Part shown: positions 1 to 64,000 of the stretch, piece after piece
Layout of the letters: each line of letters opens with the position of its first letter
How positions within the stretch are numbered: position 1 is the stretch's first letter
Assembly: GCF_014118685.1 (NCBI RefSeq)
Contig: NZ_JACFAK010000001.1
Coordinates: forward strand, 1 to 64,000
Length of the DNA: 64,000 bases
Reading direction: 5' to 3'
From: Flaviflexus huanghaiensis
GTDB taxonomy: Bacteria > Actinomycetota > Actinomycetes > Actinomycetales > Actinomycetaceae
The notes under the pieces: generated by a model
What the model saw: only the letters and a program-made list of their open reading frames with translations
Told to the model about the DNA's origin: nothing
Database searches by the model: none
Translations under genes and position numbers: made by a program

Positions 1-1
1 A

Positions 2-112
2 GATCTCACCCAGGACGACCTCAACAAAGTGGCGGCACGGTTGAACTCACGACCGCGTAAGACACTCAGTTTTGATACCCCAGCCGATAGGCTTGAAGCA
101 CTGTTGCGCTGA
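2..112 (+). mobile_element. IS30-family transposase, C-terminal fragment (cut by window edge)
   Basis: An open frame enters from the left edge and gives 36 residues before a TGA at 110-112. It contains LNSRPRKTLSFDTPADRLEALL, which is the hallmark C-terminus of IS30-family DDE transposases (LN-RPRK-LG--TPAE). The sequence just after the stop (about 113-130) is where the right terminal inverted repeat of such elements usually lies, but the partner repeat is outside the window, so this is inference. The rest of the element, and whether it is intact, cannot be seen. Confidence 0.75.
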
Positions 113-585
113 CCGGTTGAATCCACCCGTGCTTACTTTGGACAGCCGAGATGACAGCTCTGAAAGAGGAACAGATTCAACGGGACTGCGTCTAATGAAG
201 ATTTACGAGAGGGTTGCAGCAGGCGGTGCCGGCGAGGTTAGTCGGCCTCTATCTTGGTTTGGGCAATTGATCGATCACCCCAGTGATCGAGAATATTGAG
301 GCGACGGTTGTTGTAGAAGTCGCCTACCGCTATGCCGATCGGTCCAGCGCTACACATTCGTCGAGAGCATGCGCAAAGTCACGGTCGGATAGTGCGCCAA
401 GCAATTGTGACGAACACATTGAAATACCGTCATTCCAGCTGTTCTCGTGTACAAGACGTCATTGTCTATTTGAAACCCGGATCCGGTATGTGCCTCAAGC
501 TGTCGTTGCACCGGCTAGCACAATGATGAAAGTAGACGTAAGCCGAGAATGCGTGATCTACATGAGGGCGTCTGTCTTGCAGCGA
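113..585. other. Intergenic region, no convincing gene
   Basis: Between the transposase stop and the first parS site there is no frame with a ribosome binding site and recognisable protein. Base composition is lower in GC than the genes downstream. A short minus-strand stretch near 240-345 reads FYNNRR and faintly recalls the end of IS3-type transposases, but it is too short to call. The stretch may be IS-flanking debris. Confidence 0.5.
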
Positions 586-601
586 TGTTTCACGTGAAAC
601 A
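586..601. promoter_or_regulatory. parS: parS site 1 (perfect)
   Basis: The 16-base palindrome TGTTTCACGTGAAACA matches the universal ParB loading site exactly. It lies about 300 bp upstream of parA and is the best of three copies in this intergenic region. Confidence 0.95.
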
Positions 602-761
602 TCGGCGCGGAGATCTCACACCGAGTTATGAATCCTGGTAGCCCGAAAGAAGGTCGTAGCGACGACGAGCAGAGCCACTCGTGCAGCGCACGGTTGGTGA
701 CTGCAACAGAAAACCAAATTCGCAGGTTGAAACTCGTTCGACTAAACATTTCGTCTCGTCA

Positions 762-777
762 TGTTTCACGTGAAAAA
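762..777. promoter_or_regulatory. parS: parS site 2 (15/16)
   Basis: TGTTTCACGTGAAAAA differs from the parS consensus only at position 15 (C to A). The central TTTCACGTGAAA core that ParB contacts is intact. Confidence 0.85.
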
Positions 778-810
778 TTTGCCTACGCATGCACAGCGAG
801 AGATGCATCG

Positions 811-826
811 TGTTTCACGTGAAACG
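811..826. promoter_or_regulatory. parS: parS site 3 (15/16)
   Basis: TGTTTCACGTGAAACG differs from consensus only at the last base. It lies 71 bp upstream of the parA start, close to the presumed parAB promoter, so bound ParB could affect parAB expression (inference). Confidence 0.88.
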
Positions 827-861
827 CGGGTCCACCTCGCCGCGAAATTATCGAAGACCCA

Positions 862-867
862 TAGAAT
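862..867 (+). promoter_or_regulatory. Possible -10 element for parAB
   Basis: TAGAAT is 29 bp upstream of the parA start and would give a leader of about 23 nt carrying the AGGAG at 887-891. No good -35 hexamer is visible. Confidence 0.35.
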
Positions 868-896
868 CATGACAGAAGAAGATTACAGGAGTTCGA

Positions 897-1856
897 ATGG
901 CGGATCCCCGAAACAAGAAGTTGCAGGTGCAGGCAACGAAGTCGACAACATTTTATGACACGATCGCTACCGGAAGCGTTGGTTCGCCAATCGCCTCTGA
1001 ACTCGCGCAAACCAAAAGTGCACGCCAACGACTCATGGAAGCGGAGTTCCCGAAGCCTGCGCACACCCGAATTATGGCGGTAACCAACCAAAAAGGAGGC
1101 GTTGGAAAAACAACGACAGCCGTCAACATCGCTGCCGCGCTCGCCAAGCACGGTCTTAATGTCATGGTTATCGACTCAGACCCTCAGGGCAACGCGTCCA
1201 CAGCGCTCGGGATCGAGCATCATTCGGAGATTGCGTCTGTTTATGATGTGCTGCTCGGTGATATGTCGATTCGGGAGGTTGTACAGCAGAGTGCTGAAGG
1301 TCCGATGTTATCCGTCGTGCCAGCAACGATCGAGCTGTCTGGGGCTGAGATTGAACTCGTCGGTGTCGAGAACCGGGAAAGCAAGCTTGAAGCGCCCCTG
1401 GATGAATATCTCCGCACGGCCACTGAACACGATGAGCCCCGGCTCGATTATGTCCTAATTGACTGTCCTCCCAGCCTGGGTCTCCTGACGATCAATGCCA
1501 TGGTGGCGGCTAATGAGGTGCTCATCCCTATTCAAAGCGAGTATTACGCGCTCGAGGGACTCAGCCAGCTTCTTAACAATGTTCAGCTGGTTAAGAATTC
1601 TTACAACAACATACTTGAGATATCAACTATATTGCTTACGATGTTTGACCGGCGAACTAATCTTGCGAATGAGGTGGCGCAAGACGTACGTGAGCACTTC
1701 CCAGAAACGACGTTGAACACAAAGATTCCACGCTCAGTGAGGATTTCTGAGGCGCCGAGTTTCGAGCAGACGGTCATCACTTATGACCCGTCCTCACCCG
1801 GTGCTATCGCGTACGAACAGGCCGCGCTCGAGATCGCGAAGCAGGGAGGAAAGTAA
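897..1856 (+). CDS. parA: Chromosome partitioning ATPase ParA
   Basis: 319 aa ParA/Soj-type ATPase that segregates the origin region by binding DNA non-specifically and being released by ParB-stimulated hydrolysis. The deviant Walker A motif KGGVGKTT is at residues 66-73, and the conserved DSDPQGN follows at 93-99. A DCPPSLG motif further on (Walker B region) is typical. There is an N-terminal extension of about 55 residues before the core, common in actinobacterial ParA. The ATG at 897 is preceded by AGGAG (887-891) at proper spacing. The stop overlaps the parB start by one base (TAATG), so the two are translationally coupled. Three parS sites lie directly upstream. Confidence 0.97.
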
Positions 1857-2914
1857 TGACGGAGCGACGCAAAACCCCGGCACGGAAAAGCCTTGGAAAG
1901 GGGATATCGGCGCTCTTTCCGGCTCAGCAAGATACCTCAGGTGAAGCACCAAAGAAGCAGGCTATCGACGTATTCTTCGGAGAGGGTCCTCTCGCCGCCG
2001 TGGAAGAATTGTCTGTGCCCGAATCGGCACACACGCAAGAGCAAATTGCGCTCACGTCCGCTTCGCCAGAAGAGCCTCCACAGCTCGTGCCAGTGCCGGG
2101 GGCAGTCTTCACGAACATTCCTATCGGTGCGATTGTTGCCAACACAAAACAACCGCGCACTGTGTTCGACGAAGACGAACTCGCAGAACTTGCACAGTCG
2201 ATAGCTGAAGTCGGACTCCTCCAACCGATTGTCGTTCGTCAAACGAGCGAGCACGATTACGAGCTCATCATGGGTGAGCGGCGGTGGCGCGCTTCTGCTC
2301 GAGCAGGGTTGACAACGATCCCTGCAATTGTCCGTGACACATCGGACGACGACTTACTACGAGATGCCCTGTTGGAGAACCTCCATCGAGTGGATCTGAA
2401 TCCGCTCGAAGAGGCTTCTGCTTACCAGCAACTTCTTGAAGAATTTGGCTGCACGCAGGAGGAACTCTCACGTCGCATTGCACGCTCACGTCCGCAAATT
2501 TCCAATACGCTACGACTGCTCAAGCTACCTCCGCTTGTTCAACGCCGCGTTGCCGCTGGAGTGCTTTCTGCCGGACACGCTCGCGCCCTCTTGGGTCTAA
2601 CGGATCCCGCCGCGATGGAGCGGATCGCCCAGAGGATTGTCGCAGAGGGGCTGTCGGTACGCGCGGTTGAGGAGATTGTGGCGCTGGGGGACGAGCCGCG
2701 CACGCGGGGAGGCGGCAGAACATCTGAGCGCCAGGCAGCACCACAGCTACAACGACTGTCAGAAGACCTGTCAAACAGGCTCGATACCCGTGTCAAAATC
2801 AGACTAGGAGCACGCAAGGGTACAATGACGGTCGACTTCGGTTCCATTGACGATCTCAACCGGATTCTCGACGTCCTCTCCCTACCAGTCGAGAGGGTCC
2901 CCGAGGCGGAATAG
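1856..2914 (+). CDS. parB: Chromosome partitioning protein ParB
   Basis: 352 aa ParB/Spo0J family CTPase clamp that loads at parS. The N-terminal KGISALF (residues 15-21) is the short segment that usually contacts ParA. The ParB/Srx domain has the CTP-binding motif GERRWRA at 140-146 and [14 protein letters not shown] at 174-187. The helix-turn-helix that reads parS is near 200-222 ([20 protein letters not shown]). The C-terminal dimerisation segment is present. It starts inside the parA stop. It ends 10 bp from the stop of the convergent ddl gene, with no room for a separate terminator. Confidence 0.97.
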
Positions 2915-2924
2915 ACTGATCGAC

Positions 2925-3884
2925 TCAGAAAGCGAGTGCGGCCTCGACGATCTGCGCATACAGATCGGTCGGGGCCGTTCCGTTTTCCTCCGCATACCGC
3001 ACGACCGCCTGCGGAAGTAGCGAGGTCTGTGTCATGCCCGGTGCCGAATTGACGTCGATGAACCACGGGATTCCCTGCGAGTCGACGATGAGGTCGGTGC
3101 GGGAAATGTGGCGCAGGTGGAGTGTGCGGTGGGCGGTCAGAGCAGCCTCCATACACGCATTGAGCAGATCATCAGATAGCCGAGCGGGAACAAAGTACTC
3201 GGAGCGCCCTGCGTTGTAGCGAGCATCGTAATCGTAGCGACCGTTCGTCACGATCTCGACAGGGGGCAAGGCAAAGGGCATGCCGCGCTCTACTTCAACG
3301 ACTGACACCGCGATCTCTGAGCCAGCAATGTACTTTTCTATCAGCACCTGATCGCCGTACGCGAAGCTGTCGACCATCGCGCCCGGTAGATCCTTCGCCT
3401 CCGAAACGATGCTGACACCGAGAGCGCTTCCCCCGGCGGCTGGCTTGATGACAACGGGGAAGCCGTATCGCGCGGCAACGAGGTCAAGAATCGCGGTAGC
3501 GCCTACTTCCCTAAAGAGGGACTGCGGGAGCGACGTGGAGTCGGCGACCGCCACCCCGGCGTTCGAGACAATCGCCTTTGCGACAGGCTTTTGAAACCCG
3601 AGTCGGCAGCCGTGGGAGTCCGATCCAACATACGGCAGGCCAATGAGCTCCAGAAGGTCTTGCACGGAGCCGTCTTCGCCCGTCGAACCGTGAATGAGAG
3701 GCCACACAACATCCGGTTCAATAGCATCGAGGCGCTGCAGGAGGTTTGAATCGACGTCGAGCATCTTGACGTGGTATCCCGCCTCGGCCAAAGCCCCAGC
3801 AACGCGACGTCCAGAGTGGATCGATACGTCTCGCTCGTGGTTCAGTCCGCCAGCCAGAATTGCGACGGTGCGTGGTTCGGTCAT
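2925..3884 (-). CDS. ddl: D-alanine--D-alanine ligase family protein
   Basis: 319 aa ATP-grasp ligase expected to make D-Ala-D-Ala for peptidoglycan. The first Ddl signature is present (HGSTGEDGSVQ), the ATP-binding segment reads VIKPAAGGSALGVS, and the C-terminal metal-binding segment reads FIDVNSAPGMTQTSLLPQ. In that last segment an Asp replaces the usual Glu before VN. The start at 3884 (MTEPRTVAILAGG) is chosen because GGAGGAGC sits just upstream. Longer upstream starts would run into the aminotransferase gene. It is the last gene of a minus-strand unit, 13 bp after the aminotransferase. It may be a second, origin-proximal ligase rather than the only Ddl. Confidence 0.85.
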   Translation of the reverse strand: MTEPRTVAILAGGLNHERDVSIHSGRRVAGALAEAGYHVKMLDVDSNLLQRLDAIEPDVVWPLIHGSTGEDGSVQDLLELIGLPYVGSDSHGCRLGFQKPVAKAIVSNAGVAVADSTSLPQSLFREVGATAILDLVAARYGFPVVIKPAAGGSALGVSIVSEAKDLPGAMVDSFAYGDQVLIEKYIAGSEIAVSVVEVERGMPFALPPVEIVTNGRYDYDARYNAGRSEYFVPARLSDDLLNACMEAALTAHRTLHLRHISRTDLIVDSQGIPWFIDVNSAPGMTQTSLLPQAVVRYAEENGTAPTDLYAQIVEAALAF

Positions 3885-3897
3885 AGCTCCTCCAGCT

Positions 3898-5229
3898 TCA
3901 GATCGTCTCGGTTGACGGGTATTCGACAGTGGAGCCAGGCGGGGTCCGATGCTGGACACCGAACATGTTGACCAGCTCCTTCTCGGCTTCAATAACGGTG
4001 CCAAGCCGGCGCACACCCTCGCGAATGTTCTCGGGCGTGGGATAGCAGAAGGACAACCGCATATAGTCCCTACCCTCACCATTGGCATAGAAAGCGGTTC
4101 CAGACACGTAAGCAACACGATGAGTGACAGCTCGCGGAAGCATGGCGTGAGCGTCGAGACCGTCGGGAAGCGTCACCCACGTGTAGAAGCCACCGTCTGG
4201 TACGGTCCACGTCGAACTGGGCAGGTACTCGGCGAGGGACTCCATCATCGCGTCACGCCGCTCCCGATACATGCTGCGATATTCCTTAACCTGCTGGAAC
4301 CAGTCGTAGGATTTCAGGTACTCGGCGATCGACAACTGCCCCATCATGTTCGGGGAGAGAATCGCTGACTCTGCGGCGAGGACCATACGCTGGGTAACAG
4401 CATGAGGGGCCAGCGCCCATCCGACCCGGTAGCCGGGTGCAAAGATCTTTGAAAAGGACCCGAGGTAGACAACGGCGTCCGGATCGAATGTCTGCAGTGC
4501 CGGTAACGGCTCAGAGTCGAAGCCGAGAAGACCGTAGGGATTGTCCTCAAGGACAATGACGCCGTGGCGGCGACAGATTTCGACGACCTGCGGACGACGT
4601 TCGAGAGACATTGTCACGCCAGCAGGGTTATGGAAGTTCGGCACGGTGTAAAGGAACTTCACCTGTTTGCCGAGAGCCTCGGCCCGCTGAAGAGTCTCCT
4701 CCAGGGCGGCGGGAATGAGGCCATCATTGTCCATGGGCGTGTGAATAACTTCCGCCTGATAAGCGCGGAACACCCCGAGCGCCCCCACGTATGACGGCGA
4801 TTCAGCGATGATGACGTCGCCCGGGTTGATGAAAATCTCGGTCATGAGGTCAAGCGCCTGTTGCGATCCGGTTGTCACGATGACGTCGTCGGGATGGGCA
4901 TGAATCCCGTCGTAGCGCATGACCTCGACGATTTGGGTTCGGATTTCTTCCTCGCCTTGCCCGCCGCCGTATTGGAGCAACTTAGGGCCGCGATCACGTA
5001 GGAGACGCGCCGTCATCTCAGCCAAAAAGTCCAGCGGGAGCCCTTCGATATTTGGCATGCCGCCGGCGAGGGAGACGACTTCTGGTCGGTTAGCGACGGC
5101 GAACAGGCTGCGCACTTCGGAGGCCCGCATTCCCAGGGAACGGTCCGCATACGACGCGTACCACGGGTCGAGTCGGTTGCCAGCAGAGGCGCGTGCCGAT
5201 CCCGTGGTGTTCTCGGTCGGATGTGCCAT
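3898..5229 (-). CDS. PLP-dependent aminotransferase (class I/II fold)
   Basis: 443 aa fold-type I aminotransferase of the 2-aminoadipate/aromatic aminotransferase type. The N201 motif NPAG and the PLP lysine in SFSKIFAPGYRVGW (K261) are clear, and the early motif VVSLAGGMPN (51-60) is typical of this subgroup. There is no N-terminal winged helix, so it is a free-standing enzyme and not a MocR-type regulator. Substrate cannot be read from sequence. It lies between thioredoxin and the Ddl-family ligase in one operon, which suggests amino acid supply for the cell envelope, but that is inference. Confidence 0.85.
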   Translation of the reverse strand: MAHPTENTTGSARASAGNRLDPWYASYADRSLGMRASEVRSLFAVANRPEVVSLAGGMPNIEGLPLDFLAEMTARLLRDRGPKLLQYGGGQGEEEIRTQIVEVMRYDGIHAHPDDVIVTTGSQQALDLMTEIFINPGDVIIAESPSYVGALGVFRAYQAEVIHTPMDNDGLIPAALEETLQRAEALGKQVKFLYTVPNFHNPAGVTMSLERRPQVVEICRRHGVIVLEDNPYGLLGFDSEPLPALQTFDPDAVVYLGSFSKIFAPGYRVGWALAPHAVTQRMVLAAESAILSPNMMGQLSIAEYLKSYDWFQQVKEYRSMYRERRDAMMESLAEYLPSSTWTVPDGGFYTWVTLPDGLDAHAMLPRAVTHRVAYVSGTAFYANGEGRDYMRLSFCYPTPENIREGVRRLGTVIEAEKELVNMFGVQHRTPPGSTVEYPSTETI

Positions 5230-5253
5230 TGTTACTCCTCTACTGGACCTGTT

Positions 5254-5553
5254 CTAGTCTGCCACCCCTGTGGTTCCGGTTGGGGACACCGCGCGGACCG
5301 AGTTGCGGAGGAAGCTCCGAAGGTCGGCCTTGGGTCTGGTCCCAGTAAGACTATCGCGAACCTCTCCGTCACAGACGACGACGACCGTTGGGAGAGATTC
5401 GACCCCGAACCTGTCGGCGAGGTTCGGGGTCAGATCTGCATCGACGATCGACGCATCAAGGCCGAGCTCCCGCGTCACCTCAGAGAAGATCGGGGCGGCC
5501 TGATGGCAGGGATCGCACCAGGGTGCAGTGAAGAACAGTGCTTCACAGCTCAT
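5254..5553 (-). CDS. trxA: Thioredoxin-family protein (WCDPC)
   Basis: 99 aa thioredoxin fold protein with an early active site APWCDPC (Cys13, Cys16 from the chosen start) and the cis-Pro segment ESLPTVVVV. The N-terminus is shorter than in classical thioredoxins. An alternative ATG 18 bases upstream (5571) would add six residues (MPKNIL). Both starts overlap the end of trxB, so translation is probably coupled. The redox pair is Asp-Pro, not Gly-Pro, so its potential may differ from standard TrxA. Immediate partner: the thioredoxin reductase upstream. Confidence 0.8.
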   Translation of the reverse strand: MSCEALFFTAPWCDPCHQAAPIFSEVTRELGLDASIVDADLTPNLADRFGVESLPTVVVVCDGEVRDSLTGTRPKADLRSFLRNSVRAVSPTGTTGVAD

Positions 5554-6475
5554 CAAGATATTTTTCGGCATCGAGAGCTGCCGAGCATCCAGTTCCGGCC
5601 GCTGTAATGGCCTGGCGGTAGCGGTGGTCAACCACATCACCACAGGCGAAAACGCCGGGGAGCGATGTTGCGGTCGTCGGATGATCGACGGTGATGTAAC
5701 CGTTGACGTCGACGTCAAGCTGGTCCTTGACGAGAGCTGTGCGGGGGTCGTGCCCAATGGCGATAAAGAGACCACCGACCGGGAGCTCTCGCTGCTCGCC
5801 CGAATGTGTGTCGGTTAAGGTAACCGATTTGAGGCGACCATCCGGAGTGCCGTTAATCTTCGTGACAGCGCTATTCCACGCCATCTCAACCTGGTCGGCC
5901 GCAAGCAAACGGTCGGCCATGACCTTCGAGGCACGCAACTCGTCGCGGCGGTGGATAACTGTCACCTTCGAGGCGAACTTCTTGAGGAAAAGAGCCTCGG
6001 TCACGGCCGAGTCGCCGCCACCGACAACGGCGATTTCCTGGCCCCTGAAGAAGAAGCCGTCACACGTGGCGCACCAGGAGACGCCCTTGCCTGAGTAAAT
6101 GGTTTCACCCTCAAGGCCGAGTTTCCGGTACTCGCTTCCGAGCGCGAGAATGACCGCCTTCGCTCGGTAATCACTCGTGTCGGTCGTGATCTCCTTGATG
6201 TCACCCTCGAGCTTGAGCTCGGTGGCATCTTCGAAGCGAACATCAGCGCCGAAGCGTTCAGCCTGCTCCCTCATATTCTCCATGAGGGCGGGGCCTTGGA
6301 TGCCCTCGGGGAAGCCGGGGAAGTTCTCGACTTCGGTAGTCGTCATCAGTGCTCCACCGGCGTCGATTGCGCCAGCCAGCACGAGGGGTTTGAGTCCCGC
6401 ACGTGCTGTGTAAATGGCGGCGGTGTATCCGGCGGGGCCGGATCCGACAATGATGATGTCGTGGATCTCAGTCAT
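5543..6475 (-). CDS. trxB: Thioredoxin reductase (NADPH)
   Basis: 310 aa flavoprotein that passes electrons from NADPH to thioredoxin. The FAD-binding GSGPAG is at 11-16, the redox-active CATC at 135-138 and the NADPH-binding GGGDSA at 152-157. The C-terminal FAD motif (FACGDVVDHRYRQAITAAGTG) is intact. The ATG at 6475 has GAGGAA just upstream. It is 10 bp downstream of murJ and overlaps the thioredoxin gene, as in the conserved actinobacterial murJ-trxB-trxA order. Confidence 0.96.
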   Translation of the reverse strand: MTEIHDIIIVGSGPAGYTAAIYTARAGLKPLVLAGAIDAGGALMTTTEVENFPGFPEGIQGPALMENMREQAERFGADVRFEDATELKLEGDIKEITTDTSDYRAKAVILALGSEYRKLGLEGETIYSGKGVSWCATCDGFFFRGQEIAVVGGGDSAVTEALFLKKFASKVTVIHRRDELRASKVMADRLLAADQVEMAWNSAVTKINGTPDGRLKSVTLTDTHSGEQRELPVGGLFIAIGHDPRTALVKDQLDVDVNGYITVDHPTTATSLPGVFACGDVVDHRYRQAITAAGTGCSAALDAEKYLDEL

Positions 6476-6485
6476 TGATTCCTCT

Positions 6486-9400
6486 TCAGCGAACAGTTAT
6501 TTCAGAGATGTCGATTCGGAACAGTCCGTCTGAATTGGCGACCGGCAACTCGGTGAACCATAGAATGACCGTCTGCGAGACGATCGGCTCAGCCGCTGTC
6601 AGCACCGTTTCGGCGGACATGGCGGACTCCGCAAGAACCTGACCAGAGTCGGGAGCCGCATTGACGGTATCCCGCCACTGGACCAATCCGCCACTGCCAT
6701 CAACGTTGAGCACGACGTCCGTGATCTCAGTTTCCTCAGTCAGCGTAATCTCGAGGCCGATGCCGTCCTTCAGCCAGAATTCCGGATCTGAATACCACCA
6801 GGACGACCAGGAGGTGGCCGGGTTGCCGTCGTACAGATTTGGGATCGAGCCAGGGTTGTCCTGAGCGTCGACGGTCGCCGGATCGAGCTGCGCGGCCTGT
6901 GGGTTGAGGAGGGTCACCGACTCGATCTGTGGCTCTGGATAGTCGACCGCCTCCTCTGTCGTCGGCTCGTCGGCAGGCGTTGACTCTTCTCCGTCGGTCT
7001 CTTCGTCGACAGCGGCCGTTGTCTCATCGTCCGCGATCGTGACGGGACTCGTATCGCTCATAAGGTACCGCAGTGCAAGGACTCCGATGACGACGACGAG
7101 GACGGCGATGACGGCGATAAGAATGTTCGAGGTCCGATCGGAGCGAACGTCATCCACCTGTTCCGCGGGACGAGCAGTCCACGCTGGCGGCTCAGCCGGC
7201 GACTCCGGGGTGCGCTGCGGCCAGACGGTCAACGCAGGACGCGGCGGGATGGGGCTCGCCGCCGTCATTGCGGGCCGCACGGGTTCCGCGAACGGGTCCG
7301 TGACAGCCGTCATTGCTCTCGTCGGCTCGAGATCCGGCATGCTGGCCGAATTGATCGTGCCCCACGGCGCAAGTGCTCGGATAACACCGCTCGTCGAGGT
7401 CGGACCGTCGCCACGGCTCACATCAGCCAGAAGAGTAGAGACCTCCTCGGAGGTGCTCGCGTCTGCGGCTCGTTGGAGGAAATCAGTGGTCTCCCCATCC
7501 CGGGCCGTCTCACCGAGAATGAGGGAAGCGAGGAGGACCGCGAGATTCTCGGCGTCCCTGCGGTCAAGCCCCTCCGGGTCGAGGTCAGCAGCATGCTGTC
7601 CTGCGAAGGCCGCATCGATTCCGAGACCGTCGACGAAGACCGAGCCCTCAGAGTCGAGACGGACGAGCTCCGCGCGAAGAGTGAGATGACGGACTCCGCG
7701 GCGCACTCCTGCCTGGATTGCGCCAGCTGTTTCGCCGACGATGGCGCGGGCCTGGTCTTCGGGGACTGGTCCTGCCGCAATATAATCCGCCATCCTCGTC
7801 CCGGTCGGAAGCTCGGAGACGATGACCGAGGCGCCTGGAATATCGAAGATCGACAGAAGCTTGATAAGGCGGACATCATCGACAAGGACGCCGCGGCGTG
7901 CCGCGTCGACGATCGCCTCACGGTCAGGATGATCGGTGGGAAGGACCATGAGGCGAACGTCCGCACCGAGCACGGTATCGACGCCGTTCCAGACTTCCAT
8001 GCCGCCAGTCGACTCCATATGGTCGACGAGTTCGTAGCGATCGCGCAGCCGTCGTCCTGGTTCGAGGTTCAAGGACACATTTACTCCGTCGGTCGAGGAT
8101 CTCTCACTTCGATCCAGTGTAGTGTCTTGTGATGACGGCCGTAGGCGCCGCAACACGCCCAGCAGGGGCCGCATGAGCACCGTGAGCTCCGGCATTCCAC
8201 CCAGCCACATGATCCCCAGATAGATGGCGGTGACGATTGGGGTGATGACGATGATTCTCAGCACCGCCTCTGAGAACGTGAACTCCGCCATCACAGGTCC
8301 GAAGAGTCGAAGGACGGCGAAGCCGGCGACAGTGGCGATGAGAGCAGCAGCGGCGAGCCGGCTGAAGGAAGAGAGGATCGTCCGACCGTCGATCCGGCCG
8401 AGCCGGCGACGGAGCTGGAGCAAAGCCGCAAGGAACGTCGCAGTGTTCGTGATCGCCATCGACAACCCGACGCCCACGACAATGAAACGCGGTGGTAGGA
8501 GGAGCGCGGAAAGGATGAGGGCGGCGTGGAGAATAAAGAATGGGATCTGGATGAAGAACAGGCCCTTGGCGTCCTCCAGCGCGTAGTACACCCTCTGGAG
8601 CACGGTGAAAGAGCCAACACCAACGAGTCCGAGTGACATCGTCAGGAGAACGGGGCCGATCGATGAGACCTCTTGCCACGTCGATCCGGGGCTGACGACG
8701 CGGATAGCGGAGGTGGCGAGAACGGCGATGAGGGCGGTGGCGAGGAACGTGAAGACAGCAACGACCCGAAGGGCGCGCGACGTGTCGTCGCGGACACCCG
8801 CCATGTTTCCGCTCGTTGCCTTCTGTGCCATCCGGGTGAAGATCGCGGTGACGATCGAGACGACAACGAGGGAAGTCGGCAACGAGTAGAGGCTGTAGGC
8901 GGTTGTGTAAGCAGCGTTGCCAGGTACGCCGAGTGCGTCCAGCGGGTCCATCGTCGATGCTCGCTGGGAGGCAACCGAGGCAACGTTTGAGATGAGAAGC
9001 GTCGGGATCATGCCCGCACCCATCGAGGCAAGGACCCAGCCGCCCGACTGTGCCACTGAGCGGAGACCGGCTCCACGGAACGAGAAATCCGGCTTCAGCC
9101 GCACTCCCATCCGATACAGCGGCACGAGAAGGATCGCGGCCTGTGCAACGATCCCGAGCGTGGCGCTGCCGCCCAGGATCGCGATCCGCGTGCCATCCCA
9201 CACCGACGCGTCGAGTGCGGTCTCGGGGCTCGTCGGGCCATAGAGGCCGAGGAGGGCGAGCATTCCGCCAATGGCGACGATGTTGTTGAGAACAGGCGCC
9301 CACATGTAGGGGCCGAAGTTCTCGCGGGCATTGAGGATCTGACCGAGTAGCGTGTACATGCCGTAAAAGAACACCTGGGGCACGCACCAGTACGCGAAGG

Positions 9401-9788
9401 CAACGGCGAGCTGATACCACTCGCCTCGCAGGCCGGATGCAAAGAGTGTGACGAGCAGGGGGGAGGCGAGAGTGAGGACGGCCGTGATCGCCCCGAGCAC
9501 GACAACCCCGAGCGTCACAAGCTTATTGATGTAGGCCGTCCCGCCGTCATTATGGCGGCTCGAGGCGCGAACGATCGCTGGCACGAGAACGGCGTTGACG
9601 ACGCCGCCTGCAACCAGCATGTAGATGAGGGTGGGGAGCTTGTTCGCAACGTCGAAGGCGTTGCCCGCCGGATAGTTGAGACCGACGACGATGGCAAACA
9701 GCAACGGGGAGCGGACAAGTCCCAGGATGCGCGAGACGAGAGTACCCGCGAACATCACCGCAGAACTGCGGGCAATATTGCCGGCCAC
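6486..9788 (-). CDS. murJ: MurJ lipid II flippase fused to pseudokinase and extracellular C-terminal domain
   Basis: 1100 aa membrane protein. Residues 1 to about 550 are the MviN/MurJ flippase with some 14 hydrophobic segments. About 570-820 is a protein-kinase-like domain starting at LEPGRRLRDRYELVD; the catalytic loop HRD is replaced (HLTLR) and no DFG is seen, so it should be inactive. A single membrane segment near 886-908 leads to an extracellular domain (about 945-1100) with discoidin-like features. This is the architecture of mycobacterial MurJ (Rv3910), where the pseudokinase, when phosphorylated, recruits FhaA. GTG start at 9788 is preceded by GGAGGAG inside the end of the DUF6049 gene. 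Confidence 0.95.
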   Translation of the reverse strand: MAGNIARSSAVMFAGTLVSRILGLVRSPLLFAIVVGLNYPAGNAFDVANKLPTLIYMLVAGGVVNAVLVPAIVRASSRHNDGGTAYINKLVTLGVVVLGAITAVLTLASPLLVTLFASGLRGEWYQLAVAFAYWCVPQVFFYGMYTLLGQILNARENFGPYMWAPVLNNIVAIGGMLALLGLYGPTSPETALDASVWDGTRIAILGGSATLGIVAQAAILLVPLYRMGVRLKPDFSFRGAGLRSVAQSGGWVLASMGAGMIPTLLISNVASVASQRASTMDPLDALGVPGNAAYTTAYSLYSLPTSLVVVSIVTAIFTRMAQKATSGNMAGVRDDTSRALRVVAVFTFLATALIAVLATSAIRVVSPGSTWQEVSSIGPVLLTMSLGLVGVGSFTVLQRVYYALEDAKGLFFIQIPFFILHAALILSALLLPPRFIVVGVGLSMAITNTATFLAALLQLRRRLGRIDGRTILSSFSRLAAAALIATVAGFAVLRLFGPVMAEFTFSEAVLRIIVITPIVTAIYLGIMWLGGMPELTVLMRPLLGVLRRLRPSSQDTTLDRSERSSTDGVNVSLNLEPGRRLRDRYELVDHMESTGGMEVWNGVDTVLGADVRLMVLPTDHPDREAIVDAARRGVLVDDVRLIKLLSIFDIPGASVIVSELPTGTRMADYIAAGPVPEDQARAIVGETAGAIQAGVRRGVRHLTLRAELVRLDSEGSVFVDGLGIDAAFAGQHAADLDPEGLDRRDAENLAVLLASLILGETARDGETTDFLQRAADASTSEEVSTLLADVSRGDGPTSTSGVIRALAPWGTINSASMPDLEPTRAMTAVTDPFAEPVRPAMTAASPIPPRPALTVWPQRTPESPAEPPAWTARPAEQVDDVRSDRTSNILIAVIAVLVVVIGVLALRYLMSDTSPVTIADDETTAAVDEETDGEESTPADEPTTEEAVDYPEPQIESVTLLNPQAAQLDPATVDAQDNPGSIPNLYDGNPATSWSSWWYSDPEFWLKDGIGLEITLTEETEITDVVLNVDGSGGLVQWRDTVNAAPDSGQVLAESAMSAETVLTAAEPIVSQTVILWFTELPVANSDGLFRIDISEITVR

Positions 9789-9791
9789 TGC

Positions 9792-11807
9792 CTACTCCTC
9801 CGATTCGAGAGCGCCCGGCTCGCTGACGGGCGGGGTGCGGGTACCGCGTCGAGCGGAGCGGACAACACCAACGATAAGAATGATAAGGAAAGCTCCCGCG
9901 ATGATTGCGGTGCCCATGTTCTCCCAGTCCGCACGAACCCGGATGTTGATCTCGGTGCCGGTGCCGATGACCTGGCCGACCGGACCGACGATATCGACCC
10001 GGGTGCTGATGTTGCCGGATCCGATTGCCCGCACGGGTACGCCGACTGTCTTTGTCGTATTCGGCTGAAGGACCGTCGACACGGGCTCGAACTCCAGCCT
10101 GCGATCGTCGCTCCGCATCTCAACCGCGACCGAGATCGGGACGGGCAGACCGGATGTGACGTGGACGGGGAACTCCGAGGCGCGGGAGATGAGGTTGACA
10201 GTCGATGAGGGCTGGACGGCGAGCTGGGCCGATAGTGATGCCGCCAAGGTCTCGAGTTCCTCGACCCTCGAGTCGAGATCCTGCGGTGTGAGCGCCGCCG
10301 AACCAGCGACTTGGACCGTCGCCGCGACTGCGTCTCGGAACATGTCCGGACGGACCGTGAGATCACCGATCGTCGCGATGAAGATCTCGGCCTCACGGAT
10401 GCTCGCCACCGCTTGTTCCAGCCGAGATCCACTGACAGGATCGGCGCTCGCCAACCCTGCCCGGTCAAATGGGTCGAGTGGGAGCTCCTCGATGTCGGAT
10501 GCCGTTCCACCTTCAAGCCACGCCGCACCATCCAAAATCTCGAGCACGTCGTTCACCTCGGCCGCGTCCGCACCGCGTGGAAGCATGAAGGCGAGAGGCC
10601 GGTGGTCGTTGGGGCGCTCGCGGTAGTGGGCGGCGGTCAAGGCGACGAGGGTCTGCCGTCGGTCGAGGTCAGACATGCTCCCTTCCCCGGCGAGGAGGCG
10701 GGACAGCTCCGCATCCGCGACGATCGCAGGAGTTTCGTCGATGACGGCATGTGCGGACGGGGTCCAGTTGAGCGGCTCGATGGGTGGCACGTCCGTGTTC
10801 TCGAGCGCGAGAACGTCCGCCCCATTCGCCGCCCCGAGCTCGGCGACCTCGTCTGTCAGCGGTCCTGGAGCAACGAGCAGATCGGTTCGGGCCGGGACAT
10901 CGCGCTCGTCGAGGTCAGCCCGCGTGCGTTCGACCTGCTCGACGTGGGGCTTGAAGAATTCATCCGCTCCCGTCTTCGCCCAACCGGCGAGGTCCGCATC
11001 GAGGGCAGGCAAGAGGACGAGCTCGTGACCATCGCCCGAGGCGAAGGCTCGGAGAGGGTCCGCAGTCGCATCGAGCGTCCCATAGTCGGAAGCGGCGAAA
11101 GAAGAATCGAGGGCGAGGGTGATGCCGGGGCTTGTCAGCGCGCCGATATCATCGACGACTCGCTCTGTTGCCGACTGGATGGCATCACCGATCGGGTCCG
11201 GTAGCTCACCCTCCGGGTCGAGCGTTCCCTCGCGCAGGGCAGCGACGCTCTCCTCGTAACGTTGACGTGATGACGGAACCTCGTCAAGCTCATCGGCGGA
11301 GACCGTCAGGGGAAGAATCGTCGTAAATGTCATCGGCTCGAGTTCGAAGGACGGCTCCGTTGTGAGGATTGTTCGGTCGATGATCGTCTCATCATCGACG
11401 CTGACACTCGCCTGGAAGCCTCGCGGTCCCCACGAGACGGACGTGTTGCCCCATGTGAGAACCTCGGCAGGTATGTCGATATCGAACGTTGTCTCGCCTG
11501 TCGGCACATCGACTGTTCGCCGATCGAGAGTCAGCATCTGCGCCGACATACTGTCGTCCGAAATCCAGGATGACAACGTCGCGCGGTAGAGCGGAACCGA
11601 CGCCTGAACGGTGAGATCGAGCGGCACATCCCGAAGCCGACTGCCGGGGTTCGTCACAGTGACGGACACGGGGACTGATTCGCCGGGACGATGGACGGCG
11701 GCAATGTCGGTGATCTCGATGTCGATGGCGTCGCTGGACTGCGCCGCCGCCGGTGGCGCGAATCCGAAAATGGCGGCCACGCTCACCGCTGCCATGAGCT
11801 GCTTCAC
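9792..11807 (-). CDS. DUF6049-family envelope protein
   Basis: 671 aa protein with an N-terminal signal peptide (cleavage likely after PPAAAQ near 22), a long extracytoplasmic part of Ig-like beta domains, and one membrane segment near the C-terminus (IIAGAFLIILIVGVV) followed by a short basic cytoplasmic tail. It holds the conserved place between NUDIX and murJ in actinobacteria (Rv3909 position), so a role alongside MurJ in wall assembly is likely, but no activity is known. GTG start at 11807 overlaps the NUDIX stop (GTGA). An internal ATG four codons later is an alternative. Confidence 0.85.
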   Translation of the reverse strand: MKQLMAAVSVAAIFGFAPPAAAQSSDAIDIEITDIAAVHRPGESVPVSVTVTNPGSRLRDVPLDLTVQASVPLYRATLSSWISDDSMSAQMLTLDRRTVDVPTGETTFDIDIPAEVLTWGNTSVSWGPRGFQASVSVDDETIIDRTILTTEPSFELEPMTFTTILPLTVSADELDEVPSSRQRYEESVAALREGTLDPEGELPDPIGDAIQSATERVVDDIGALTSPGITLALDSSFAASDYGTLDATADPLRAFASGDGHELVLLPALDADLAGWAKTGADEFFKPHVEQVERTRADLDERDVPARTDLLVAPGPLTDEVAELGAANGADVLALENTDVPPIEPLNWTPSAHAVIDETPAIVADAELSRLLAGEGSMSDLDRRQTLVALTAAHYRERPNDHRPLAFMLPRGADAAEVNDVLEILDGAAWLEGGTASDIEELPLDPFDRAGLASADPVSGSRLEQAVASIREAEIFIATIGDLTVRPDMFRDAVAATVQVAGSAALTPQDLDSRVEELETLAASLSAQLAVQPSSTVNLISRASEFPVHVTSGLPVPISVAVEMRSDDRRLEFEPVSTVLQPNTTKTVGVPVRAIGSGNISTRVDIVGPVGQVIGTGTEINIRVRADWENMGTAIIAGAFLIILIVGVVRSARRGTRTPPVSEPGALESEE

Positions 11808-12340
11808 GCTTTACCCGTCAAGACATCACGAGCGAGAGAGGCGATTCGGCGCTCGTTCGGGTAGGCGAGACGGGAAGCAACGTGATCGAGACGGATCCAC
11901 GCCACGTCTTCCGCCTCTTGATCGGGGTCATTCTCGGTTGTCAGCTCTCCGGAGAGGGCTTCGAGAAGGAAGTGATGGACAACCTTATGCACCCGTCTGT
12001 CCGTCCCGGAGAACCAGTAGTCGATTGTCGCAAGGTGCGTGAGGATCTGGCCAAGGATGCCGGTTTCCTCGTGGATCTCCCGTACCGCGGCCTCTTCGGC
12101 GGTCTCCTCACCTTCGAGATGGCCCTTGGGCAGGCACCATTCGAGTCGACCAGCACGGTTTCGGCGAGCGATGACGGCGACCCAAGCGATGCCATCGACG
12201 GGTTTGACGACAATGCCGCCCGCCGAGGTCTCGTTGACGACGGGAAGATAGGAGCGTCGGGAGCCGATTCGGGTCGCTGGAACCGCACGGCGCCACGGCT
12301 GTGGGCCGCGCGGTCGAGGAATCGGGTCCGGCATCGGCAT
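11804..12340 (-). CDS. NUDIX hydrolase (MutT4-like position)
   Basis: 178 aa NUDIX-domain pyrophosphohydrolase. The Nudix box runs from about 73 to 95 and fits Gx5Ex7REUxEExGU (GHLEGEETAEEAAVREIHEE). About 35 basic, proline-rich residues precede the domain. In mycobacteria the equivalent gene (mutT4, Rv3908) also stands ahead of the DUF6049 and murJ genes. It is the first gene of a seven-gene minus-strand unit that probably runs through to the ddl gene. The start has no Shine-Dalgarno but a -10-like TACAGT 7 nt upstream, so the transcript may be leaderless. Confidence 0.9.
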   Translation of the reverse strand: MPMPDPIPRPRGPQPWRRAVPATRIGSRRSYLPVVNETSAGGIVVKPVDGIAWVAVIARRNRAGRLEWCLPKGHLEGEETAEEAAVREIHEETGILGQILTHLATIDYWFSGTDRRVHKVVHHFLLEALSGELTTENDPDQEAEDVAWIRLDHVASRLAYPNERRIASLARDVLTGKA

Positions 12341-12347
12341 ACTCTTA

Positions 12348-12353
12348 ACTGTA
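12348..12353 (-). promoter_or_regulatory. -10 element, probable leaderless promoter of NUDIX-to-ddl unit
   Basis: TACAGT on the minus strand ends 7 nt before the ATG at 12340. This places transcription start at or next to the start codon. Confidence 0.5.
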
Positions 12354-12428
12354 ATAATGTTCGCGCAAGTCTATCCCAGCAGGCACGTCACCGGCGTGGC
12401 CCTGCCCCACGTAAGGACGTGACCGAAG

Positions 12429-13874
12429 GTGTCCAGCACTCAGGAAACCGCACGCCGTCTCGGGGCCGCACAAGCGGCCCTCGCCGAGCTACCCGCCGCA
12501 GTTATGCGGCTATCTCAGCGTTTTACGGCTGCCGGTCACGAGTTTGCGCTCGTCGGCGGACCGGTGCGCGACGCCTTCCTCGGCATCCCCGCAAACGACA
12601 TGGACTTCACGACGTCCGCACGGCCGGACGAGACCCTGGCATTGCTCAACGAGGCGGGCGCGTCGACGTGGGACATCGGGAGAGAGTTCGGCACAATCGG
12701 TGCCTCTTACCAGGGCGTCACGGTCGAGGTTACGACCTATCGCTCGGATGAATACGATCCGGACTCCCGCAAGCCTCAGGTTGCCTTTGGCGACACCCTT
12801 GAGGGGGATCTCACACGCCGGGACTTTACGGTCAACGCGATGGCGGTGCGGCTACCTTCCCTCGAGTTAGTCGATCCGTGCGGCGGCCTGCAAGACATTG
12901 TCGACGGGCTCCTGCGTACTCCTATCGACCCACATATCTCCTTCAGCGACGATCCTCTTCGGATCATGAGGGCCGCCCGATTCACGGCCCAGCTCGGCTT
13001 TGATGTCGACGAGGCGACGATGTCAGCGATGGCGGAGCTGGCTGACCGCCTGGAGATCGTTTCGGCGGAGCGGATCCGGTCGGAGCTCGAGAGGCTCATG
13101 GTGTCCCCGCACCCTCGGAGGGGAATTGAGCTCATGGAGTACACGGGTGTGGCCGAGCTCGTCCTGCCTGAAGTCGCCGCCCTGAAGACAACCGTCGATG
13201 AGCACGGCCGACACAAGGACGTGTACGAGCACACTCTGACCGTCGTCGACCAGGCGATCCAGCTGGAGACGGATGAGGACGGCCCGGTCCCGGCACCGGA
13301 TTTTGTGCTTCGCTTCGCAGCCCTCATGCACGATATCGGCAAGCCACCGACCCGACGTTTCGGCCCGGGAGGGAAGGTGACGTTCCACCAGCACGATATT
13401 GTCGGCGCGAAGATGACGCGCCGCCGCATGCAGGCGTTGCGGTTCGACAAACAGACGATCAAGGACGTCTCCAGGCTCGTTGAGCTGCATCAGCGTTTTC
13501 ATGGTTACGGTGATGCGACGTGGACGGACTCGGCTGTTCGCCGCTACGTCAACGACGCGGGTCCGCTACTGGAGCGTCTCCATCGGCTCACCCGCGCCGA
13601 CTCCACAACTCGCAACCAGCGCAAGGCTATGCGGCTCCAGGCCGCGTACGACGATCTGGAGGGCAGGATTGCGAAGCTCGCTGAAAAGGAGGAGCTTGCA
13701 TCTGTTCGGCCGGACCTTGACGGGAGTCAAATCATGGAGATCCTTGGCCTGGAGCCGGGGCCGGCCGTCGGCAGGGCTCGCAAACACCTCCTCGATCTGC
13801 GGATGGAGCACGGCCCACTCGAGGCCGAAGAGGCCGAGAGGTATCTCAGGCAGTGGGCGGAGGAGAACCTGTAG
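12429..13874 (+). CDS. pcnA: CCA-adding tRNA nucleotidyltransferase (PcnA family)
   Basis: 481 aa class II nucleotidyltransferase that adds or repairs the 3' CCA of tRNA. The head domain has GGPVRD (43-48), the metal-binding pair D57/D59 in NDMDF, and RRDFTVNAM (130-138). An HD domain follows (RFAALMHDIGKPPTRR, about 295-312), as in many CCA enzymes with phosphohydrolase activity. Divergent from the NUDIX gene, as in Mycobacterium (Rv3907c/Rv3908). GTG start at 12429; the nearest AAGGA lies 13 bp upstream, somewhat far. Confidence 0.93.
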   Translation: MSSTQETARRLGAAQAALAELPAAVMRLSQRFTAAGHEFALVGGPVRDAFLGIPANDMDFTTSARPDETLALLNEAGASTWDIGREFGTIGASYQGVTVEVTTYRSDEYDPDSRKPQVAFGDTLEGDLTRRDFTVNAMAVRLPSLELVDPCGGLQDIVDGLLRTPIDPHISFSDDPLRIMRAARFTAQLGFDVDEATMSAMAELADRLEIVSAERIRSELERLMVSPHPRRGIELMEYTGVAELVLPEVAALKTTVDEHGRHKDVYEHTLTVVDQAIQLETDEDGPVPAPDFVLRFAALMHDIGKPPTRRFGPGGKVTFHQHDIVGAKMTRRRMQALRFDKQTIKDVSRLVELHQRFHGYGDATWTDSAVRRYVNDAGPLLERLHRLTRADSTTRNQRKAMRLQAAYDDLEGRIAKLAEKEELASVRPDLDGSQIMEILGLEPGPAVGRARKHLLDLRMEHGPLEAEEAERYLRQWAEENL

Positions 13875-15175
13875 TGGCGGTCCTGGCCGACCTTAAGACC
13901 CTTCTCGTCCACGACGGCTTTCGGCGGCTTTTCCGTGTTCGGCTCATTTCCCAGTCGGGAGACGGCATGTTCCAGGTCGGTCTTGCCACCCTTTACTTCT
14001 TCAATCCGACAACGATGACAACGGCAGCTGGTGTGGCGGCCGCGTTCACAGTCCTTCTATTACCGTTCACCATCGTCGGACCATTCGTGGGTCCACTCCT
14101 CGACCGGTGGAGCCGTCAGGCGGTCCTTTTCTGGGGTAACGCCATCAGGGCCGTTCTCTGCGTCATCCTCGCGGTGCTCATGTTCACTGGAGCCGGCTTC
14201 ATTCCCATCTCTGTCCTCGCGCTCAGTACCCTCGGTATCAATCGTTTCCTCCTGTCGGCCCTCTCCGCGGGTTTGCCGCACGTCGTACCCCGCCCGCAAC
14301 TCATCATGGCAAACTCGATCGTCCCGACAATCGGTGCGGTCGCGACAGTTGTTGGTGCAGTGCTGGGCTTTATCCTCAACAGGCTCACCCCCGAAGGTTC
14401 CGTGCGGGACGCGTCGGCACTGGTCGCCGCGGCGCTCCTTCTCCTCGCGGCTGTTTGGGCTGCCTCGCGGCTCGGTCACCGTGAGCTTGGCCCGGACGAG
14501 CCGGCCGAGGTTCCGCTCGGATCCCAGGTCATGGCAGTGTTTGAGGAGCTGTGGCGCGGGGCTCGCTACCTTGCTCAACGCGGCACCCCCGGCCACGCCC
14601 TCGTCGTCATGGCTGCCCACCGATTCCTCTACGGCGTCAACTTCATTGCCTTGCTTCTAATCTCCCGCAACCTGCTCTCGGACCCGGCTGATCCGGATGC
14701 GGGACTCGCCATGTTTGCACTGCTCGCGGGGATATCGCTTGCCGGCAACGGGTCCGCCATCATCCTTACCCCCATCGCGCACGAGCGCCTCCAGCCATGG
14801 CAGTGGATCGTCATGTGCCTCGGCATCTCCACCCTGTCCCAGGCCATCCTCATCGCCACACCCGGCCTGCCGTGGATCGCGGTCGCGGCAGCCCTGATGG
14901 GACTTGGCGTCCAGGGAGCGAAAATCGCTGTCGACACGATTGTGCAAAGGGACGTTGTCGACGGCTTTCGGGGCAGAGCCTTTGCCCTGTACGACATGAT
15001 GTACAACGCCGCCTTCGTCGGCGCAGCTGCGCTTGCCGCACTCATCCTCCCGGACACGGGCTGGTCGCGAATCAGTTTCGCCGCGCTTGTCGCCCTCTAT
15101 CTGATCCTCGCCGCCTGGTATTCCTATGCGACAACGAAAATTAGCGGCACGCCGCGTCCGGTGACGTCCAGCTAG
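13874..15175 (+). CDS. MFS transporter
   Basis: 433 aa major facilitator protein with about 12 hydrophobic segments. An early segment RLISQSGDGMFQVGL and a PFVGPLLDRWSRQAVLFWGN loop (MFS motif A-like, between helices 2 and 3) are recognisable. Substrate is not predictable. GTG at 13874 overlaps the pcnA stop (TAGTG) and has GGAGGAG at 13859-13865, so it is preferred over an ATG seven codons upstream. Co-transcribed with pcnA. Confidence 0.82.
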   Translation: MAVLADLKTLLVHDGFRRLFRVRLISQSGDGMFQVGLATLYFFNPTTMTTAAGVAAAFTVLLLPFTIVGPFVGPLLDRWSRQAVLFWGNAIRAVLCVILAVLMFTGAGFIPISVLALSTLGINRFLLSALSAGLPHVVPRPQLIMANSIVPTIGAVATVVGAVLGFILNRLTPEGSVRDASALVAAALLLLAAVWAASRLGHRELGPDEPAEVPLGSQVMAVFEELWRGARYLAQRGTPGHALVVMAAHRFLYGVNFIALLLISRNLLSDPADPDAGLAMFALLAGISLAGNGSAIILTPIAHERLQPWQWIVMCLGISTLSQAILIATPGLPWIAVAAALMGLGVQGAKIAVDTIVQRDVVDGFRGRAFALYDMMYNAAFVGAAALAALILPDTGWSRISFAALVALYLILAAWYSYATTKISGTPRPVTSS

Positions 15176-15257
15176 ACGTCGAAGCCGGCCGTGCCACGAC
15201 GACCCACGTACTGAGAATGGTCCGCTGTGGCTGTAATCTCAGATCTGGAAGAGAAGG

Positions 15258-16613
15258 GTGGCTCCCGTGACGAAAGACGAGACGGAATCGACCGCGCCGA
15301 GCTCGGCGTCCCCGGACGCGTCAGCGTCTCATGTAGCCGAGCCCGACAGTCAGAAGCCTGAGGTCGGCGACGTCGTTCTCCGCCAGAGCGGGGGGAGCCC
15401 GATTCCCTCCGGTGCGTGGATCCTTATTGTCGGGGCGTTTATGACGGTTGGCTTATGGGGGCTCAGCAGGTTTGCCTCGATCCTCGCCCCGGCCTTCCTT
15501 GCCCTCACGCTCGTGCTGACGATTCGTCCGATTCACCGGCGGATGGTCCGCAAGGGGGTACCGAAGTGGGTTTCCGCGATCGCGTCGATTCTCGTTCTTG
15601 TCCTCACTCTGTCGCTCGTTATCGGCCTCACCGTGCTCGCGTTCCTCCCGCTGCCGGATGTCATTGCCTCCTACCAGTACAGCTTCACCCGGATGGTGAA
15701 CGACGTCGCTAACTTCCTGGAGAACAACCAGTTCCTCCAGGAGCAGGGGTACGACGTGTCGGCGTTTGACACGCTCCTCGCACAGCTCGACCTCAACACG
15801 GTCATGTCAACGGTTGGCACCCTCATCAACCAGATATCGGGCTTTAGTGGCTTCGTTGCCGTTACCGCGCTCTCAATCTTCTTTATCGTTATCGACACGA
15901 TGACGATGGATTCGCGTTCCCGGATCGTTGAGAGAGCGGCACCTGAACTACATGAGGCTCTGTCGGGTTTCGAAGGGAGGGTGCGTCAGTACTGGCTTGT
16001 GTCGACGATCTTCGGCGCCATCGTCGCTGTGTTCGATTGGATCGCCCTCGAGGCTCTCGGCATTCCTCTTGCGCTTGCGTGGGCGGTCATCGCCTTCGTC
16101 ACGAACTACATTCCGAACATCGGCTTCATCCTCGGTGTGTTTCCGCCCGCTCTTATCGGACTGCTCGAAGGCGGTTGGCAGCTCATGCTGTGGGTGGTTG
16201 TCGCGTATTCGCTCATCAACTTCGTCATCCAGTCCCTCATCCAACCAAAGTTCACGGCCGACGCGGTCGGACTATCGGTGACGGTCACATTCCTCTCGCT
16301 CATGGTGTGGGGTATCGTCATCGGCCCGCTCGGCGCTCTCCTCGCGGTCCCGCTCACGCTCTTTTTCAAAGCGATCCTCGTCGACTCGTCGACGTCGACG
16401 AGATGGTTGGACGCATTCCTTATCTCGGAAGGCGAGGCGAAGCGGAAGCTCGACTCCGGACGGTACGATGTCACGTACTCGTCACCCCACATGAGGGGCC
16501 GGCTACCGACCGTCGTGGCCCGCGCCACGAGAGGAATGAAGGGCTCCGGTGCTAAGCCGGAAAAAGTGACACAGCGCAGGATTATGCGCAGACGCTTCTC
16601 CCGTAGGGAATAA
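15258..16613 (+). CDS. AI-2E family transporter (PerM-like permease)
   Basis: 451 aa membrane protein of the AI-2E/YhhQ-PerM superfamily. About 60 hydrophilic N-terminal residues are followed by paired helices, then the diagnostic segment FVTNYIPNIGFILGVFPPAL and a C-terminal VWGIVIGPLGALLAVPLTLF. Members export small solutes or act as Na+/H+ antiporters; AI-2 export is shown for very few, so substrate is open. GTG at 15258 is used; a GTG at 15267 with GAAGGG upstream is an alternative start. A weak -10 (TAATCT, 15234-15239) precedes it. Confidence 0.85.
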   Translation: MAPVTKDETESTAPSSASPDASASHVAEPDSQKPEVGDVVLRQSGGSPIPSGAWILIVGAFMTVGLWGLSRFASILAPAFLALTLVLTIRPIHRRMVRKGVPKWVSAIASILVLVLTLSLVIGLTVLAFLPLPDVIASYQYSFTRMVNDVANFLENNQFLQEQGYDVSAFDTLLAQLDLNTVMSTVGTLINQISGFSGFVAVTALSIFFIVIDTMTMDSRSRIVERAAPELHEALSGFEGRVRQYWLVSTIFGAIVAVFDWIALEALGIPLALAWAVIAFVTNYIPNIGFILGVFPPALIGLLEGGWQLMLWVVVAYSLINFVIQSLIQPKFTADAVGLSVTVTFLSLMVWGIVIGPLGALLAVPLTLFFKAILVDSSTSTRWLDAFLISEGEAKRKLDSGRYDVTYSSPHMRGRLPTVVARATRGMKGSGAKPEKVTQRRIMRRRFSRRE

Positions 16614-16621
16614 TCGGGCGC

Positions 16622-18928
16622 ATGGCAGGAAAGCGAACGAGCGCCGCACAAACGGGCAGAGCGCAGAGCACACGCAAACCGCTGTGGAACTACCCCCGCA
16701 GGGGCAGGGGCCCGATCCGGCGCTGGCTCCCGTCCTGGCGGTTCATCCTCGGCTCCATCCTCATCGTCATCGCCATCGGGGTCGGAGCGTTTGCCTACCT
16801 TTACGCGACGACCGACGTGCCCGAGCCAGATGACTTCGCTCTCGCTCAGTCGACCGACATTTACTACGCCGACGGCGAGACTAAGCTCGGCACGTTCGCA
16901 GACGTGCAGCGGACGTCGGTCTCCCTCGACTCGCTTCCCGACTTCGTTCCGCATGCCGTTGTCGCATCGGAGGATCAGCGCTTCTACGAGAACGCTGGCG
17001 TCGATATCCGTGGCACCGCACGCGCCGCTATCAACAACCTGCGCGGCCGGCCCCGCCAGGGCGGCTCGACCCTTACGCAGCAGTACGTCGAGCGGTACTA
17101 CATGGGGACGACGACCGACATTCCTGGCAAGCTCCGCGAAGCTGTGCTCGCACTCAAGATCGATCAGGAGCAGTCGAAGGACGAGATCCTCGAGAACTAC
17201 CTCAACACGATCTACTTCGGTCGCGGCACGTACGGCATTCAGGAGGCCGCCCAAGCGTACTTCGATGTCGACGCGGCTGATCTGACACTCGACCAGGCCG
17301 CCCTCCTTGTCGCCGTCATTCCCTCCCCGTCGCGCTGGGATCCCGCTATCGACCCCGATACGGCCATGGCTCGCTGGGAGCGCGTCATTCGGCGCATGAC
17401 GGAAGACGGCTGGATCACCTCCCAGCAGGCAGCGGAGGCCCGGTTCCCGGACGTCGTCGAACGGGCGAGCCAGAACCAGTTCGCAGGCCCAACGGGCCAC
17501 ATCCTCGACGAGGTTCGCAGGGAGCTCGTGCGGTCCGAGGCGTACACGGAGGATGAGCTGGACACGCTTGGTCTCGACATCGTGACAACGATCGACCCTG
17601 ATATGCAGCAGGACGCTGTGGATGCGGTTGCGAACCTTCCTGAGGACCGCCCGGACAACAACTACGTTGGACTCATCTCGGTCGACCCGGAGAACGGTGA
17701 GATCCGTGCGATGTTTGGCGGCGAGGACTACCTCGAACGCTCACGCAACAACGCAACTCAGGATCGGGCGCAGGCTGGCTCGACGTTCAAGCCGTTCGCG
17801 CTCATGGCCGGCATCGAAGACGGCATTAGCCTCAACGAGACATACGACTCGTCGTCGCCCTATCGGGTTGGCGACCTCGAGTTCGAGAATTTCCAGCAAC
17901 GCGGCCTTGGCCAGATCAACCTTCTCGAGGCGACGGCGAACTCCGTCAACACGGTCTACATCCGGCTGAACGAACAGGTCGGACCTTCCGCGACGAAGGA
18001 TGTCGCCATCCGCGCCGGAATCCCCGAATCCATTCCCGGTCTCGATGACACCTTGTCGAACGTGCTCGGCTCGGCCTCGCCAACGGCGAAAGAGATGGCG
18101 GGAGCATATTCGAGATTCGCGGCGCAGGGTGTTCGCACAACTCCTCATATCGTCCGCGAAGTTCGTAACGTCGAGGGTGACGTCACCTACCGGGGAGATA
18201 CGTCCGGCGATCGGGCGTTCGAATCGGCTGACACCGCCCAGCTCACATATGCACTAGAACAGGTCGTTGCACCCAACGGCACAGCCCCACAGATTTCGCA
18301 GTTGGGCCGGCCGGTCGCAGGCAAAACCGGCACATCGTCGTTCCTTGTCTCAGCCTGGTTCGCTGGCTACGTTCCGCAACTTGTCACGGTCGTTGACATG
18401 TATCAGATCGGGCCGAACGGTGAAGAGGAGTCGCTCACCCCGTTTGGCGGGGCCTACGCCATCCAGGGTGGCGGTTATCCCGCGCAAATCTGGCTCGACT
18501 TCATGATGGAGGCGACGCGGGACATGCCGGTGGAGAACTTCCCTGAGCCGAAGATCCCTGAGCCAACCGGCATCCCAACACCGACGGAAGAGCCGACGAC
18601 CGAGGAGCCGACGGAGGAACCGACGACGGAGGAACCCACCGAGGAACCGACGACGGAGGAACCCACCGAGGAACCGACGACGGAGGAGCCGACGACGGAG
18701 GAGCCGACCGAGGAACCAACGACTCCGGCGCCAACGACCGAACCAGAGCCGTCACCATCACCGACGCCAGCCCCGCCAACTCAGACGCCGACGGCGCCTC
18801 CTGGCCAGGGTGACGACCGGCCGGGGCGGCCCGGCGACGGTTCGAGGCCGACACCGCCGAATACCAATGCGGCGCCGCCAGGTGCGGAACGGCACACGGT
18901 GAACGCCCGCAGAGTTATGACATTTTGA
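16622..18928 (+). CDS. Class A penicillin-binding protein (transglycosylase/transpeptidase)
   Basis: 768 aa bifunctional peptidoglycan synthase. A basic cytoplasmic tail leads to one membrane helix (about 40-62). The GT51 domain has EDQRFYENAGVD (catalytic Glu117) and GGSTLTQQYVER. The transpeptidase domain has all three motifs: STFK (Ser387, Lys390), SVN (441-443) and KTG (568-570). From about residue 653 the protein ends in an acidic, Thr/Pro-rich tail with TEEP repeats and a PPGQGDDRPGRPGDGS-type segment, probably reaching into the cell wall. The ATG follows the AI-2E gene by 8 bp with a poor ribosome binding site, so coupling is likely. Confidence 0.94.
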   Translation: MAGKRTSAAQTGRAQSTRKPLWNYPRRGRGPIRRWLPSWRFILGSILIVIAIGVGAFAYLYATTDVPEPDDFALAQSTDIYYADGETKLGTFADVQRTSVSLDSLPDFVPHAVVASEDQRFYENAGVDIRGTARAAINNLRGRPRQGGSTLTQQYVERYYMGTTTDIPGKLREAVLALKIDQEQSKDEILENYLNTIYFGRGTYGIQEAAQAYFDVDAADLTLDQAALLVAVIPSPSRWDPAIDPDTAMARWERVIRRMTEDGWITSQQAAEARFPDVVERASQNQFAGPTGHILDEVRRELVRSEAYTEDELDTLGLDIVTTIDPDMQQDAVDAVANLPEDRPDNNYVGLISVDPENGEIRAMFGGEDYLERSRNNATQDRAQAGSTFKPFALMAGIEDGISLNETYDSSSPYRVGDLEFENFQQRGLGQINLLEATANSVNTVYIRLNEQVGPSATKDVAIRAGIPESIPGLDDTLSNVLGSASPTAKEMAGAYSRFAAQGVRTTPHIVREVRNVEGDVTYRGDTSGDRAFESADTAQLTYALEQVVAPNGTAPQISQLGRPVAGKTGTSSFLVSAWFAGYVPQLVTVVDMYQIGPNGEEESLTPFGGAYAIQGGGYPAQIWLDFMMEATRDMPVENFPEPKIPEPTGIPTPTEEPTTEEPTEEPTTEEPTEEPTTEEPTEEPTTEEPTTEEPTEEPTTPAPTTEPEPSPSPTPAPPTQTPTAPPGQGDDRPGRPGDGSRPTPPNTNAAPPGAERHTVNARRVMTF
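18611..18691 (+). repeat. Tandem 27-bp repeat in the PBP gene (TEEPTTEEP)
   Basis: Three near-identical 27-base units each encode TEEPTTEEP, with degenerate partial units on both sides (to about 18718). Units keep the reading frame, so slippage would lengthen or shorten the protein tail without breaking it. Confidence 0.85.
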
Positions 18929-18980
18929 AGCGACAACCTGTAGGGTGATCGGGTGTCTTCATTGACACAGATACCCTCCT

Positions 18981-18999
18981 GCCACGGAAAGACCGTGGC
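18981..18999 (+). promoter_or_regulatory. Hairpin in rpsF leader
   Basis: GCCACGG-AAAGA-CCGTGGC forms a perfect 7-bp stem 12 bp upstream of the rpsF ribosome binding site. The position is where ribosomal protein autoregulatory leaders occur in other bacteria (S6:S18 binding), but the characteristic bulged motif cannot be confirmed here. Confidence 0.4.
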
Positions 19000-19022
19000 C
19001 GTTGAGACCAGAGGAGGTGGGT

Positions 19023-19316
19023 ATGGATCAGCGTCAGTATGAACTGATGATCATCCTCGATCCGGAAGTTGACGAACGCAACCTCGCGCCCGCGTTGGAG
19101 AAGCTACTGAAAGTCGTTATCGACGACGGTGGCTCGATTGACAACGTGGACATCTGGGGCAAGCGTCGCCTTGCGTACGAGATCCACAAGAAGACCGAAG
19201 GCGTTTACGTCGTCGTCGAGCTGAAGGCTACGAGCGCTACTGCGCAGGAGCTTGATCGCCAGCTGGGTCTGAACGAATCCATCATGCGCACCAAGCTGCT
19301 GCGCAAGAACGACTGA
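19023..19316 (+). CDS. rpsF: 30S ribosomal protein S6
   Basis: 97 aa S6, binds S18 on the platform of the small subunit. Starts [18 protein letters not shown], and contains the family segment [21 protein letters not shown]. The ATG at 19023 has GAGGAGG at 19011-19017; the slightly longer frame upstream includes this Shine-Dalgarno and is not translated. First gene of rpsF-ssb-rpsR-rplI. Confidence 0.97.
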
Positions 19317-19339
19317 GCAAGGCCAGTAAGGACTGAATC

Positions 19340-19855
19340 ATGGCAGGCGAACCGATTATCACCATCGTCGGCAACCTCACCGCCGACCCGGAGCTCCGTT
19401 ACGTGAGTTCCGGAATCCCGGTAGCGAGCTTCACGGTGGCGTCGACCCCGCGCACTCTCAACAAGCAGACCCAGCAGTGGGAAGACGGTGAACCGATGTT
19501 CGTCCGTTGCTCTGTCTGGCGTGAGTACGGCGAGAACGTCGCCCAGTCGCTCACGAAGGGCGCGCGAGTTGTCGTGACAGGAAAGCTCCAGGTCCGGTCC
19601 TACGAACACGAGGGCCAGCGACGCACCTCTATTGAGATGCAGGTTGACGAGATCGGCCCCTCTCTCCGCTACGCGACGGCGCAGGTCCAGAAGACCCAGC
19701 GCTCCGGCGGCGGTGGAGGCGGTTTCGGCGGCGGCTACGGCGGAGGAAACCGTGGCGGCAATGTCTCGTACGACGGCCCTTCCGGCGGCTCGACGAACGA
19801 CCCGTGGGCCGATGGCCCGGCGGGCTCCAAGTTCGACGATGCCCCACCGTTCTAA
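19340..19855 (+). CDS. ssb: Single-stranded DNA-binding protein
   Basis: 171 aa SSB. The OB fold occupies about 1-115 ([21 protein letters not shown]). A Gly-rich linker follows, and the acidic tip DDAPPF at the C-terminus recruits replication and repair partners. AAGGA precedes the ATG. Lies between rpsF and rpsR as in most bacteria. Product coats single-stranded DNA at forks and repair sites. Confidence 0.97.
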
Positions 19856-19896
19856 CTAACTTTCTGCGCGTCAGCGCGTAATCGAGGAGATCAATC

Positions 19897-20133
19897 ATGG
19901 CGAAGCCAAACCTTCGCAAGCCGAAGAAGAAGCTCGGCCCCGTCAAGGTGACGAAGGTCGACAACATTGACTACAAGGACACCGCAACCCTGCGGAAGTT
20001 CATTTCGGACCGGGGCAAGATCCGTGCCCGCCGGGTGACCGGTGTGTCCGTCCAGCAGCAGCGACTCATCGCTCGGGCCATCAAGAACGCCCGTGAGATG
20101 GCACTGCTTCCGTACACGAGCAGCAGCCGCTAG
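19897..20133 (+). CDS. rpsR: 30S ribosomal protein S18
   Basis: 78 aa S18 with the conserved core [18 protein letters not shown] and [20 protein letters not shown]. The N-terminus lacks the Cys pairs of zinc-binding S18, so it is the zinc-independent form. GAGGAG precedes the ATG. Confidence 0.97.
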
Positions 20134-20142
20134 GAGGTCATC

Positions 20143-20592
20143 ATGGCAAAGCTTATTCTGACCCATGAGGTCGACCGTCTCGGCCAGCCCGGCGATGTCG
20201 TCGAGGTGAAGGACGGGTACGCCCGTAACTTCCTTATCCCCCGCGGCTACGCCACCCGCTGGACGAAGGGCGCTCAGAAGCAGATTGACCAGATGGAGAT
20301 TGCTCGCCGCAAGCGCGACATCGCCTCGGTTGAGGATGCCCAGACCCTGCGTGACAAGCTCGAGGAGATGACGCTGACCATCACGGTCCGCACCGGCAAC
20401 TCCGGTCGCCTCTTCGGCGCTGTCACCGCGGCCGATATTGCCCAGGCTGCGCAGGAGCAGACTGGAGAGGTCATCGACCGCCGCAAGGTCATGGTCGCGA
20501 ACCCGATCAAGTCTGTCGGAACCTACCGGGTGGAAATCCGTCTCCACTCCGACGTCTCCGTCATGACGACGGTCGACGTCGTCCCAGAGTAG
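20143..20592 (+). CDS. rplI: 50S ribosomal protein L9
   Basis: 149 aa L9. N-terminal domain MAKLILTHEVDRLGQPGDVV with VKDGYARNFLIPRGYA, a long helix, then the C-terminal domain. AGGAGG precedes the ATG, 9 bp after rpsR. Last gene of the ribosomal unit, followed by a strong terminator. Confidence 0.97.
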   Translation: MAKLILTHEVDRLGQPGDVVEVKDGYARNFLIPRGYATRWTKGAQKQIDQMEIARRKRDIASVEDAQTLRDKLEEMTLTITVRTGNSGRLFGAVTAADIAQAAQEQTGEVIDRRKVMVANPIKSVGTYRVEIRLHSDVSVMTTVDVVPE

Positions 20593-20601
20593 ACAGCAGT
20601 C

Positions 20602-20630
20602 GAAGCGCCCGCCCGAGTGGCGGGCGCTTC
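20602..20630 (+). terminator. Intrinsic terminator after rplI
   Basis: GAAGCGCCCGCC-CGAGT-GGCGGGCGCTTC gives a perfect 12-bp stem with a 5-nt loop, 9 bp past the rplI stop. No T tract follows, as is usual in this phylum. Confidence 0.85.
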
Positions 20631-20642
20631 GTCATGCTCGGG

Positions 20643-20648
20643 TAGCCT
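20643..20648 (+). promoter_or_regulatory. -10 element, probable leaderless promoter of rnhA
   Basis: TAGCCT ends 7 nt before the ATG at 20656, and no Shine-Dalgarno is present. Confidence 0.5.
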
Positions 20649-20655
20649 AGTTCGT

Positions 20656-21480
20656 ATGGAATCCAGTGAGTGGCTCACCGCCGCAGATATTGCCCTTGCC
20701 TGCGGCACCGATCCGCAAACGGTGGTCCGCCACCTGGGCAGGCTCGGCCTCATTGGCACCGGGTCAGCACCGTCCCCAATGGCGCTACGCCACGATTTGG
20801 CGGTCGAGGCAAGTGACTACGCGCACGGTGCTGGACTTTGGCACGAGGACGTTTATGCGCTTCTCTCAGCGACAGGGCTGGAGAAGACCGCGGCACCGGT
20901 CGAGTACTCGGCCGAGCCGCTATTCGACGAGGAGGATGTCTCCCCGATTGAGCGGGCACGTTCCCGCGCGAAAAGCGCGCCCGCTGACGTGCCATCCAAT
21001 CCGCCGACTAACAGGACCGGTCCGCACGTGCCGGGGGCAGATCTTTACGGCTTTGAACAGGTCATTGCGACCGATGGTGCGTGTTCGGGCAATCCGGGTC
21101 CAGGTGGCTGGGCGTGGGTTGACGAGCTGACGGGACAGGCCGGGTCAGGCGGGTCGCATCGAACGACGAACAACATCATGGAACTCACGGCCATGCTCGA
21201 GGCGCTGAGATATGCGGACCGTGACAAGAGCCTCCTCATCCGCGCCGACTCCCAGTACGTTATCAACGTCGTGACGAAGTGGGGTCCGACGTGGCGGCGG
21301 AAGGGGTGGAAGAAGGCAGACGGTAAGCCCGTTGCCAACCAGGAGCTCGTTGCCGCGCTGCTCGAGGAATACGAGAAGCGCACAGCCAAGACACGTATCG
21401 ACTGGGTCCGCGGCCATGACGGTGACGCAGGCAATGAGCAGGCTGATCGCCTTGCCGTTGCCGAGCGTGACCGGCACTGA
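20656..21480 (+). CDS. rnhA: Ribonuclease HI with N-terminal extension
   Basis: 274 aa protein. The C-terminal RNase HI domain (from about 133) cleaves RNA in RNA-DNA hybrids; the catalytic set D140 (TDGACSGNPGPGG), E176 (NNIMELTAML), D198 (IRADSQYVIN), H254 and D264 (GNEQADRLA) is complete. The first 130 residues are unusual: they begin with a helix-turn-helix-like TAADIALACGTDPQTVVRHL and are not the double-stranded hybrid-binding domain of eukaryotic RNase H1. A longer frame upstream would cross the rplI terminator, so ATG 20656 is used. Confidence 0.9.
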   Translation: MESSEWLTAADIALACGTDPQTVVRHLGRLGLIGTGSAPSPMALRHDLAVEASDYAHGAGLWHEDVYALLSATGLEKTAAPVEYSAEPLFDEEDVSPIERARSRAKSAPADVPSNPPTNRTGPHVPGADLYGFEQVIATDGACSGNPGPGGWAWVDELTGQAGSGGSHRTTNNIMELTAMLEALRYADRDKSLLIRADSQYVINVVTKWGPTWRRKGWKKADGKPVANQELVAALLEEYEKRTAKTRIDWVRGHDGDAGNEQADRLAVAERDRH

Positions 21481-21575
21481 CAACCGGTCGTACAGTTCGC
21501 GCACCTCTCAGCGCCCTGCTTCTCGGCATCGAGCTGCGCGGCCGTCGAACGCTGAGTGGCCGCTGGACGGATGCC

Positions 21576-21606
21576 TTGACGGGGCACCGGCAGTACTGCC
21601 TACGAT
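21576..21606 (+). promoter_or_regulatory. Promoter, leaderless, DUF3152 gene
   Basis: -35 TTGACG (21576-21581), 19-bp spacer, -10 TACGAT (21601-21606), then 6 nt to the ATG at 21613. Confidence 0.55.
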
Positions 21607-21612
21607 CGCTGC

Positions 21613-22269
21613 ATGGTCCGTTATCTTATTGTGATCCCATCTTTGCTAGCGGCGGCCGGATTGGCTGTCGTCGATGACGGGATCGGTGCAGCGTCGAAGG
21701 AGGGTGAGAGCCTCGGCGGTCTTCACCGTGAGGATCAGCCACGTGAGGGCTCTGGTGAATTCGACGAAGCGCAGGTTGATCATGACGCCCCCGATAGGGA
21801 GCGGATGATCGGTACTGCAGTGCTGACAGAGAAGGACGTGATGGTCGACACGGATGCTTTCGCCGAGATTGTCCTCGAGACATTGAACGACGAACGGGGC
21901 TGGGGAGGCGATGGCTCAGTCGGCTTCGAGCCTGTCGTCGTTGACGCTGCGGACCTGACTGTTCGCCTCGCGACGCCGGGGACTGTCGATGAGTTGTGTG
22001 CTCCGCTCAACACAAACGGTTACACGTCATGCCGGATCGGCGACGAACTCGTCCTCAACGTCGACCGGTGGGCGGCGGCAACGGAGGAGTTCCTCGACGC
22101 GGGTGGCACCCTCGATGACTATCGCGCCTACCTCCTCAACCACGAGGCAGGCCATTACCTCGGCCACGGGCATGAAGACTCCTGTGAGGACGGACTGGCG
22201 CCGGTCATGATGCAACAGACTCTCGACCTGCGAGGCTGTGAGCCTAACGGATGGCTCAACATCCCCTAA
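21613..22269 (+). CDS. DUF3152 protein, metzincin-like secreted metallopeptidase
   Basis: 218 aa with an N-terminal hydrophobic signal (YLIVIPSLLAAAGLAVV). The C-terminal half carries a full HExxHxxGxxH zinc motif (H177, E178, H181, G184, H187) and a downstream APVMMQQ Met-turn, plus two flanking Cys that may pair. This matches the DUF3152 family of actinobacterial exported proteins. Protease activity is predicted from the motif and has not been shown for this family as far as I know. The likely site of action is outside the membrane. Confidence 0.82.
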   Translation: MVRYLIVIPSLLAAAGLAVVDDGIGAASKEGESLGGLHREDQPREGSGEFDEAQVDHDAPDRERMIGTAVLTEKDVMVDTDAFAEIVLETLNDERGWGGDGSVGFEPVVVDAADLTVRLATPGTVDELCAPLNTNGYTSCRIGDELVLNVDRWAAATEEFLDAGGTLDDYRAYLLNHEAGHYLGHGHEDSCEDGLAPVMMQQTLDLRGCEPNGWLNIP

Positions 22270-22272
22270 CCT
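22267..22272 (+). promoter_or_regulatory. -10 element, probable leaderless promoter of oligopeptidase B
   Basis: TAACCT overlaps the stop codon of the DUF3152 gene and ends 7 nt before the ATG at 22280. Confidence 0.45.
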
Positions 22273-22279
22273 TGAAGGC

Positions 22280-24364
22280 ATGACTAAGCCTCCTACGCCC
22301 CGCCGCGTGCCCGTCAACCGTGTCTTCCACGGCGACACTGTCACAGATCCATACGAGTGGTTGAGAGACAAGGACGATCCGGGGGTGATCGACTATCTCC
22401 ATGCCCAAAACGCCTACACCGACCAGGTCATGACACCGACGGCGGACCTGCAGAAGACGATCTTCAACGAGATTAAGTCGAGGACGAAAGAGACTGACTC
22501 TTCGGTGCCGTTTTACAACCGCGGCTGGTGGTACTTTGCGCGGACCTACGAAGGTCAGGCGTATTCCTCCTATCATCGGGTGAAGGCGGACAGCCGCCCG
22601 GACCCGGACGTCATGACCGACGGCGAGCAGCTCCTCTTCGACCAGAACGTCCTCGCAGAGGGATATGACTTCTTTATCACCTCGGGCTTCGAGGTTTCTC
22701 CCGATGGTCGGCTACTGGCACTTGGCATTGACGCTGAAGGTGACGAACGATTCACCATCCGCATCATGGAGATTGACTCAGGTGAGGTCATCGACGAGGC
22801 CATCGTCGGCGCCGGGTACGGGATGGAGTGGTCGACCGACTCGCGGCACCTGTTTTACGGCATGGTCGACGACGCGTGGCGGGGTCACCAGGTATGGGCT
22901 CACCGCATCGGTGAGTCGATGGAGGGTGACCGCCTCATCTTCGAAGAGGAGGACGAGAAGTACTCCGTCCACCCCTACACCTCCCGCGATGGTCGGTGGC
23001 TCATCCTTCACTCCTCGTCCCGACTCACGTCAGAGGTGCGAGTCATGGAGGCGACGCCAGATGCGAACCCGGTCATCGTCTCTGAGCGCCGGCCGGGACT
23101 CGACTACACGGTTGAGCCAGCTGGGGACCATCTCCTTATCGTCCACAACCTGTCGCGCGTCGACTTTGAGGTGGCGACGGCACCGCTTGGAGCATCCGAA
23201 CCGGAGTCGTGGGTGCCCCTCCTGGCCGCGAGTGAGGGTGAGCGAATCGAAGGCGTTAGCGCGTTTGCTCGCTTCGCAGTCGTCTCGATGAGGTCGGACG
23301 GGCTCCCGCAATTAAGGATCATTCCCCGGAATGACAGGTGGGGTGAGCCTTTTGTGCTGCCGAGCGCTGAACTGTCGACGATCGATCTCGCGAACAACCC
23401 CGACTACGAGACAGAGACGATCGATTACGCCCTTACCTCCCTTATCCAGCCGCCCTCGGTCTACAGCTACTCCGTCACGACCGGTGAGACCGTGCTTCTC
23501 AAAGAGCGCGATGTCCCCGGGTACGACCGGGGCCAGTACAGGACGAGCAGGGAATGGGCGACGGCGGACGATGGGACACAGATCCCGCTGACCCTCGCCT
23601 ACCGTGCCGATGTGGAGCCGGACGGGACAAATCCGGGCCTCCTCTATGGCTACGGCTCATACGAGATCTCGATCGACCCCGTCTTCAGCACGTCGGTCGT
23701 CTCCCTCCTCGACCGGGGTGTCGTCTTCGCCTACGCACATGTCCGCGGAGGTGGGGAGATGGGCAGAGCCTGGTACGACACGGGCAAGATGCTGAGCAAG
23801 AAGAACACGTTCACCGACTTCATCGCCGCCGCCGATCGTCTCTTCGAGACCGGATGGGTCGACCGGAGCCGCCTGGCGGCTGAGGGCGGCAGCGCGGGCG
23901 GCCTGCTCGTCGGTGCCGCCGCGAATATGGGCGGAGACCGTTTCCGGGCCATCTCCGCAGTGGTGCCCTTCGTCGACAACCTCACGTCGATCCTCGATCC
24001 CTCGCTGCCCCTCACGGTCGGCGAATGGGAGGAGTGGGGCGACCCGTACCATGACCCGGACGTGTACGAGTACATCAAAAGCTACTCCCCGTATGAGAAC
24101 CTTGAGGCGAAGGAGTACCCGGCGATCCTCGCGACCACCTCACTCAACGACACGAGGGTCTTCTACGTCGAGCCGGCCAAGTGGATCTCCCGCCTGCAGG
24201 AGATCGCGACGAACGGCCCCGACCGCCCGCTCCTCCTCAAGACGGAGATGGTGGCCGGGCACGGCGGCCGCTCGGGCCGCTACAACGCGTGGGAGGACCA
24301 GGCGCTGCGGCGCGCCTTCATCCTCTGGCAGCTCGGAGTCGGCGATGAGCAGGTTCGCCTGTAG
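22280..24364 (+). CDS. ptrB: S9 family prolyl oligopeptidase (oligopeptidase B)
   Basis: 694 aa cytoplasmic serine peptidase that cuts short peptides, for oligopeptidase B after Arg/Lys. N-terminal seven-blade propeller, then an alpha/beta hydrolase domain with Ser538 in EGGSAGG, Asp624 in LNDTRV and His661 in GHGGRSGRY. The segment AYAHVRGGGEMGRAWYDTGK is diagnostic for oligopeptidase B. A frame 14 codons longer exists but the -10-like TAACCT at 22267 supports ATG 22280. Confidence 0.92.
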   Translation: MTKPPTPRRVPVNRVFHGDTVTDPYEWLRDKDDPGVIDYLHAQNAYTDQVMTPTADLQKTIFNEIKSRTKETDSSVPFYNRGWWYFARTYEGQAYSSYHRVKADSRPDPDVMTDGEQLLFDQNVLAEGYDFFITSGFEVSPDGRLLALGIDAEGDERFTIRIMEIDSGEVIDEAIVGAGYGMEWSTDSRHLFYGMVDDAWRGHQVWAHRIGESMEGDRLIFEEEDEKYSVHPYTSRDGRWLILHSSSRLTSEVRVMEATPDANPVIVSERRPGLDYTVEPAGDHLLIVHNLSRVDFEVATAPLGASEPESWVPLLAASEGERIEGVSAFARFAVVSMRSDGLPQLRIIPRNDRWGEPFVLPSAELSTIDLANNPDYETETIDYALTSLIQPPSVYSYSVTTGETVLLKERDVPGYDRGQYRTSREWATADDGTQIPLTLAYRADVEPDGTNPGLLYGYGSYEISIDPVFSTSVVSLLDRGVVFAYAHVRGGGEMGRAWYDTGKMLSKKNTFTDFIAAADRLFETGWVDRSRLAAEGGSAGGLLVGAAANMGGDRFRAISAVVPFVDNLTSILDPSLPLTVGEWEEWGDPYHDPDVYEYIKSYSPYENLEAKEYPAILATTSLNDTRVFYVEPAKWISRLQEIATNGPDRPLLLKTEMVAGHGGRSGRYNAWEDQALRRAFILWQLGVGDEQVRL

Positions 24365-24409
24365 CGGCAGCGCTTGAAGAGACGGGGCCGGGTCGGGAAG
24401 AGTGAGGGT

Positions 24410-25459
24410 ATGACCGTACCGCTCAGCATTCTCGACCTGGCCCCGACATCCACAGGACGGAGCCGCAGGGATGCACTCGATGACTCCCTCCGCCTCGCCC
24501 AGGTCGCCGAACAGGCCGGATATAAGAGGTTCTGGATGGCGGAGCACCACGGGTCGGCCACCTTCATGTCCTCGGCCACCGCGCTGCTCCTCGGCCGGGC
24601 CGCCGAACACACCTCGACGATCAGAGTCGGCTCGGGCGGCGTCATGCTGCCGAACCATTCCCCGCTCATGGTCGCCGAATACTACGGCACCCTCGCCACC
24701 CTCTATCCAGACCGCGTCGACCTCGGCCTCGGCAGGGCGCCCGGCACCGACCCGGTGACAGCGGCGGAGCTCCGCCGCGGTGGAGCGGACCTCAACGATT
24801 TCGCCGCCGACGTGCTCAAGCTCAAGCGATTCTTCGGCGGCTCCGACGATGCGACCGTCGACCACGGAGTGCCGGGATCCCAGGCCTCCACGCTGGGGAT
24901 CGAGCCGCGGGCACACCAGATCCGCCGCGCGGTTCGCGCGATCCCCGGCGAGGGCACGCATGTGCCGCTGTGGATGCTCGGCTCCTCCACGGGCGGAGCC
25001 CAGGTCGCCGCTGAGCTCGGACTGCCGTTCTCGTTCGCCTCGCACTTCGCCCCCACCCACATCGCCGCAGCTCTCCAGATCTATCGGGACCGGTTCAAGG
25101 CGGATGCCGAGACGGCCCAGGTCGATCGACCGACCGTCATGGCCGGAGTCAACGTCATGGTCGCGGAGACGGATCGCGAGGCCCAGTACCAGGCCAGCAC
25201 CCACACGAAGCTCCAGTCGCAGCTCCGCTTCGGGTCGACCGGACCTCTGCAGCCGCCGAGCTGGGACGGGGTCGGGACGCGAGTGAACCCGGGAGTCGAT
25301 CCGACCCACATCGTCGGCACCCCAGCCGACGTGGCGGAGCGGATCGGCCACTTCGTCGAGGCGTTCGCACTCGACGAGGTCATCGTCACCTGCTACGCAT
25401 TCGACCCCGCCGTGCGGGAGAAGGCGCTGGTCAGCCTGGCGGAGGAGTGGTCTGCCTAG
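24410..25459 (+). CDS. LLM class flavin-dependent oxidoreductase
   Basis: 349 aa luciferase-like TIM-barrel enzyme of the MsnO8/YhbW type, which use FMNH2 or F420. Typical segments: LSILDLAPTSTGRS at the N-terminus, YKRFWMAEHHGSATFMSSA, TIRVGSGGVMLPNHSPLMVA and RVDLGLGRAPGTDP. Substrate unknown. 45 bp after ptrB on the same strand, possibly co-transcribed. Local GC is higher than in the genes to the right. Confidence 0.88.
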   Translation: MTVPLSILDLAPTSTGRSRRDALDDSLRLAQVAEQAGYKRFWMAEHHGSATFMSSATALLLGRAAEHTSTIRVGSGGVMLPNHSPLMVAEYYGTLATLYPDRVDLGLGRAPGTDPVTAAELRRGGADLNDFAADVLKLKRFFGGSDDATVDHGVPGSQASTLGIEPRAHQIRRAVRAIPGEGTHVPLWMLGSSTGGAQVAAELGLPFSFASHFAPTHIAAALQIYRDRFKADAETAQVDRPTVMAGVNVMVAETDREAQYQASTHTKLQSQLRFGSTGPLQPPSWDGVGTRVNPGVDPTHIVGTPADVAERIGHFVEAFALDEVIVTCYAFDPAVREKALVSLAEEWSA

Positions 25460-25499
25460 GGACGTTCGGCTCCCATGGAGGAACGGCCGCGATGGCATC

Positions 25500-26735
25500 A
25501 TGTACTGCATGACTATCAACGCCGGCGCTCCGCGCACCCAGCGACCGATCCGCGCACGTCGGCACGATCCGGCGATGCAGCCGATGATCGTCATCTGGGA
25601 GGCCACGCGTGCCTGTCAGCTTGCGTGCCGCCACTGCCGAGCAGAAGCGGCTCCGGGACGCAGTATTTTTGAGCTGACGACCGATGAGGCGACGAAATTG
25701 ATGGAAGAGGTGCTGTCCTTCGGCAAGCCCGCGCCAATCTTCATCATCTCGGGAGGCGACTGCTTCGAGAGGGACGACCTCTATGAGATCGCGAAACGCG
25801 GCGTCGACATGGGTCTCCATGTTGCGGTCTCCCCCTCTGGCACCGACAAGCTCGATCGGACGTCGCTCAAGAAGCTTCAGGACGTCGGGGTCAACGTGAT
25901 CTCGCTGTCCCTGGATGGTTCGACACGAGCCAGCCACGATGGCTTCCGCCGCATTCCGGGCACATACGACAACACGATTGCCGGATGGGAGGCTGCCCGT
26001 GAATTGGGCATGAAGGTTCAGCTCAACACTGTCGTTGCGCGGCACAACGTGTTGGAGCTGCCGGCTATCGCCCAGACTGTCCGCGATCTTGGTGTGCTCA
26101 CATGGTCCGGATTCCTCCTCGTCCCGACGGGCCGCGGCGTTGATCTTGGAGCCCTGACCGCGGAGGAGACCGAAGACGTGCTTAACGTCTTCTACGACAT
26201 GGGAGAGACTGTCCCCGTCAAGACGACAGAGGGCCATCATTTCCGCCGCGTCTCCATCCAGCGGCATATTCTCGCCGAGGCGGGCGCGGACCATGTCGCC
26301 ATTATGAATCTCGGACCTCTGTACACCACCCTTCGTGCGGACGCGGAGGCCCGTGGCCTTCTCGCCGGCGAACGACGGCGCCGCCCGCCCATCAATGTCT
26401 CATCGGGCAACGGCTTTGTCTTCGTCAACCACGTCGGCCAAGTGACTCCATCTGGCTTCCTCGATGTCCCAGCGGGAAATGTCCGAGACTCGTCGATCGT
26501 CGACCTGTACCGCGACTCGGAGCTCTTCACCGGAATCCGTCGACCCGACCTGCTCGAGGGCAAGTGCGGGGCGTGCGAGTACAACACCGTGTGCGGAGGC
26601 TCCCGCTCGCGCGCCTACAACTCGACCGGCAATATCTTCGCTGAGGAGCCCATGTGTGTCTACGAGCCTGGCAGTTTTCCTTACGCGGACGAGGTCAAGG
26701 AGCTCTTCGCGGCTAATTCTCCGAGTAGAGGCTGA
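25500..26735 (+). CDS. Radical SAM/SPASM domain protein (TIGR04053-like)
   Basis: 411 aa. The [4Fe-4S]/SAM motif is CQLACRHC, directly after IVIWEATRA, and a SPASM-type C-terminal cysteine cluster (GKCGACEYNTVCGGSRSRAY with a later CVYEPG) binds extra clusters. The arrangement resembles TIGR04053 and the heme-modifying NirJ/AhbD family, so heme or peptide maturation is possible; the substrate is not evident. ATG 25500 and ATG 25509 are both feasible and neither has a ribosome binding site. The 3' end overlaps the convergent nucleosidase gene by 23 bp. Confidence 0.88.
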   Translation: MYCMTINAGAPRTQRPIRARRHDPAMQPMIVIWEATRACQLACRHCRAEAAPGRSIFELTTDEATKLMEEVLSFGKPAPIFIISGGDCFERDDLYEIAKRGVDMGLHVAVSPSGTDKLDRTSLKKLQDVGVNVISLSLDGSTRASHDGFRRIPGTYDNTIAGWEAARELGMKVQLNTVVARHNVLELPAIAQTVRDLGVLTWSGFLLVPTGRGVDLGALTAEETEDVLNVFYDMGETVPVKTTEGHHFRRVSIQRHILAEAGADHVAIMNLGPLYTTLRADAEARGLLAGERRRRPPINVSSGNGFVFVNHVGQVTPSGFLDVPAGNVRDSSIVDLYRDSELFTGIRRPDLLEGKCGACEYNTVCGGSRSRAYNSTGNIFAEEPMCVYEPGSFPYADEVKELFAANSPSRG

Positions 26736-28026
26736 GGATCGCGTCAGCCCACGTGCCGAAGTGCTGGCGGATCGAGGCGCCTGACGGATAGGGCTTGTCC
26801 TGGGAGGACAACCACTGCTGGTAACCGGAATACGAGGGATTGCGCCGCTCCGCACTCATTGCCTCGTGGTAGAGACGAATCGCCTCGCGGTAGTCCTCAT
26901 CGGAGTAACGCAGTCCGCCCCGGCGTCTCCCGCTGCCCCCGGTTAAACCAATCGCGGTCATCGCGTTGTTCCAGTAGCCGTCGAAACGCTTCATGATGGT
27001 CTGCGACGTGGGCGGCCACGTCTGGCGTCCGCGGCCGCCAACGAGGTTAAGATCTTCGAGGATTTCTGCACGGAGCGTGTCATACCGCTGCGACGTGATT
27101 CGCGCAGACGGGTTGTCAGCGACGAACTGCTTGCCAGCGGCGATAAGTTCGGCGAAGGATCGCACCTGCTCGTCATGCAGATCGCGCGACAGGTCGGATA
27201 GGTCGAGATTGAGGTCCGTCGCGTCCACTGGTTCCAGACCATTGTCGATCGCGACGACAGCGAACAGTGCTGCGAAGAGGGCATCAAGACCGAACTGCCG
27301 GCGGCGTCTGCCGGGCGTCCCTCCACCTCGCAACACCGAGATGATCTCGAGGGTTGTCTCCGCGGCGAGCACGGCGGCCTCATCGAGGGCCATGTGGAAG
27401 TCTTGATCGGCGGCGGGGCCGCACAGGTCAGAGACGGCGCGTACGGCGGCGAATTGCGTGCCGAATGCGTGGCAGACCTGGGCGGCGGCCACGGATTCCA
27501 TGTCGGTCGACAGGGCAGTCGGGAATGCCTGACGCACAGCGTCGACGTTCTTTGCTGTGACGAAGCTGTCGGAGGACAGCATGAGACCGGTTGTCACACG
27601 GTCGTTCTCAAGCTGTTCGACGATGTCGAGGACTCTTGGCGAACACGTGAACTCTGGCGGCTGACCCGGCACTTGGCCGAACTCATAGTCGAAGGCAGTC
27701 GCGTCTGCCATGCCATACCGATAGGTAGAGCCGATGATGATGTCGCCGACCTCAACAGACGGGTGTAGACCACCGGCCGTGCCGGAGAAGAAGACGTCGC
27801 GGGTCGAGACTTGTCCAAGCGCCCACGTGAGGGCGCTCGCTGCCGCCGTCTGTCCAATTCCCGACTGAACGAGAAGGATCCGTGGTGAGGCCAGTTCGAG
27901 GAACCACGCTCTGAAGGTCGACGGTGTAGTGAGCTCGCCAACGCGGCGCGTCGCGCGCGCTTTGGCAAGGAAGGGCTCCGCCTCTTCCGGCATTGCGGTG
28001 AGGACGATTGCGGCGGCAGTACGCAT
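26713..28026 (-). CDS. MTA/SAH nucleosidase fused to HNH-associated repeats
   Basis: 437 aa. Residues 1 to about 235 are a MTAN/Pfs nucleosidase that splits adenine from S-adenosylhomocysteine and methylthioadenosine: Glu in MPEEAEPF (12-19), SGTAGGLHPSVEVGDI (81-96), E177 in STDMESVAAAQ and D200 in AVSD are all present. About 240-437 is extra. It includes two modules resembling the HNH-associated helical repeat (PF18780 type): about 308-361 with TIMKRFDGYWNNAMTAIG and 374-434 with ASIRQHFGTWADAILSLY. Two bp downstream of luxS, so the pair catalyses SAH to ribosylhomocysteine to homocysteine plus DPD. Function of the C-terminal half is unknown. Confidence 0.88.
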   Translation of the reverse strand: MRTAAAIVLTAMPEEAEPFLAKARATRRVGELTTPSTFRAWFLELASPRILLVQSGIGQTAAASALTWALGQVSTRDVFFSGTAGGLHPSVEVGDIIIGSTYRYGMADATAFDYEFGQVPGQPPEFTCSPRVLDIVEQLENDRVTTGLMLSSDSFVTAKNVDAVRQAFPTALSTDMESVAAAQVCHAFGTQFAAVRAVSDLCGPAADQDFHMALDEAAVLAAETTLEIISVLRGGGTPGRRRRQFGLDALFAALFAVVAIDNGLEPVDATDLNLDLSDLSRDLHDEQVRSFAELIAAGKQFVADNPSARITSQRYDTLRAEILEDLNLVGGRGRQTWPPTSQTIMKRFDGYWNNAMTAIGLTGGSGRRRGGLRYSDEDYREAIRLYHEAMSAERRNPSYSGYQQWLSSQDKPYPSGASIRQHFGTWADAILSLYSEN

Positions 28027-28028
28027 GG

Positions 28029-28493
28029 CTACGCTTTCATGACCTGTGACCAGGAGTCGCGCTGATCGAGCATCGCCCGGGCCGCCTTCTTGGCACCCTC
28101 AAGATCGTGGCTTGCTCCCCACCCGCACTGGACGACGTTTGCGGCAGGAACTTCATCCACGCCGAGAAGATCGGTGAGGGTCTGCGCGACAAGCTCGCGG
28201 ATTGCCTCCTCGTCCGGTTCGCCCGCCATGAGCAGGTAGAAGCCGGTCTGGCACCCCATGGGGGAGAAATCGATGACGTCGTTGGAATGGTTGCGCGACA
28301 GTTCCGCGAAGGTGTGCTCGACGGAATGGATTGTCGGCATTTCAAGGTGCTCAACGTTCGGCTGGCAGAAGCGGACGTCGTACTTTGTCAGCACATCTCC
28401 CTTCGGAAGGGTCTTCACGTCAGCAACCCGGATGTAAGGAGCATCGACATCCCGATGATCCAGATTGAACGATTCAACATTCATTGTCGACAT
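28029..28493 (-). CDS. luxS: S-ribosylhomocysteine lyase LuxS
   Basis: 154 aa metalloenzyme that yields homocysteine and DPD, the precursor of autoinducer-2. Metal ligands H56 and H60 in HSVEH, catalytic E59, C81 in [10 protein letters not shown], and C123 in QCGWGASHD match the family. ATG 28493 has GGAGGAC just upstream. A longer frame exists but includes this site and no better start. Upstream gene of a two-gene unit with the nucleosidase. A -10-like TAGGAT lies at 28517-28522 (minus strand). Confidence 0.96.
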
Positions 28494-28593
28494 ATGTCCT
28501 CCACGGCTAGAATCTGATCCTACTGTAGCGCGGTCAGCGACAGCAGGAGTGCAGACAATATTTCCTGGTCTGGATTCGATCACTTTGGTGAAC

Positions 28594-28599
28594 TAGCGT
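28594..28599 (+). promoter_or_regulatory. -10 element, probable leaderless promoter
   Basis: TAGCGT ends 6 nt before the ATG at 28606; no Shine-Dalgarno is present. Confidence 0.45.
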
Positions 28600-28605
28600 G
28601 AACAC

Positions 28606-28905
28606 ATGCTCCTTGCTTTCTCTATAGCTCCCTCGACTTCTGAGACCGACACTGGTTCCGTCTCAGAGGCTGTCGCCGCCGCGGTCGCTGTTGTGCGGGC
28701 CTCCGGCCTGCCCCACGAAACAACCTCAATGTTCACAACCCTTGAAGGAGAGTGGGACGAGGTCATGGCGGTCGTAAAGGAAACCGTTGATGTCGTCTCT
28801 CGGTACGCCCCGCGCGTCTCACTCGTCATGAAGGCCGACATTCGTCCCGGATACACGGGGCAGCTCACCGCGAAGGTTCAACGTATCGACGAACACCTGT
28901 CGTGA
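28606..28905 (+). CDS. Thiamine-binding / MTH1187 family protein
   Basis: 99 aa ferredoxin-fold protein of the MTH1187/YkoF-like (DUF77) family, some members of which bind thiamine. Begins MLLAFSIAPSTSETDTGSVS and contains the conserved SLVMKADIRPGYTGQL. Cytoplasmic, no membrane segments. Its stop overlaps the next gene start (GTGA), so it is coupled with the NUDIX gene. Confidence 0.82.
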   Translation: MLLAFSIAPSTSETDTGSVSEAVAAAVAVVRASGLPHETTSMFTTLEGEWDEVMAVVKETVDVVSRYAPRVSLVMKADIRPGYTGQLTAKVQRIDEHLS

Positions 28906-29459
28906 TCCTGACCATCACCGGGATCTGCTTCGTGGATCGCGGCCGGCTCCTCACCGTGCGAAAGAAGAACACGACGAAGTTCATGCTCGTCGGTGGCAAA
29001 CTTGAGCCGGGTGAGACCGCGGTGGCCGCTGCGTCGCGAGAGTGCTTGGAAGAAGTCGGTCTTATCCGCACGCCAGACCAGCTCGCACTCCTCGGCCGAC
29101 ATGAAGAAGAAGCAGCCAACGAACCCGGTTGGAGGGTATTATCCACCATATTCGTGGCAGACCCGCTCACGGATGAAGAACGCGTCACACTAGAGCCGCG
29201 CGCTGAGATAGCCGAAATCCGATGGCTCGATCTCGCCGGCGACCAACCGACAGATCTGGCACCACTCCTCGTCAGGCATGTCGTACCCGCACTCCGCAAC
29301 CGATTACCCATCGGAAAGGACCAGGACTCATGCGCTCCTCACCCGCGGCCATCGTCTCCGGACAACTCAGAGCCGACAGGGCCAACCGACCGCTCTCCGT
29401 TTTCGACATGTTCCGCATCGGCATCGGCCCCTCCTCATCGCACACCGTCGGCCCCATGA
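28902..29459 (+). CDS. NUDIX hydrolase with long 3' overlap into sdaA
   Basis: 185 aa as read. The Nudix box is intact (GGKLEPGETAVAAASRECLE then EVGL). The domain ends near residue 140 (LVRHVVPALRNRLP). The last 43 residues are Ser/Pro-rich, unlike any family, and run 130 nt into sdaA in another frame. The normal stop has probably been lost, or one base has been gained or lost near 29310. GTG start overlaps the previous stop by 4 nt. Confidence 0.75.
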   Translation: MILTITGICFVDRGRLLTVRKKNTTKFMLVGGKLEPGETAVAAASRECLEEVGLIRTPDQLALLGRHEEEAANEPGWRVLSTIFVADPLTDEERVTLEPRAEIAEIRWLDLAGDQPTDLAPLLVRHVVPALRNRLPIGKDQDSCAPHPRPSSPDNSEPTGPTDRSPFSTCSASASAPPHRTPSAP

Positions 29460-30787
29460 AGGCTGGGCACGCCTTCGCTGCCCTTATCGCTCACGAATGG
29501 CCAGGCCGCAAGCTCACGCGAATCACGATCGAACTCTTCGGCTCGCTCGGCGCGACCGGGCGCGGGCACTGGACTGACCGTGCCATCCTCCTCGGGCTTG
29601 CCGGCTACCGGCCAGACACGGTCGGCATCGAAGCCGTCGACACGATCATGGACGAGGTACGCCAGAACAACGCGATCCAACTCGCCAGCTACGGGAGACT
29701 CTCCGTCGATCTCGACACCGACATTGTGCTGTCCCCGCGGGTGCGCCTGCCCCACCACGTCAATGCGCTGACCATCACCGCCCACAGCGGCGACGATCGG
29801 TATTCGCGGACCTACTATTCGGTCGGGGGCGGCTTCATCATGGAGGACCTCTCCGACGATCCGGCGGCAAGCCCCGACGTTCACGGGATGGCGACAAGCG
29901 AGTCGCAGGCGGCCCACGCAACACGGGCTCCGTATCCGTTCTCCACGGCAGGCGAGCTCCTTGCCCTCTGTGCCGCGAAGGGCATGTCAATCTCAGACAT
30001 CGTGTGGGCTAATGAGGTCGCCGCGCGGGACCGTAGCGACGTCCTTCACTACATTTCCGAGATCCAAGCCGCCATGAACGACTGCATCAAGGCCGGCATC
30101 TCCACCGAAGGCGTGTTGCCTGGCGGGCTCGGCGTTCGGCGCCGCGCAGCCAGCCTCTACCGGGAGCTGACCGAGAGCACGAAAAAAGACTCACTGTACG
30201 GCATCGACTGGGTCAACCTGTGGGCGCTCGCGGTCAACGAAGAGAACGCTGCCGGACATCGAGTCGTGACTGCTCCGACGAATGGCGCTGCCGGAATTGT
30301 CCCTGCCGTTTACACGTACTACCGACTCCATGTAGAGGACTCGGACGATGATGGGGCGCGCAGGTTTTTCCTCGCAGCGACCGCAATCGGCGCCCTCATT
30401 AAGACGAACGCGTCAATCGCGGGTGCCGAGGTCGGCTGTCAGGGCGAAGTGGGATCGGCCAGCGCGATGGCGGCCGCAGGCCTGGCCGAAGCCTTAGGCG
30501 GCACACCCGAACAGGTGGAGAACGCCGCCGAAATCGCCATGGAACACAATCTCGGTCTCACCTGCGACCCCGTCGGCGGGCTCGTCCAGATCCCCTGCAT
30601 CGAACGCAATGCCATCGGCGCCGTCAAAGCTATCAATGCCGCTCGTCTCGCACTATGGGGCGATGGTCAGCACACGGTGTCATTTGACGCGGTCATTGAA
30701 ACGATGCGGCAGACGGGGGCTGACATGCATTCCAAATACAAGGAGACATCGGAGGGCGGGCTCGCCGTCAACGTCGTCGAGTGCTGA
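29330..30787 (+). CDS. sdaA: L-serine ammonia-lyase (iron-sulfur)
   Basis: 485 aa single-chain L-serine dehydratase (serine to pyruvate and ammonia). N-terminal beta domain [21 protein letters not shown]-terminal alpha domain with Fe-S cysteines in [32 protein letters not shown]. The start at 29330 ([12 protein letters not shown]) follows an AAGGA. It adds 22 residues before the usual family start, but no later ATG fits. Overlaps the NUDIX gene and is followed by a strong terminator. Confidence 0.94.
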
Positions 30788-30843
30788 CGGGGTTGCAACC
30801 GCAGTCGCCGTGACGCAGGCGGGAGCTCTCCGCGCAAAAGGAA

Positions 30844-30867
30844 GCGGGACCCCGTGAGGGGTCCCGC
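30844..30867. terminator. Bidirectional terminator between sdaA and gltA
   Basis: GCGGGACCCC-GTGA-GGGGTCCCGC is a perfect 10-bp stem with a 4-nt loop, placed between two convergent genes. Confidence 0.88.
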
Positions 30868-30879
30868 CAGCCACGTTGG

Positions 30880-32169
30880 TCAGTTGCGCTGATCGCGCGG
30901 CACCCACGTGTTCTCGACATCGCCCTGGTAGATCTGGCGAGGCCGGTAGATCCGACCCGTCGGGTCCTCATGGACTTCCTTCCAGTTCGCAATCCAGCCG
31001 GGCATGCGACCGATGGCGAACATGACGGTGAACATATCAAGGGGAATGCCGACCGCTCGGAGGATGATGCCCGAGTAGAAGTCGACATTTGGATAGAGCT
31101 TGCGCTCGACGAAGTAGTCGTCCTTGAGCGCGACCTCTTCGAGCTTGAGCGCGACGTCGAGGAGCGGGTCCTCGACGTTCATCTGCTCGAGCACGTCGAA
31201 GGCGGCATCCTTGAGGATTGTCGCGCGCGGGTCGAAGTTCTTGTAGACGCGGTGACCAAAGCCCATGAGCTTGCGGCCTGTCGACTTGTCCTTGACCTCG
31301 TCCATGAAGACCGCGGGGTCGAGGCCCTCGTCGTGAATCTTCTGCAGCATTTCGATGACCGCAACGTTGGCACCGCCGTGCAGGCGGCCCCACAGTGCGG
31401 AGATGCCAGCAGAGGCGGAGGCGAACATGTTGGCCTTCGAGGACGCGACCATGCGGACGGTCGACGTCGAGCAGTTCTGCTCGTGGTCTGCGTGGAGCAC
31501 GAAGAACATGTTGAGGGCGCGAACGACCTCGGGGGAGGGTTCGTAGTCGTGGTACGGGCTTGAGAACATCATGTGGAGGAAGTTCTCCACGTACTTGAGG
31601 TCCTTGCGTGGGTAAACGATCGGTTCGCCAATCGTCGTCTTGTAGGACGCCGCAGCGATCGTCCGCACCTTCGACATGAGAGAGGCGGCCGCGTAGAACA
31701 GGTCGTTCTCGTCCTCGGGCTGCATGACCTGCGGGTCGTATGCGGTCAGCGAATTGACCATGGCGGACAGGATTGCCATCGGCTGTCCGTTTGAGCCATA
31801 CCCGTCGAAGTGCTTGAGCATCGACTGGTGGAGTGGTGCGTTTTCGGTGAGGAGCGCGGCGAAGTCATCCCGCTCCTTCTGCGAGCAGAGCTTGCCGAAG
31901 ATGACGAGGTAGGCGGTTTCGATGAAGCTCGAATTCTTCGCGAGTTGCTCGATCGGGTAGCCGCGGTAGCGAAGGATTCCTTTCTCTCCGTCAATGAAGG
32001 TGACCTTTGACTCGCACGAGCCGGTGTTGCCGTATCCGTCGTCAAGAGTGATGTAGCCCGTGTTGGCGCGAAGAGAGCTGATGTCGACAGCTTTCTCGCC
32101 CATAGTGCCTGTTACGACAGGGAGTTCGTACTCCTTGCCGTCGAGAATGAGCTTTGCAGTCTCGCTCAT
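30880..32169 (-). CDS. gltA: Citrate synthase (type II)
   Basis: 429 aa citrate synthase, first step of the TCA cycle. Active-site segments LHADHEQNCSTSTVRMVASS, LWGRLHGGANVAVIEM and GFGHRVYKNFDPRA are present. N-terminal beta domain with GDGEKGILRYRGYPIEQLA-like segment. AAGGAG precedes the ATG at 32169. Monocistronic, convergent with sdaA. Confidence 0.97.
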   Translation of the reverse strand: MSETAKLILDGKEYELPVVTGTMGEKAVDISSLRANTGYITLDDGYGNTGSCESKVTFIDGEKGILRYRGYPIEQLAKNSSFIETAYLVIFGKLCSQKERDDFAALLTENAPLHQSMLKHFDGYGSNGQPMAILSAMVNSLTAYDPQVMQPEDENDLFYAAASLMSKVRTIAAASYKTTIGEPIVYPRKDLKYVENFLHMMFSSPYHDYEPSPEVVRALNMFFVLHADHEQNCSTSTVRMVASSKANMFASASAGISALWGRLHGGANVAVIEMLQKIHDEGLDPAVFMDEVKDKSTGRKLMGFGHRVYKNFDPRATILKDAAFDVLEQMNVEDPLLDVALKLEEVALKDDYFVERKLYPNVDFYSGIILRAVGIPLDMFTVMFAIGRMPGWIANWKEVHEDPTGRIYRPRQIYQGDVENTWVPRDQRN

Positions 32170-32409
32170 GAACTCTCCTTATTGTCTGTAGCCTGTGTTC
32201 CTCAACCGTGAGCAGGCGTGTATAGATCTTCGTCGGAATCTCCTTCTACAGCCTACATAACTGTGCGCCCCCTCACCCATTCGTTCGCCGTTGTTTTCTC
32301 ACGACATCGCCAACGTAGAGAGGCTGTGACCTGGACAGAGATCGCCTGAGCGCACCTAACGGTGTCCGATGTGGCACTCATCATTCTCGGCCCGAGAGCG
32401 GGTACGTAA
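32170..32409. other. gltA upstream region
   Basis: 240 bp without a gene. It should hold the gltA promoter on the minus strand; several TAnnnT hexamers occur but none has a convincing -35 partner. Nothing else seen. Confidence 0.4.
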
Positions 32410-32763
32410 GTCGGAAGAGGCTTAGGCATTGGTAGGCGTCTAAAGATCACGAAAGAACGCCCGCTCAGGGTCGACCGCGTCTGCCCCTCGTGCGGTGCCA
32501 GTCACCTCGCCGAAACCATCACCGCACAATACTGGTTCGACACCTGCCAACTCGTCCGGGACGATTCTGAGCTCGAAGCCCTCGCCGAGTAGAGGCTTGT
32601 CTCCCGCATCACCTCTGTCACACCCAAGCAGGCCGCGGATATTCTGGGCGAATCAGAGAACATCGTCAAGCGTCGCATCCGACGTCACCAGCCTGCTTGT
32701 GAGCTCGTCGACGTGACGCAGCATTGCGGTCTTGGCGACCTCAAACCGGGTCGTGTACCTTAA
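32410..32763 (+). pseudogene. Decayed small gene: zinc-knuckle and HTH remnants with in-frame TAG
   Basis: One frame is open over the whole stretch except for a TAG at 32590-32592. Before it the frame reads RPLRVDRVCPSCGASHLAET, after it TPKQAADILGESENIVKRRI, which looks like an excisionase-type helix-turn-helix. No start codon with ribosome binding site is visible. A nonsense-disrupted accessory or mobile-element gene is the simplest reading; family not recognised. Confidence 0.35.
32732..32761 (+). promoter_or_regulatory. Promoter candidate for TM2 gene
   Basis: -35 TTGGCG (32732-32737), 18-bp spacer, -10 TACCTT (32756-32761). Leader would be about 58 nt. Confidence 0.4.
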
Positions 32764-32825
32764 AAGTGTGGGCGAAGCGCACTCTCAATGCCGAGAGCAA
32801 AGGGCGGCCACAGAAAGACGCAACC

Positions 32826-33164
32826 ATGACAACTCCCGATTCTCAGCACAACAACTATCAAGGCATGCCACATCCTCAGTTCCAGCAACACCCACAGTTC
32901 CAGTATGTCGCGCCAATGTCCCCCATGCACCCAGCCTATGCACGGTCCGACAAATCCAGGCTGGTCGCAATCCTTCTCGCGTTCTTTATCGGAGGGCTCG
33001 GAGCCCACAGGTTCTACGTCGGTAAAATTGGGACAGGAATCCTCTGGCTCTTCACCCTAGGGTGGCTCGGTATCGGCGTTATTGTTGACATCATTCTCAT
33101 CGCGGCGGGGTCCTTCAAAGACTCTGATGGTCGCCGCGTTCTCGACTGGTCCCCCGAGAGCTAG
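32826..33164 (+). CDS. TM2 domain membrane protein
   Basis: 112 aa. A Gln/Pro/His-rich cytoplasmic N-terminus (about 1-48) precedes a TM2 domain: KSRLVAILLAFFIGGLGAHR, FYVGKIGTGILWLFTLG and the second helix ending DIILIAAGSF. The DRF-like turn between helices is GAHRFYVGK. Function unknown. ATG 32826 (MTTPDSQHNN) chosen because upstream residues look non-coding. Flanked by degenerate sequence on both sides. Confidence 0.85.
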   Translation: MTTPDSQHNNYQGMPHPQFQQHPQFQYVAPMSPMHPAYARSDKSRLVAILLAFFIGGLGAHRFYVGKIGTGILWLFTLGWLGIGVIVDIILIAAGSFKDSDGRRVLDWSPES

Positions 33165-33184
33165 CACGCACCTTTCCACTCCTT

Positions 33185-33211
33185 GATAGCCCCGAACTTC
33201 TCGGGGCTATC
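33185..33211 (+). terminator. Intrinsic terminator after TM2 gene
   Basis: GATAGCCCCGA-ACTTC-TCGGGGCTATC, perfect 11-bp stem with 5-nt loop, 20 bp after the stop. Confidence 0.85.
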
Positions 33212-33241
33212 TGCTTGTCCGGAGGTGGCGCGGGTGTCTGA

Positions 33242-33625
33242 CAGGGTAAGCAACGGACGCGGCGAGCTTGCCGCCTTAAACGCCAACATATCCACAACCA
33301 CTTCCCACGCGACAACCTGCCCTGCGACCGGTGCGGCATTCCCTTCGACTGGATCATTGCCGACTACACCCACGCCGGGTACTTCACTGCCGACCACACC
33401 AAAGCGACCGCCACAGGCCCCCATATCTCCGCACAGCGCATCACCCCACTCAGGGCGCTACCTGCGTCACGGATAGTCGTAACATTGCCCCCGCCCGCGG
33501 CCTTGTCTCGACGATCGCAACGCTTTCGTGGCCGAGTCGCTGCGTATCAATGCGGGGGACCAGGTCGCGTAAGCCACCTGAGCGGCAGAACACGCCGGGA
33601 GTGCCGACACGCCGGAAATGAATGA
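33242..33625 (+). pseudogene. Degenerate HNH endonuclease-like gene
   Basis: A frame open from 33242 to the TGA at 33623 lacks a start codon. It reads RLKRQHIHNHFPRDNLPCDR, CGIPFDW and ADHTKATATGPHISAQRITP, i.e. the CxxC, the DH core and the later part of a phage-type HNH nuclease. The expected C-terminal CNxxRG segment appears only in a neighbouring frame (SRNIAPARG near 33475), so a frameshift near 33450 is likely. Probably a prophage or intron remnant. Confidence 0.4.
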
Positions 33626-33638
33626 TTCTGCGCCTTCG

Positions 33639-33856
33639 CCTGTCCACAGTTGTGGACAGGGACGAGGTCATATGTCCACAGGTGAACGACGTCTGTGCGA
33701 CACGGAATCGTCGCCCATTCTGTCCGGACCGCGCGGCATGATGTCGCTGTAGCTCGCGAACACTGCGTGCCACCTGCACAGATGGCGTAATGGGTGCTGG
33801 CGGGGTGCAGGTCAGGCATGCACAGCCATCCACAGTCCGTCCACCACTCGTCCACA
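33639..33856. promoter_or_regulatory. Cluster of five DnaA-box-like 9-mers
   Basis: Sites: CTGTCCACA at 33640-33648 and its inverted copy at 33651-33659 (together a 10-bp-arm palindrome 33639-33660), ATGTCCACA 33672-33680, CCATCCACA 33826-33834, TCGTCCACA 33848-33856. Each differs by one or two bases from TTGTCCACA or TTATCCACA. No gene occupies 33626-33881. Confidence 0.4.
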
Positions 33857-33881
33857 GAATTTGGTGTTAAGGATCCCCTCA

Positions 33882-33897
33882 ACACACCATGTTGTGG
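33882..33897. promoter_or_regulatory. NrdR box 1
   Basis: ACACACCATGTTGTGG fits the NrdR consensus acaCwAtATaTwGtgt at 12 of 16 positions. Centre is 31 bp from box 2, the spacing normal for NrdR. Confidence 0.7.
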
Positions 33898-33899
33898 TG

Positions 33900-33928
33900 C
33901 TGACGAATTCAGCCACAAGGTGTAGTGT
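33900..33928 (+). promoter_or_regulatory. nrdHIE promoter
   Basis: -35 CTGACG (33900-33905), 17-bp spacer, -10 TAGTGT (33923-33928). NrdR box 2 covers the -10 and box 1 abuts the -35, so NrdR bound to both would block RNA polymerase. Confidence 0.6.
33913..33928. promoter_or_regulatory. NrdR box 2
   Basis: CCACAAGGTGTAGTGT fits the NrdR consensus at about 12 of 16 positions and overlaps the -10 hexamer. Confidence 0.7.
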
Positions 33929-34002
33929 CAAAGTTCGAGGATGACATGGATGCAATTCCTTATCATCGCGACACATTTATACCTGGGAAGAAGGAGCGCT
34001 CG

Positions 34003-34254
34003 ATGAGCATCACCGTTTACACGAAGCCGGCATGTGTGCAGTGCAACGCCACGAAGCGGGCCCTCGACAAAGCGGGTCTCTCATACGAGATGATCGACCT
34101 GATGGAAGATGCGGACGCCCTCGAGGCCGTCAAGGCGCTCGGTTATCAGCAGGCTCCGGTCGTCATGGCGGGCGGTGACCACTGGTCGGGCTTCCGCCCC
34201 GACAAGATCAAGGCCCTCGTCGCGGCATCAGTCTCCGAGGCGATCACCGCCTGA
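34003..34254 (+). CDS. nrdH: NrdH glutaredoxin-like redoxin
   Basis: 83 aa redoxin that reduces class Ib ribonucleotide reductase using thioredoxin reductase. Active site CVQC in YTKPACVQCNATKRALDK, and the C-terminal NrdH signature WSGFRPDKIKAL. ATG 34003 has AAGGAGC upstream. The in-frame extension to 33925 would start upstream of the predicted transcription start, so it is excluded. First gene of nrdHIE. Confidence 0.95.
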   Translation: MSITVYTKPACVQCNATKRALDKAGLSYEMIDLMEDADALEAVKALGYQQAPVVMAGGDHWSGFRPDKIKALVAASVSEAITA

Positions 34255-34304
34255 AGCAGCCGCACCGCGGCACGGCGCCCTCAGGGGCGTGAAGGAATGT
34301 CATC

Positions 34305-34721
34305 GTGGTAAAGGTTGTCTACTTTTCGTCGGCGACGAACAACACTGCTCGGTTCGTCGAAAAGCTCGGCATGGAGGCGGAACGCATTCCGTTGCGGCGC
34401 AACGATCCCGATCTGATCGCTGACGAGGAATATGTCCTCATCGTTCCGACCTACGGGGGTGGGAACAACCGCGGCGCGGTCCCGAAACAGGTCATCAAGT
34501 TCCTCAACAACGAGCACAATCGTAGCCTCATCCGCGGCGTCATCTCCGCGGGCAACACGAACTTTGGGCGCGCATACGGGCTTGCAGGCGACATAGTCTC
34601 AGCGAAGTGCCAGGTGCCCCACATGTACAGATTCGAACTCCTCGGCACACAGGATGACGTGGCCAAGGTCAAGCAGGGATTGGAAGAGTTTTGGGAACAA
34701 CGCTCACAGACACAGGGCTAG
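34305..34721 (+). CDS. nrdI: NrdI flavodoxin-like protein
   Basis: 138 aa FMN protein that supplies oxidant for assembling the Mn(III)2-tyrosyl radical of NrdF. Segments [39 protein letters not shown] and [18 protein letters not shown] are characteristic. GTG start at 34305 preceded by GAAGGAA. Overlaps nrdE by 31 nt. Confidence 0.95.
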
Positions 34722-36838
34722 AAACCCTCGACCCCAGGGTCGACTACCACTCGCTCAACGCACAGCTCAACCTCTACGACGCGGACGGCAAGATCCAGTT
34801 TGACGCCGACCGCGAGGCCGCCCGTCAGTATTTCCTTCAGCACGTCAACCAGAACACGGTCTTTTTCCACTCGCTCAGGGAGAAGCTCGACTACCTGGTC
34901 GAAGAGGGCTATTACGAGCAAGAGGTCCTCGACCAGTACGACTTTGAGTTCATCAAGTCGGCGTTCAAGAGGGCCTATGCTGCAAAGTACCGGTTTTCCA
35001 CGTTCCTTGGCGCTTACAAGTACTACACGTCCTACACGCTGAAGACATTCGACGGAAAGCGCTACCTCGAGCGCTTCGAGGACCGCGTCGCCATGGTCGC
35101 CCTCGCGCTCGCTCGTGGTGACAGGGATCAGGTCTACGACATCATTGACGAGACCATCTCAGGTCGCTTCCAGCCGGCCACTCCGACGTTCCTCAACGCC
35201 GGTAAGAAGCAGCGTGGCGAGCTCGTCTCCTGCTTCCTGCTCCGCATTGAGGACAACATGGAGTCGATCTCCCGAGCCATCAACTCCTCGTTGCAGCTGT
35301 CTAAGCGCGGTGGCGGGGTCGCACTCAACCTCACCAATCTGCGTGAGCAAGGCGCTCCCATCAAGAAGATCGAAAACCAGTCCTCTGGCGTCATCCCGGT
35401 GATGAAGCTACTCGAAGATTCGTTCTCCTACGCGAACCAGCTCGGTGCGCGCCAGGGCGCGGGTGCCGTCTATCTCAACGCCCACCACCCGGATATCATG
35501 CGATTCCTTGACACGAAGCGTGAGAACGCGGACGAGAAGATCAGGATCAAGACCCTGTCGCTCGGCGTCGTCATTCCCGACATCACGTTCCACCTGGCGA
35601 AGTCGAACGAGACGATGTACCTCTTCTCGCCCTATGATGTCGAGCGCGTGTACGGCGTCCCTTTCTCAGACATCTCGGTGACCGAGAAGTACGAGGAGAT
35701 GGTGGCGGACAAGCGGATCAAGAAAACGAAGATCAACGCGCGCCAGTTCTTCCAGACAATTGCGGAGATCCAGTTCGAGTCCGGCTACCCGTACATTGTG
35801 TACGAGGACACCGTCAACAAGGCGAACCCGATCGCGGGCCGCATCTCAATGTCGAACCTGTGCTCCGAGATTCTCCAGGTCTCCGAGCCGTCAACCTACA
35901 ATGCGGACCTGTCCTACGACCACATCGGCAAGGACATCTCCTGCAACCTCGGCTCGCTCAACATTGCGAAGACGATGGACTCGCCAGATTTCGGCAAGAC
36001 CGTCGGCACCGCGATCCGTGCCCTGACGGCGGTCTCGGAAACCTCGGACATCAGGTCCGTGCCGTCGATCGAGAACGGCAACAGGCTGTCTCACGCGATT
36101 GGCCTTGGCCAGATGAACCTGCATGGCTACCTCGGACGCGAGCGTATTCACTACGGTTCTGAAGAAGCGCTCGACTTCACGAACATGTACTTCTACACGG
36201 TGCTGTTCCACGCGCTAACCGAGTCCAACAAGCTTGCCATCGAGAAGGGTAGCGCGTTCCACAACTTCGAGAACTCCGACTATGCGTCTGGCACGTTCTT
36301 CGAGAAGTACATCGAGAAGGAGTGGGTGCCGCAGACGGAGCGGGTCACACAACTCTTTAAGAATATCCACATCCCAACCCAGGAGGACTGGCGCGAGCTC
36401 GCGGCGTCTGTCATGGAGCACGGTATCTACAACCAGAACCTCCAGGCCGTTCCGCCGACCGGGTCGATTTCCTACATCAACCACTCGACCTCGTCGATCC
36501 ACCCAATCGTGTCGAAGATCGAGATCCGCAAGGAGGGGAAGATCGGGCGCGTGTACTACCCGGCCCCCTACATGACGAACGACAACCTTGACTACTACAA
36601 GGATGCATACGAGATCGGCCCGGAGGCCATCATCGACACCTATGCTGTCGCGACCCAGCACGTCGACCAGGGGTTGTCGCTCACGCTGTTCTACCCGGAC
36701 ACGGTGACAACCCGCGACGTCAATAGGAACTATATCTACGCATGGCGCAAGGGCATCAAGACCCTCTACTACATGCGCATCCGCCAGCAGGCCCTTGAAG
36801 GCACGGAGATCGAAGGTTGCGTTTCCTGCATGCTGTGA
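34691..36838 (+). CDS. nrdE: Class Ib ribonucleoside-diphosphate reductase, alpha subunit
   Basis: 715 aa catalytic subunit. [20 protein letters not shown] near the N-terminus, AT-cone absent as expected for class Ib, substrate-site loop [20 protein letters not shown], active-site NLCSEILQ, and the C-terminal redox Cys pair in EGCVSCML. Translation seems to begin at TTG 34691 inside nrdI, with GGAAGAG at 34682. Works with NrdF, encoded 5 kb away. Confidence 0.97.
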
Positions 36839-36852
36839 TGAAATAGTGCGAT

Positions 36853-36886
36853 GACTGTGGGCAGCTCAAGTGGGCTGCCCACAGTC
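36853..36886. terminator. Terminator between nrdE and ybaK
   Basis: GACTGTGGGCAGC / GCTGCCCACAGTC forms a perfect 13-bp stem with an 8-nt loop, between convergent genes. Confidence 0.88.
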
Positions 36887-36928
36887 GTGTTCTCGTGCGA
36901 TGAGACCCGCATGCACCTGCGGCGTGTC

Positions 36929-37408
36929 TCAATCCAGAGCGATGGCGGCGATCGTCGCGCCCAGCATCTCGACGAGGTCCGCGGGGGTGAGTTCGACTTT
37001 GAGCTGTCGATTACCTCCGGAGACGGCGATAGTCGGGTGAGCGAAGGCGCCCTGGTCGACGACGATCGGCATGGGCGTGAGGAGACCAAAGGGGGAGATC
37101 CCGCCGACAACGGAACCGGATAGCTCCTCAGCCTCCGTTGGCGGGACCATGGTCGCCTTCTTCTTACCGACCGCGTTCGCCAAGGCCTTGAGAGAGATCT
37201 TGCCGGTGACGGGTACAAGTCCCATAACGAGCGTTCCTTGCGCTGAGGCCATGAGGGACTTGTAGACCCGCTCACCCGGAATTCCCATCTGTTCTGCGAA
37301 GAATGCGCCGATGTCGATCGTGGAGAAATCGACTCCGTCAACGTCGGTTTCGAAGATTCGGAACGGCTTGCCGGAGGCCTGGAGAAAAGCGACTGCGGGT
37401 GTGCTCAT
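36929..37408 (-). CDS. ybaK: YbaK/EbsC family aminoacyl-tRNA deacylase
   Basis: 159 aa protein of the Cys-tRNA(Pro)/Cys-tRNA deacylase family that clears mischarged tRNA. Conserved VYKSLMASAQGTLVMGLVPV (Lys50 region) and GGISPFGLLTPMPIVVD. No clear ribosome binding site before the ATG. Seven bp of divergence separates its upstream side from the acetyltransferase leader. Confidence 0.9.
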   Translation of the reverse strand: MSTPAVAFLQASGKPFRIFETDVDGVDFSTIDIGAFFAEQMGIPGERVYKSLMASAQGTLVMGLVPVTGKISLKALANAVGKKKATMVPPTEAEELSGSVVGGISPFGLLTPMPIVVDQGAFAHPTIAVSGGNRQLKVELTPADLVEMLGATIAAIALD

Positions 37409-37456
37409 GCAACAATGGTCGCCACAACTGGACCTGATGTCGAGTGCAGGAGAGGG

Positions 37457-38077
37457 ATGACGGAATCATTTGATGTGCAGCGGATGCTGAACGGTGAGCT
37501 CTACCGTGTAGGCGAAGCACACCAGCCTTTGAACGACAGGGGCCAGGCCCTCATTCGGGAATTCAACGGCTCAACCGATGAGAGACGGAAGGACGACATC
37601 CTGTGGGAGTTGCTCGGTTCCCGCGGGGACGCGTGCACGATGACGGCGCCGATCGGCTTTGACTATGGCTGGAACACCTTCATCGGCGAGAACTTCTATG
37701 CAAACCTCGATCTCATTGTTCTCGACGTGTGCGAGGTTCGGATCGGCGACAACTGCTTCTTCGGTCCGAGAGTATCCCTGCTGACGGCGACTCATCCCAC
37801 CGCGCCGGGCCCGAGGGCCGCGGAGCTTGAATATGGCATCCCGATCACGATCGGCGACAACGTGTGGCTGGGTGGGGGCGTCATCGTCAATCCCGGCGTC
37901 ACAATCGGCGACAACACGGTCATCGGATCCGGTTCAGTCGTGACGAAGGATATCCCCTCGGGAGTCATCGCTGCAGGTAACCCGTGCCGCATTATCCGAG
38001 TGATCACACAGGAGGAGATCCAAATGTGGGAGGACCGGGCTGCGGAGTACTATGCTGCGGCTGCTCGTCAGGAATGA
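37457..38077 (+). CDS. maa: Sugar O-acetyltransferase (maltose acetyltransferase type)
   Basis: 206 aa left-handed beta-helix acetyltransferase of the LacA/Maa group. N-terminal MLNGELYRVG (Mac domain), catalytic His in LTATHPTAPGPRAAELEYGI, hexapeptide repeats GDNVWLGGGVIVNPGVTIGD and C-terminal AAGNPCRIIR. ATG 37457 has AGGAGAGGG upstream. Its last 74 bp overlap the convergent acyltransferase gene. Exact sugar acceptor unknown. Confidence 0.9.
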   Translation: MTESFDVQRMLNGELYRVGEAHQPLNDRGQALIREFNGSTDERRKDDILWELLGSRGDACTMTAPIGFDYGWNTFIGENFYANLDLIVLDVCEVRIGDNCFFGPRVSLLTATHPTAPGPRAAELEYGIPITIGDNVWLGGGVIVNPGVTIGDNTVIGSGSVVTKDIPSGVIAAGNPCRIIRVITQEEIQMWEDRAAEYYAAAARQE

Positions 38078-39218
38078 GGCGTGCGGCCTTCGTCGACGCC
38101 CAGTGAAGGAGGCGCTCGAGCGGCCCTCGCCCAAGGAAATGCAGCCACAGTGAGCATGCCGCCAGGGTGATGAGCACGAGCCACATGAGCGGCGCGTAAG
38201 AGTCCGGGAACACCATGGCGGGAATGAGCCAAATGGCGATGATGTGAAACGAGTAGGCCGATAGCGGCATCGAACCGACAGCGACGATCGGGTAGAGGAT
38301 CTTGCCGAGGACTGGACCGGCGAGCAGAAGGACACCGATGATGGCGATCGCGAGACCACCCGAACCTACGGCTTCGAACACGGTGCCGCTATGGGGCTCC
38401 GCACCGAGAAGGACGTGCGGGTCCGGCGGCGTGACGTACGGATCCCAGTCGGGACCCATGCCGTCGTTCCGCCAGCCCAGGTCACTATAGCCCCTGTCGT
38501 CATACGTGTACTCGTCGTTATCAGTAATTGGGCCTGCTCCGAGCTGTGTGAGGACGAAGGCAGAACCATATCCGACGAGCGCGAGAGAAGCACCGACTGG
38601 CGCGAGCGTGGCGGCCACGGCTCTGCTCGATAGGTCAAGGCGGCCAATCCCAAGCCCCGCGAAGACGAAGCCCATGTAGATAAGGCCCGGGTAGATGCCC
38701 GTCAGAAGCGCATCGACAACGAGACCGGATGCGTCGGTTGTTGCCGTCATATCGAGCTTGTCGAGGAGGAACACAAGGTAGGTCGTGAGGATGGGGCCGA
38801 TGAGCCATGCCGCGGCAGCCATGATGAAGAGCCGTTTGGCGCTCCATCTGAGGAACGGGATGGCGAGGACAAACCAGACCGCGTAGGCCCCGAGGATGAG
38901 GGCGACGAAGTCATTCATCATGACGAGAAAACCCGAGATGACGAGAAGGAGCGCGGCGCGGGTGAAAATTCGGACCTTGGCCTGGAGGAACTCGACCCCG
39001 GTGTAGGGGACGTTCCTGCCGCTAAGGATCGCCAACGACACCCCGGCAAGCGTTGCGAACAAGATCGATGATCGACCGTCCGCGATTGCCATGAGCCAAC
39101 CGGCAAGTCCGTCCCGATCAGGTTTGACGTGGGCGACAAACATGCCGAGAATCGCGAGACCCCTCGCGATGTCGAGGGCGACGATGCGGCCGCCGTAGCG
39201 CGCCATGGACTTCAACAT
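38004..39218 (-). CDS. Membrane acyltransferase (DUF1624/DUF418-like)
   Basis: 404 aa with about ten membrane segments. The N-terminus VALDIARGLAILGMFVAHV is typical of DUF1624 (heparan-alpha-glucosaminide N-acetyltransferase-like) and the C-terminal half resembles DUF418. An extracellular loop (about 255-300) is Asp/Tyr-rich. Likely transfers an acyl group to an envelope glycan, by family. Start ATG 39218 is supported by a -10 hexamer TACTCT 6 nt upstream; a second ATG four codons on is possible. Confidence 0.8.
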   Translation of the reverse strand: MLKSMARYGGRIVALDIARGLAILGMFVAHVKPDRDGLAGWLMAIADGRSSILFATLAGVSLAILSGRNVPYTGVEFLQAKVRIFTRAALLLVISGFLVMMNDFVALILGAYAVWFVLAIPFLRWSAKRLFIMAAAAWLIGPILTTYLVFLLDKLDMTATTDASGLVVDALLTGIYPGLIYMGFVFAGLGIGRLDLSSRAVAATLAPVGASLALVGYGSAFVLTQLGAGPITDNDEYTYDDRGYSDLGWRNDGMGPDWDPYVTPPDPHVLLGAEPHSGTVFEAVGSGGLAIAIIGVLLLAGPVLGKILYPIVAVGSMPLSAYSFHIIAIWLIPAMVFPDSYAPLMWLVLITLAACSLWLHFLGRGPLERLLHWASTKAARLIPDEQPQHSTPQPGPPTFGSPPV

Positions 39219-39224
39219 TGCACC

Positions 39225-39230
39225 AGAGTA
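39225..39230 (-). promoter_or_regulatory. -10 element, probable leaderless promoter of acyltransferase
   Basis: TACTCT on the minus strand ends 6 nt before the ATG at 39218; no Shine-Dalgarno. Confidence 0.45.
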
Positions 39231-39317
39231 ACCCGCAGCGGTGGAATGGACGGATTCGCGTCCAAAGGGCCGGCTCAGGGTCGACCCTGATCTTTCCCCA
39301 GCAACCGCTCCGTGCCG

Positions 39318-39347
39318 TTGGAGCGCGTGCCCGCCCCGACTTAGAGT
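39318..39347 (+). promoter_or_regulatory. Promoter candidate for ABC exporter genes
   Basis: -35 TTGGAG (39318-39323), 18-bp spacer, -10 TAGAGT (39342-39347), 25 bp before the ATG at 39373. Confidence 0.4.
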
Positions 39348-39372
39348 TAGCCCGTACCGAGAAAGGCCACTT

Positions 39373-40287
39373 ATGATTACGATCGAAAACCTCACGAAGA
39401 GGTACGGGAAGACGGCGGCGACCGACGACCTGTCGTTCACCGTTCCGCCCGGGGAGGTCACCGGATTCCTCGGCCCCAACGGCTCGGGCAAATCGACGAC
39501 AATGCGCTGCATCGTTGGCCTCGACCGGCCGACGGAGGGTCGGGCCCTCATCAAAGGCAAGCACTACAGTGAGCTCACCAGCCCACTTGAGACTGTCGGC
39601 GCGCTTCTCGACGCCAAAGCCTTCCATCCGGCACGCACGGCCCGCCAGCACCTGTCGGTTGTCGCCGACACGCACGGTTTCCCCACGTCGCGGATTGACG
39701 AGATCCTTGACCTCACGGGCCTTACTCACGTAGCCAATAAAAGAGTGAAGGGCTTTTCTCTTGGCATGGGGCAGCGGCTCGGCATCGCAACCGCCATGCT
39801 CGGAAATCCCGAATACCTCCTGCTGGACGAACCGGTCAACGGACTTGACCCGGATGGTGTGCGCTGGATTCGTGACCTCGTGAAGACACATGCGAAGAAG
39901 GGTGGGACCGTCCTCATCTCCTCCCACCTCATGTCAGAGATGGCGATGACAGCGACGAATCTTGTCGTGATCGGCAACGGTAAACTCATCGCCTCCGGGC
40001 CGATCAAGCAGTTCACTGAGACAGCGGGTCATACGACCGTGCGGGTCGCAGGCCCAGACATGACCGGGATCGCCGAAACTCTCGCTCAGCTTGACCCTCG
40101 GCACGAGCTAGTTGACGGCAGGGAAACCCTTATCGTCATCGGGGCGACCGCTGCCGACGTTGGGCGTGCCCTTCACGTGGCCGGTCTAGAAATCCACGAA
40201 CTGTCGACAACACATTCGTCCCTCGAGGACGTCTTCATGGAGCTCACCGGCAACGCGGTCGAGTTCAAAGCAGGAGGCGAACGATGA
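39373..40287 (+). CDS. ABC transporter ATP-binding protein
   Basis: 304 aa ATPase of the ABC-2 exporter type (CcmA/BcrA-like). Walker A GPNGSGKST, signature FSLGMGQRLGIA and Walker B YLLLDEPVNGLDPDG are intact, followed by the usual C-terminal extra domain. GAAAGG precedes the ATG. Overlaps the permease gene by 4 nt (ATGA). Substrate unknown; peptides or lipids are common for this class. Confidence 0.93.
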   Translation: MITIENLTKRYGKTAATDDLSFTVPPGEVTGFLGPNGSGKSTTMRCIVGLDRPTEGRALIKGKHYSELTSPLETVGALLDAKAFHPARTARQHLSVVADTHGFPTSRIDEILDLTGLTHVANKRVKGFSLGMGQRLGIATAMLGNPEYLLLDEPVNGLDPDGVRWIRDLVKTHAKKGGTVLISSHLMSEMAMTATNLVVIGNGKLIASGPIKQFTETAGHTTVRVAGPDMTGIAETLAQLDPRHELVDGRETLIVIGATAADVGRALHVAGLEIHELSTTHSSLEDVFMELTGNAVEFKAGGER

Positions 40288-41102
40288 GCACTGCAGTTCA
40301 CCAGCCAACCTTCGCCCGACTTATCAGGTCTGAGCTCCGCAAGCTGACGAGCCTGCGTTCCACGTGGGTTATCGCGGCGCTGACGATCGCCTTCTACCTC
40401 CTCATCTCCTTCTTTGTCGCCCAGGCGGTCGACACGATGATCGAATACATGTCGAGCACGGAGCTCGCGGTCTTCACCGGCTCCTACATGGTGACGAGCA
40501 TCTTCCAGATCGCCCTGCTCTTCGGAATCGCCTTCGGGACGGTGACGATGACAGCCGAGTACTCTCACAACACGATCCAGATCTCGCTCCTGTCCTCGCG
40601 CTCCCGAATGACGTTCTATGCGGCAAAGATCATCGTTCTCGCGGGATTCTGGGCAGCTGTGAGCGCGCTCGCCCTTCTCCTGTCGACGATCCTCATCAAT
40701 CTCATGATCGGCCGCTATGATCTGTCGTTGCCGATGGATGACGTGGGCTTCTGGCTGTCTCTTCTCAGCACCGTCGCCGTCCTCGTCGCTAGTGCCGTCA
40801 TGGCAGCCGGGCTTGGCGCGGTCCTGAGGTCGACAGTAGGAGCGACGACCACGATGTTCGGCATTGTCCTTATCCTGCCGATCCTGCAAATCATCCCGCT
40901 CGACTTCATCGAAAACCTCACGCCGTACTTCCCCATCAACGTCATGATGTCGGCCGTCGCGCCGCGAGAGAACGGCATCTTGGCAGGCATCGTGTCATCT
41001 GGAGACTCCCTCAGCCCCGACACCGCCCTCATCGTCCTCCTCATCTACGCGACGATCTTCGTCGGGCTCGGCGCATTCTCTCTGCGTAAGAGGGACGCGT
41101 AG
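40284..41102 (+). CDS. ABC-2 type permease
   Basis: 272 aa partner of the preceding ATPase, with six hydrophobic segments. FGTVTMTAEYSHNTIQISLL is typical for ABC-2 permeases (TAEY-x-x-xT-xxxL). Encoded in tandem with its ATPase, closed by a strong terminator. No regulator gene sits alongside. Confidence 0.87.
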   Translation: MSTAVHQPTFARLIRSELRKLTSLRSTWVIAALTIAFYLLISFFVAQAVDTMIEYMSSTELAVFTGSYMVTSIFQIALLFGIAFGTVTMTAEYSHNTIQISLLSSRSRMTFYAAKIIVLAGFWAAVSALALLLSTILINLMIGRYDLSLPMDDVGFWLSLLSTVAVLVASAVMAAGLGAVLRSTVGATTTMFGIVLILPILQIIPLDFIENLTPYFPINVMMSAVAPRENGILAGIVSSGDSLSPDTALIVLLIYATIFVGLGAFSLRKRDA

Positions 41103-41124
41103 CCGCACGGTGGGTTAGGCAGAC

Positions 41125-41154
41125 GTGAGCGCCTCGGAAGACCGAGGCGCTCAC
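41125..41154. terminator. Terminator after ABC permease
   Basis: GTGAGCGCCTCGG-AAGA-CCGAGGCGCTCAC: perfect 13-bp stem, 4-nt loop, between convergent genes. Confidence 0.9.
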
Positions 41155-41188
41155 GCGTGTCAGCGGGATGAAGAGCGTCCCGCCTGAG

Positions 41189-41647
41189 TCAGTTGATGGT
41201 GGAGGCAATAAGGTTGAGCGATTGCGCGAGCTCGTCCTCGGAAACCGCGGGAAGCTGGCTCGCCAACTGCTTGTCGGTCACACTCTCCCACGAATAGGAG
41301 AGCGTGACCTCTGTCGAACCGGCGTCGAGCGGCTTGAGGGTGTAGAGCCACTCCCAGCCACCCACCCTATCGGGATCCTCGGCGAGCGCGGGCTGCCAGC
41401 CAATCATCTTCCCCTCATCGAACGCCGTCACGTGGTTGTGTGTCTGGTACTCGTCGCCGCTGCGGCCGACCATATTCATGACGAACACGTCGCCGACCTG
41501 CTGGATGCGCTCGGTGTTGTCGGAGGAGCGGACCATGCCCGACCCATCGAAACGGGGGTGCCGAGCGGGGAGGGACAGACTGTTGAAGATCTCCTTGGCT
41601 GAATGGTCGATGATCCGGGATACGGTGATCTGCTTCTCATTGCTCAT
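41189..41647 (-). CDS. SRPBCC (START-like) family protein
   Basis: 152 aa helix-grip fold protein; starts MSNEKQITVSRIIDHSAKEI, a polyketide cyclase/AHSA1-like pattern (vSRiIdapae-IF), with a GGWEWLYTLKPLDAGSTEVT strand near the middle. Probably binds a hydrophobic ligand. A GTG three codons upstream (41656) is an alternative start. Isolated, convergent with the ABC genes. Confidence 0.82.
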   Translation of the reverse strand: MSNEKQITVSRIIDHSAKEIFNSLSLPARHPRFDGSGMVRSSDNTERIQQVGDVFVMNMVGRSGDEYQTHNHVTAFDEGKMIGWQPALAEDPDRVGGWEWLYTLKPLDAGSTEVTLSYSWESVTDKQLASQLPAVSEDELAQSLNLIASTIN

Positions 41648-41888
41648 GGCACCCACCCTGCAGGGACGCGCCGAGGCAGGTGAAGTCTTTCAGCTTAAAG
41701 AGAGAGCCGGGCAACGGTTTCCGCCGCGACCGGCCCGGGCCCAATCAGGCATTCGGCAGATCCTCGCCGATTCCAAAGGTCCGATGTGTGAGGCGAAGTT
41801 CGGCGCCCAATTACCCCGATCCTGTTCGAGATGAGGGTGCCCTAACCCTCTCCACGTGGCGCGTAGAAAGTGGCAGGATGAGGGGTAG

Positions 41889-42887
<999 letters not shown>

Positions 42888-42922
42888 AAGTTCTTCTCTG
42901 AGCCGTCCCTCAATTCTCTGAT

Positions 42923-42963
42923 CATGCCCCGGGCCCGCAGGATTCCTGTGGGCCCGGGGCATG
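42923..42963 (+). terminator. Terminator after nrdF
   Basis: A 19-bp stem (CATGCCCCGGGCCCGCAGG with its complement, one G-U pair) around a 3-nt ATT loop. Confidence 0.9.
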
Positions 42964-43034
42964 TCAGGCGGCTGGTCTAAGAGCCGCCGCGCTTCCGCTA
43001 CGTGCTGTCATCCGCCGCGTCGCCCGGTGATTCC

Positions 43035-44657
43035 TCAGGTTTTCTCGCTTCCTCCGCGACGTGCGGAGGCTACTGTCTCCTCTGGTGAGCGCTGGGGGCG
43101 AAGATTAAATGTCGCCGCGAAGCCGATCGCGAGAAACCCTGCACCAATGTAGGCAGACCACTTCGTTCCCGAACTGAACGCCTCTGCGGCAGCGGCTCCC
43201 ACCGCCGGGTCCTGCCCGGTTATCCCAGGGATCGCGGCACCAGCTGACCGATCGAGTGTCGTGACGAGCTGCGAGCGAGTGTCTGCGGGTATGTTGCTGA
43301 AGTCGCGATCGAGGGAGGCGGCGAAGGCTGCACTGCTCGCGGTGAAGAGGACCGTCCCAAGAATTGCGATCCCGAGTGCCGATCCGATCTGTCGAGCTGT
43401 GCTCTGGGTGCCGGAGCCTTGGCCGGAGAGCTCCTTCGGGACGTCGTGGAGAATCACGCCGGTGAGCTGGGCAGTGGCGAGACCGACTCCGAGGCCGTAG
43501 ACGAAGAGGCACGGCACGAGAAACGCCCAGGTTGATTCCGCAGTGAGGCCCACCGCCAGAGCCAGAATGCCTCCGACCTCGAGGAGCAGTCCGACGCGAA
43601 CAATCGCAAGCGGTGACATCGTCTTGAGCAGTCCGCTCGAGATGCCGCTGGCTGCGAAGGATCCACCAGCCAGCGCGAGAAGAACGAAGCCGGTTTCCAG
43701 AGCCCCATATCCCGCCACGTTCTGTAGCCAGAGCGGTATCGCGAGCAGAATGCCGAATTCGCCGAGTGAGACGATGAGGGCTGCAACATTGCCATTTCGG
43801 AAAGACGGAATGCGGAAAAGCGAGAGGGAGAGCAGGGATGGTTTGCCGAGTCGTCCTCTCCGCCGAGCTCGCACGACGAAGAGTGTGACGGCGAGCGCTG
43901 AGATCAAGAAGGCGATGGGGACGAGCGAAATTCCGAGGGGCCATTCCCAGCCCCCGACAGAGAACGGATTGTCGGGCTTCGTCTGCCACCAGCCGTAAGT
44001 TCGCCCCTCGATAAGTCCGAACACCAGCGAGCCGCTGGCGATCACTGAGATCAGCGCACCACCGATGTCCACGCGATTCGGTGAGCGTTGGTCAGCGCTG
44101 TCTGAAATGGTCATCATCAGTCCAACCATGATGATAAGACCAAGAGGGATGTTGATCCCGAATGCCCACCGCCACGAGTAGAACTCCGTGAGCCATCCGC
44201 CGAGCAGGGGGCCGAGAGCGACCGTGCCGCCGATCGTCGCACCCCAGATGGCGAACGCTATTCCCCGTTCACGGCCGACGAAACCTGTGTTGATGATGGA
44301 GAGCGTCGTTGGCAGCACCATGGCGCCACCGACGCCCTGGATCACGCGAGCAAGAATGAGGAGCTCGCCGTTGGGCGCGAGGGCCGCGAAGACTGACGCC
44401 GCGCCGAACACGACGATACCGAGTATGAGGAGCCTCTTGCGACCATGACGGTCGGCGAGCGAACCGAACACGAGGAGGAGCGCGGCGAAGACGAGCGTGT
44501 AGCTCTCCTGCACCCACTGCACCTGTGTCGAGGTGATACCGAGATCGTCCACAATGGTCGGAATGGCGACGTTGACGATGGTGGCATCGACGATGATCAT
44601 CGCGACGGAGAGGCTGATGAAGAAGAGCCCAAACCATCGTGTGCGTGGTGACTTCAT
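43035..44657 (-). CDS. EmrB/QacA-type MFS drug efflux transporter (DHA2)
   Basis: 540 aa with about 14 membrane segments. MIIVDATIVNVAIPTIVDDL (motif D1), GSLADRHGRKRLLILG (motif A) and GPLLGGWLTEFYSWRWAFGIN (motif C) mark the DHA2 family. Expected to export cationic or lipophilic drugs by proton antiport. ATG 44657 has AGGGA upstream. An 88-nt leader and two operator-like elements precede it. Confidence 0.9.
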   Translation of the reverse strand: MKSPRTRWFGLFFISLSVAMIIVDATIVNVAIPTIVDDLGITSTQVQWVQESYTLVFAALLLVFGSLADRHGRKRLLILGIVVFGAASVFAALAPNGELLILARVIQGVGGAMVLPTTLSIINTGFVGRERGIAFAIWGATIGGTVALGPLLGGWLTEFYSWRWAFGINIPLGLIIMVGLMMTISDSADQRSPNRVDIGGALISVIASGSLVFGLIEGRTYGWWQTKPDNPFSVGGWEWPLGISLVPIAFLISALAVTLFVVRARRRGRLGKPSLLSLSLFRIPSFRNGNVAALIVSLGEFGILLAIPLWLQNVAGYGALETGFVLLALAGGSFAASGISSGLLKTMSPLAIVRVGLLLEVGGILALAVGLTAESTWAFLVPCLFVYGLGVGLATAQLTGVILHDVPKELSGQGSGTQSTARQIGSALGIAILGTVLFTASSAAFAASLDRDFSNIPADTRSQLVTTLDRSAGAAIPGITGQDPAVGAAAAEAFSSGTKWSAYIGAGFLAIGFAATFNLRPQRSPEETVASARRGGSEKT

Positions 44658-44715
44658 GGGGTCCCTAGTGGTGAAAGGGTGGCACTGGGCCGCCGAATGT
44701 CTATGGTTGCCACGC

Positions 44716-44780
44716 GAGACGAGTCTAGATGGAGTACGCGGGGGTGAGATGAGTCTATTTTGTCGACACTGCGTCGACAA
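44716..44780 (-). promoter_or_regulatory. Promoter with operator-like repeats for the efflux gene
   Basis: On the minus strand -35 TTGTCG (44780-44775), 17-bp spacer, -10 TAGACT (44757-44752). An inverted repeat TGTCGAC-N5-GTCGACA (44761-44779) covers the -35 and spacer. A 12-bp direct repeat GAGAYGAGTCTA occurs at 44716-44727 and 44746-44757, 30 bp apart. Confidence 0.5.
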
Positions 44781-45112
44781 GACGATATGTGGCCGACCGA
44801 GCGGCGTCCGTGGTCGATCTTCGTCTGCGGTCCGCGCTCAGCCGACATCAGGTTAGACGACCGTGGCGCGCGGGTGGCACCGCTACCGCCCACGCCTCGA
44901 CGAACCTCAAACGCCGGTGCGTGAATTCTCAGGCGCCCCGCCAGGCGTGCGTGGTCTGCATTGGTGAGGGCGGGTGTGGGGTCGATGATCTAGCCGAATA
45001 CGTGGGGCGCAGTTTCGGTCTCGTTAGGTGCCTCGGTCCCGCCGGGCGTCACGGTCGACGACAGCACCTGCGTCTCCCGTAAAGGTAGGGTTCCGGTTTC
45101 TGGTCGGGGTGG
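44781..45112. other. Intergenic region, no recognisable gene
   Basis: 332 bp between the efflux promoter and the methyltransferase 3' end. A 97-codon plus-strand frame (44789-45082) has no ribosome binding site or known motif. No regulator gene was recognised here although the operator suggests one elsewhere. Confidence 0.4.
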
Positions 45113-45742
45113 TCAGCGATGTCTGCGACGGGCATAGAAAAGGCTGTCATGAACCGTTGTCTCTCGCCCGTCCGATGACTTCGGGGTCCGTGGACGCGCC
45201 TCACAGGCGAGTGTTTCCCAATCGGATGAGTCGAACAGCTCGGCGACGCTCTCGGGAGTGAACAGCAGACCCTCACCGGAGGGTCGCTTGACCCCGGCGT
45301 TCAGATCCGAGGGGTGATGGCCGACAATGAGTAGCGTGCCGCCCGGCGCGACTGCTTCGCCGAGTCCGCGAAAGACCTTCTCCCGTCGTTCGCTGGGCAG
45401 ATGGAGGAAGTGGACGGAGACAAGGTCATAGGCACCAGACTGTGGTGACCACGCTTCGACATCCCTGTGCATCCACTTGATCCGTTCCTCGACACCCGCA
45501 GCCTCCGCATGAGAGGCCGCGCTCGCGAGTGCCACCGACGAGAGGTCAACGGCGTGGACGGTCCACCCTCGTTCGGCTAGCCAGATCGCGTCAGCACCCT
45601 CGCCAGCGCCGATGTCAAGGGCGACGCCGGGGATGCGCTCCTGTGCGGTCTCCATAAGGAGGGGGTTGGGGCTCCCGCTCCACACCGGTCTGCTTGAGCC
45701 GTAGCGAGCGTCCCATTGTTCTTCATCGGGCGTTCGATTCAT
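45113..45742 (-). CDS. Class I SAM-dependent methyltransferase
   Basis: 209 aa. Motif I VALDIGAGEGADAIWLAERG, then VHAVDLSSVALASA (acidic end of beta 2) and LGEAVAPGGTLLIVGHHP (motif post III). Begins DEEQWDARYGSSRPVWSGSP as in TehB/thiopurine-type detoxifying methyltransferases. Substrate unknown. No clear ribosome binding site before the ATG. Confidence 0.88.
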   Translation of the reverse strand: MNRTPDEEQWDARYGSSRPVWSGSPNPLLMETAQERIPGVALDIGAGEGADAIWLAERGWTVHAVDLSSVALASAASHAEAAGVEERIKWMHRDVEAWSPQSGAYDLVSVHFLHLPSERREKVFRGLGEAVAPGGTLLIVGHHPSDLNAGVKRPSGEGLLFTPESVAELFDSSDWETLACEARPRTPKSSDGRETTVHDSLFYARRRHR

Positions 45743-45754
45743 GACGCCATACTC

Positions 45755-46135
45755 TCAGACGACGATCGCATTCGGGAGAGGATCTCGCCCGGCGCACTGC
45801 GCCACGAGAGGCGCGGAGGGCCGTTCCACGTTGAGGCACCCGCTCCGTGAACTTCGCCGTGCGCGTGCCCACCCGATTGTGCCTGCCGCGTGCGCGGCAG
45901 CTGCGTTCCTCTCGGGATCGGTTCGGCTACGGAAGAACCAGTGCTTGACCGGCTCGACGCACGCCAGGTAGGTGACGACCATGAGGGCGAGGACGATGAA
46001 GAATGGGTCCGGCAACGGCAGGAAGCCCAGCAGTCCCGACACTGGAGAGTAGGGGCGCCACGCGCCGAAGGCGACGACTGATATCGTCGCCCAATCGACG
46101 GCCGGCTGTGGAAGAAGGGGATGCGTCGGCGCACG
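45755..46135 (-). pseudogene. C-terminal remnant of a Mg2+ P-type ATPase
   Basis: The minus frame reads AVDWATISVVAFGAWRPYSP, SGLLGFLPLPDPFFIVLALM and VVTYLACVEPVKHWFFRS, i.e. the last two or three membrane helices of MgtA/MgtB-type ATPases. All catalytic domains are missing. After residue position about 45930 the frame runs into unrelated Arg/Ala-rich sequence. Truncated at both ends, not functional. Confidence 0.6.
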
Positions 46136-46608
46136 GTGGCCGTTGAGAATGTTGGGACCGGTGGTCGTCGCGCTCCTCATGCCGCGGCTCCTCCGGCGCC
46201 TGTCCGACCGGCCGGTGATGCTGACGGGAGGCGGCGCACTGCCTATTCTTCTTCTCGCTGGTACGGGAGTGTTCGCTTGAATGGAGGGCGGCGCTCAGTG
46301 GATCGCGCTACTTGCTGTCTGGCTACTGCTTGGAGCCGCAACGTCGATGATCCTCACTCCGTCGGCCCGGCTCCTTCGCCGCAACAGCACTGAGAAGACC
46401 CGGGCCGCGGTCTTCGCTGCGCAGTTCTCTCTCGCACGCGTGCTTCCTCATCACGTACCCTCTCGCGGGCATCCTCGGTGCGGCAATCGGCCTGTCCGCC
46501 GTTGCGCTTGTCCTTGTCGGGATAGGTTTGGTCGGCACAGTAGCCGCGCTTGAGGCTTGGAAAAGCACATCTGCGAGACCGTTCGCAGAACATGGGCAGC
46601 GAGTGTAG
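46136..46608 (+). pseudogene. C-terminal remnant of an MFS transporter, with TGA and frameshift
   Basis: Plus frame reads PVVVALLMPRLLRRLSDRPV then GALPILLLAGTGVFA, a TGA at 46278-46280, then in the same frame WIALLAVWLLLGAATSMILT and ARLLRRNSTEKTRAAVFAAQ. Near 46440 the frame must shift by one base to continue as ACFLITYPLAGILGAAIGLS and ALVLVGIGLVGTVAALEAW, ending TAG 46606-46608. These are MFS-like helices. The N-terminal half is absent. Confidence 0.6.
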
Positions 46609-46806
46609 ACACCCGCGGTGCGAAAAGCGTCGGAGCAGAGTCGCGTGTTTCTTAGCCTCGGTATAGGTCGAGTGAAGCTCTGGCAAGATCACCTCGCTAC
46701 GGTTCTCGCCGCACATCGGAGTGAGTTCGCGCCGAGCCTCGACGTACGAAGCAAGTTCGTTTGAGCCGCCTAACTCCCTGGTCAGGACATTGGGCAATTG
46801 TCAGGC

Positions 46807-46836
46807 TTGTTCGATGACCTTTGTGAGTACTATGCT
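46807..46836 (+). promoter_or_regulatory. Promoter of HdeD-like gene
   Basis: -35 TTGTTC (46807-46812), 18-bp spacer, -10 TATGCT (46831-46836), giving a leader of about 42 nt. Confidence 0.5.
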
Positions 46837-46884
46837 TCGCTCTGAGGAAAACCGTCCAGGATTTCCAGAGAGCCGAGCACGTCG

Positions 46885-47451
46885 ATGACCGCACAATCTG
46901 CTACCGAGTCCACTTCCAACAGGCCCGCCGCCGTTAAAGGCGCGAGACGCGCCCTCCTCCTTGCCGGCCTGGCCGGTATCGGCTTCGGCGCTGCTATTCT
47001 TCTTTGGCCCACGAAAACGGCTGTTGCCTTGACTGGCGTGATCGCTCTCTATGCGGTCCTAGCCGGCATCGTTTATGTCGGTATCGGCGTTATCGGCAAG
47101 GAGCTCGGCACGGGCGGCCGGATCGCCCACATCCTTCTTGGCGCGCTCTACGTTGTGGCTGGCGCTTACGCGTTCTCATCCCTCAAGGAATCCGCCGCCT
47201 TCCTCGCCCTGTTCCTCACGATCATGGTCGGCTTCATGTGGATTATCGAGGGTTTCGCGGCCCTGTTCACGCTTGGCCAGTCCGGCTCTAAAGCGGTAGG
47301 CGCCATTTTCGCCATCATCTCGGTTGTCGCCGGTCTCACGCTGTTGAGCAACGCTATCTGGGGTGCTGTGTTCCTTTGGTGGTTTGTCGCGATCTCGCTC
47401 ATTGTCCTCGGCATCCTTAACGTGGTCCGAGGGCTTACCAAGCAAGCCTGA
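46885..47451 (+). CDS. HdeD family membrane protein (DUF308)
   Basis: 188 aa with six hydrophobic segments in three repeated pairs, pattern of DUF308/HdeD acid-resistance proteins: LLAGLAGIGFGAAILLWPTK, LLGALYVVAGAYAFSSLKES and IISVVAGLTLLSNAIWGAVF. HdeD helps E. coli survive acid at high density; role in actinobacteria is untested. Ribosome binding site weak. Lies just after the pseudogene scar and is followed by a strong terminator. Confidence 0.85.
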   Translation: MTAQSATESTSNRPAAVKGARRALLLAGLAGIGFGAAILLWPTKTAVALTGVIALYAVLAGIVYVGIGVIGKELGTGGRIAHILLGALYVVAGAYAFSSLKESAAFLALFLTIMVGFMWIIEGFAALFTLGQSGSKAVGAIFAIISVVAGLTLLSNAIWGAVFLWWFVAISLIVLGILNVVRGLTKQA

Positions 47452-47473
47452 GCGCACCGAGTTCTTAAGACTG

Positions 47474-47510
47474 AGCCGAGGGGCCGTAGCACTGCTACGG
47501 CCCCTCGGCT
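47474..47510. terminator. Bidirectional terminator, hdeD / multicopper oxidase
   Basis: AGCCGAGGGGCCGTAGC-ACT-GCTACGGCCCCTCGGCT, a perfect 17-bp stem with a 3-nt loop between convergent genes. Confidence 0.92.
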
Positions 47511-47562
47511 TACCGCTGGCAGACGAGCCCGCCAGCGCGGGTACACCGTATGAGCAGCCTTC

Positions 47563-48999
47563 TCACTGAACCTCGACGATCGCCATCATCCCCGCATCCT
47601 CGTGGTCGAGGATGTGGCAGTGGTAGACGCTGCGACCGGGATTTCGCGAGAAGTCGACGAGGACACGTACGCGACCCTGTGCCGGCACATTGACGACGTC
47701 TCGCCAGTCAGGCTCACCAACTGGCTGTCCATTCGCCTCAATGACCTGCATTGGCCACACGTGCAGGTGGAAGGGATGGTCCATCGGTGTCGGATTGCTG
47801 ATGGTCCAGTCCTCGACGATCCCAGCGTCGACTCCTTGGTCGATACGGTCGATGTCGAACGCCCGACCATCGAAGCCCATGTCCATCATCCGCCCTCCTC
47901 GCATTCCCATAGTCATGGTGAACGAGATGTCCCGGGCCCTTGCGATTGGCCTTCCGCGCAGGTCATGAGTGTCCTGCGCGCCGGCAAGCCGAATCGACTC
48001 GGCGGCACCGTCTCCGGTGACGCGGAGCGTCGCGAGCGTGGCGGGCCCCGACAGGCCTCCGCCCATCATTCCCATGCCTCCGCGGCTGTAACCGAGCGTC
48101 TGGACGTCCGACGTGCCGGAACTTAGCGCCACGAGCAGGTCAGCACGGCCCCCCGGAGGCAGGAGGACGTCAGAGATGCCTCGAGGAGTAGATTCCCCGC
48201 CCATATCTCTGCCGAGTAGCTGAACGTCCTGGCCAGGCACGGCGAACCTTATATAGCGGGAGGTGCAGGCATTGATCACCCGCCAGCGTTCGCTGTCCCC
48301 GGCACGTGCCGAGATCTCAGGTTGATGCTGTCCGTTGACGAGCAGGAGCTCGCCTTCCCTCCCCATCATGACGTCGCGCTGCGAGGCAGGGGCGACATCA
48401 CCGGACGCGGTCAGCGAGATATCGGAGATGATGAGCACGCGCTCGCGTGAGGCGGGCACATCGTCGCCTTCGACAATAAGAGCGCCATAGAGTCCGCCGA
48501 AGAGCTGATCGGCGACGGTGCCGTGCCTGTGGGGGTGGTACCACGCCACGCCTGTCGGATGATCGTCGGGGAGCTGGAACGTGTAGTCAAAGCTCTCCCC
48601 CGGCTCGATCGAGAGGAATGGGTTATCCCCGTTGCCGCGCGGGGACACCGCGAGTCCGTGAGTGTGAAGGTTGGTGGGCGCGTCAAGTTCGTTGCGCAAC
48701 CGGACGTCGATGCGGTCGCCCGGTTTGACCCGCCAGGTGCGTCCCGGAAGGGTACCTCCGTAACCCAGCACGCGTGCGTCACGGCCGGCGATGGTTGTGC
48801 GGTGGCGGCCGGCGACTAAGTCAACCTCGAGCCTGCCGCCGCTGCTGCGGAGAACCGCAGGATGAGCAAGTTCGTCTCCTGCGGTTGTCGTCTCGCGCCA
48901 CGGCAACCCGGTCTGGGACAGTCCGACACCGCCGATCGCCACGCCGAGGGTCCCCCATGCGCCGAGCCGGATCGCCTGGCGCCGACTCAGGTCCTTCAT
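47563..48999 (-). CDS. Multicopper oxidase, Tat-exported
   Basis: 478 aa laccase/CueO-like oxidase. Twin-arginine signal SRRQAIRLGAWGTLGVAIGG. Copper ligands in THGLAVSP, WYHPHRHGTVADQL, MDHPFHLHVWPM and YHCHILDHEDAGMM. Two Met-rich stretches (GGMGMMGG and MTMGMRGGRMMDMGF) recall the Cu(I)-binding helix of CueO, so cuprous oxidase activity and copper tolerance are likely. ATG overlaps the SHOCT gene stop by 4 nt. Confidence 0.93.
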   Translation of the reverse strand: MKDLSRRQAIRLGAWGTLGVAIGGVGLSQTGLPWRETTTAGDELAHPAVLRSSGGRLEVDLVAGRHRTTIAGRDARVLGYGGTLPGRTWRVKPGDRIDVRLRNELDAPTNLHTHGLAVSPRGNGDNPFLSIEPGESFDYTFQLPDDHPTGVAWYHPHRHGTVADQLFGGLYGALIVEGDDVPASRERVLIISDISLTASGDVAPASQRDVMMGREGELLLVNGQHQPEISARAGDSERWRVINACTSRYIRFAVPGQDVQLLGRDMGGESTPRGISDVLLPPGGRADLLVALSSGTSDVQTLGYSRGGMGMMGGGLSGPATLATLRVTGDGAAESIRLAGAQDTHDLRGRPIARARDISFTMTMGMRGGRMMDMGFDGRAFDIDRIDQGVDAGIVEDWTISNPTPMDHPFHLHVWPMQVIEANGQPVGEPDWRDVVNVPAQGRVRVLVDFSRNPGRSVYHCHILDHEDAGMMAIVEVQ

Positions 49000-49244
49000 G
49001 TGCCGGACATTCCGTCCAGCCTGCGCCGCCGTTCGTCATACTCGCTGGAGTCGATCTCACCCCTCGCATATCGCTCATCGAGCAGCTCCCGCGCTCGGAT
49101 CGCCGACCCTTGCTCCGGTCGACTATCGCGTGTCGTGAGCTGGCGGATGAGGATGGTCGCGAGCACGACGATGCCGATGATGAGGATAACGAGGAATACC
49201 CATCCCCACGCAGTGCCTCCACCCATATGCCAGTTCGGTCCCAT
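48996..49244 (-). CDS. SHOCT domain membrane protein
   Basis: 82 aa. One N-terminal membrane helix (WGWVFLVILIIGIVVLATIL) after a His/Trp-containing start (MGPNWHMGGG), then a C-terminal SHOCT motif (ARELLDERYARGEIDSSEYD). GGAGGTG is right before the ATG at 49244. First gene of a two-gene unit with the multicopper oxidase; the Met/His-rich start could contact copper (inference). Confidence 0.88.
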   Translation of the reverse strand: MGPNWHMGGGTAWGWVFLVILIIGIVVLATILIRQLTTRDSRPEQGSAIRARELLDERYARGEIDSSEYDERRRRLDGMSGT

Positions 49245-49453
49245 GTCACACCTCCGATGCGAAGTTCGACAAGACGGCAACGGACACGTGCCGCCGTATC
49301 GAGTGGTGGAGACAACCCTACTCCAGAATGACGAGCCAACCGAGGGCGGATGTGAGCAAAGACCCAGGTCGGGGCGGGTATTGTCTGGCGGTATCATCTG
49401 TACATCCGCCACCTCTGTCCGGCAGATGCAGACAGCTCACCGAGGGAGTCCCT

Positions 49454-50440
49454 ATGTCTGTCGCGCTCGCCCGCCTCTCCTCCCAGCTCCTCGTTGAGGG
49501 GCGTGAGCCCAACGGGGTCGTTTCCCACTTTGGGGCCCTGCAGGGGCAGGACCTGCCCGGAGTCATCGCATCCATGGCACTCCGCGCGACGGGTGACAGG
49601 CAGGACGTTATTGAGGCTTTCAATGCAGGAGAGATCGTTCGGACCTGGCCGCAGCGAGGCACTCTCCACGTCGTCGGAGCAGACCGAGTGCGGGACGTGC
49701 TCGTCGTCGCAAGAGAGCGAACCTGGCCGCAGACCGTGCGCCGCCGCCAGCAGCTGGGTATCGATGACGACGTGCTCGACAGGGCACGTGAGACTGCGCG
49801 TGCGGCTGTCGGGTCTGGCATCACCCGGGCTGAGCTCGTCAAGGCCTGGAAGCGGGCCGGCATTGCGACGGAGCAGGGCCGGGCCTACCACCTCATCTTC
49901 CATCTGAGCCTAGAGGGACTGCTGGTGTGGGGGCCGATCAAGGGTAGCGAGCAGTTGCTCGTCGCGCTTGACGATTGGGTGCCACAGGCGCAGACGGCGA
50001 GATACGAAGACATTGTCGCGGACATCGTCACCCGCTATGTCACGTCTCATGCTCCAACAACGAGAAAGGACGTCGGCTGGTGGGCGAACCTACCGTTGAG
50101 GGACGTCGACCGAGCATTCGCGGCCTCCACTCTCATTGAACGTGACGGCTACTGGTGGGGACCAGAGAACTCGGTACCAGCGAGCCCTCGCAGTCTCCAC
50201 CTGTTGCCCGGCTTCGATGAGATGCTTCTCGGCTACTCCGATCGCATGGCCAGTTTGCAGGCTGACCACGTGTTTGACGTCTGCCCCGGGAACAATGGCG
50301 TCTTCACGCCAACGATCATGCTCGGCGGAAGGGTCATTGGAACCTGGAAGAGGGCAACGAGAGAGGTAGCGTTTTTCGAGCAACCGTCGCGGGCACTGAG
50401 GAAGCGGGTGGCGAAGAAGTTGGCAGAGGTACCGCTCTGA
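49454..50440 (+). CDS. Winged-helix DNA-binding domain protein (DUF1006/AlkZ-like)
   Basis: 328 aa of the HTH_42 superfamily that contains the AlkZ/YcaQ DNA glycosylases. FGALQGQDLPGVIASMALRA, TWPQRGTLHVV, a middle winged-helix and LHLLPGFDEMLLGYSDR match. The AlkZ catalytic QxQ pattern is not obvious, so glycosylase activity is uncertain. ATG 49454 follows GAGGGAG. Confidence 0.85.
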   Translation: MSVALARLSSQLLVEGREPNGVVSHFGALQGQDLPGVIASMALRATGDRQDVIEAFNAGEIVRTWPQRGTLHVVGADRVRDVLVVARERTWPQTVRRRQQLGIDDDVLDRARETARAAVGSGITRAELVKAWKRAGIATEQGRAYHLIFHLSLEGLLVWGPIKGSEQLLVALDDWVPQAQTARYEDIVADIVTRYVTSHAPTTRKDVGWWANLPLRDVDRAFAASTLIERDGYWWGPENSVPASPRSLHLLPGFDEMLLGYSDRMASLQADHVFDVCPGNNGVFTPTIMLGGRVIGTWKRATREVAFFEQPSRALRKRVAKKLAEVPL

Positions 50441-50480
50441 TCGTCACAGTGCGCCTCGGAGGTCTGGCTACTGCGTCTCC

Positions 50481-51209
50481 CTATTCGGGGATCTCGATGT
50501 CCTGCGGTACGTCCCATTCGACGTATTCGGTAATGACAGTGAGCGGCTCCGAGTCCGGAGCCTCCATCGTAAGCGTCATCTTCTGCTGACGGTAGTCATC
50601 GCTCACCCAGACCCGGAGCGTGCTGGTCGAGGTCTCGTCCGCGAACTGCGCTCCGAGGATTGTATAGTCGACGCCGTCGATCTCTTCGCTGCCCTCAACG
50701 CTGTAGACGGTTCCGTCAGGGATGTCGGCCGCCGTGTAGGCAGGGTCATGGCTCAGCAGATACGTGTCATAGATCTGGGTGGCCTGGGCAGTCAGGTAGT
50801 CGTCTGAAGAGATGTCGGCCTCCACCCATTCCCCGTCACCAGCGTCCACCCAAGCATCAGCCGCATTCGCAACGATCGCGGTGCCATCAGCGTAATTTAC
50901 TTTGACCGTGAAGGGCTCAGTGTTGACCCGCAGCATCGTCTCTCCCGCACCGTCGACAACGGATGTCGTTGCGTAGCCCTCCGTGTCGGCGAGGGCGAGC
51001 GTCGTGCAAACGATGAGGTCGTAGGCATCGACTTCACTTGACACATCGGCGAGTGGATCCGTGCACTCATAATCCACAGGTTCCGTCGTTTCGGCGGATC
51101 CCGCGGTGTCCGGGGATGCGCCGGTGGTCTCCGGCGGTTCCTCATCGCTCGAGCAGGCTCCGAGGGCGAAGAGGGCGGTGACAACAAGGGCAGCGGTGCG
51201 TCGCAACAT
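50481..51209 (-). CDS. Lipoprotein, possibly LppX/LolA-like
   Basis: 242 aa. Signal peptide with lipobox LFALGAC (lipidated Cys19), then an acidic Thr/Ser/Glu linker and a C-terminal domain rich in beta strands (YATTSVVDGAGETMLRVNTE, VWVSDDYRQQKMTLTME) like LppX/LprG/LolA carriers. Cargo unknown. Outer face of the membrane. Probable leaderless transcript. Confidence 0.85.
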   Translation of the reverse strand: MLRRTAALVVTALFALGACSSDEEPPETTGASPDTAGSAETTEPVDYECTDPLADVSSEVDAYDLIVCTTLALADTEGYATTSVVDGAGETMLRVNTEPFTVKVNYADGTAIVANAADAWVDAGDGEWVEADISSDDYLTAQATQIYDTYLLSHDPAYTAADIPDGTVYSVEGSEEIDGVDYTILGAQFADETSTSTLRVWVSDDYRQQKMTLTMEAPDSEPLTVITEYVEWDVPQDIEIPE

Positions 51210-51215
51210 GCGTTA

Positions 51216-51221
51216 AGCCTA
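51216..51221 (-). promoter_or_regulatory. -10 element, leaderless promoter of lipoprotein gene
   Basis: TAGGCT on the minus strand ends 6 nt before the ATG at 51209. Confidence 0.5.
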
Positions 51222-51291
51222 CGCGAGCACCGCTCGGACTCGGGTCGTCAACGGCGCTGGGATGGCAACCGAAGCAAAAATACCGGTGCGA

Positions 51292-51297
51292 TAGGAT
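51292..51297 (+). promoter_or_regulatory. -10 element, leaderless promoter of phosphatase gene
   Basis: TAGGAT ends 6 nt before the ATG at 51304. Confidence 0.5.
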
Positions 51298-51303
51298 TGT
51301 GGC

Positions 51304-51870
51304 ATGCGCATTCTTGTTGTCTGCACAGGTAATATTTGCCGATCTCCGATGGGCGAGATCGTGCTCCGTGAGCGGCTGGCCGAGGCTGGCCTCAACGCCG
51401 ACGTTGATTCTGTCGGTGTCTCCGCTGAAGAGAGCGGCAACCCCATTGATTCACGGGCCGGCAACGTTCTGCGAGAAGCCGGCTACGAAGTCCCCTCTCA
51501 CTCCGCACGCAGAGTCACCGCGCGCGATCTCGAAGAATCAGATCTCGTGCTGGCGATGACGGTGGGGCATGCGAGGCAGCTGAAGAAGCTCGCCGACAGC
51601 CACGGCATCGACCATTCAAAGATTCACCTGTGGCGGGAGTATGACGAGACGAGCGGCCTGGAGTTAGCTCCCGAGGGAGCGTTCGGCGAAGGCGGTGCAC
51701 TCCACGGTCACCGCAAGGCGGGCCGCGGCTATTCGGACTTCTATTCCTCCGATGGTGACTGGGATGTACCCGACCCCTGGTACGGCGGTCAGGACGGCTT
51801 CTATGACACGCTCGCCGCTGTCGAGAGCGGTGCAGAGGGCATCATTCGGACATTCGGTCCCCGGAACTGA
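51304..51870 (+). CDS. Low-molecular-weight protein-tyrosine phosphatase
   Basis: 188 aa. Active-site loop VCTGNICRSPMGE (Cys7, Arg13) at the N-terminus and the general acid D157 in DPWYGGQDGFYDTL. A bit longer than the 155-165 aa typical of the family, because of an insert of about 25 residues around 125-150 rich in Gly and acidic residues. Substrates unknown. Confidence 0.93.
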   Translation: MRILVVCTGNICRSPMGEIVLRERLAEAGLNADVDSVGVSAEESGNPIDSRAGNVLREAGYEVPSHSARRVTARDLEESDLVLAMTVGHARQLKKLADSHGIDHSKIHLWREYDETSGLELAPEGAFGEGGALHGHRKAGRGYSDFYSSDGDWDVPDPWYGGQDGFYDTLAAVESGAEGIIRTFGPRN

Positions 51871-52008
51871 CAGCGGAACCGCGGGCACAACGCGCCGCGG
51901 AGTCCTGCTCTCGAGTTGGCGACGAGCGAGAGTTCTGTGCCTGGCTACCCGCAATGTCGTGGCCCAGAACGTGGCGCGCGTCGATTAGGTAACCGGCCGG
52001 GAGAAGCC

Positions 52009-52458
52009 TCAGCCTCCAGGTTCGCGCACCCACGACAGGGCATGTCTCGGTGAATAGCTGGAGGAACAGTACCCACAGCTGACATCCCTCGTCGGGAGCC
52101 GGAAGCGCTGGTGCGTGTGGCCAGCCGAGCAGGTCGCCCGCCACGGCGCGGGCACCGTGGGAAAGTCGGGGCCGGTGACCCTTCTCGGATCGGCTCCAAT
52201 GTGCCTCGCCATCCGTTTCCACTGGGCGTCGTGGCCGTGGCCTGGACCAACAAGCGCGTGGGCGATCTCGTGCAACACGGTCTGACGCACCTGTTCTTCG
52301 GTACAGAGCTCAGTGAGATGCTTCGACAGCGTGATCCGGCGAGCAGTGAAGTTGGCCTGCCCAGCCCGTCTGCGGGCATGATCCCACCGAAACTCCCAGT
52401 CCAATCCGTGGCTGGCGATGAGGGTCGTCGCAAGGTGGGAGGCTGCCGCAAGTTCCAT
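52009..52458 (-). CDS. SprT-like zinc metallopeptidase
   Basis: 149 aa. HEIAH zinc motif (H63, E64, H67) with a further His in GHGHDAQWKRMARHIGADP, then a C-terminal zinc ribbon with Cys in RATCSAGHTHQRF and VSCGYC. Family includes SprT/Spartan-type proteases of DNA-protein crosslinks, but the bacterial role is mostly untested. Divergent from the monooxygenase. Confidence 0.88.
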   Translation of the reverse strand: MELAAASHLATTLIASHGLDWEFRWDHARRRAGQANFTARRITLSKHLTELCTEEQVRQTVLHEIAHALVGPGHGHDAQWKRMARHIGADPRRVTGPDFPTVPAPWRATCSAGHTHQRFRLPTRDVSCGYCSSSYSPRHALSWVREPGG

Positions 52459-52534
52459 AACCCCATTTCACCACAGCACCGAGACGGCGGCCGCGCGCCC
52501 CTCGTGAGAAGTCTCGCCCATCCGGTGCATGACG

Positions 52535-52540
52535 TACCTT
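52535..52540 (+). promoter_or_regulatory. -10 element, leaderless promoter of monooxygenase
   Basis: TACCTT ends 6 nt before the ATG at 52547, which supports that start over the internal ATG at 52664. Confidence 0.45.
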
Positions 52541-52546
52541 TGAAAG

Positions 52547-53749
52547 ATGACATGGATAAGCGAATTGGCGCGGCAAACTCCAACTCTGGCGCCCGGGGCG
52601 TGGATCCCGACCGGCTCCGACTGGGGCACGCATCCGGCATGGCTCGACACGTCATCAGGTGCCATGCGGTCTGAAACCCGCTTCGTTGATGTCCTTGTCA
52701 TCGGAGCTGGCCAAGCGGGCCTGGCGGCTGCCCACGAGCTCAACCGCAGAGGCATGAGAGGCTTCGCTGACGGCACCTCCCTCGCGGGCACGTACCAGGT
52801 ACTCGATGCTGAGGTGCGGCCGGGCGGCGCGTGGCAGCACAGGTGGTCGACGCTGACGATGGCGACCGTCAACGACATAGCCGATCTTCCTGGTCTGTCA
52901 GTAGGCCCCCACGAACCCGATGACCAAGCCTCCCATGTCATCCCCGAGTACTTCACACGCTATGAGGAGGCGTTCGACCTGCCGATCATGCGGCCCGTCT
53001 TCGTCCACTCCGTACACCGGGACGCGGGCGGCTATCTCGTGACGACGACGGCCGGCACCTGGCAGGCGCGGGCGATCATCAACTGCACGGGGACATGGAG
53101 CCGCCCGTTTATCCCGCACTATCCGGGTATCCACAGTTTTGCGGGTCTGCAGATGCACACGCAGGATTACAGGGGACCGAACCAGTTCACACGCAAGCGG
53201 GTCGCGGTTGTCGGCGGCGGCATTTCCGCCACCCAGCACCTTGCGGAGATCGCTCCGGTTGCGAAGTCGACAGCATGGTTCACCCGTCGCGAGCCTCAAT
53301 GGATCGAGTCCGGTGGCAAGCTCACGTCGGGCCTCGACGTCGAAAGGTCCGTCAGAGAGCGGGTCGAGAAAGGGCTCCGTCCGCTCTCAGTCGTGGCGGC
53401 GACCGGACTTCTTGTTACAGCCTCCGTGCGGGAGGCGCTCGCTGCAGGAGTATTTAAGCGGCGGCCCATGTTCACTCGGATCGAGCCCGATGGTCTTGTG
53501 CAGGAGAACGGGAAGCTGTGGCGGGCTGACAGCATTTTATGGGCCACGGGATTCCGGTCGGAGCTCCGCCATCTCGCACCGCTCAAGCTCAGAACAAAGT
53601 ACGGCGGAGTCATGATGAGCGGAACTGCTGTCGCAGGTGAACCGACGCTTCACCTCCTCGGATATGGTCCGACTGCGTCGACGGTCGGCGCCCGCTGGGG
53701 CGCGCGAAAGGCCGTGCGGGAGCTGATCAAGGTGCTCGGGATAGACTAG
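52547..53749 (+). CDS. FAD-dependent NAD(P)-binding monooxygenase (CzcO/BVMO-like)
   Basis: 400 aa. FAD-binding VLVIGAGQAGLAAA (G53, G55, G58), then RPGGAWQHRWSTLTMATVND; NAD(P)-binding KRVAVVGGGISATQHLAEI in the middle; late motif ILWATGFRSELRHL. Resembles flavoprotein CzcO and small Baeyer-Villiger-type enzymes. Residues 1-40 precede the usual start; an ATG at 52664 would remove them. The -10 at 52535 supports the longer form. Substrate unknown. Confidence 0.87.
   Translation: MTWISELARQTPTLAPGAWIPTGSDWGTHPAWLDTSSGAMRSETRFVDVLVIGAGQAGLAAAHELNRRGMRGFADGTSLAGTYQVLDAEVRPGGAWQHRWSTLTMATVNDIADLPGLSVGPHEPDDQASHVIPEYFTRYEEAFDLPIMRPVFVHSVHRDAGGYLVTTTAGTWQARAIINCTGTWSRPFIPHYPGIHSFAGLQMHTQDYRGPNQFTRKRVAVVGGGISATQHLAEIAPVAKSTAWFTRREPQWIESGGKLTSGLDVERSVRERVEKGLRPLSVVAATGLLVTASVREALAAGVFKRRPMFTRIEPDGLVQENGKLWRADSILWATGFRSELRHLAPLKLRTKYGGVMMSGTAVAGEPTLHLLGYGPTASTVGARWGARKAVRELIKVLGID
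53742..53747 (+). promoter_or_regulatory. -10 candidate for the three-gene membrane cassette
   Basis: TAGACT overlaps the end of the monooxygenase gene and ends 9 nt before the ATG at 53757, so any leader would be about 3 nt. Confidence 0.35.
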
Positions 53750-53756
53750 TGCCACT

Positions 53757-54431
53757 ATGTCCTCCACTGAGCTTGTCACCACCATCATGAAGGGCGGGCT
53801 CGTGCCCGCGGATCGCCCGCAGGACCGAGTCCAGCGCATTTTCACGGGGCTCTTTTTCGGCACACTCGTCGGGTCTCTCATCACAATCCTGTTTTTCTCC
53901 GACCGAGTGTCGCTCGTCGGCTACGCGGTTCCCTTCATCGTCCTTTTCGTCATCGGTGCGATCGGCTACGCGGTGTGGGCGGCCGTTCGCGGCAAGAACT
54001 CGGACCAGTCGATTCCCGTCGTAGCGAAGGTCCTTGGCACGTCCGAAGCAGAGTCGGAGCGGCGCACCCGCACGGGCGACATCATCTGTCCGGTTGTCGT
54101 TCGCCCGCTCGAGGGCGCAGACTTCCGCTCAATCATTGTCTCAAGCTCCGGTTCGAAGCAGCCTGCGAAAGACCTTGCTCCCGGCACGATCATGGCGCTA
54201 CGCCAGGTTGAGCCCGGTATCGGTGACCTTGTCGTCGCCCCCGCCACCGATGAACAACGGGACCTCATGGAGCGGTGGGCGAAGAATCCGAAACTTGTGT
54301 CGAACCGGCCGCCGATTCTCGCTGGACGGCGCGGCCCACTCGAACGTCAGCCGCTTTCCGCCGCGATCGAGTTTTACCTGTCACTGAGCATCGGAGCAGG
54401 GGTTATGTTCGGCGTACTCCAGTTCGTCTAA
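53757..54431 (+). CDS. Hypothetical membrane protein
   Basis: 224 aa, family not recognised. Two membrane segments near 30-50 and 54-74 (TGLFFGTLVGSLITILFF, VPFIVLFVIGAIGYAVW), a soluble middle domain with RTGDIICPVVVRPLEGADFR and SSGSKQPAKDLAPGTIMALR, and a C-terminal segment (IEFYLSLSIGAGVMFGVLQF). First of three tightly spaced genes. Confidence 0.75.
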   Translation: MSSTELVTTIMKGGLVPADRPQDRVQRIFTGLFFGTLVGSLITILFFSDRVSLVGYAVPFIVLFVIGAIGYAVWAAVRGKNSDQSIPVVAKVLGTSEAESERRTRTGDIICPVVVRPLEGADFRSIIVSSSGSKQPAKDLAPGTIMALRQVEPGIGDLVVAPATDEQRDLMERWAKNPKLVSNRPPILAGRRGPLERQPLSAAIEFYLSLSIGAGVMFGVLQFV

Positions 54432-54471
54432 TACCCGGAGCGCGTACCCTGAACAATGAGGGGGTGGGCCG

Positions 54472-55272
54472 GTGAGTGATGAGGAGACGTGGGATCCGGA
54501 AATTCACGATCCTGCGTATAGCGGTGACGTGAGAACCCCCGTCCCGTACCGACGTCCGCTAACCAGCCCTGCCGGGGTGGTCGCCCCCGGTGGAGCGGCA
54601 GGGCGAACCAGTGACTTCCTCGGTCAGCCACGGCCCGACATGGTCCGACCCCGAAAGGTGGAACTGCCCGCGACGACCGAGCCGAAAGCAGACAGCGAAT
54701 ACGAACACTATCGCGACGGCGGCACGCTTCCCTGGTGGGCATGGGCCGGGATCGGCGCGGTCGTCACCGGTTGCGGGCTTCTTGCGTTCGCTGCTGTCGC
54801 GCCACCAAACATCGTGACAGCAGAGTTTGACCCGCGACTCAGCACCGACTATTCGACATTGGACGTGCTCCCGGTGGATGGCGTCTTCGAAAGCACGGTG
54901 GGCCAGGTGTCGTGGGCTGTCGACATTGAGTCCGTCAGCTGGTTCGCGGACCTTCAGGCCCGAATCGACACGAGCATGCCCGAGCCGGCCAACGGGATGA
55001 AGTACGTCGCCGTCGAGGTCGACATCGTGACCGAATTTCCTAACATGACGCCGATGGACGAAGCGCTGTTCCTCACGTATCTCGCGCCGAGTGGGCAGGA
55101 GTATACGGTGCACTACTGCAGTAGCGGTTGCCTCGCCGACCCGGGCCCCGCCACCTACGAGACGGCCGGTTGGGTGTATTTTGAAGTGCCGCGATCCGAA
55201 CCGGCGGGCGGGCACCTGCGGATCAAGCTTCTCTATTCCGGTACTGCCGACATCCTTATGGAACTCCGATGA
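54472..55272 (+). CDS. Hypothetical single-pass membrane protein, DUF4352-like exterior
   Basis: 266 aa. About 85 cytoplasmic, Pro-rich residues, one membrane helix (WWAWAGIGAVVTGCGLLAFA) and an extracytoplasmic domain with KYVAVEVDIVTEFPNMTP and a close Cys pair in HYCSSGCLADPG. The outer domain resembles immunoglobulin-like DUF4352/telomere-like regions. GTG at 54472 has AGGGGG upstream. Overlaps the next gene by 4 nt. Confidence 0.75.
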   Translation: MSDEETWDPEIHDPAYSGDVRTPVPYRRPLTSPAGVVAPGGAAGRTSDFLGQPRPDMVRPRKVELPATTEPKADSEYEHYRDGGTLPWWAWAGIGAVVTGCGLLAFAAVAPPNIVTAEFDPRLSTDYSTLDVLPVDGVFESTVGQVSWAVDIESVSWFADLQARIDTSMPEPANGMKYVAVEVDIVTEFPNMTPMDEALFLTYLAPSGQEYTVHYCSSGCLADPGPATYETAGWVYFEVPRSEPAGGHLRIKLLYSGTADILMELR

Positions 55273-55520
55273 CCGATTATCAGCCACCCGAAGCTGACCC
55301 GTTCGACCTCGGCCCGGTTGAACCACCTCGCGACGCAACCCAACCGGCGCCCATGGACACGTTTCTCGACAGACTCTACGGCCCGACCGACGAGCCCATG
55401 CCTCTCATCCGGACAGAGCCCCGGGAGCAGGGTTCGCGACCGTTTCCCCCGGCGATGTGGCTGTGGGTAACCGGAACCCTCACTCTCGCCATCATCACCA
55501 TCCTCCTGCTGCTCAGCTGA
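55269..55520 (+). CDS. Small hypothetical tail-anchored membrane protein
   Basis: 83 aa. Acidic, Pro-rich cytoplasmic part with TFLDRLYGPTDEPMPLIRTE and one C-terminal helix (MWLWVTGTLTLAIITILLLL). Starts in the stop of the previous gene (ATGA). No family recognised. Probably acts with the two membrane proteins before it. Confidence 0.7.
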   Translation: MTDYQPPEADPFDLGPVEPPRDATQPAPMDTFLDRLYGPTDEPMPLIRTEPREQGSRPFPPAMWLWVTGTLTLAIITILLLLS

Positions 55521-55526
55521 CCGATG

Positions 55527-58500
55527 TCAGCTGAGGAGTTTGCGGATGCGGGGGAGCGAAACTTTGACAGACGTGCCGAGCTTTTGCGCGAAGAGGGACA
55601 CGCGTAGCTCTTCGATGAGCCACCGCGCACGCTCAGCCGCAGCCTCATCATCAGCGCTCGCGGGCTTATAGCGTGCTAGAACATCCTCGGCCTCAGCCAC
55701 CTGAGTTGCCTTCTCGTCATCCGACCCCAGGTCCGCTGTCTCGATGCGGAGCCTCGCCGCGCTGAGGTAGCGGGGCAGGTGAGGTAACCACTCAGCGGGC
55801 GTCTTTTTGAGGAACCCGTTGTAGACAAGTCCGTCGACCTGGTCCTTCACCTCGGCGACAACGCCCGCCATAGACGAGGGAGCCCGCTCCATGCTGGCGA
55901 GAACTTCCCTCCAAGAACCGAGAACCCGGCCGGTGATGTCGGCAAGACGGTAGATCTCATCCTCGACGGAGTTCCTCAGCCTCTCGACGAGCGCATCGAA
56001 GTCCGCCTGCGTCCGGATGTTGCCGACCGGGCCAGCGAGGCTACGCACAGCAGCCCACTGAAGATCCGCGACCAGCGCCTCTGTTGTCGGGTACGGCGAT
56101 CCCGCCATCGTCAGGGCGAGAGCGGGGGACCATCGTGAGGTCACTCGGCTGACAGGTAGAGAGAGCTTCTGCGTCGCGAGGGAGAGGACGCCGAGACGAT
56201 GTTCGCGGGCCTGAGCGCGGGTAGTGTCGAGCACCTCAACCTTGACCGCGCCACCTCGTTCGACGAGAGCCGGGTAGCCCTTCGCGGTACCAGCCTCTAC
56301 TGTCAAAGGCAGACCGCTACCAAAACCGGTCGTCGGCAGGGACGGCTGGATCGCCGTAGCCACCGCCTTCTTCACGGCACGTGCGACAGCCTGGCGAGTG
56401 TCGGGAGCAAGCTTCTTCTGCAGGTAGGTAATCGACGGCCCTTCGGCGAGCACCTTGCCACGGCCGGAGACAACCCGGAAGTTGGCTGATAGGTGTTCAG
56501 GCAGGTCACCCCACTCGTCGATTGTCACGCCGCGCACGTGTTGGACCGCGGCAGAGAATGCCTCCCGGAACGTGGGCGCGTCCGGCTCACCGGTGGCGAC
56601 CTCGTCCCAGGCGGGTAGCAAGGCAAGGACGGCGCGGGCGACATCGGGTGCCGGCACGAGCTCGCGGCGGATTCTCTTCGGCAGGGAACGGATCGTCGAC
56701 TCCGCAAGGTCGGAAAGCATGCCGGGGACGAGCCAGTCGAACCCGTCATCTGTCAGCTGCGGCAGGACCGTGACAGGAACGGTGATCGTGATCCCGTCAT
56801 GGCGGGAACCCGGATTGAAATCGTACGAGATGGGGAGGCGATGACCGCGCTGGACCCACGTGTCCGGATAGTCGTCGGTGCTCGCCTCTGTCTCGCCGAG
56901 CAAGAGGGAACGCGGGTACCTCAGGTCAACCCGCCTGCTGTTCTTCTTGTACCAGGAGTTGAAATGGGCGGCCGAGACGATATTGTCCGGCAACCTCTCA
57001 TCGAAGAACTCCTCGAGCTGCCGAGAATCGGCCAGCAATCCATGGACCCTCCGGCGTTGCTCAACCTCGCGAGCCTCTTCTATCGCCTTCCTGTTTGCTT
57101 TGATAAACGGATGCCACGTATCACGCCACTGGTTCTCTACAAGAGCGTGTCGGATGAACATCTCCCGCGCCAGCTCATGAGCTTCGATGGTGCCGACTTT
57201 CGACAGCAAGACCTGCCGGTCGGCAATGAGGGTGAGCCCGTAGAGCATGACTTTTTCGTGAACCATGGCCGCGCCGTGCTTCGTTGACCAGAATGGTTCT
57301 GAATGGACCTTCGACATGACGTGAGAGGCGAGCGGCTCAACCCATTCGGGCTCAATCTGAGCGACAGTGCGCGCAAACAGTCTCGACGTCTCAACAAGCT
57401 CAGCCGCCATGACCCACGAAGGATGCCGTTTCGCAAGGCCGGAGCCCGGCCAGATAATGAAGCGCGATCCGCGTGATCCCTCGTAGTCCCGCCGCCTCTC
57501 GTCCCACGAGCCGAGCGAGGACAGGAGTCCGACAAGCAGGGCCTTGTGGATTTCCTCCGACTTTGACCGATCGAAAGCTCGGACGGCCGACACGACATCT
57601 CCTGCCTGGTCGATGAGCTTCGGGCTGGGAATGCCGATCCTGCGGGCGCCGAGCGAACGTCCGACCTGGCGGAGCTGAAGGACAACGTCCCGCCACTCCC
57701 GGAAGCGCAGATAGTTGAGATACTCGGCGCGGCATAGCCTCCTGAACGCGGAGCCAGAAAGGTCGCGCTCCATAACGTTGAGATACCGCCAGACGTTGAG
57801 GTAGGCGATAAAGTCCGAGCGGGGGTCCGTGAACCGCTCGTGATAGGCATCGGCTTCGACTCGCTTCTCGCTCGGTCGTTCTCGGACATCTTGGACCGAG
57901 AGGGCGGCGACGATGACGAGGACCTCGGAAATGACGCCATTGGTTTGGGCTTCGAGCAACATGCGACCGAGCCGCGGATCGATAGGAAGCTGCGCGAGCT
58001 TGCGGCCGACCTGGGTGAGCCGTCCACTCTTGATCGCACCGATCTCATCGAGCAACTGGAGCCCGGCCCGGACGGCCGTGACCTGGGGCGGGTCGACAAA
58101 CGGGAAATCCGCCACTTCTCCAAGGCCCAAAGCCGCCATCTGCAAAATGACGGATGCGAGCGAGGTCCGCTGGATCTCCGGCTCCGTGAACTCCGGCCGG
58201 GACTCGTAGTCATCCTCGGAGTAGAGGCGGATCGCGATACCGTCAGCGACGCGACCGCATCGTCCCGACCGCTGGTTGGCGCTCGCCTGAGAAATGTCCT
58301 CAATGGGAAGACGCTGGACCTTCGTCTTGTTCGAGTAGCGGGAGATGCGGGCGGTGCCGGGGTCGATGACGTACCGAATGCCGGGCACGGTCAGCGATGT
58401 CTCGGCGATATTGGTCGACAGGATGATCCGCCGCCACTCGTGATGAGCGAAGATTCTGTGCTGCTCGGCGGAGCTCAGCCTCGCGTACAGGGGTAGGACC

Positions 58501-59318
58501 TCGATCATCCCGGGACGGCCGTGCCCGGGAGCGGCGTAGTGCCGCAGGGATTCCTGTAGAGCCTTGTCAGCATCACGGATCTCGCCCTCCCCGGAGAGGA
58601 ACACGAGAATGTCTCCGGGACCTTCAGCCGTGAGCTCGTCGACTCCGTCGACGATGCCGGAAATGAGGTCGCCGTCATCCGGCTCCCGGTAGCGGATCTC
58701 GACTGGGTACGTCCGTCCGGAGACGCTAATGATCGGTGCGACCTCCTCCGGTACGGCCTGTTTCGGACCGAAGTGCTCCGCGAACCGTTCGGAGTCGATC
58801 GTGGCAGAGGTGATGATGAGTTTCAGGTCCGGGCGCTGGGGCAGGAGCTGTGCGAGATAGCCGAGGAGGAAGTCGATGTTGAGGGACCGCTCATGCGCCT
58901 CATCGATGATGATCGTGTCGTATCGCGTGAGCAACGGGTCGCCCTGGATCTCGGCCAAGAGAATGCCGTCGGTCATGAGCTTAACGAGCGTGCGGTCTGA
59001 TACCTGGTCAGTAAAGCGAACCTGGTAGCCGACTTGCTCGCCGAGCTCGACACCGAGCTCGAAGCTGATCCGCTCCGCAACGGAGCGCGCCGCGATCCTG
59101 CGTGGCTGTGTATGGCCGATCATCCCGTCGATTCCACGGCCGAGTTCGAGGCAAATCTTCGGTAGCTGGGTTGTCTTCCCCGAACCGGTCTCGCCCGCCA
59201 CAATGACAACCTGATGATCGGCAATTGCGCGCGCGATCTCATCCCGCCGCGCTGAAACTGGCAGGTCGGGGTAGATGATTGTCGGAAGAGCGGCTCGCCG
59301 GGTCTCGCGGTCTGTCAT
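55527..59318 (-). CDS. hrpA: ATP-dependent RNA helicase HrpA
   Basis: 1263 aa DEAH-box helicase. GETGSGKTT (42-50), TQPRRIAARSVAERI (motif Ia), DEAH (140-143), ITSATID (motif III), TNIAETSLTVPGIRYVID (motif V) and QRSGRCGR (motif VI) are all found. The long C-terminal part (about 620-1263, DUF3418/OB region) is the HrpA type. E. coli HrpA resolves stalled ribosomes; role here inferred. ATG 59318 lacks a Shine-Dalgarno; a longer frame upstream would overlap the divergent gene. Confidence 0.95.
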   Translation of the reverse strand: MTDRETRRAALPTIIYPDLPVSARRDEIARAIADHQVVIVAGETGSGKTTQLPKICLELGRGIDGMIGHTQPRRIAARSVAERISFELGVELGEQVGYQVRFTDQVSDRTLVKLMTDGILLAEIQGDPLLTRYDTIIIDEAHERSLNIDFLLGYLAQLLPQRPDLKLIITSATIDSERFAEHFGPKQAVPEEVAPIISVSGRTYPVEIRYREPDDGDLISGIVDGVDELTAEGPGDILVFLSGEGEIRDADKALQESLRHYAAPGHGRPGMIEVLPLYARLSSAEQHRIFAHHEWRRIILSTNIAETSLTVPGIRYVIDPGTARISRYSNKTKVQRLPIEDISQASANQRSGRCGRVADGIAIRLYSEDDYESRPEFTEPEIQRTSLASVILQMAALGLGEVADFPFVDPPQVTAVRAGLQLLDEIGAIKSGRLTQVGRKLAQLPIDPRLGRMLLEAQTNGVISEVLVIVAALSVQDVRERPSEKRVEADAYHERFTDPRSDFIAYLNVWRYLNVMERDLSGSAFRRLCRAEYLNYLRFREWRDVVLQLRQVGRSLGARRIGIPSPKLIDQAGDVVSAVRAFDRSKSEEIHKALLVGLLSSLGSWDERRRDYEGSRGSRFIIWPGSGLAKRHPSWVMAAELVETSRLFARTVAQIEPEWVEPLASHVMSKVHSEPFWSTKHGAAMVHEKVMLYGLTLIADRQVLLSKVGTIEAHELAREMFIRHALVENQWRDTWHPFIKANRKAIEEAREVEQRRRVHGLLADSRQLEEFFDERLPDNIVSAAHFNSWYKKNSRRVDLRYPRSLLLGETEASTDDYPDTWVQRGHRLPISYDFNPGSRHDGITITVPVTVLPQLTDDGFDWLVPGMLSDLAESTIRSLPKRIRRELVPAPDVARAVLALLPAWDEVATGEPDAPTFREAFSAAVQHVRGVTIDEWGDLPEHLSANFRVVSGRGKVLAEGPSITYLQKKLAPDTRQAVARAVKKAVATAIQPSLPTTGFGSGLPLTVEAGTAKGYPALVERGGAVKVEVLDTTRAQAREHRLGVLSLATQKLSLPVSRVTSRWSPALALTMAGSPYPTTEALVADLQWAAVRSLAGPVGNIRTQADFDALVERLRNSVEDEIYRLADITGRVLGSWREVLASMERAPSSMAGVVAEVKDQVDGLVYNGFLKKTPAEWLPHLPRYLSAARLRIETADLGSDDEKATQVAEAEDVLARYKPASADDEAAAERARWLIEELRVSLFAQKLGTSVKVSLPRIRKLLS

Positions 59319-59332
59319 ATCTGCATCGTCAC

Positions 59333-59340
59333 CTATTATC
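59333..59340. promoter_or_regulatory. Overlapping divergent -10 elements, hrpA and EEP gene
   Basis: TATTAT on plus (59334-59339) and GATAAT on minus (59340-59335) share bases, so two divergent promoters seem to overlap. Confidence 0.45.
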
Positions 59341-59358
59341 GGCCCTGAAGGAGAATGG

Positions 59359-60366
59359 ATGAAATACCTGTACGCGATGCTCGTGATCATCGGGCTCGCG
59401 ATCGTTGCCGTCACCCTGGATCCGTCGCTCGTGCCGTACGACGGTTCCAACCTGGCACTCACCTACCCGATCAGCCAAATGATCGCTATGAGGGGGATCG
59501 TTGCCGCCGTTCTTGCCACGCTCGGCTTCATCTTCGCACTCATCGCTATCGTCCGCGCGCTCATGCTCCGCAAGGGTTTCTTCCTCGCCGTTTTCGGGTT
59601 GGGTCTCATCGCCGTCGCAGCGGGACATGTCGCCATCCTTGCGGACAGGGGACTTGATGCGGGACGTATGCCTCCGGATCGCGGCCTCACCCACGTGTCG
59701 CAGGGCACCGGCGAGCTGACCGTCATGTCCTACAACACGCTCGGTGGGGAGACGACGATGGACGATCTCCTGCCCATCGTCCTCGACACCGGTGTTGACG
59801 TCATTGTCCTCACCGAGACATCCACACAGAATGGGGAGCGACTGGCGAACCTCCTCGGGAACGAAGGCAGGCCGTTCACGATCTTCCATTCGGATGCCGA
59901 CCCGTATGATTCTCAGATCAAGTCGACCGTCGTTCTTGTGTCGGGAGCGCTTGGTGAATATCGGCAGGGCCCCAACCTTGGGCTGACGTGGGGTTCGGTC
60001 CACATCCGCTCCGTCGCTGGCGGCCCCGACATCATCGCTGTCCACCCGGTCGCGCCCGTCGGCGGCCTCGCGGATACGTGGCTCGAAGAGATTACAGCGG
60101 TCTACGAGCAGTGCGACACGATGACGAACACAATCATGGCTGGCGACTTCAACTCGACAATTGACCACATGCACGCAACCGGCGCCTCATGCACATCCGC
60201 ACTCGACGGGACAGTTGGCGGTTACGGTACGTGGCCCGCATCTGTCCCCGGGATTCTCGGCTCGCCGATCGACAACGTCTACACCGACTGGGAGACACGA
60301 GCCGCCGCCATCATTGACGTCGGCGGATCTGACCACCGAGGAGTGCTCGTCAGGCTGGCCCAATAG
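59359..60366 (+). CDS. Membrane endonuclease/exonuclease/phosphatase family protein
   Basis: 335 aa. Three N-terminal membrane segments (YAMLVIIGLAIVAVTL; GIVAAVLATLGFIFALIAIV; FFLAVFGLGLIAVAAGHV) then an extracellular EEP domain (about 118-335) with MSYNTLGGE, DVIVLTETS, AGDFNST and SDHRGVLV. The metal-dependent catalytic residues are present. Substrate could be nucleic acid, lipid or sugar phosphate. AAGGAG precedes ATG 59359; ATG 59355 is out of frame. Confidence 0.87.
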   Translation: MKYLYAMLVIIGLAIVAVTLDPSLVPYDGSNLALTYPISQMIAMRGIVAAVLATLGFIFALIAIVRALMLRKGFFLAVFGLGLIAVAAGHVAILADRGLDAGRMPPDRGLTHVSQGTGELTVMSYNTLGGETTMDDLLPIVLDTGVDVIVLTETSTQNGERLANLLGNEGRPFTIFHSDADPYDSQIKSTVVLVSGALGEYRQGPNLGLTWGSVHIRSVAGGPDIIAVHPVAPVGGLADTWLEEITAVYEQCDTMTNTIMAGDFNSTIDHMHATGASCTSALDGTVGGYGTWPASVPGILGSPIDNVYTDWETRAAAIIDVGGSDHRGVLVRLAQ

Positions 60367-60436
60367 CGGGAACCCTCCCGAGTCGAAACCAAACGCTCAT
60401 GAAGAGGCTCTGCGGGCAACGGTGGCCGAGGGTCTG

Positions 60437-61027
60437 TCAGTCCCGGAACAAAGCCGCCAGACGTTCGAGCGCATCCTGCCAGAACTGTTTTGTCTCGGGC
60501 ACGGCTTCGCGGCCGAGGCGCATGTGATTGATCGAGATTTTGCAGCGGGGCCGTCCCGACTTTGTCGGTGGCGTTGCATCGAGATTGAGAGCGACTCGGG
60601 TCCTCTCCCCGCCGTCGAAGCGAATCGACTTCTCGGACTGGGCGACTTCCTGAAGCTCGAGATCAAGCCAATCGCGACGTAGTTGATCATCGGCGAGGTA
60701 CGGCCACACGTCTGAGACCTTCGCAGAAAGCGTCTTCGAACTGTTGACGGTAAAGCTACCGTCCTTCGCCTGGCCGGGGGCTCGGAGCCCGCGTGACTGC
60801 TCGTAGCTCACCGTCACACCCTGCGCCCACCACGCATCGACTTCGTGCTTGCCGCCCATCCAGCGGGCGATCGTCGCATGGTCCCAATGCCGCGCGCCCG
60901 CCTCGTCGAGCAGCTCAAACCACTCTTCGCGGGTCCGGCCCGTCGCTTTCATCACCGCATCATCGGACACCATGGATTCCTGTGCCCGCACGGCGGAAGG
61001 CACGTTCTCATCATTGTGATCGGCCAT
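60437..61027 (-). CDS. DUF4287/SRPBCC domain protein
   Basis: 196 aa. N-terminal DUF4287 (VMKATGRTREEWFELLDEAG, WDHATIARWMGGKHEVDAWW) linked to a SRPBCC-like C-terminal part (TLSAKVSDVWPYLADDQLRR). Two-domain layout is common in actinobacteria and may involve DNA or metabolite sensing; no function is known. Leaderless start likely. Confidence 0.8.
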   Translation of the reverse strand: MADHNDENVPSAVRAQESMVSDDAVMKATGRTREEWFELLDEAGARHWDHATIARWMGGKHEVDAWWAQGVTVSYEQSRGLRAPGQAKDGSFTVNSSKTLSAKVSDVWPYLADDQLRRDWLDLELQEVAQSEKSIRFDGGERTRVALNLDATPPTKSGRPRCKISINHMRLGREAVPETKQFWQDALERLAALFRD

Positions 61028-61033
61028 ACATCG

Positions 61034-61039
61034 ACCTTA
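61034..61039 (-). promoter_or_regulatory. -10 element, leaderless promoter of DUF4287 gene
   Basis: TAAGGT on the minus strand ends 6 nt before the ATG at 61027. Confidence 0.5.
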
Positions 61040-61194
61040 CCCCGCTCGCTTGACAAGGTCACGAAAAGTCTGACGGTGACGCGAGAAACAACGTTTAAGT
61101 GCATCACCCGCACCGTCGCGAGTCTCGTGATGTGATGACGTCGGCCAAACTCCGATCGTGCGCATCGGCAGCGATGGGGGAGAATGGTCCGGTG

Positions 61195-62271
61195 ATGGGC
61201 GAGAAGCGTAAGAGCGAGCGACAGATTCGCGAATGGCGGCGCAACCTTGCCGAAGAGCGGGCCGAATACTGGGTCTACCGGCGCCTGGCCGACACCCGGA
61301 CCGGTGAGGAGCGCGAGATTCTGCTCGATCTGGCCGAGGCTGAGAAGCGGCACGCAGATCATTGGTGCAACCTGCTTGGCCCTGATGTCGGCATGCCGCT
61401 ACGGCCGTCCTTTCGCACGCTCCTGCTCGGCTTCCTCGCCCGTTGGTTCGGGTTCGTGTTCGCACTCGCTCTCATGCAGGTCTCGGAAGAACGTGCCACC
61501 CGCCGACGATCTGACGACGACTGGGGCACTCCGACGATGGCGGCTGATGAAGCCGTCCACGCCGAAGTCATCCGCTCCCTTGCCACCCGAGGCCGCAACT
61601 CGATGTCCGGCACGTTCCGTGCCGCGGTGTTCGGAGCTAACGACGGGTTGGTCTCCAACCTTGCCCTCGTCATCGGCGTCGCAGCGGCCGGGGTGCCAAA
61701 CTCAACCGTCCTCCTCACCGGCCTGTCAGGCCTGCTCGCTGGCGCGCTATCGATGGCGGCAGGAGAGTGGGTGTCGGTCCGTTCCCAGCGGGAGCTCCTC
61801 GACGCCTCAACTCCCGATGAGACATCGAACAGACTCCTTCCCGCGCTCGACTACGAGGCGAATGAGCTCTCGCTCGTCTACCGAGCGAGAGGCATGTCGT
61901 CCGAGGAGGCAGACCTCATGGCGACGAGGGCGCTCGATAAGATCCGCGCCCGCGAGCACGTCAACGCGCTCGGCACCCAGCGTATGGATTTCGAGGAGAT
62001 TGGGTCCCCCTGGCGGGCAGCGACGTCGTCTTTCCTCTTCTTCGCGACCGGCGCGATCATGCCCGTTCTCCCCTTCTTCTTCCTGTCGGGCACGCCAGCC
62101 ATCCTCGCCGCGAGTGCCGTTGTGGGCATGGCCCTCCTCATCACCGGCGGGATCGTCGGCATCCTGTCCGGGAAGCCGCCGGTACCGCGTGCACTCAGAC
62201 AGTTGCTCATCGGCGCCGGGGCCGGACTCGTGACGTTTGTCTTGGGTCTGATTTTCGGCACGGCTGCTTAA
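61195..62271 (+). CDS. Rubrerythrin-VIT1/CCC1 fusion, iron/manganese transporter (MbfA-like)
   Basis: 358 aa. N-terminal ferritin-like domain (about 1-140) with di-iron ligands E20/E21, E50xxH53 and E119xxH122. C-terminal VIT1/CCC1 domain from about 145, beginning VFGANDGLVSNLALVIGVAA with MAAGEWVSVRSQRELL and five membrane helices. Such fusions export Fe2+ or Mn2+ to the outside. ATG 61195 preferred; GGGGGAGAA lies upstream. An earlier in-frame ATG (61174) is possible. Confidence 0.9.
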   Translation: MGEKRKSERQIREWRRNLAEERAEYWVYRRLADTRTGEEREILLDLAEAEKRHADHWCNLLGPDVGMPLRPSFRTLLLGFLARWFGFVFALALMQVSEERATRRRSDDDWGTPTMAADEAVHAEVIRSLATRGRNSMSGTFRAAVFGANDGLVSNLALVIGVAAAGVPNSTVLLTGLSGLLAGALSMAAGEWVSVRSQRELLDASTPDETSNRLLPALDYEANELSLVYRARGMSSEEADLMATRALDKIRAREHVNALGTQRMDFEEIGSPWRAATSSFLFFATGAIMPVLPFFFLSGTPAILAASAVVGMALLITGGIVGILSGKPPVPRALRQLLIGAGAGLVTFVLGLIFGTAA

Positions 62272-62290
62272 CAAGTGCGCCAAAGAACAT

Positions 62291-62296
62291 TAAACT
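62291..62296 (+). promoter_or_regulatory. -10 element, leaderless promoter of ADP-ribosylglycohydrolase
   Basis: TAAACT ends 6 nt before the ATG at 62303. Confidence 0.5.
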
Positions 62297-62302
62297 CAGG
62301 TC

Positions 62303-63265
62303 ATGGAGACGTTCGAATTGACCGATGCCGTGAGGAGCCGCGCGCGGGGGACTCTCCTCGCTTCCGCAGTCGGTGACGCCCTCGGTGTGCCCTACGAATT
62401 TGACACGATCACGTTGGAGGGCGACCCGCAAATGCTGGGTGGCGGCCTCGGCGATTACGAGCCCGGTGAATGGTCCGACGATACGCAGATGTCCATCTGC
62501 ATTGCGCAGGTTGCTGCGACCGGTGTCCGCCTCACCTCCCAAGCCGCCCAGGATGATATTGCGGCGAAGTTCCTCGCCTGGGCGAAGGACGGGGCAACGG
62601 ATATTGGCATACAGACGTCTCGTGTGCTCGCTGACGCTCAGCGCCGGGAAGGAACGCCGTCGCAGACGCTTCGCGCCGCAGCCGCGTACTTCGCAGCGAC
62701 TTCTGACCGTGCGGCAGGCAACGGCGCCCTCATGCGCACAGCACCAGTCGGCCTCGCCTTCCTCCACGATCGTGAGCTCACAGCCCAGGCCGCCAGAGAG
62801 ATCGCGGGGCTCACGCACACTGATCCGATGGTGGGTGACACGTGCGTTCTTTGGTCGGAGGCCATCCGACATGCTGTGACCTCGGGTCGCATCGACGTCT
62901 ACGCTGGCCTTGACCTGCTACATCCCGATGTTCATCCCTCTCTCATTGCCACGCTGAAGGAAGCCGAGGATCCTGATTTCCGCCCGGAAGCGAACTCCTT
63001 CACGATCACCGCCATGCAATCCGCCTGGCATGCGGTCGTCATGGCAAAAGACACCGACGATCCGATCCGGAATGGTCTGTTCGAGGCGATCAGGCAGGGT
63101 TCAGACACTGATACGACGGCGGCCGTCGCCGGCGCTTTGCTCGGGGCGGCGTTCGGTGAAGAGATGGTACCGGACTACGAAGTCCACGGATGGCCGGGGA
63201 TGACGGGATCGGACCTTGCTGACCTGGCCGAAACGATCGTCGAGAAGTGCCGTCCGCGCTACTGA
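62303..63265 (+). CDS. ADP-ribosylglycohydrolase family protein
   Basis: 320 aa ADP-ribosyl-acceptor hydrolase (DraG/ARH family). Metal/catalytic motifs SAVGDALGVPYEF, EWSDDTQMSICIAQ, GNGALMRTAPVG and GSDTDTTAAVAGALLGAAFG are conserved, giving the two Mg sites. It would remove ADP-ribose from proteins or nucleic acids. No ADP-ribosyltransferase gene is adjacent, so the target is unknown. Confidence 0.92.
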   Translation: METFELTDAVRSRARGTLLASAVGDALGVPYEFDTITLEGDPQMLGGGLGDYEPGEWSDDTQMSICIAQVAATGVRLTSQAAQDDIAAKFLAWAKDGATDIGIQTSRVLADAQRREGTPSQTLRAAAAYFAATSDRAAGNGALMRTAPVGLAFLHDRELTAQAAREIAGLTHTDPMVGDTCVLWSEAIRHAVTSGRIDVYAGLDLLHPDVHPSLIATLKEAEDPDFRPEANSFTITAMQSAWHAVVMAKDTDDPIRNGLFEAIRQGSDTDTTAAVAGALLGAAFGEEMVPDYEVHGWPGMTGSDLADLAETIVEKCRPRY

Positions 63266-63291
63266 TTCTCGGTTACACAGGGGAGAGCCCC

Positions 63292-64000
63292 CTAGCGGCG
63301 CTCCTTCCTGCGAGCGTTGAGCTCGTGCAGTTTGATGAGTAGCTCATATCCGTCTTCGCCTCTGATTGTTGGCACTCCATGGCGGGCCTCGTCATGCCCG
63401 TCGAGACGCGGATCGTCAATCGCCTCGGTCATGCCGTGGGACAGGACCTGCTCGACTGGGTTGAGCTCCCGGATCGCGATGCCGGCAACGTGGCGAGGAT
63501 GCTCACGGGCCAGCTCATCAAGGATGAGCGGGTCGTGCTGCCCATCATCGCCGACAAGAATCCATCTGATATCCGGGAACGTGATGATGAGATTGCGTAG
63601 CTGGGTCTTCTTATGCTCCTGGCCGGACCTGAACAGCCCCGTCGGGGTCGGCCCCCAGTCGGTGAGCAGGAGAGGCCCCGTTGGGAAACCGTTGAGGGTA
63701 AGGAAAATCTCCAGCGTCGGTAGGGTGTTCCAGGCTCCGGTCGACAGGTAGAACACCGGTGCGTCGGGGTACTCAGAGAGCACTTCCTGGTAGAACTCCG
63801 CCATGCCCGGCACGGGCTGACGAGTGTTCGTGTGCGCTACCCACGAGTTCCATGCGGCAAGCACCATTCGCGGGAGCCACGTGATCATGACCGTGTCATC
63901 GATATCTGAGATAAGTCCCCGCCGGGCAGAGGGTGCGACGATGAGGACTTTCGCGGTAATTGGCTCCGACGCGGCCGCTTCGATTCGCACTTCGTGCCAG
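63292..64000 (-). CDS. App1-family phosphatase (DUF2183), 5' end outside window
   Basis: At least 236 residues; the frame is open to the right edge (WHEV before the GTG at 63990), so the start is missing. HAD-like DxDxT motif ISDIDDTVMITWLPR, FYLSTGAWNTLPTLEIFL and LVGDDGQHDP are typical of DUF2183/App1-like phosphatidate phosphatases. Convergent with the ADP-ribosylglycohydrolase gene, 26 bp apart. Confidence 0.85.
   Translation of the reverse strand, partial: WHEVRIEAAASEPITAKVLIVAPSARRGLISDIDDTVMITWLPRMVLAAWNSWVAHTNTRQPVPGMAEFYQEVLSEYPDAPVFYLSTGAWNTLPTLEIFLTLNGFPTGPLLLTDWGPTPTGLFRSGQEHKKTQLRNLIITFPDIRWILVGDDGQHDPLILDELAREHPRHVAGIAIRELNPVEQVLSHGMTEAIDDPRLDGHDEARHGVPTIRGEDGYELLIKLHELNARRKERR

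Follow-up and report, generated by a model that had tools for sequence, protein, structure and literature searches.

The window analyzed here is the whole stretch of 64,000 nucleotides (positions 1 to 64,000 of contig NZ_JACFAK010000001.1) from Flaviflexus huanghaiensis. An open reading frame (ORF) at 26713-28026 on the minus strand encodes a protein of 437 amino acids with no internal stop codon, and we confirmed that an MTA/SAH nucleosidase (MTAN; residues ~1-235) and a helical extension (residues ~240-437) are fused in this single protein. As the earlier note had claimed, the fused gene neighbors luxS, a gene of the same strand that ends 2 bp upstream. The features are as follows, in the order of transcription.

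28029..28583, minus strand: luxS (S-ribosylhomocysteine lyase), with matches to PF02664 (174.2 bits, residues 35-178) and PRK02260 (190.8 bits)
27322..28026, minus strand: MTA/SAH nucleosidase domain, residues 1-235, from Pfam, NCBIfam, the alignment, Foldseek and the alignment with E. coli 3o4v
27097..27321, minus strand: less conserved helical linker region, residues 236-310, from the model helices, a majority frequency of 0.45 and the stand-alone sequences
26713..27096, minus strand: two-repeat HNH_repeat module, residues 311-437, including the stop codon, from PF18780, invariant columns, helices and a dN/dS of 0.02-0.10

The true start of luxS likely lies near residue 31 of its ORF. A gene of the TIGR04053-type radical SAM/SPASM family (453 bits; 25500-26735, plus strand) lies tail to tail with the fused gene, and the two overlap by 23 bp at their 3' ends. 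Radical SAM enzymes often yield 5'-deoxyadenosine, a substrate of MTAN; no clustered relative of this gene was seen in the other stretches compared. On the opposite side, a divergent gene for a thiamine-binding protein (plus strand) seems to bear, upstream of 28606, a TAGCGT-like -10 element roughly 6 nt ahead of the start codon ATG. This stretch is conserved in close relatives, and the transcript is perhaps leaderless.

The N-terminal part of the fused protein matched PNP_UDP_1 in Pfam (residues 7-228, 130.1 bits against a cut-off of 25.1) and TIGR01704, the NCBIfam model of MTA/SAH nucleosidase (136.6 bits against 73.8), while the score for the narrower NCBIfam model PRK05584 (149.7) was below its own cut-off of 169. 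The catalytic residues E177 and D200, noted earlier as intact, are identical in all of the 30 aligned fused sequences, and E15 is identical in the 27 sequences that reach that position. E177 and D200 align with the structure of the E. coli enzyme (3o4v), of which we take Glu12, Glu174 and Asp197 to be the catalytic residues, E15 being equated with Glu12 by pattern. Glu12 and Asp197 are named in the PDB titles of Foldseek matches; no paper giving the MTAN catalytic residues by number was found in the literature search. In the full-length model, computed by AlphaFold from an alignment of 18 of the 29 fused-relative loci plus the window protein, the nucleosidase domain was confidently predicted (block pLDDT mostly 80-96). 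Foldseek placed 4qez_B on top with this model (E 1.9e-24, TMt 0.92), and all 50 matches listed were MTAN-type structures. Altogether, we regard the N-terminal part as very probably an active MTAN. It has the fold, the conserved active-site residues and the luxS adjacency in common with MtnN/Pfs (TIGR01704), but the window protein carries ~200 extra C-terminal residues. The 20 plain MTAN relatives examined (a subset of L011-L035) stop 222-256 codons past the start of the match.

No SAH hydrolase (PF05221) was found in any of the six genomes of the genus, in a search whose control was positive in 9 of 14 genomes. Each of the six genomes has three PNP_UDP_1 matches. In the window genome, of which the assembly is 97.8% complete, the other two were called purine-nucleoside phosphorylases, and the fused protein is therefore the only MTAN found. 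As judged from gene content, MTAN together with LuxS is the only route of SAH removal found. No paper on Flaviflexus with luxS was retrieved by the literature search. A passage of PMC2561040 states that Actinobacteria, except two bifidobacteria, bear only SAH hydrolase, and this statement, as worded in that passage, does not fit the genus Flaviflexus.

The C-terminal region matched HNH_repeat (PF18780) in two stretches. The better one covers residues 339-361 (24.3 bits, E 4.2e-5); the score of the whole protein was just under the curated cut-off of 26, and that of the last 137 amino acids alone (28.4 bits) was above it. All of the 30 fused relatives matched PF18780 at E<=1, with a best value of 1.7e-9. 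Together with the PNP_UDP_1 and TIGR01704 matches, these bear out the proposal that a nucleosidase and HNH-associated repeats reside in one protein. The description of the extension as about 200 residues holding two helical modules needs an amendment: the two HNH_repeat stretches are there, but a less conserved helical stretch, beginning at ~240, precedes them. The alignment of 30 revealed a conserved helix closing each repeat, with the patterns WPPTSQTI-KR----W--A and PSGA-IRQ--G-W, and the last helices of both repeats are very conserved, being near-invariant. The conserved helices of the module lie at ~341-358 (the IMKRFDGYWNNAMTAIG region) and 419-436 (the ASIRQHFGTWADAI region). A direct profile comparison of repeat 1 with repeat 2 was weak (probability 31%, 19 columns). 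The models, at low confidence, contain nothing but helices in the module, which we read as three per repeat; the pLDDT of a module-only model was 50.5. The best match in a search for a solved homologue of the module had an E of 0.36 and is not credible. Weak matches to TPR_7 were found in four of the 30 fused sequences (best E 0.0074, below the cut-off). The two repeats and the (P)S..IxxRFG.W..A pattern are common to the module and PF18780, the homing endonuclease associated repeat. Unlike in homing endonucleases, the repeats here are joined to a metabolic enzyme, and no Pfam match to an HNH nuclease domain was found in the 437-residue protein up to E 10. HNH_repeat is named from association, and no tested function of it was found in the literature searches.

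In comparisons with four relatives, dN/dS was 0.088-0.188 for residues 1-235, 0.065-0.155 for residues 236-310 and 0.023-0.098 for residues 311-437, the last being the lowest in all of the four; as dS ranged from 0.76 to 3.33 and was partly saturated, these values are good for ranking only. The C-terminal half, whose conservation the earlier note had left to be checked, is thus strongly conserved, with dN/dS of residues 311-437 below that of the enzyme in every comparison. Invariant positions among the 30 fused proteins amounted to 23 of 127 in the module and 22 of 235 in the enzyme. The mean net charge of the 30 sequences was -8.7 for residues 1-235 and +8.5 for residues 311-437 (range 0 to 15); the window's own module is near-neutral (+2 for 311-437, -2 for 236-437). 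The fusion is full-length in all of the six genomes of the genus, and this, together with the dN/dS of 0.02-0.10 at residues 311-437, indicates that it is not a product of chance. A spurious C-terminal half is ruled out by its presence in relatives, the alignment and the low dN/dS.

The same fusion was sought in relatives and found intact in 49 of the 213 genomes of the family, distributed in 13 genera (g1, 2, 4, 6, 7, 8, 9, 13, 18, 25, 28, 29 and 32); the 49 were counted from two search tables, and 30 sequences were aligned. Matches to the window protein, mostly to the enzyme part only, occurred in 211 of the 213 genomes, and the module was found in 83. In 33 genomes of six genera (g11, 16, 19, 23, 27 and 30), the module is encoded outside any MTAN frame, as read from 11 proteins and, for the other 22, from the search tables. 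One further genome (G084; L122, C1:93790-95069) has the fused gene broken into two frames within the module region, through either a genuine frameshift or an error in the sequencing. Fused and full-length stand-alone copies were never found together in one genome of the family; in G083, G118 and G195, a protein of a different kind gave an additional partial match. Two genera, g4 and g8, are not uniform: no module match was obtained for G061 and G077-G082. At the level of the order, the module occurs in 60 of 396 genomes, including 47 that do not belong to the family; of the 20 stretches taken from out-of-family genomes, 18 yielded a module-bearing frame, and an MTAN was present in none of these. 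Only five of 396 genomes of the phylum, including the window genome, gave a match. Searches of viral contigs, plasmids and phages yielded no confirmed relative, and we set a mobile or viral origin aside.

In the tree of 52 modules, all of the 31 fused sequences were on one side of a single branch with a support of 93/94, the 21 stand-alone ones being on the other, and one change suffices in 87% of 200 bootstrap trees. The tree comprises fetched loci only, excludes L056, L058 and L062, and is drawn open, with its root not fixed. The simplest reading of these data is one fusion followed by vertical descent with some losses.

By eye, the stand-alone module proteins that were read also carry a region like residues 236-310 before the repeats, and the module should therefore be regarded as ~200 amino acids long. 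Those of related genera (for example L108, L123 and L160) resemble the extension in the whole module, including the 245-310 region, but possess no enzyme domain and mostly have other gene neighbors. Some stand-alone modules fell below PF18780 (no match in L107 and L143; 14.5 bits in L112). The stand-alone gene in L107 (5701-6453, minus strand), L109 (7485-8234, minus strand) and L114 (7091-7843, plus strand) adjoins a presumed nrdF where an nrd cluster ends, and a plain MTAN gene lies 4.6-6.2 kb away. NrdI and NrdE were identified by Pfam in the window, and a role of the L107/L109/L114 module in the control of ribonucleotide reductase is possible. The other stand-alone copies read lie beside a putative ABC-transporter pair and a putative S4-domain protein, and no methyl-cycle neighbors were seen in the stretches read for stand-alone modules outside g19 and g23.

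Related repeats occur beside Sigma70_r4 in L120 (24.4 bits, cut-off 24.1), L154 (23.2) and L119 (15.7), the latter two being below the cut-off, and the module in L143 is joined to HTH matches, all below cut-off. The proteins of L119 (6864-8054, minus strand), L120 (6430-7701, plus strand) and L154 (6934-8637, plus strand), 396-567 amino acids in length, have a segment resembling Sigma70_r4 as well as several HNH_repeat units (52-66 bits), and appear to represent an undescribed type of DNA-binding protein in actinobacteria. In L152 (7002-8567, minus strand), a weak two-repeat module accompanies a TY-Chap3 domain (PF22552, 44.8 bits).

Our greedy-by-length gene calling missed the fused gene in L104, luxS in L094, L104 and L105, MTAN in L127 and L128, and module genes in L110, L116, L124, L155 and L157; for this reason, tblastn was used to count luxS and MTAN anew. 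Within a flank of 1.5 kb, luxS lies upstream on the same strand in 27 of the 29 fused relatives (absent there in L044 and L055), and it adjoins the fused gene in 13 of the 16 longer stretches (not in L098, L099 and L106). Unfused MTANs in L107, L109, L114, L126, L127 and L128, albeit not that in L129, are also near luxS. Thus, the pairing of luxS and MTAN either predates the fusion or is unconnected with it, and the adjacency gives no sign of the role of the module. The fused gene of L106 shares its start region with an overlapping Fur-family gene (66.6 bits), of which clustered relatives are near the fused gene in L094, L096, L098, L122 and L125.

We searched the 15 non-coding upstream regions, leaving out L098 and L099, which are without luxS, for spaced dyads of 4- and 5-mers, direct repeats and 8-10-mers, with 60 shuffles each, and nothing exceeded the shuffles. 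In 17 upstream regions that included the first luxS codons, no excess of dyads was found, and the k-mers in excess were those codons. A palindrome at 28552-28567 was not conserved in the alignment and is taken as chance. A regulatory target may lie elsewhere than in the upstream regions searched.

Regarding the function, we tentatively favor the view that a functional MTAN is linked to a module that binds nucleic acid, and that the whole may be a trigger enzyme. In this scheme, MTAN and the adjacent LuxS would remove SAH, MTAN acting also on MTA and 5'-deoxyadenosine, and the helical module with two repeats would bind nucleic acid, DNA being the likeliest target. The modules would come in pairs, as MTAN is dimeric. 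Ligand in the active site would presumably alter how the modules engage DNA, and the enzyme would thereby signal methyl-cycle status to one promoter or several. Binding of nucleic acid by the module is probable: the Sigma70_r4/HTH-like partners of related repeats provide moderate support, and the mean charge of +8.5 at residues 311-437 and the very conserved last helices favor it indirectly. The retention of an intact fusion of one origin, the low dN/dS of residues 311-437, the absence of genomes with both fused and full-length stand-alone copies, and the failure to find a second MTAN or an SAH hydrolase speak for the reading as a whole. Regulation coupled to the ligand is conceivable rather than probable. 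PutA, BirA and NadR are trigger enzymes in which, as proposed here, an enzyme and a DNA-binding part reside in one chain; for the window protein, on the other hand, DNA binding, an operator and a response to ligand are hypothetical. No operator was found, the window's own module is near-neutral, the models of the module are weak and so are the Sigma70_r4/HTH matches, all of which argue against this reading, as do the stand-alone modules that fall below PF18780 or lie away from methyl-cycle genes and the luxS adjacency of unfused MTANs. A bolder version strikes us as rather unlikely: one chain would be both sensor and regulator for SAH/MTA, and, as the sole enzyme found to clear SAH, it would pass the level of by-product in its active site to specific DNA sites by means of a module that acts in related genera as a DNA-binding regulator of its own.

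The module could instead anchor the enzyme to the nucleoid, or to RNA undergoing methylation, and have SAH removed where methyltransferases act, with no promoter controlled. This idea, which we consider unlikely, accounts for the same anatomy and conservation as well as for the failure to find an operator, but near-invariant last helices suggest a specific target, and tethering would presumably gain little because SAH diffuses freely. Slightly less likely still, the module may serve as a protein-binding, allosteric or oligomerisation domain that makes no contact with nucleic acid. Its all-helical nature, the near-neutral charge in the window protein and the weak TPR_7 matches are consistent with such a role, whereas PF18780, matched by every fused sequence and paired elsewhere with Sigma70_r4/HTH-like domains, argues against it, and so does the occurrence of the module separately, without MTAN. 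Least probable is a neutral fusion, in which two adjacent genes became one frame and the job of the module is unrelated to the enzyme. Separate module and MTAN genes lying near each other in L107, L109 and L114 speak for it, but 49 genomes from 13 genera have kept the fusion intact, and only a single case (G084) is frame-broken.

Our literature searches, with most subscription journals outside their scope, found no description of the MTAN plus HNH_repeat layout, in agreement with the earlier note, which knew of none. No paper was found under "homing endonuclease associated repeat", and nothing relevant by title on a nucleosidase fused to a DNA-binding domain or acting as a trigger enzyme. In the part of PMC8078820 consulted, PF18780/HNH_repeat is a row in a modelling table, given without function.

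SAH inhibits methyltransferases. If the trigger-enzyme reading is true, a sole SAH-clearing enzyme with a DNA-binding module of its own would be a direct wire from methylation load to gene expression. The conserved fusion also offers a handle on PF18780.
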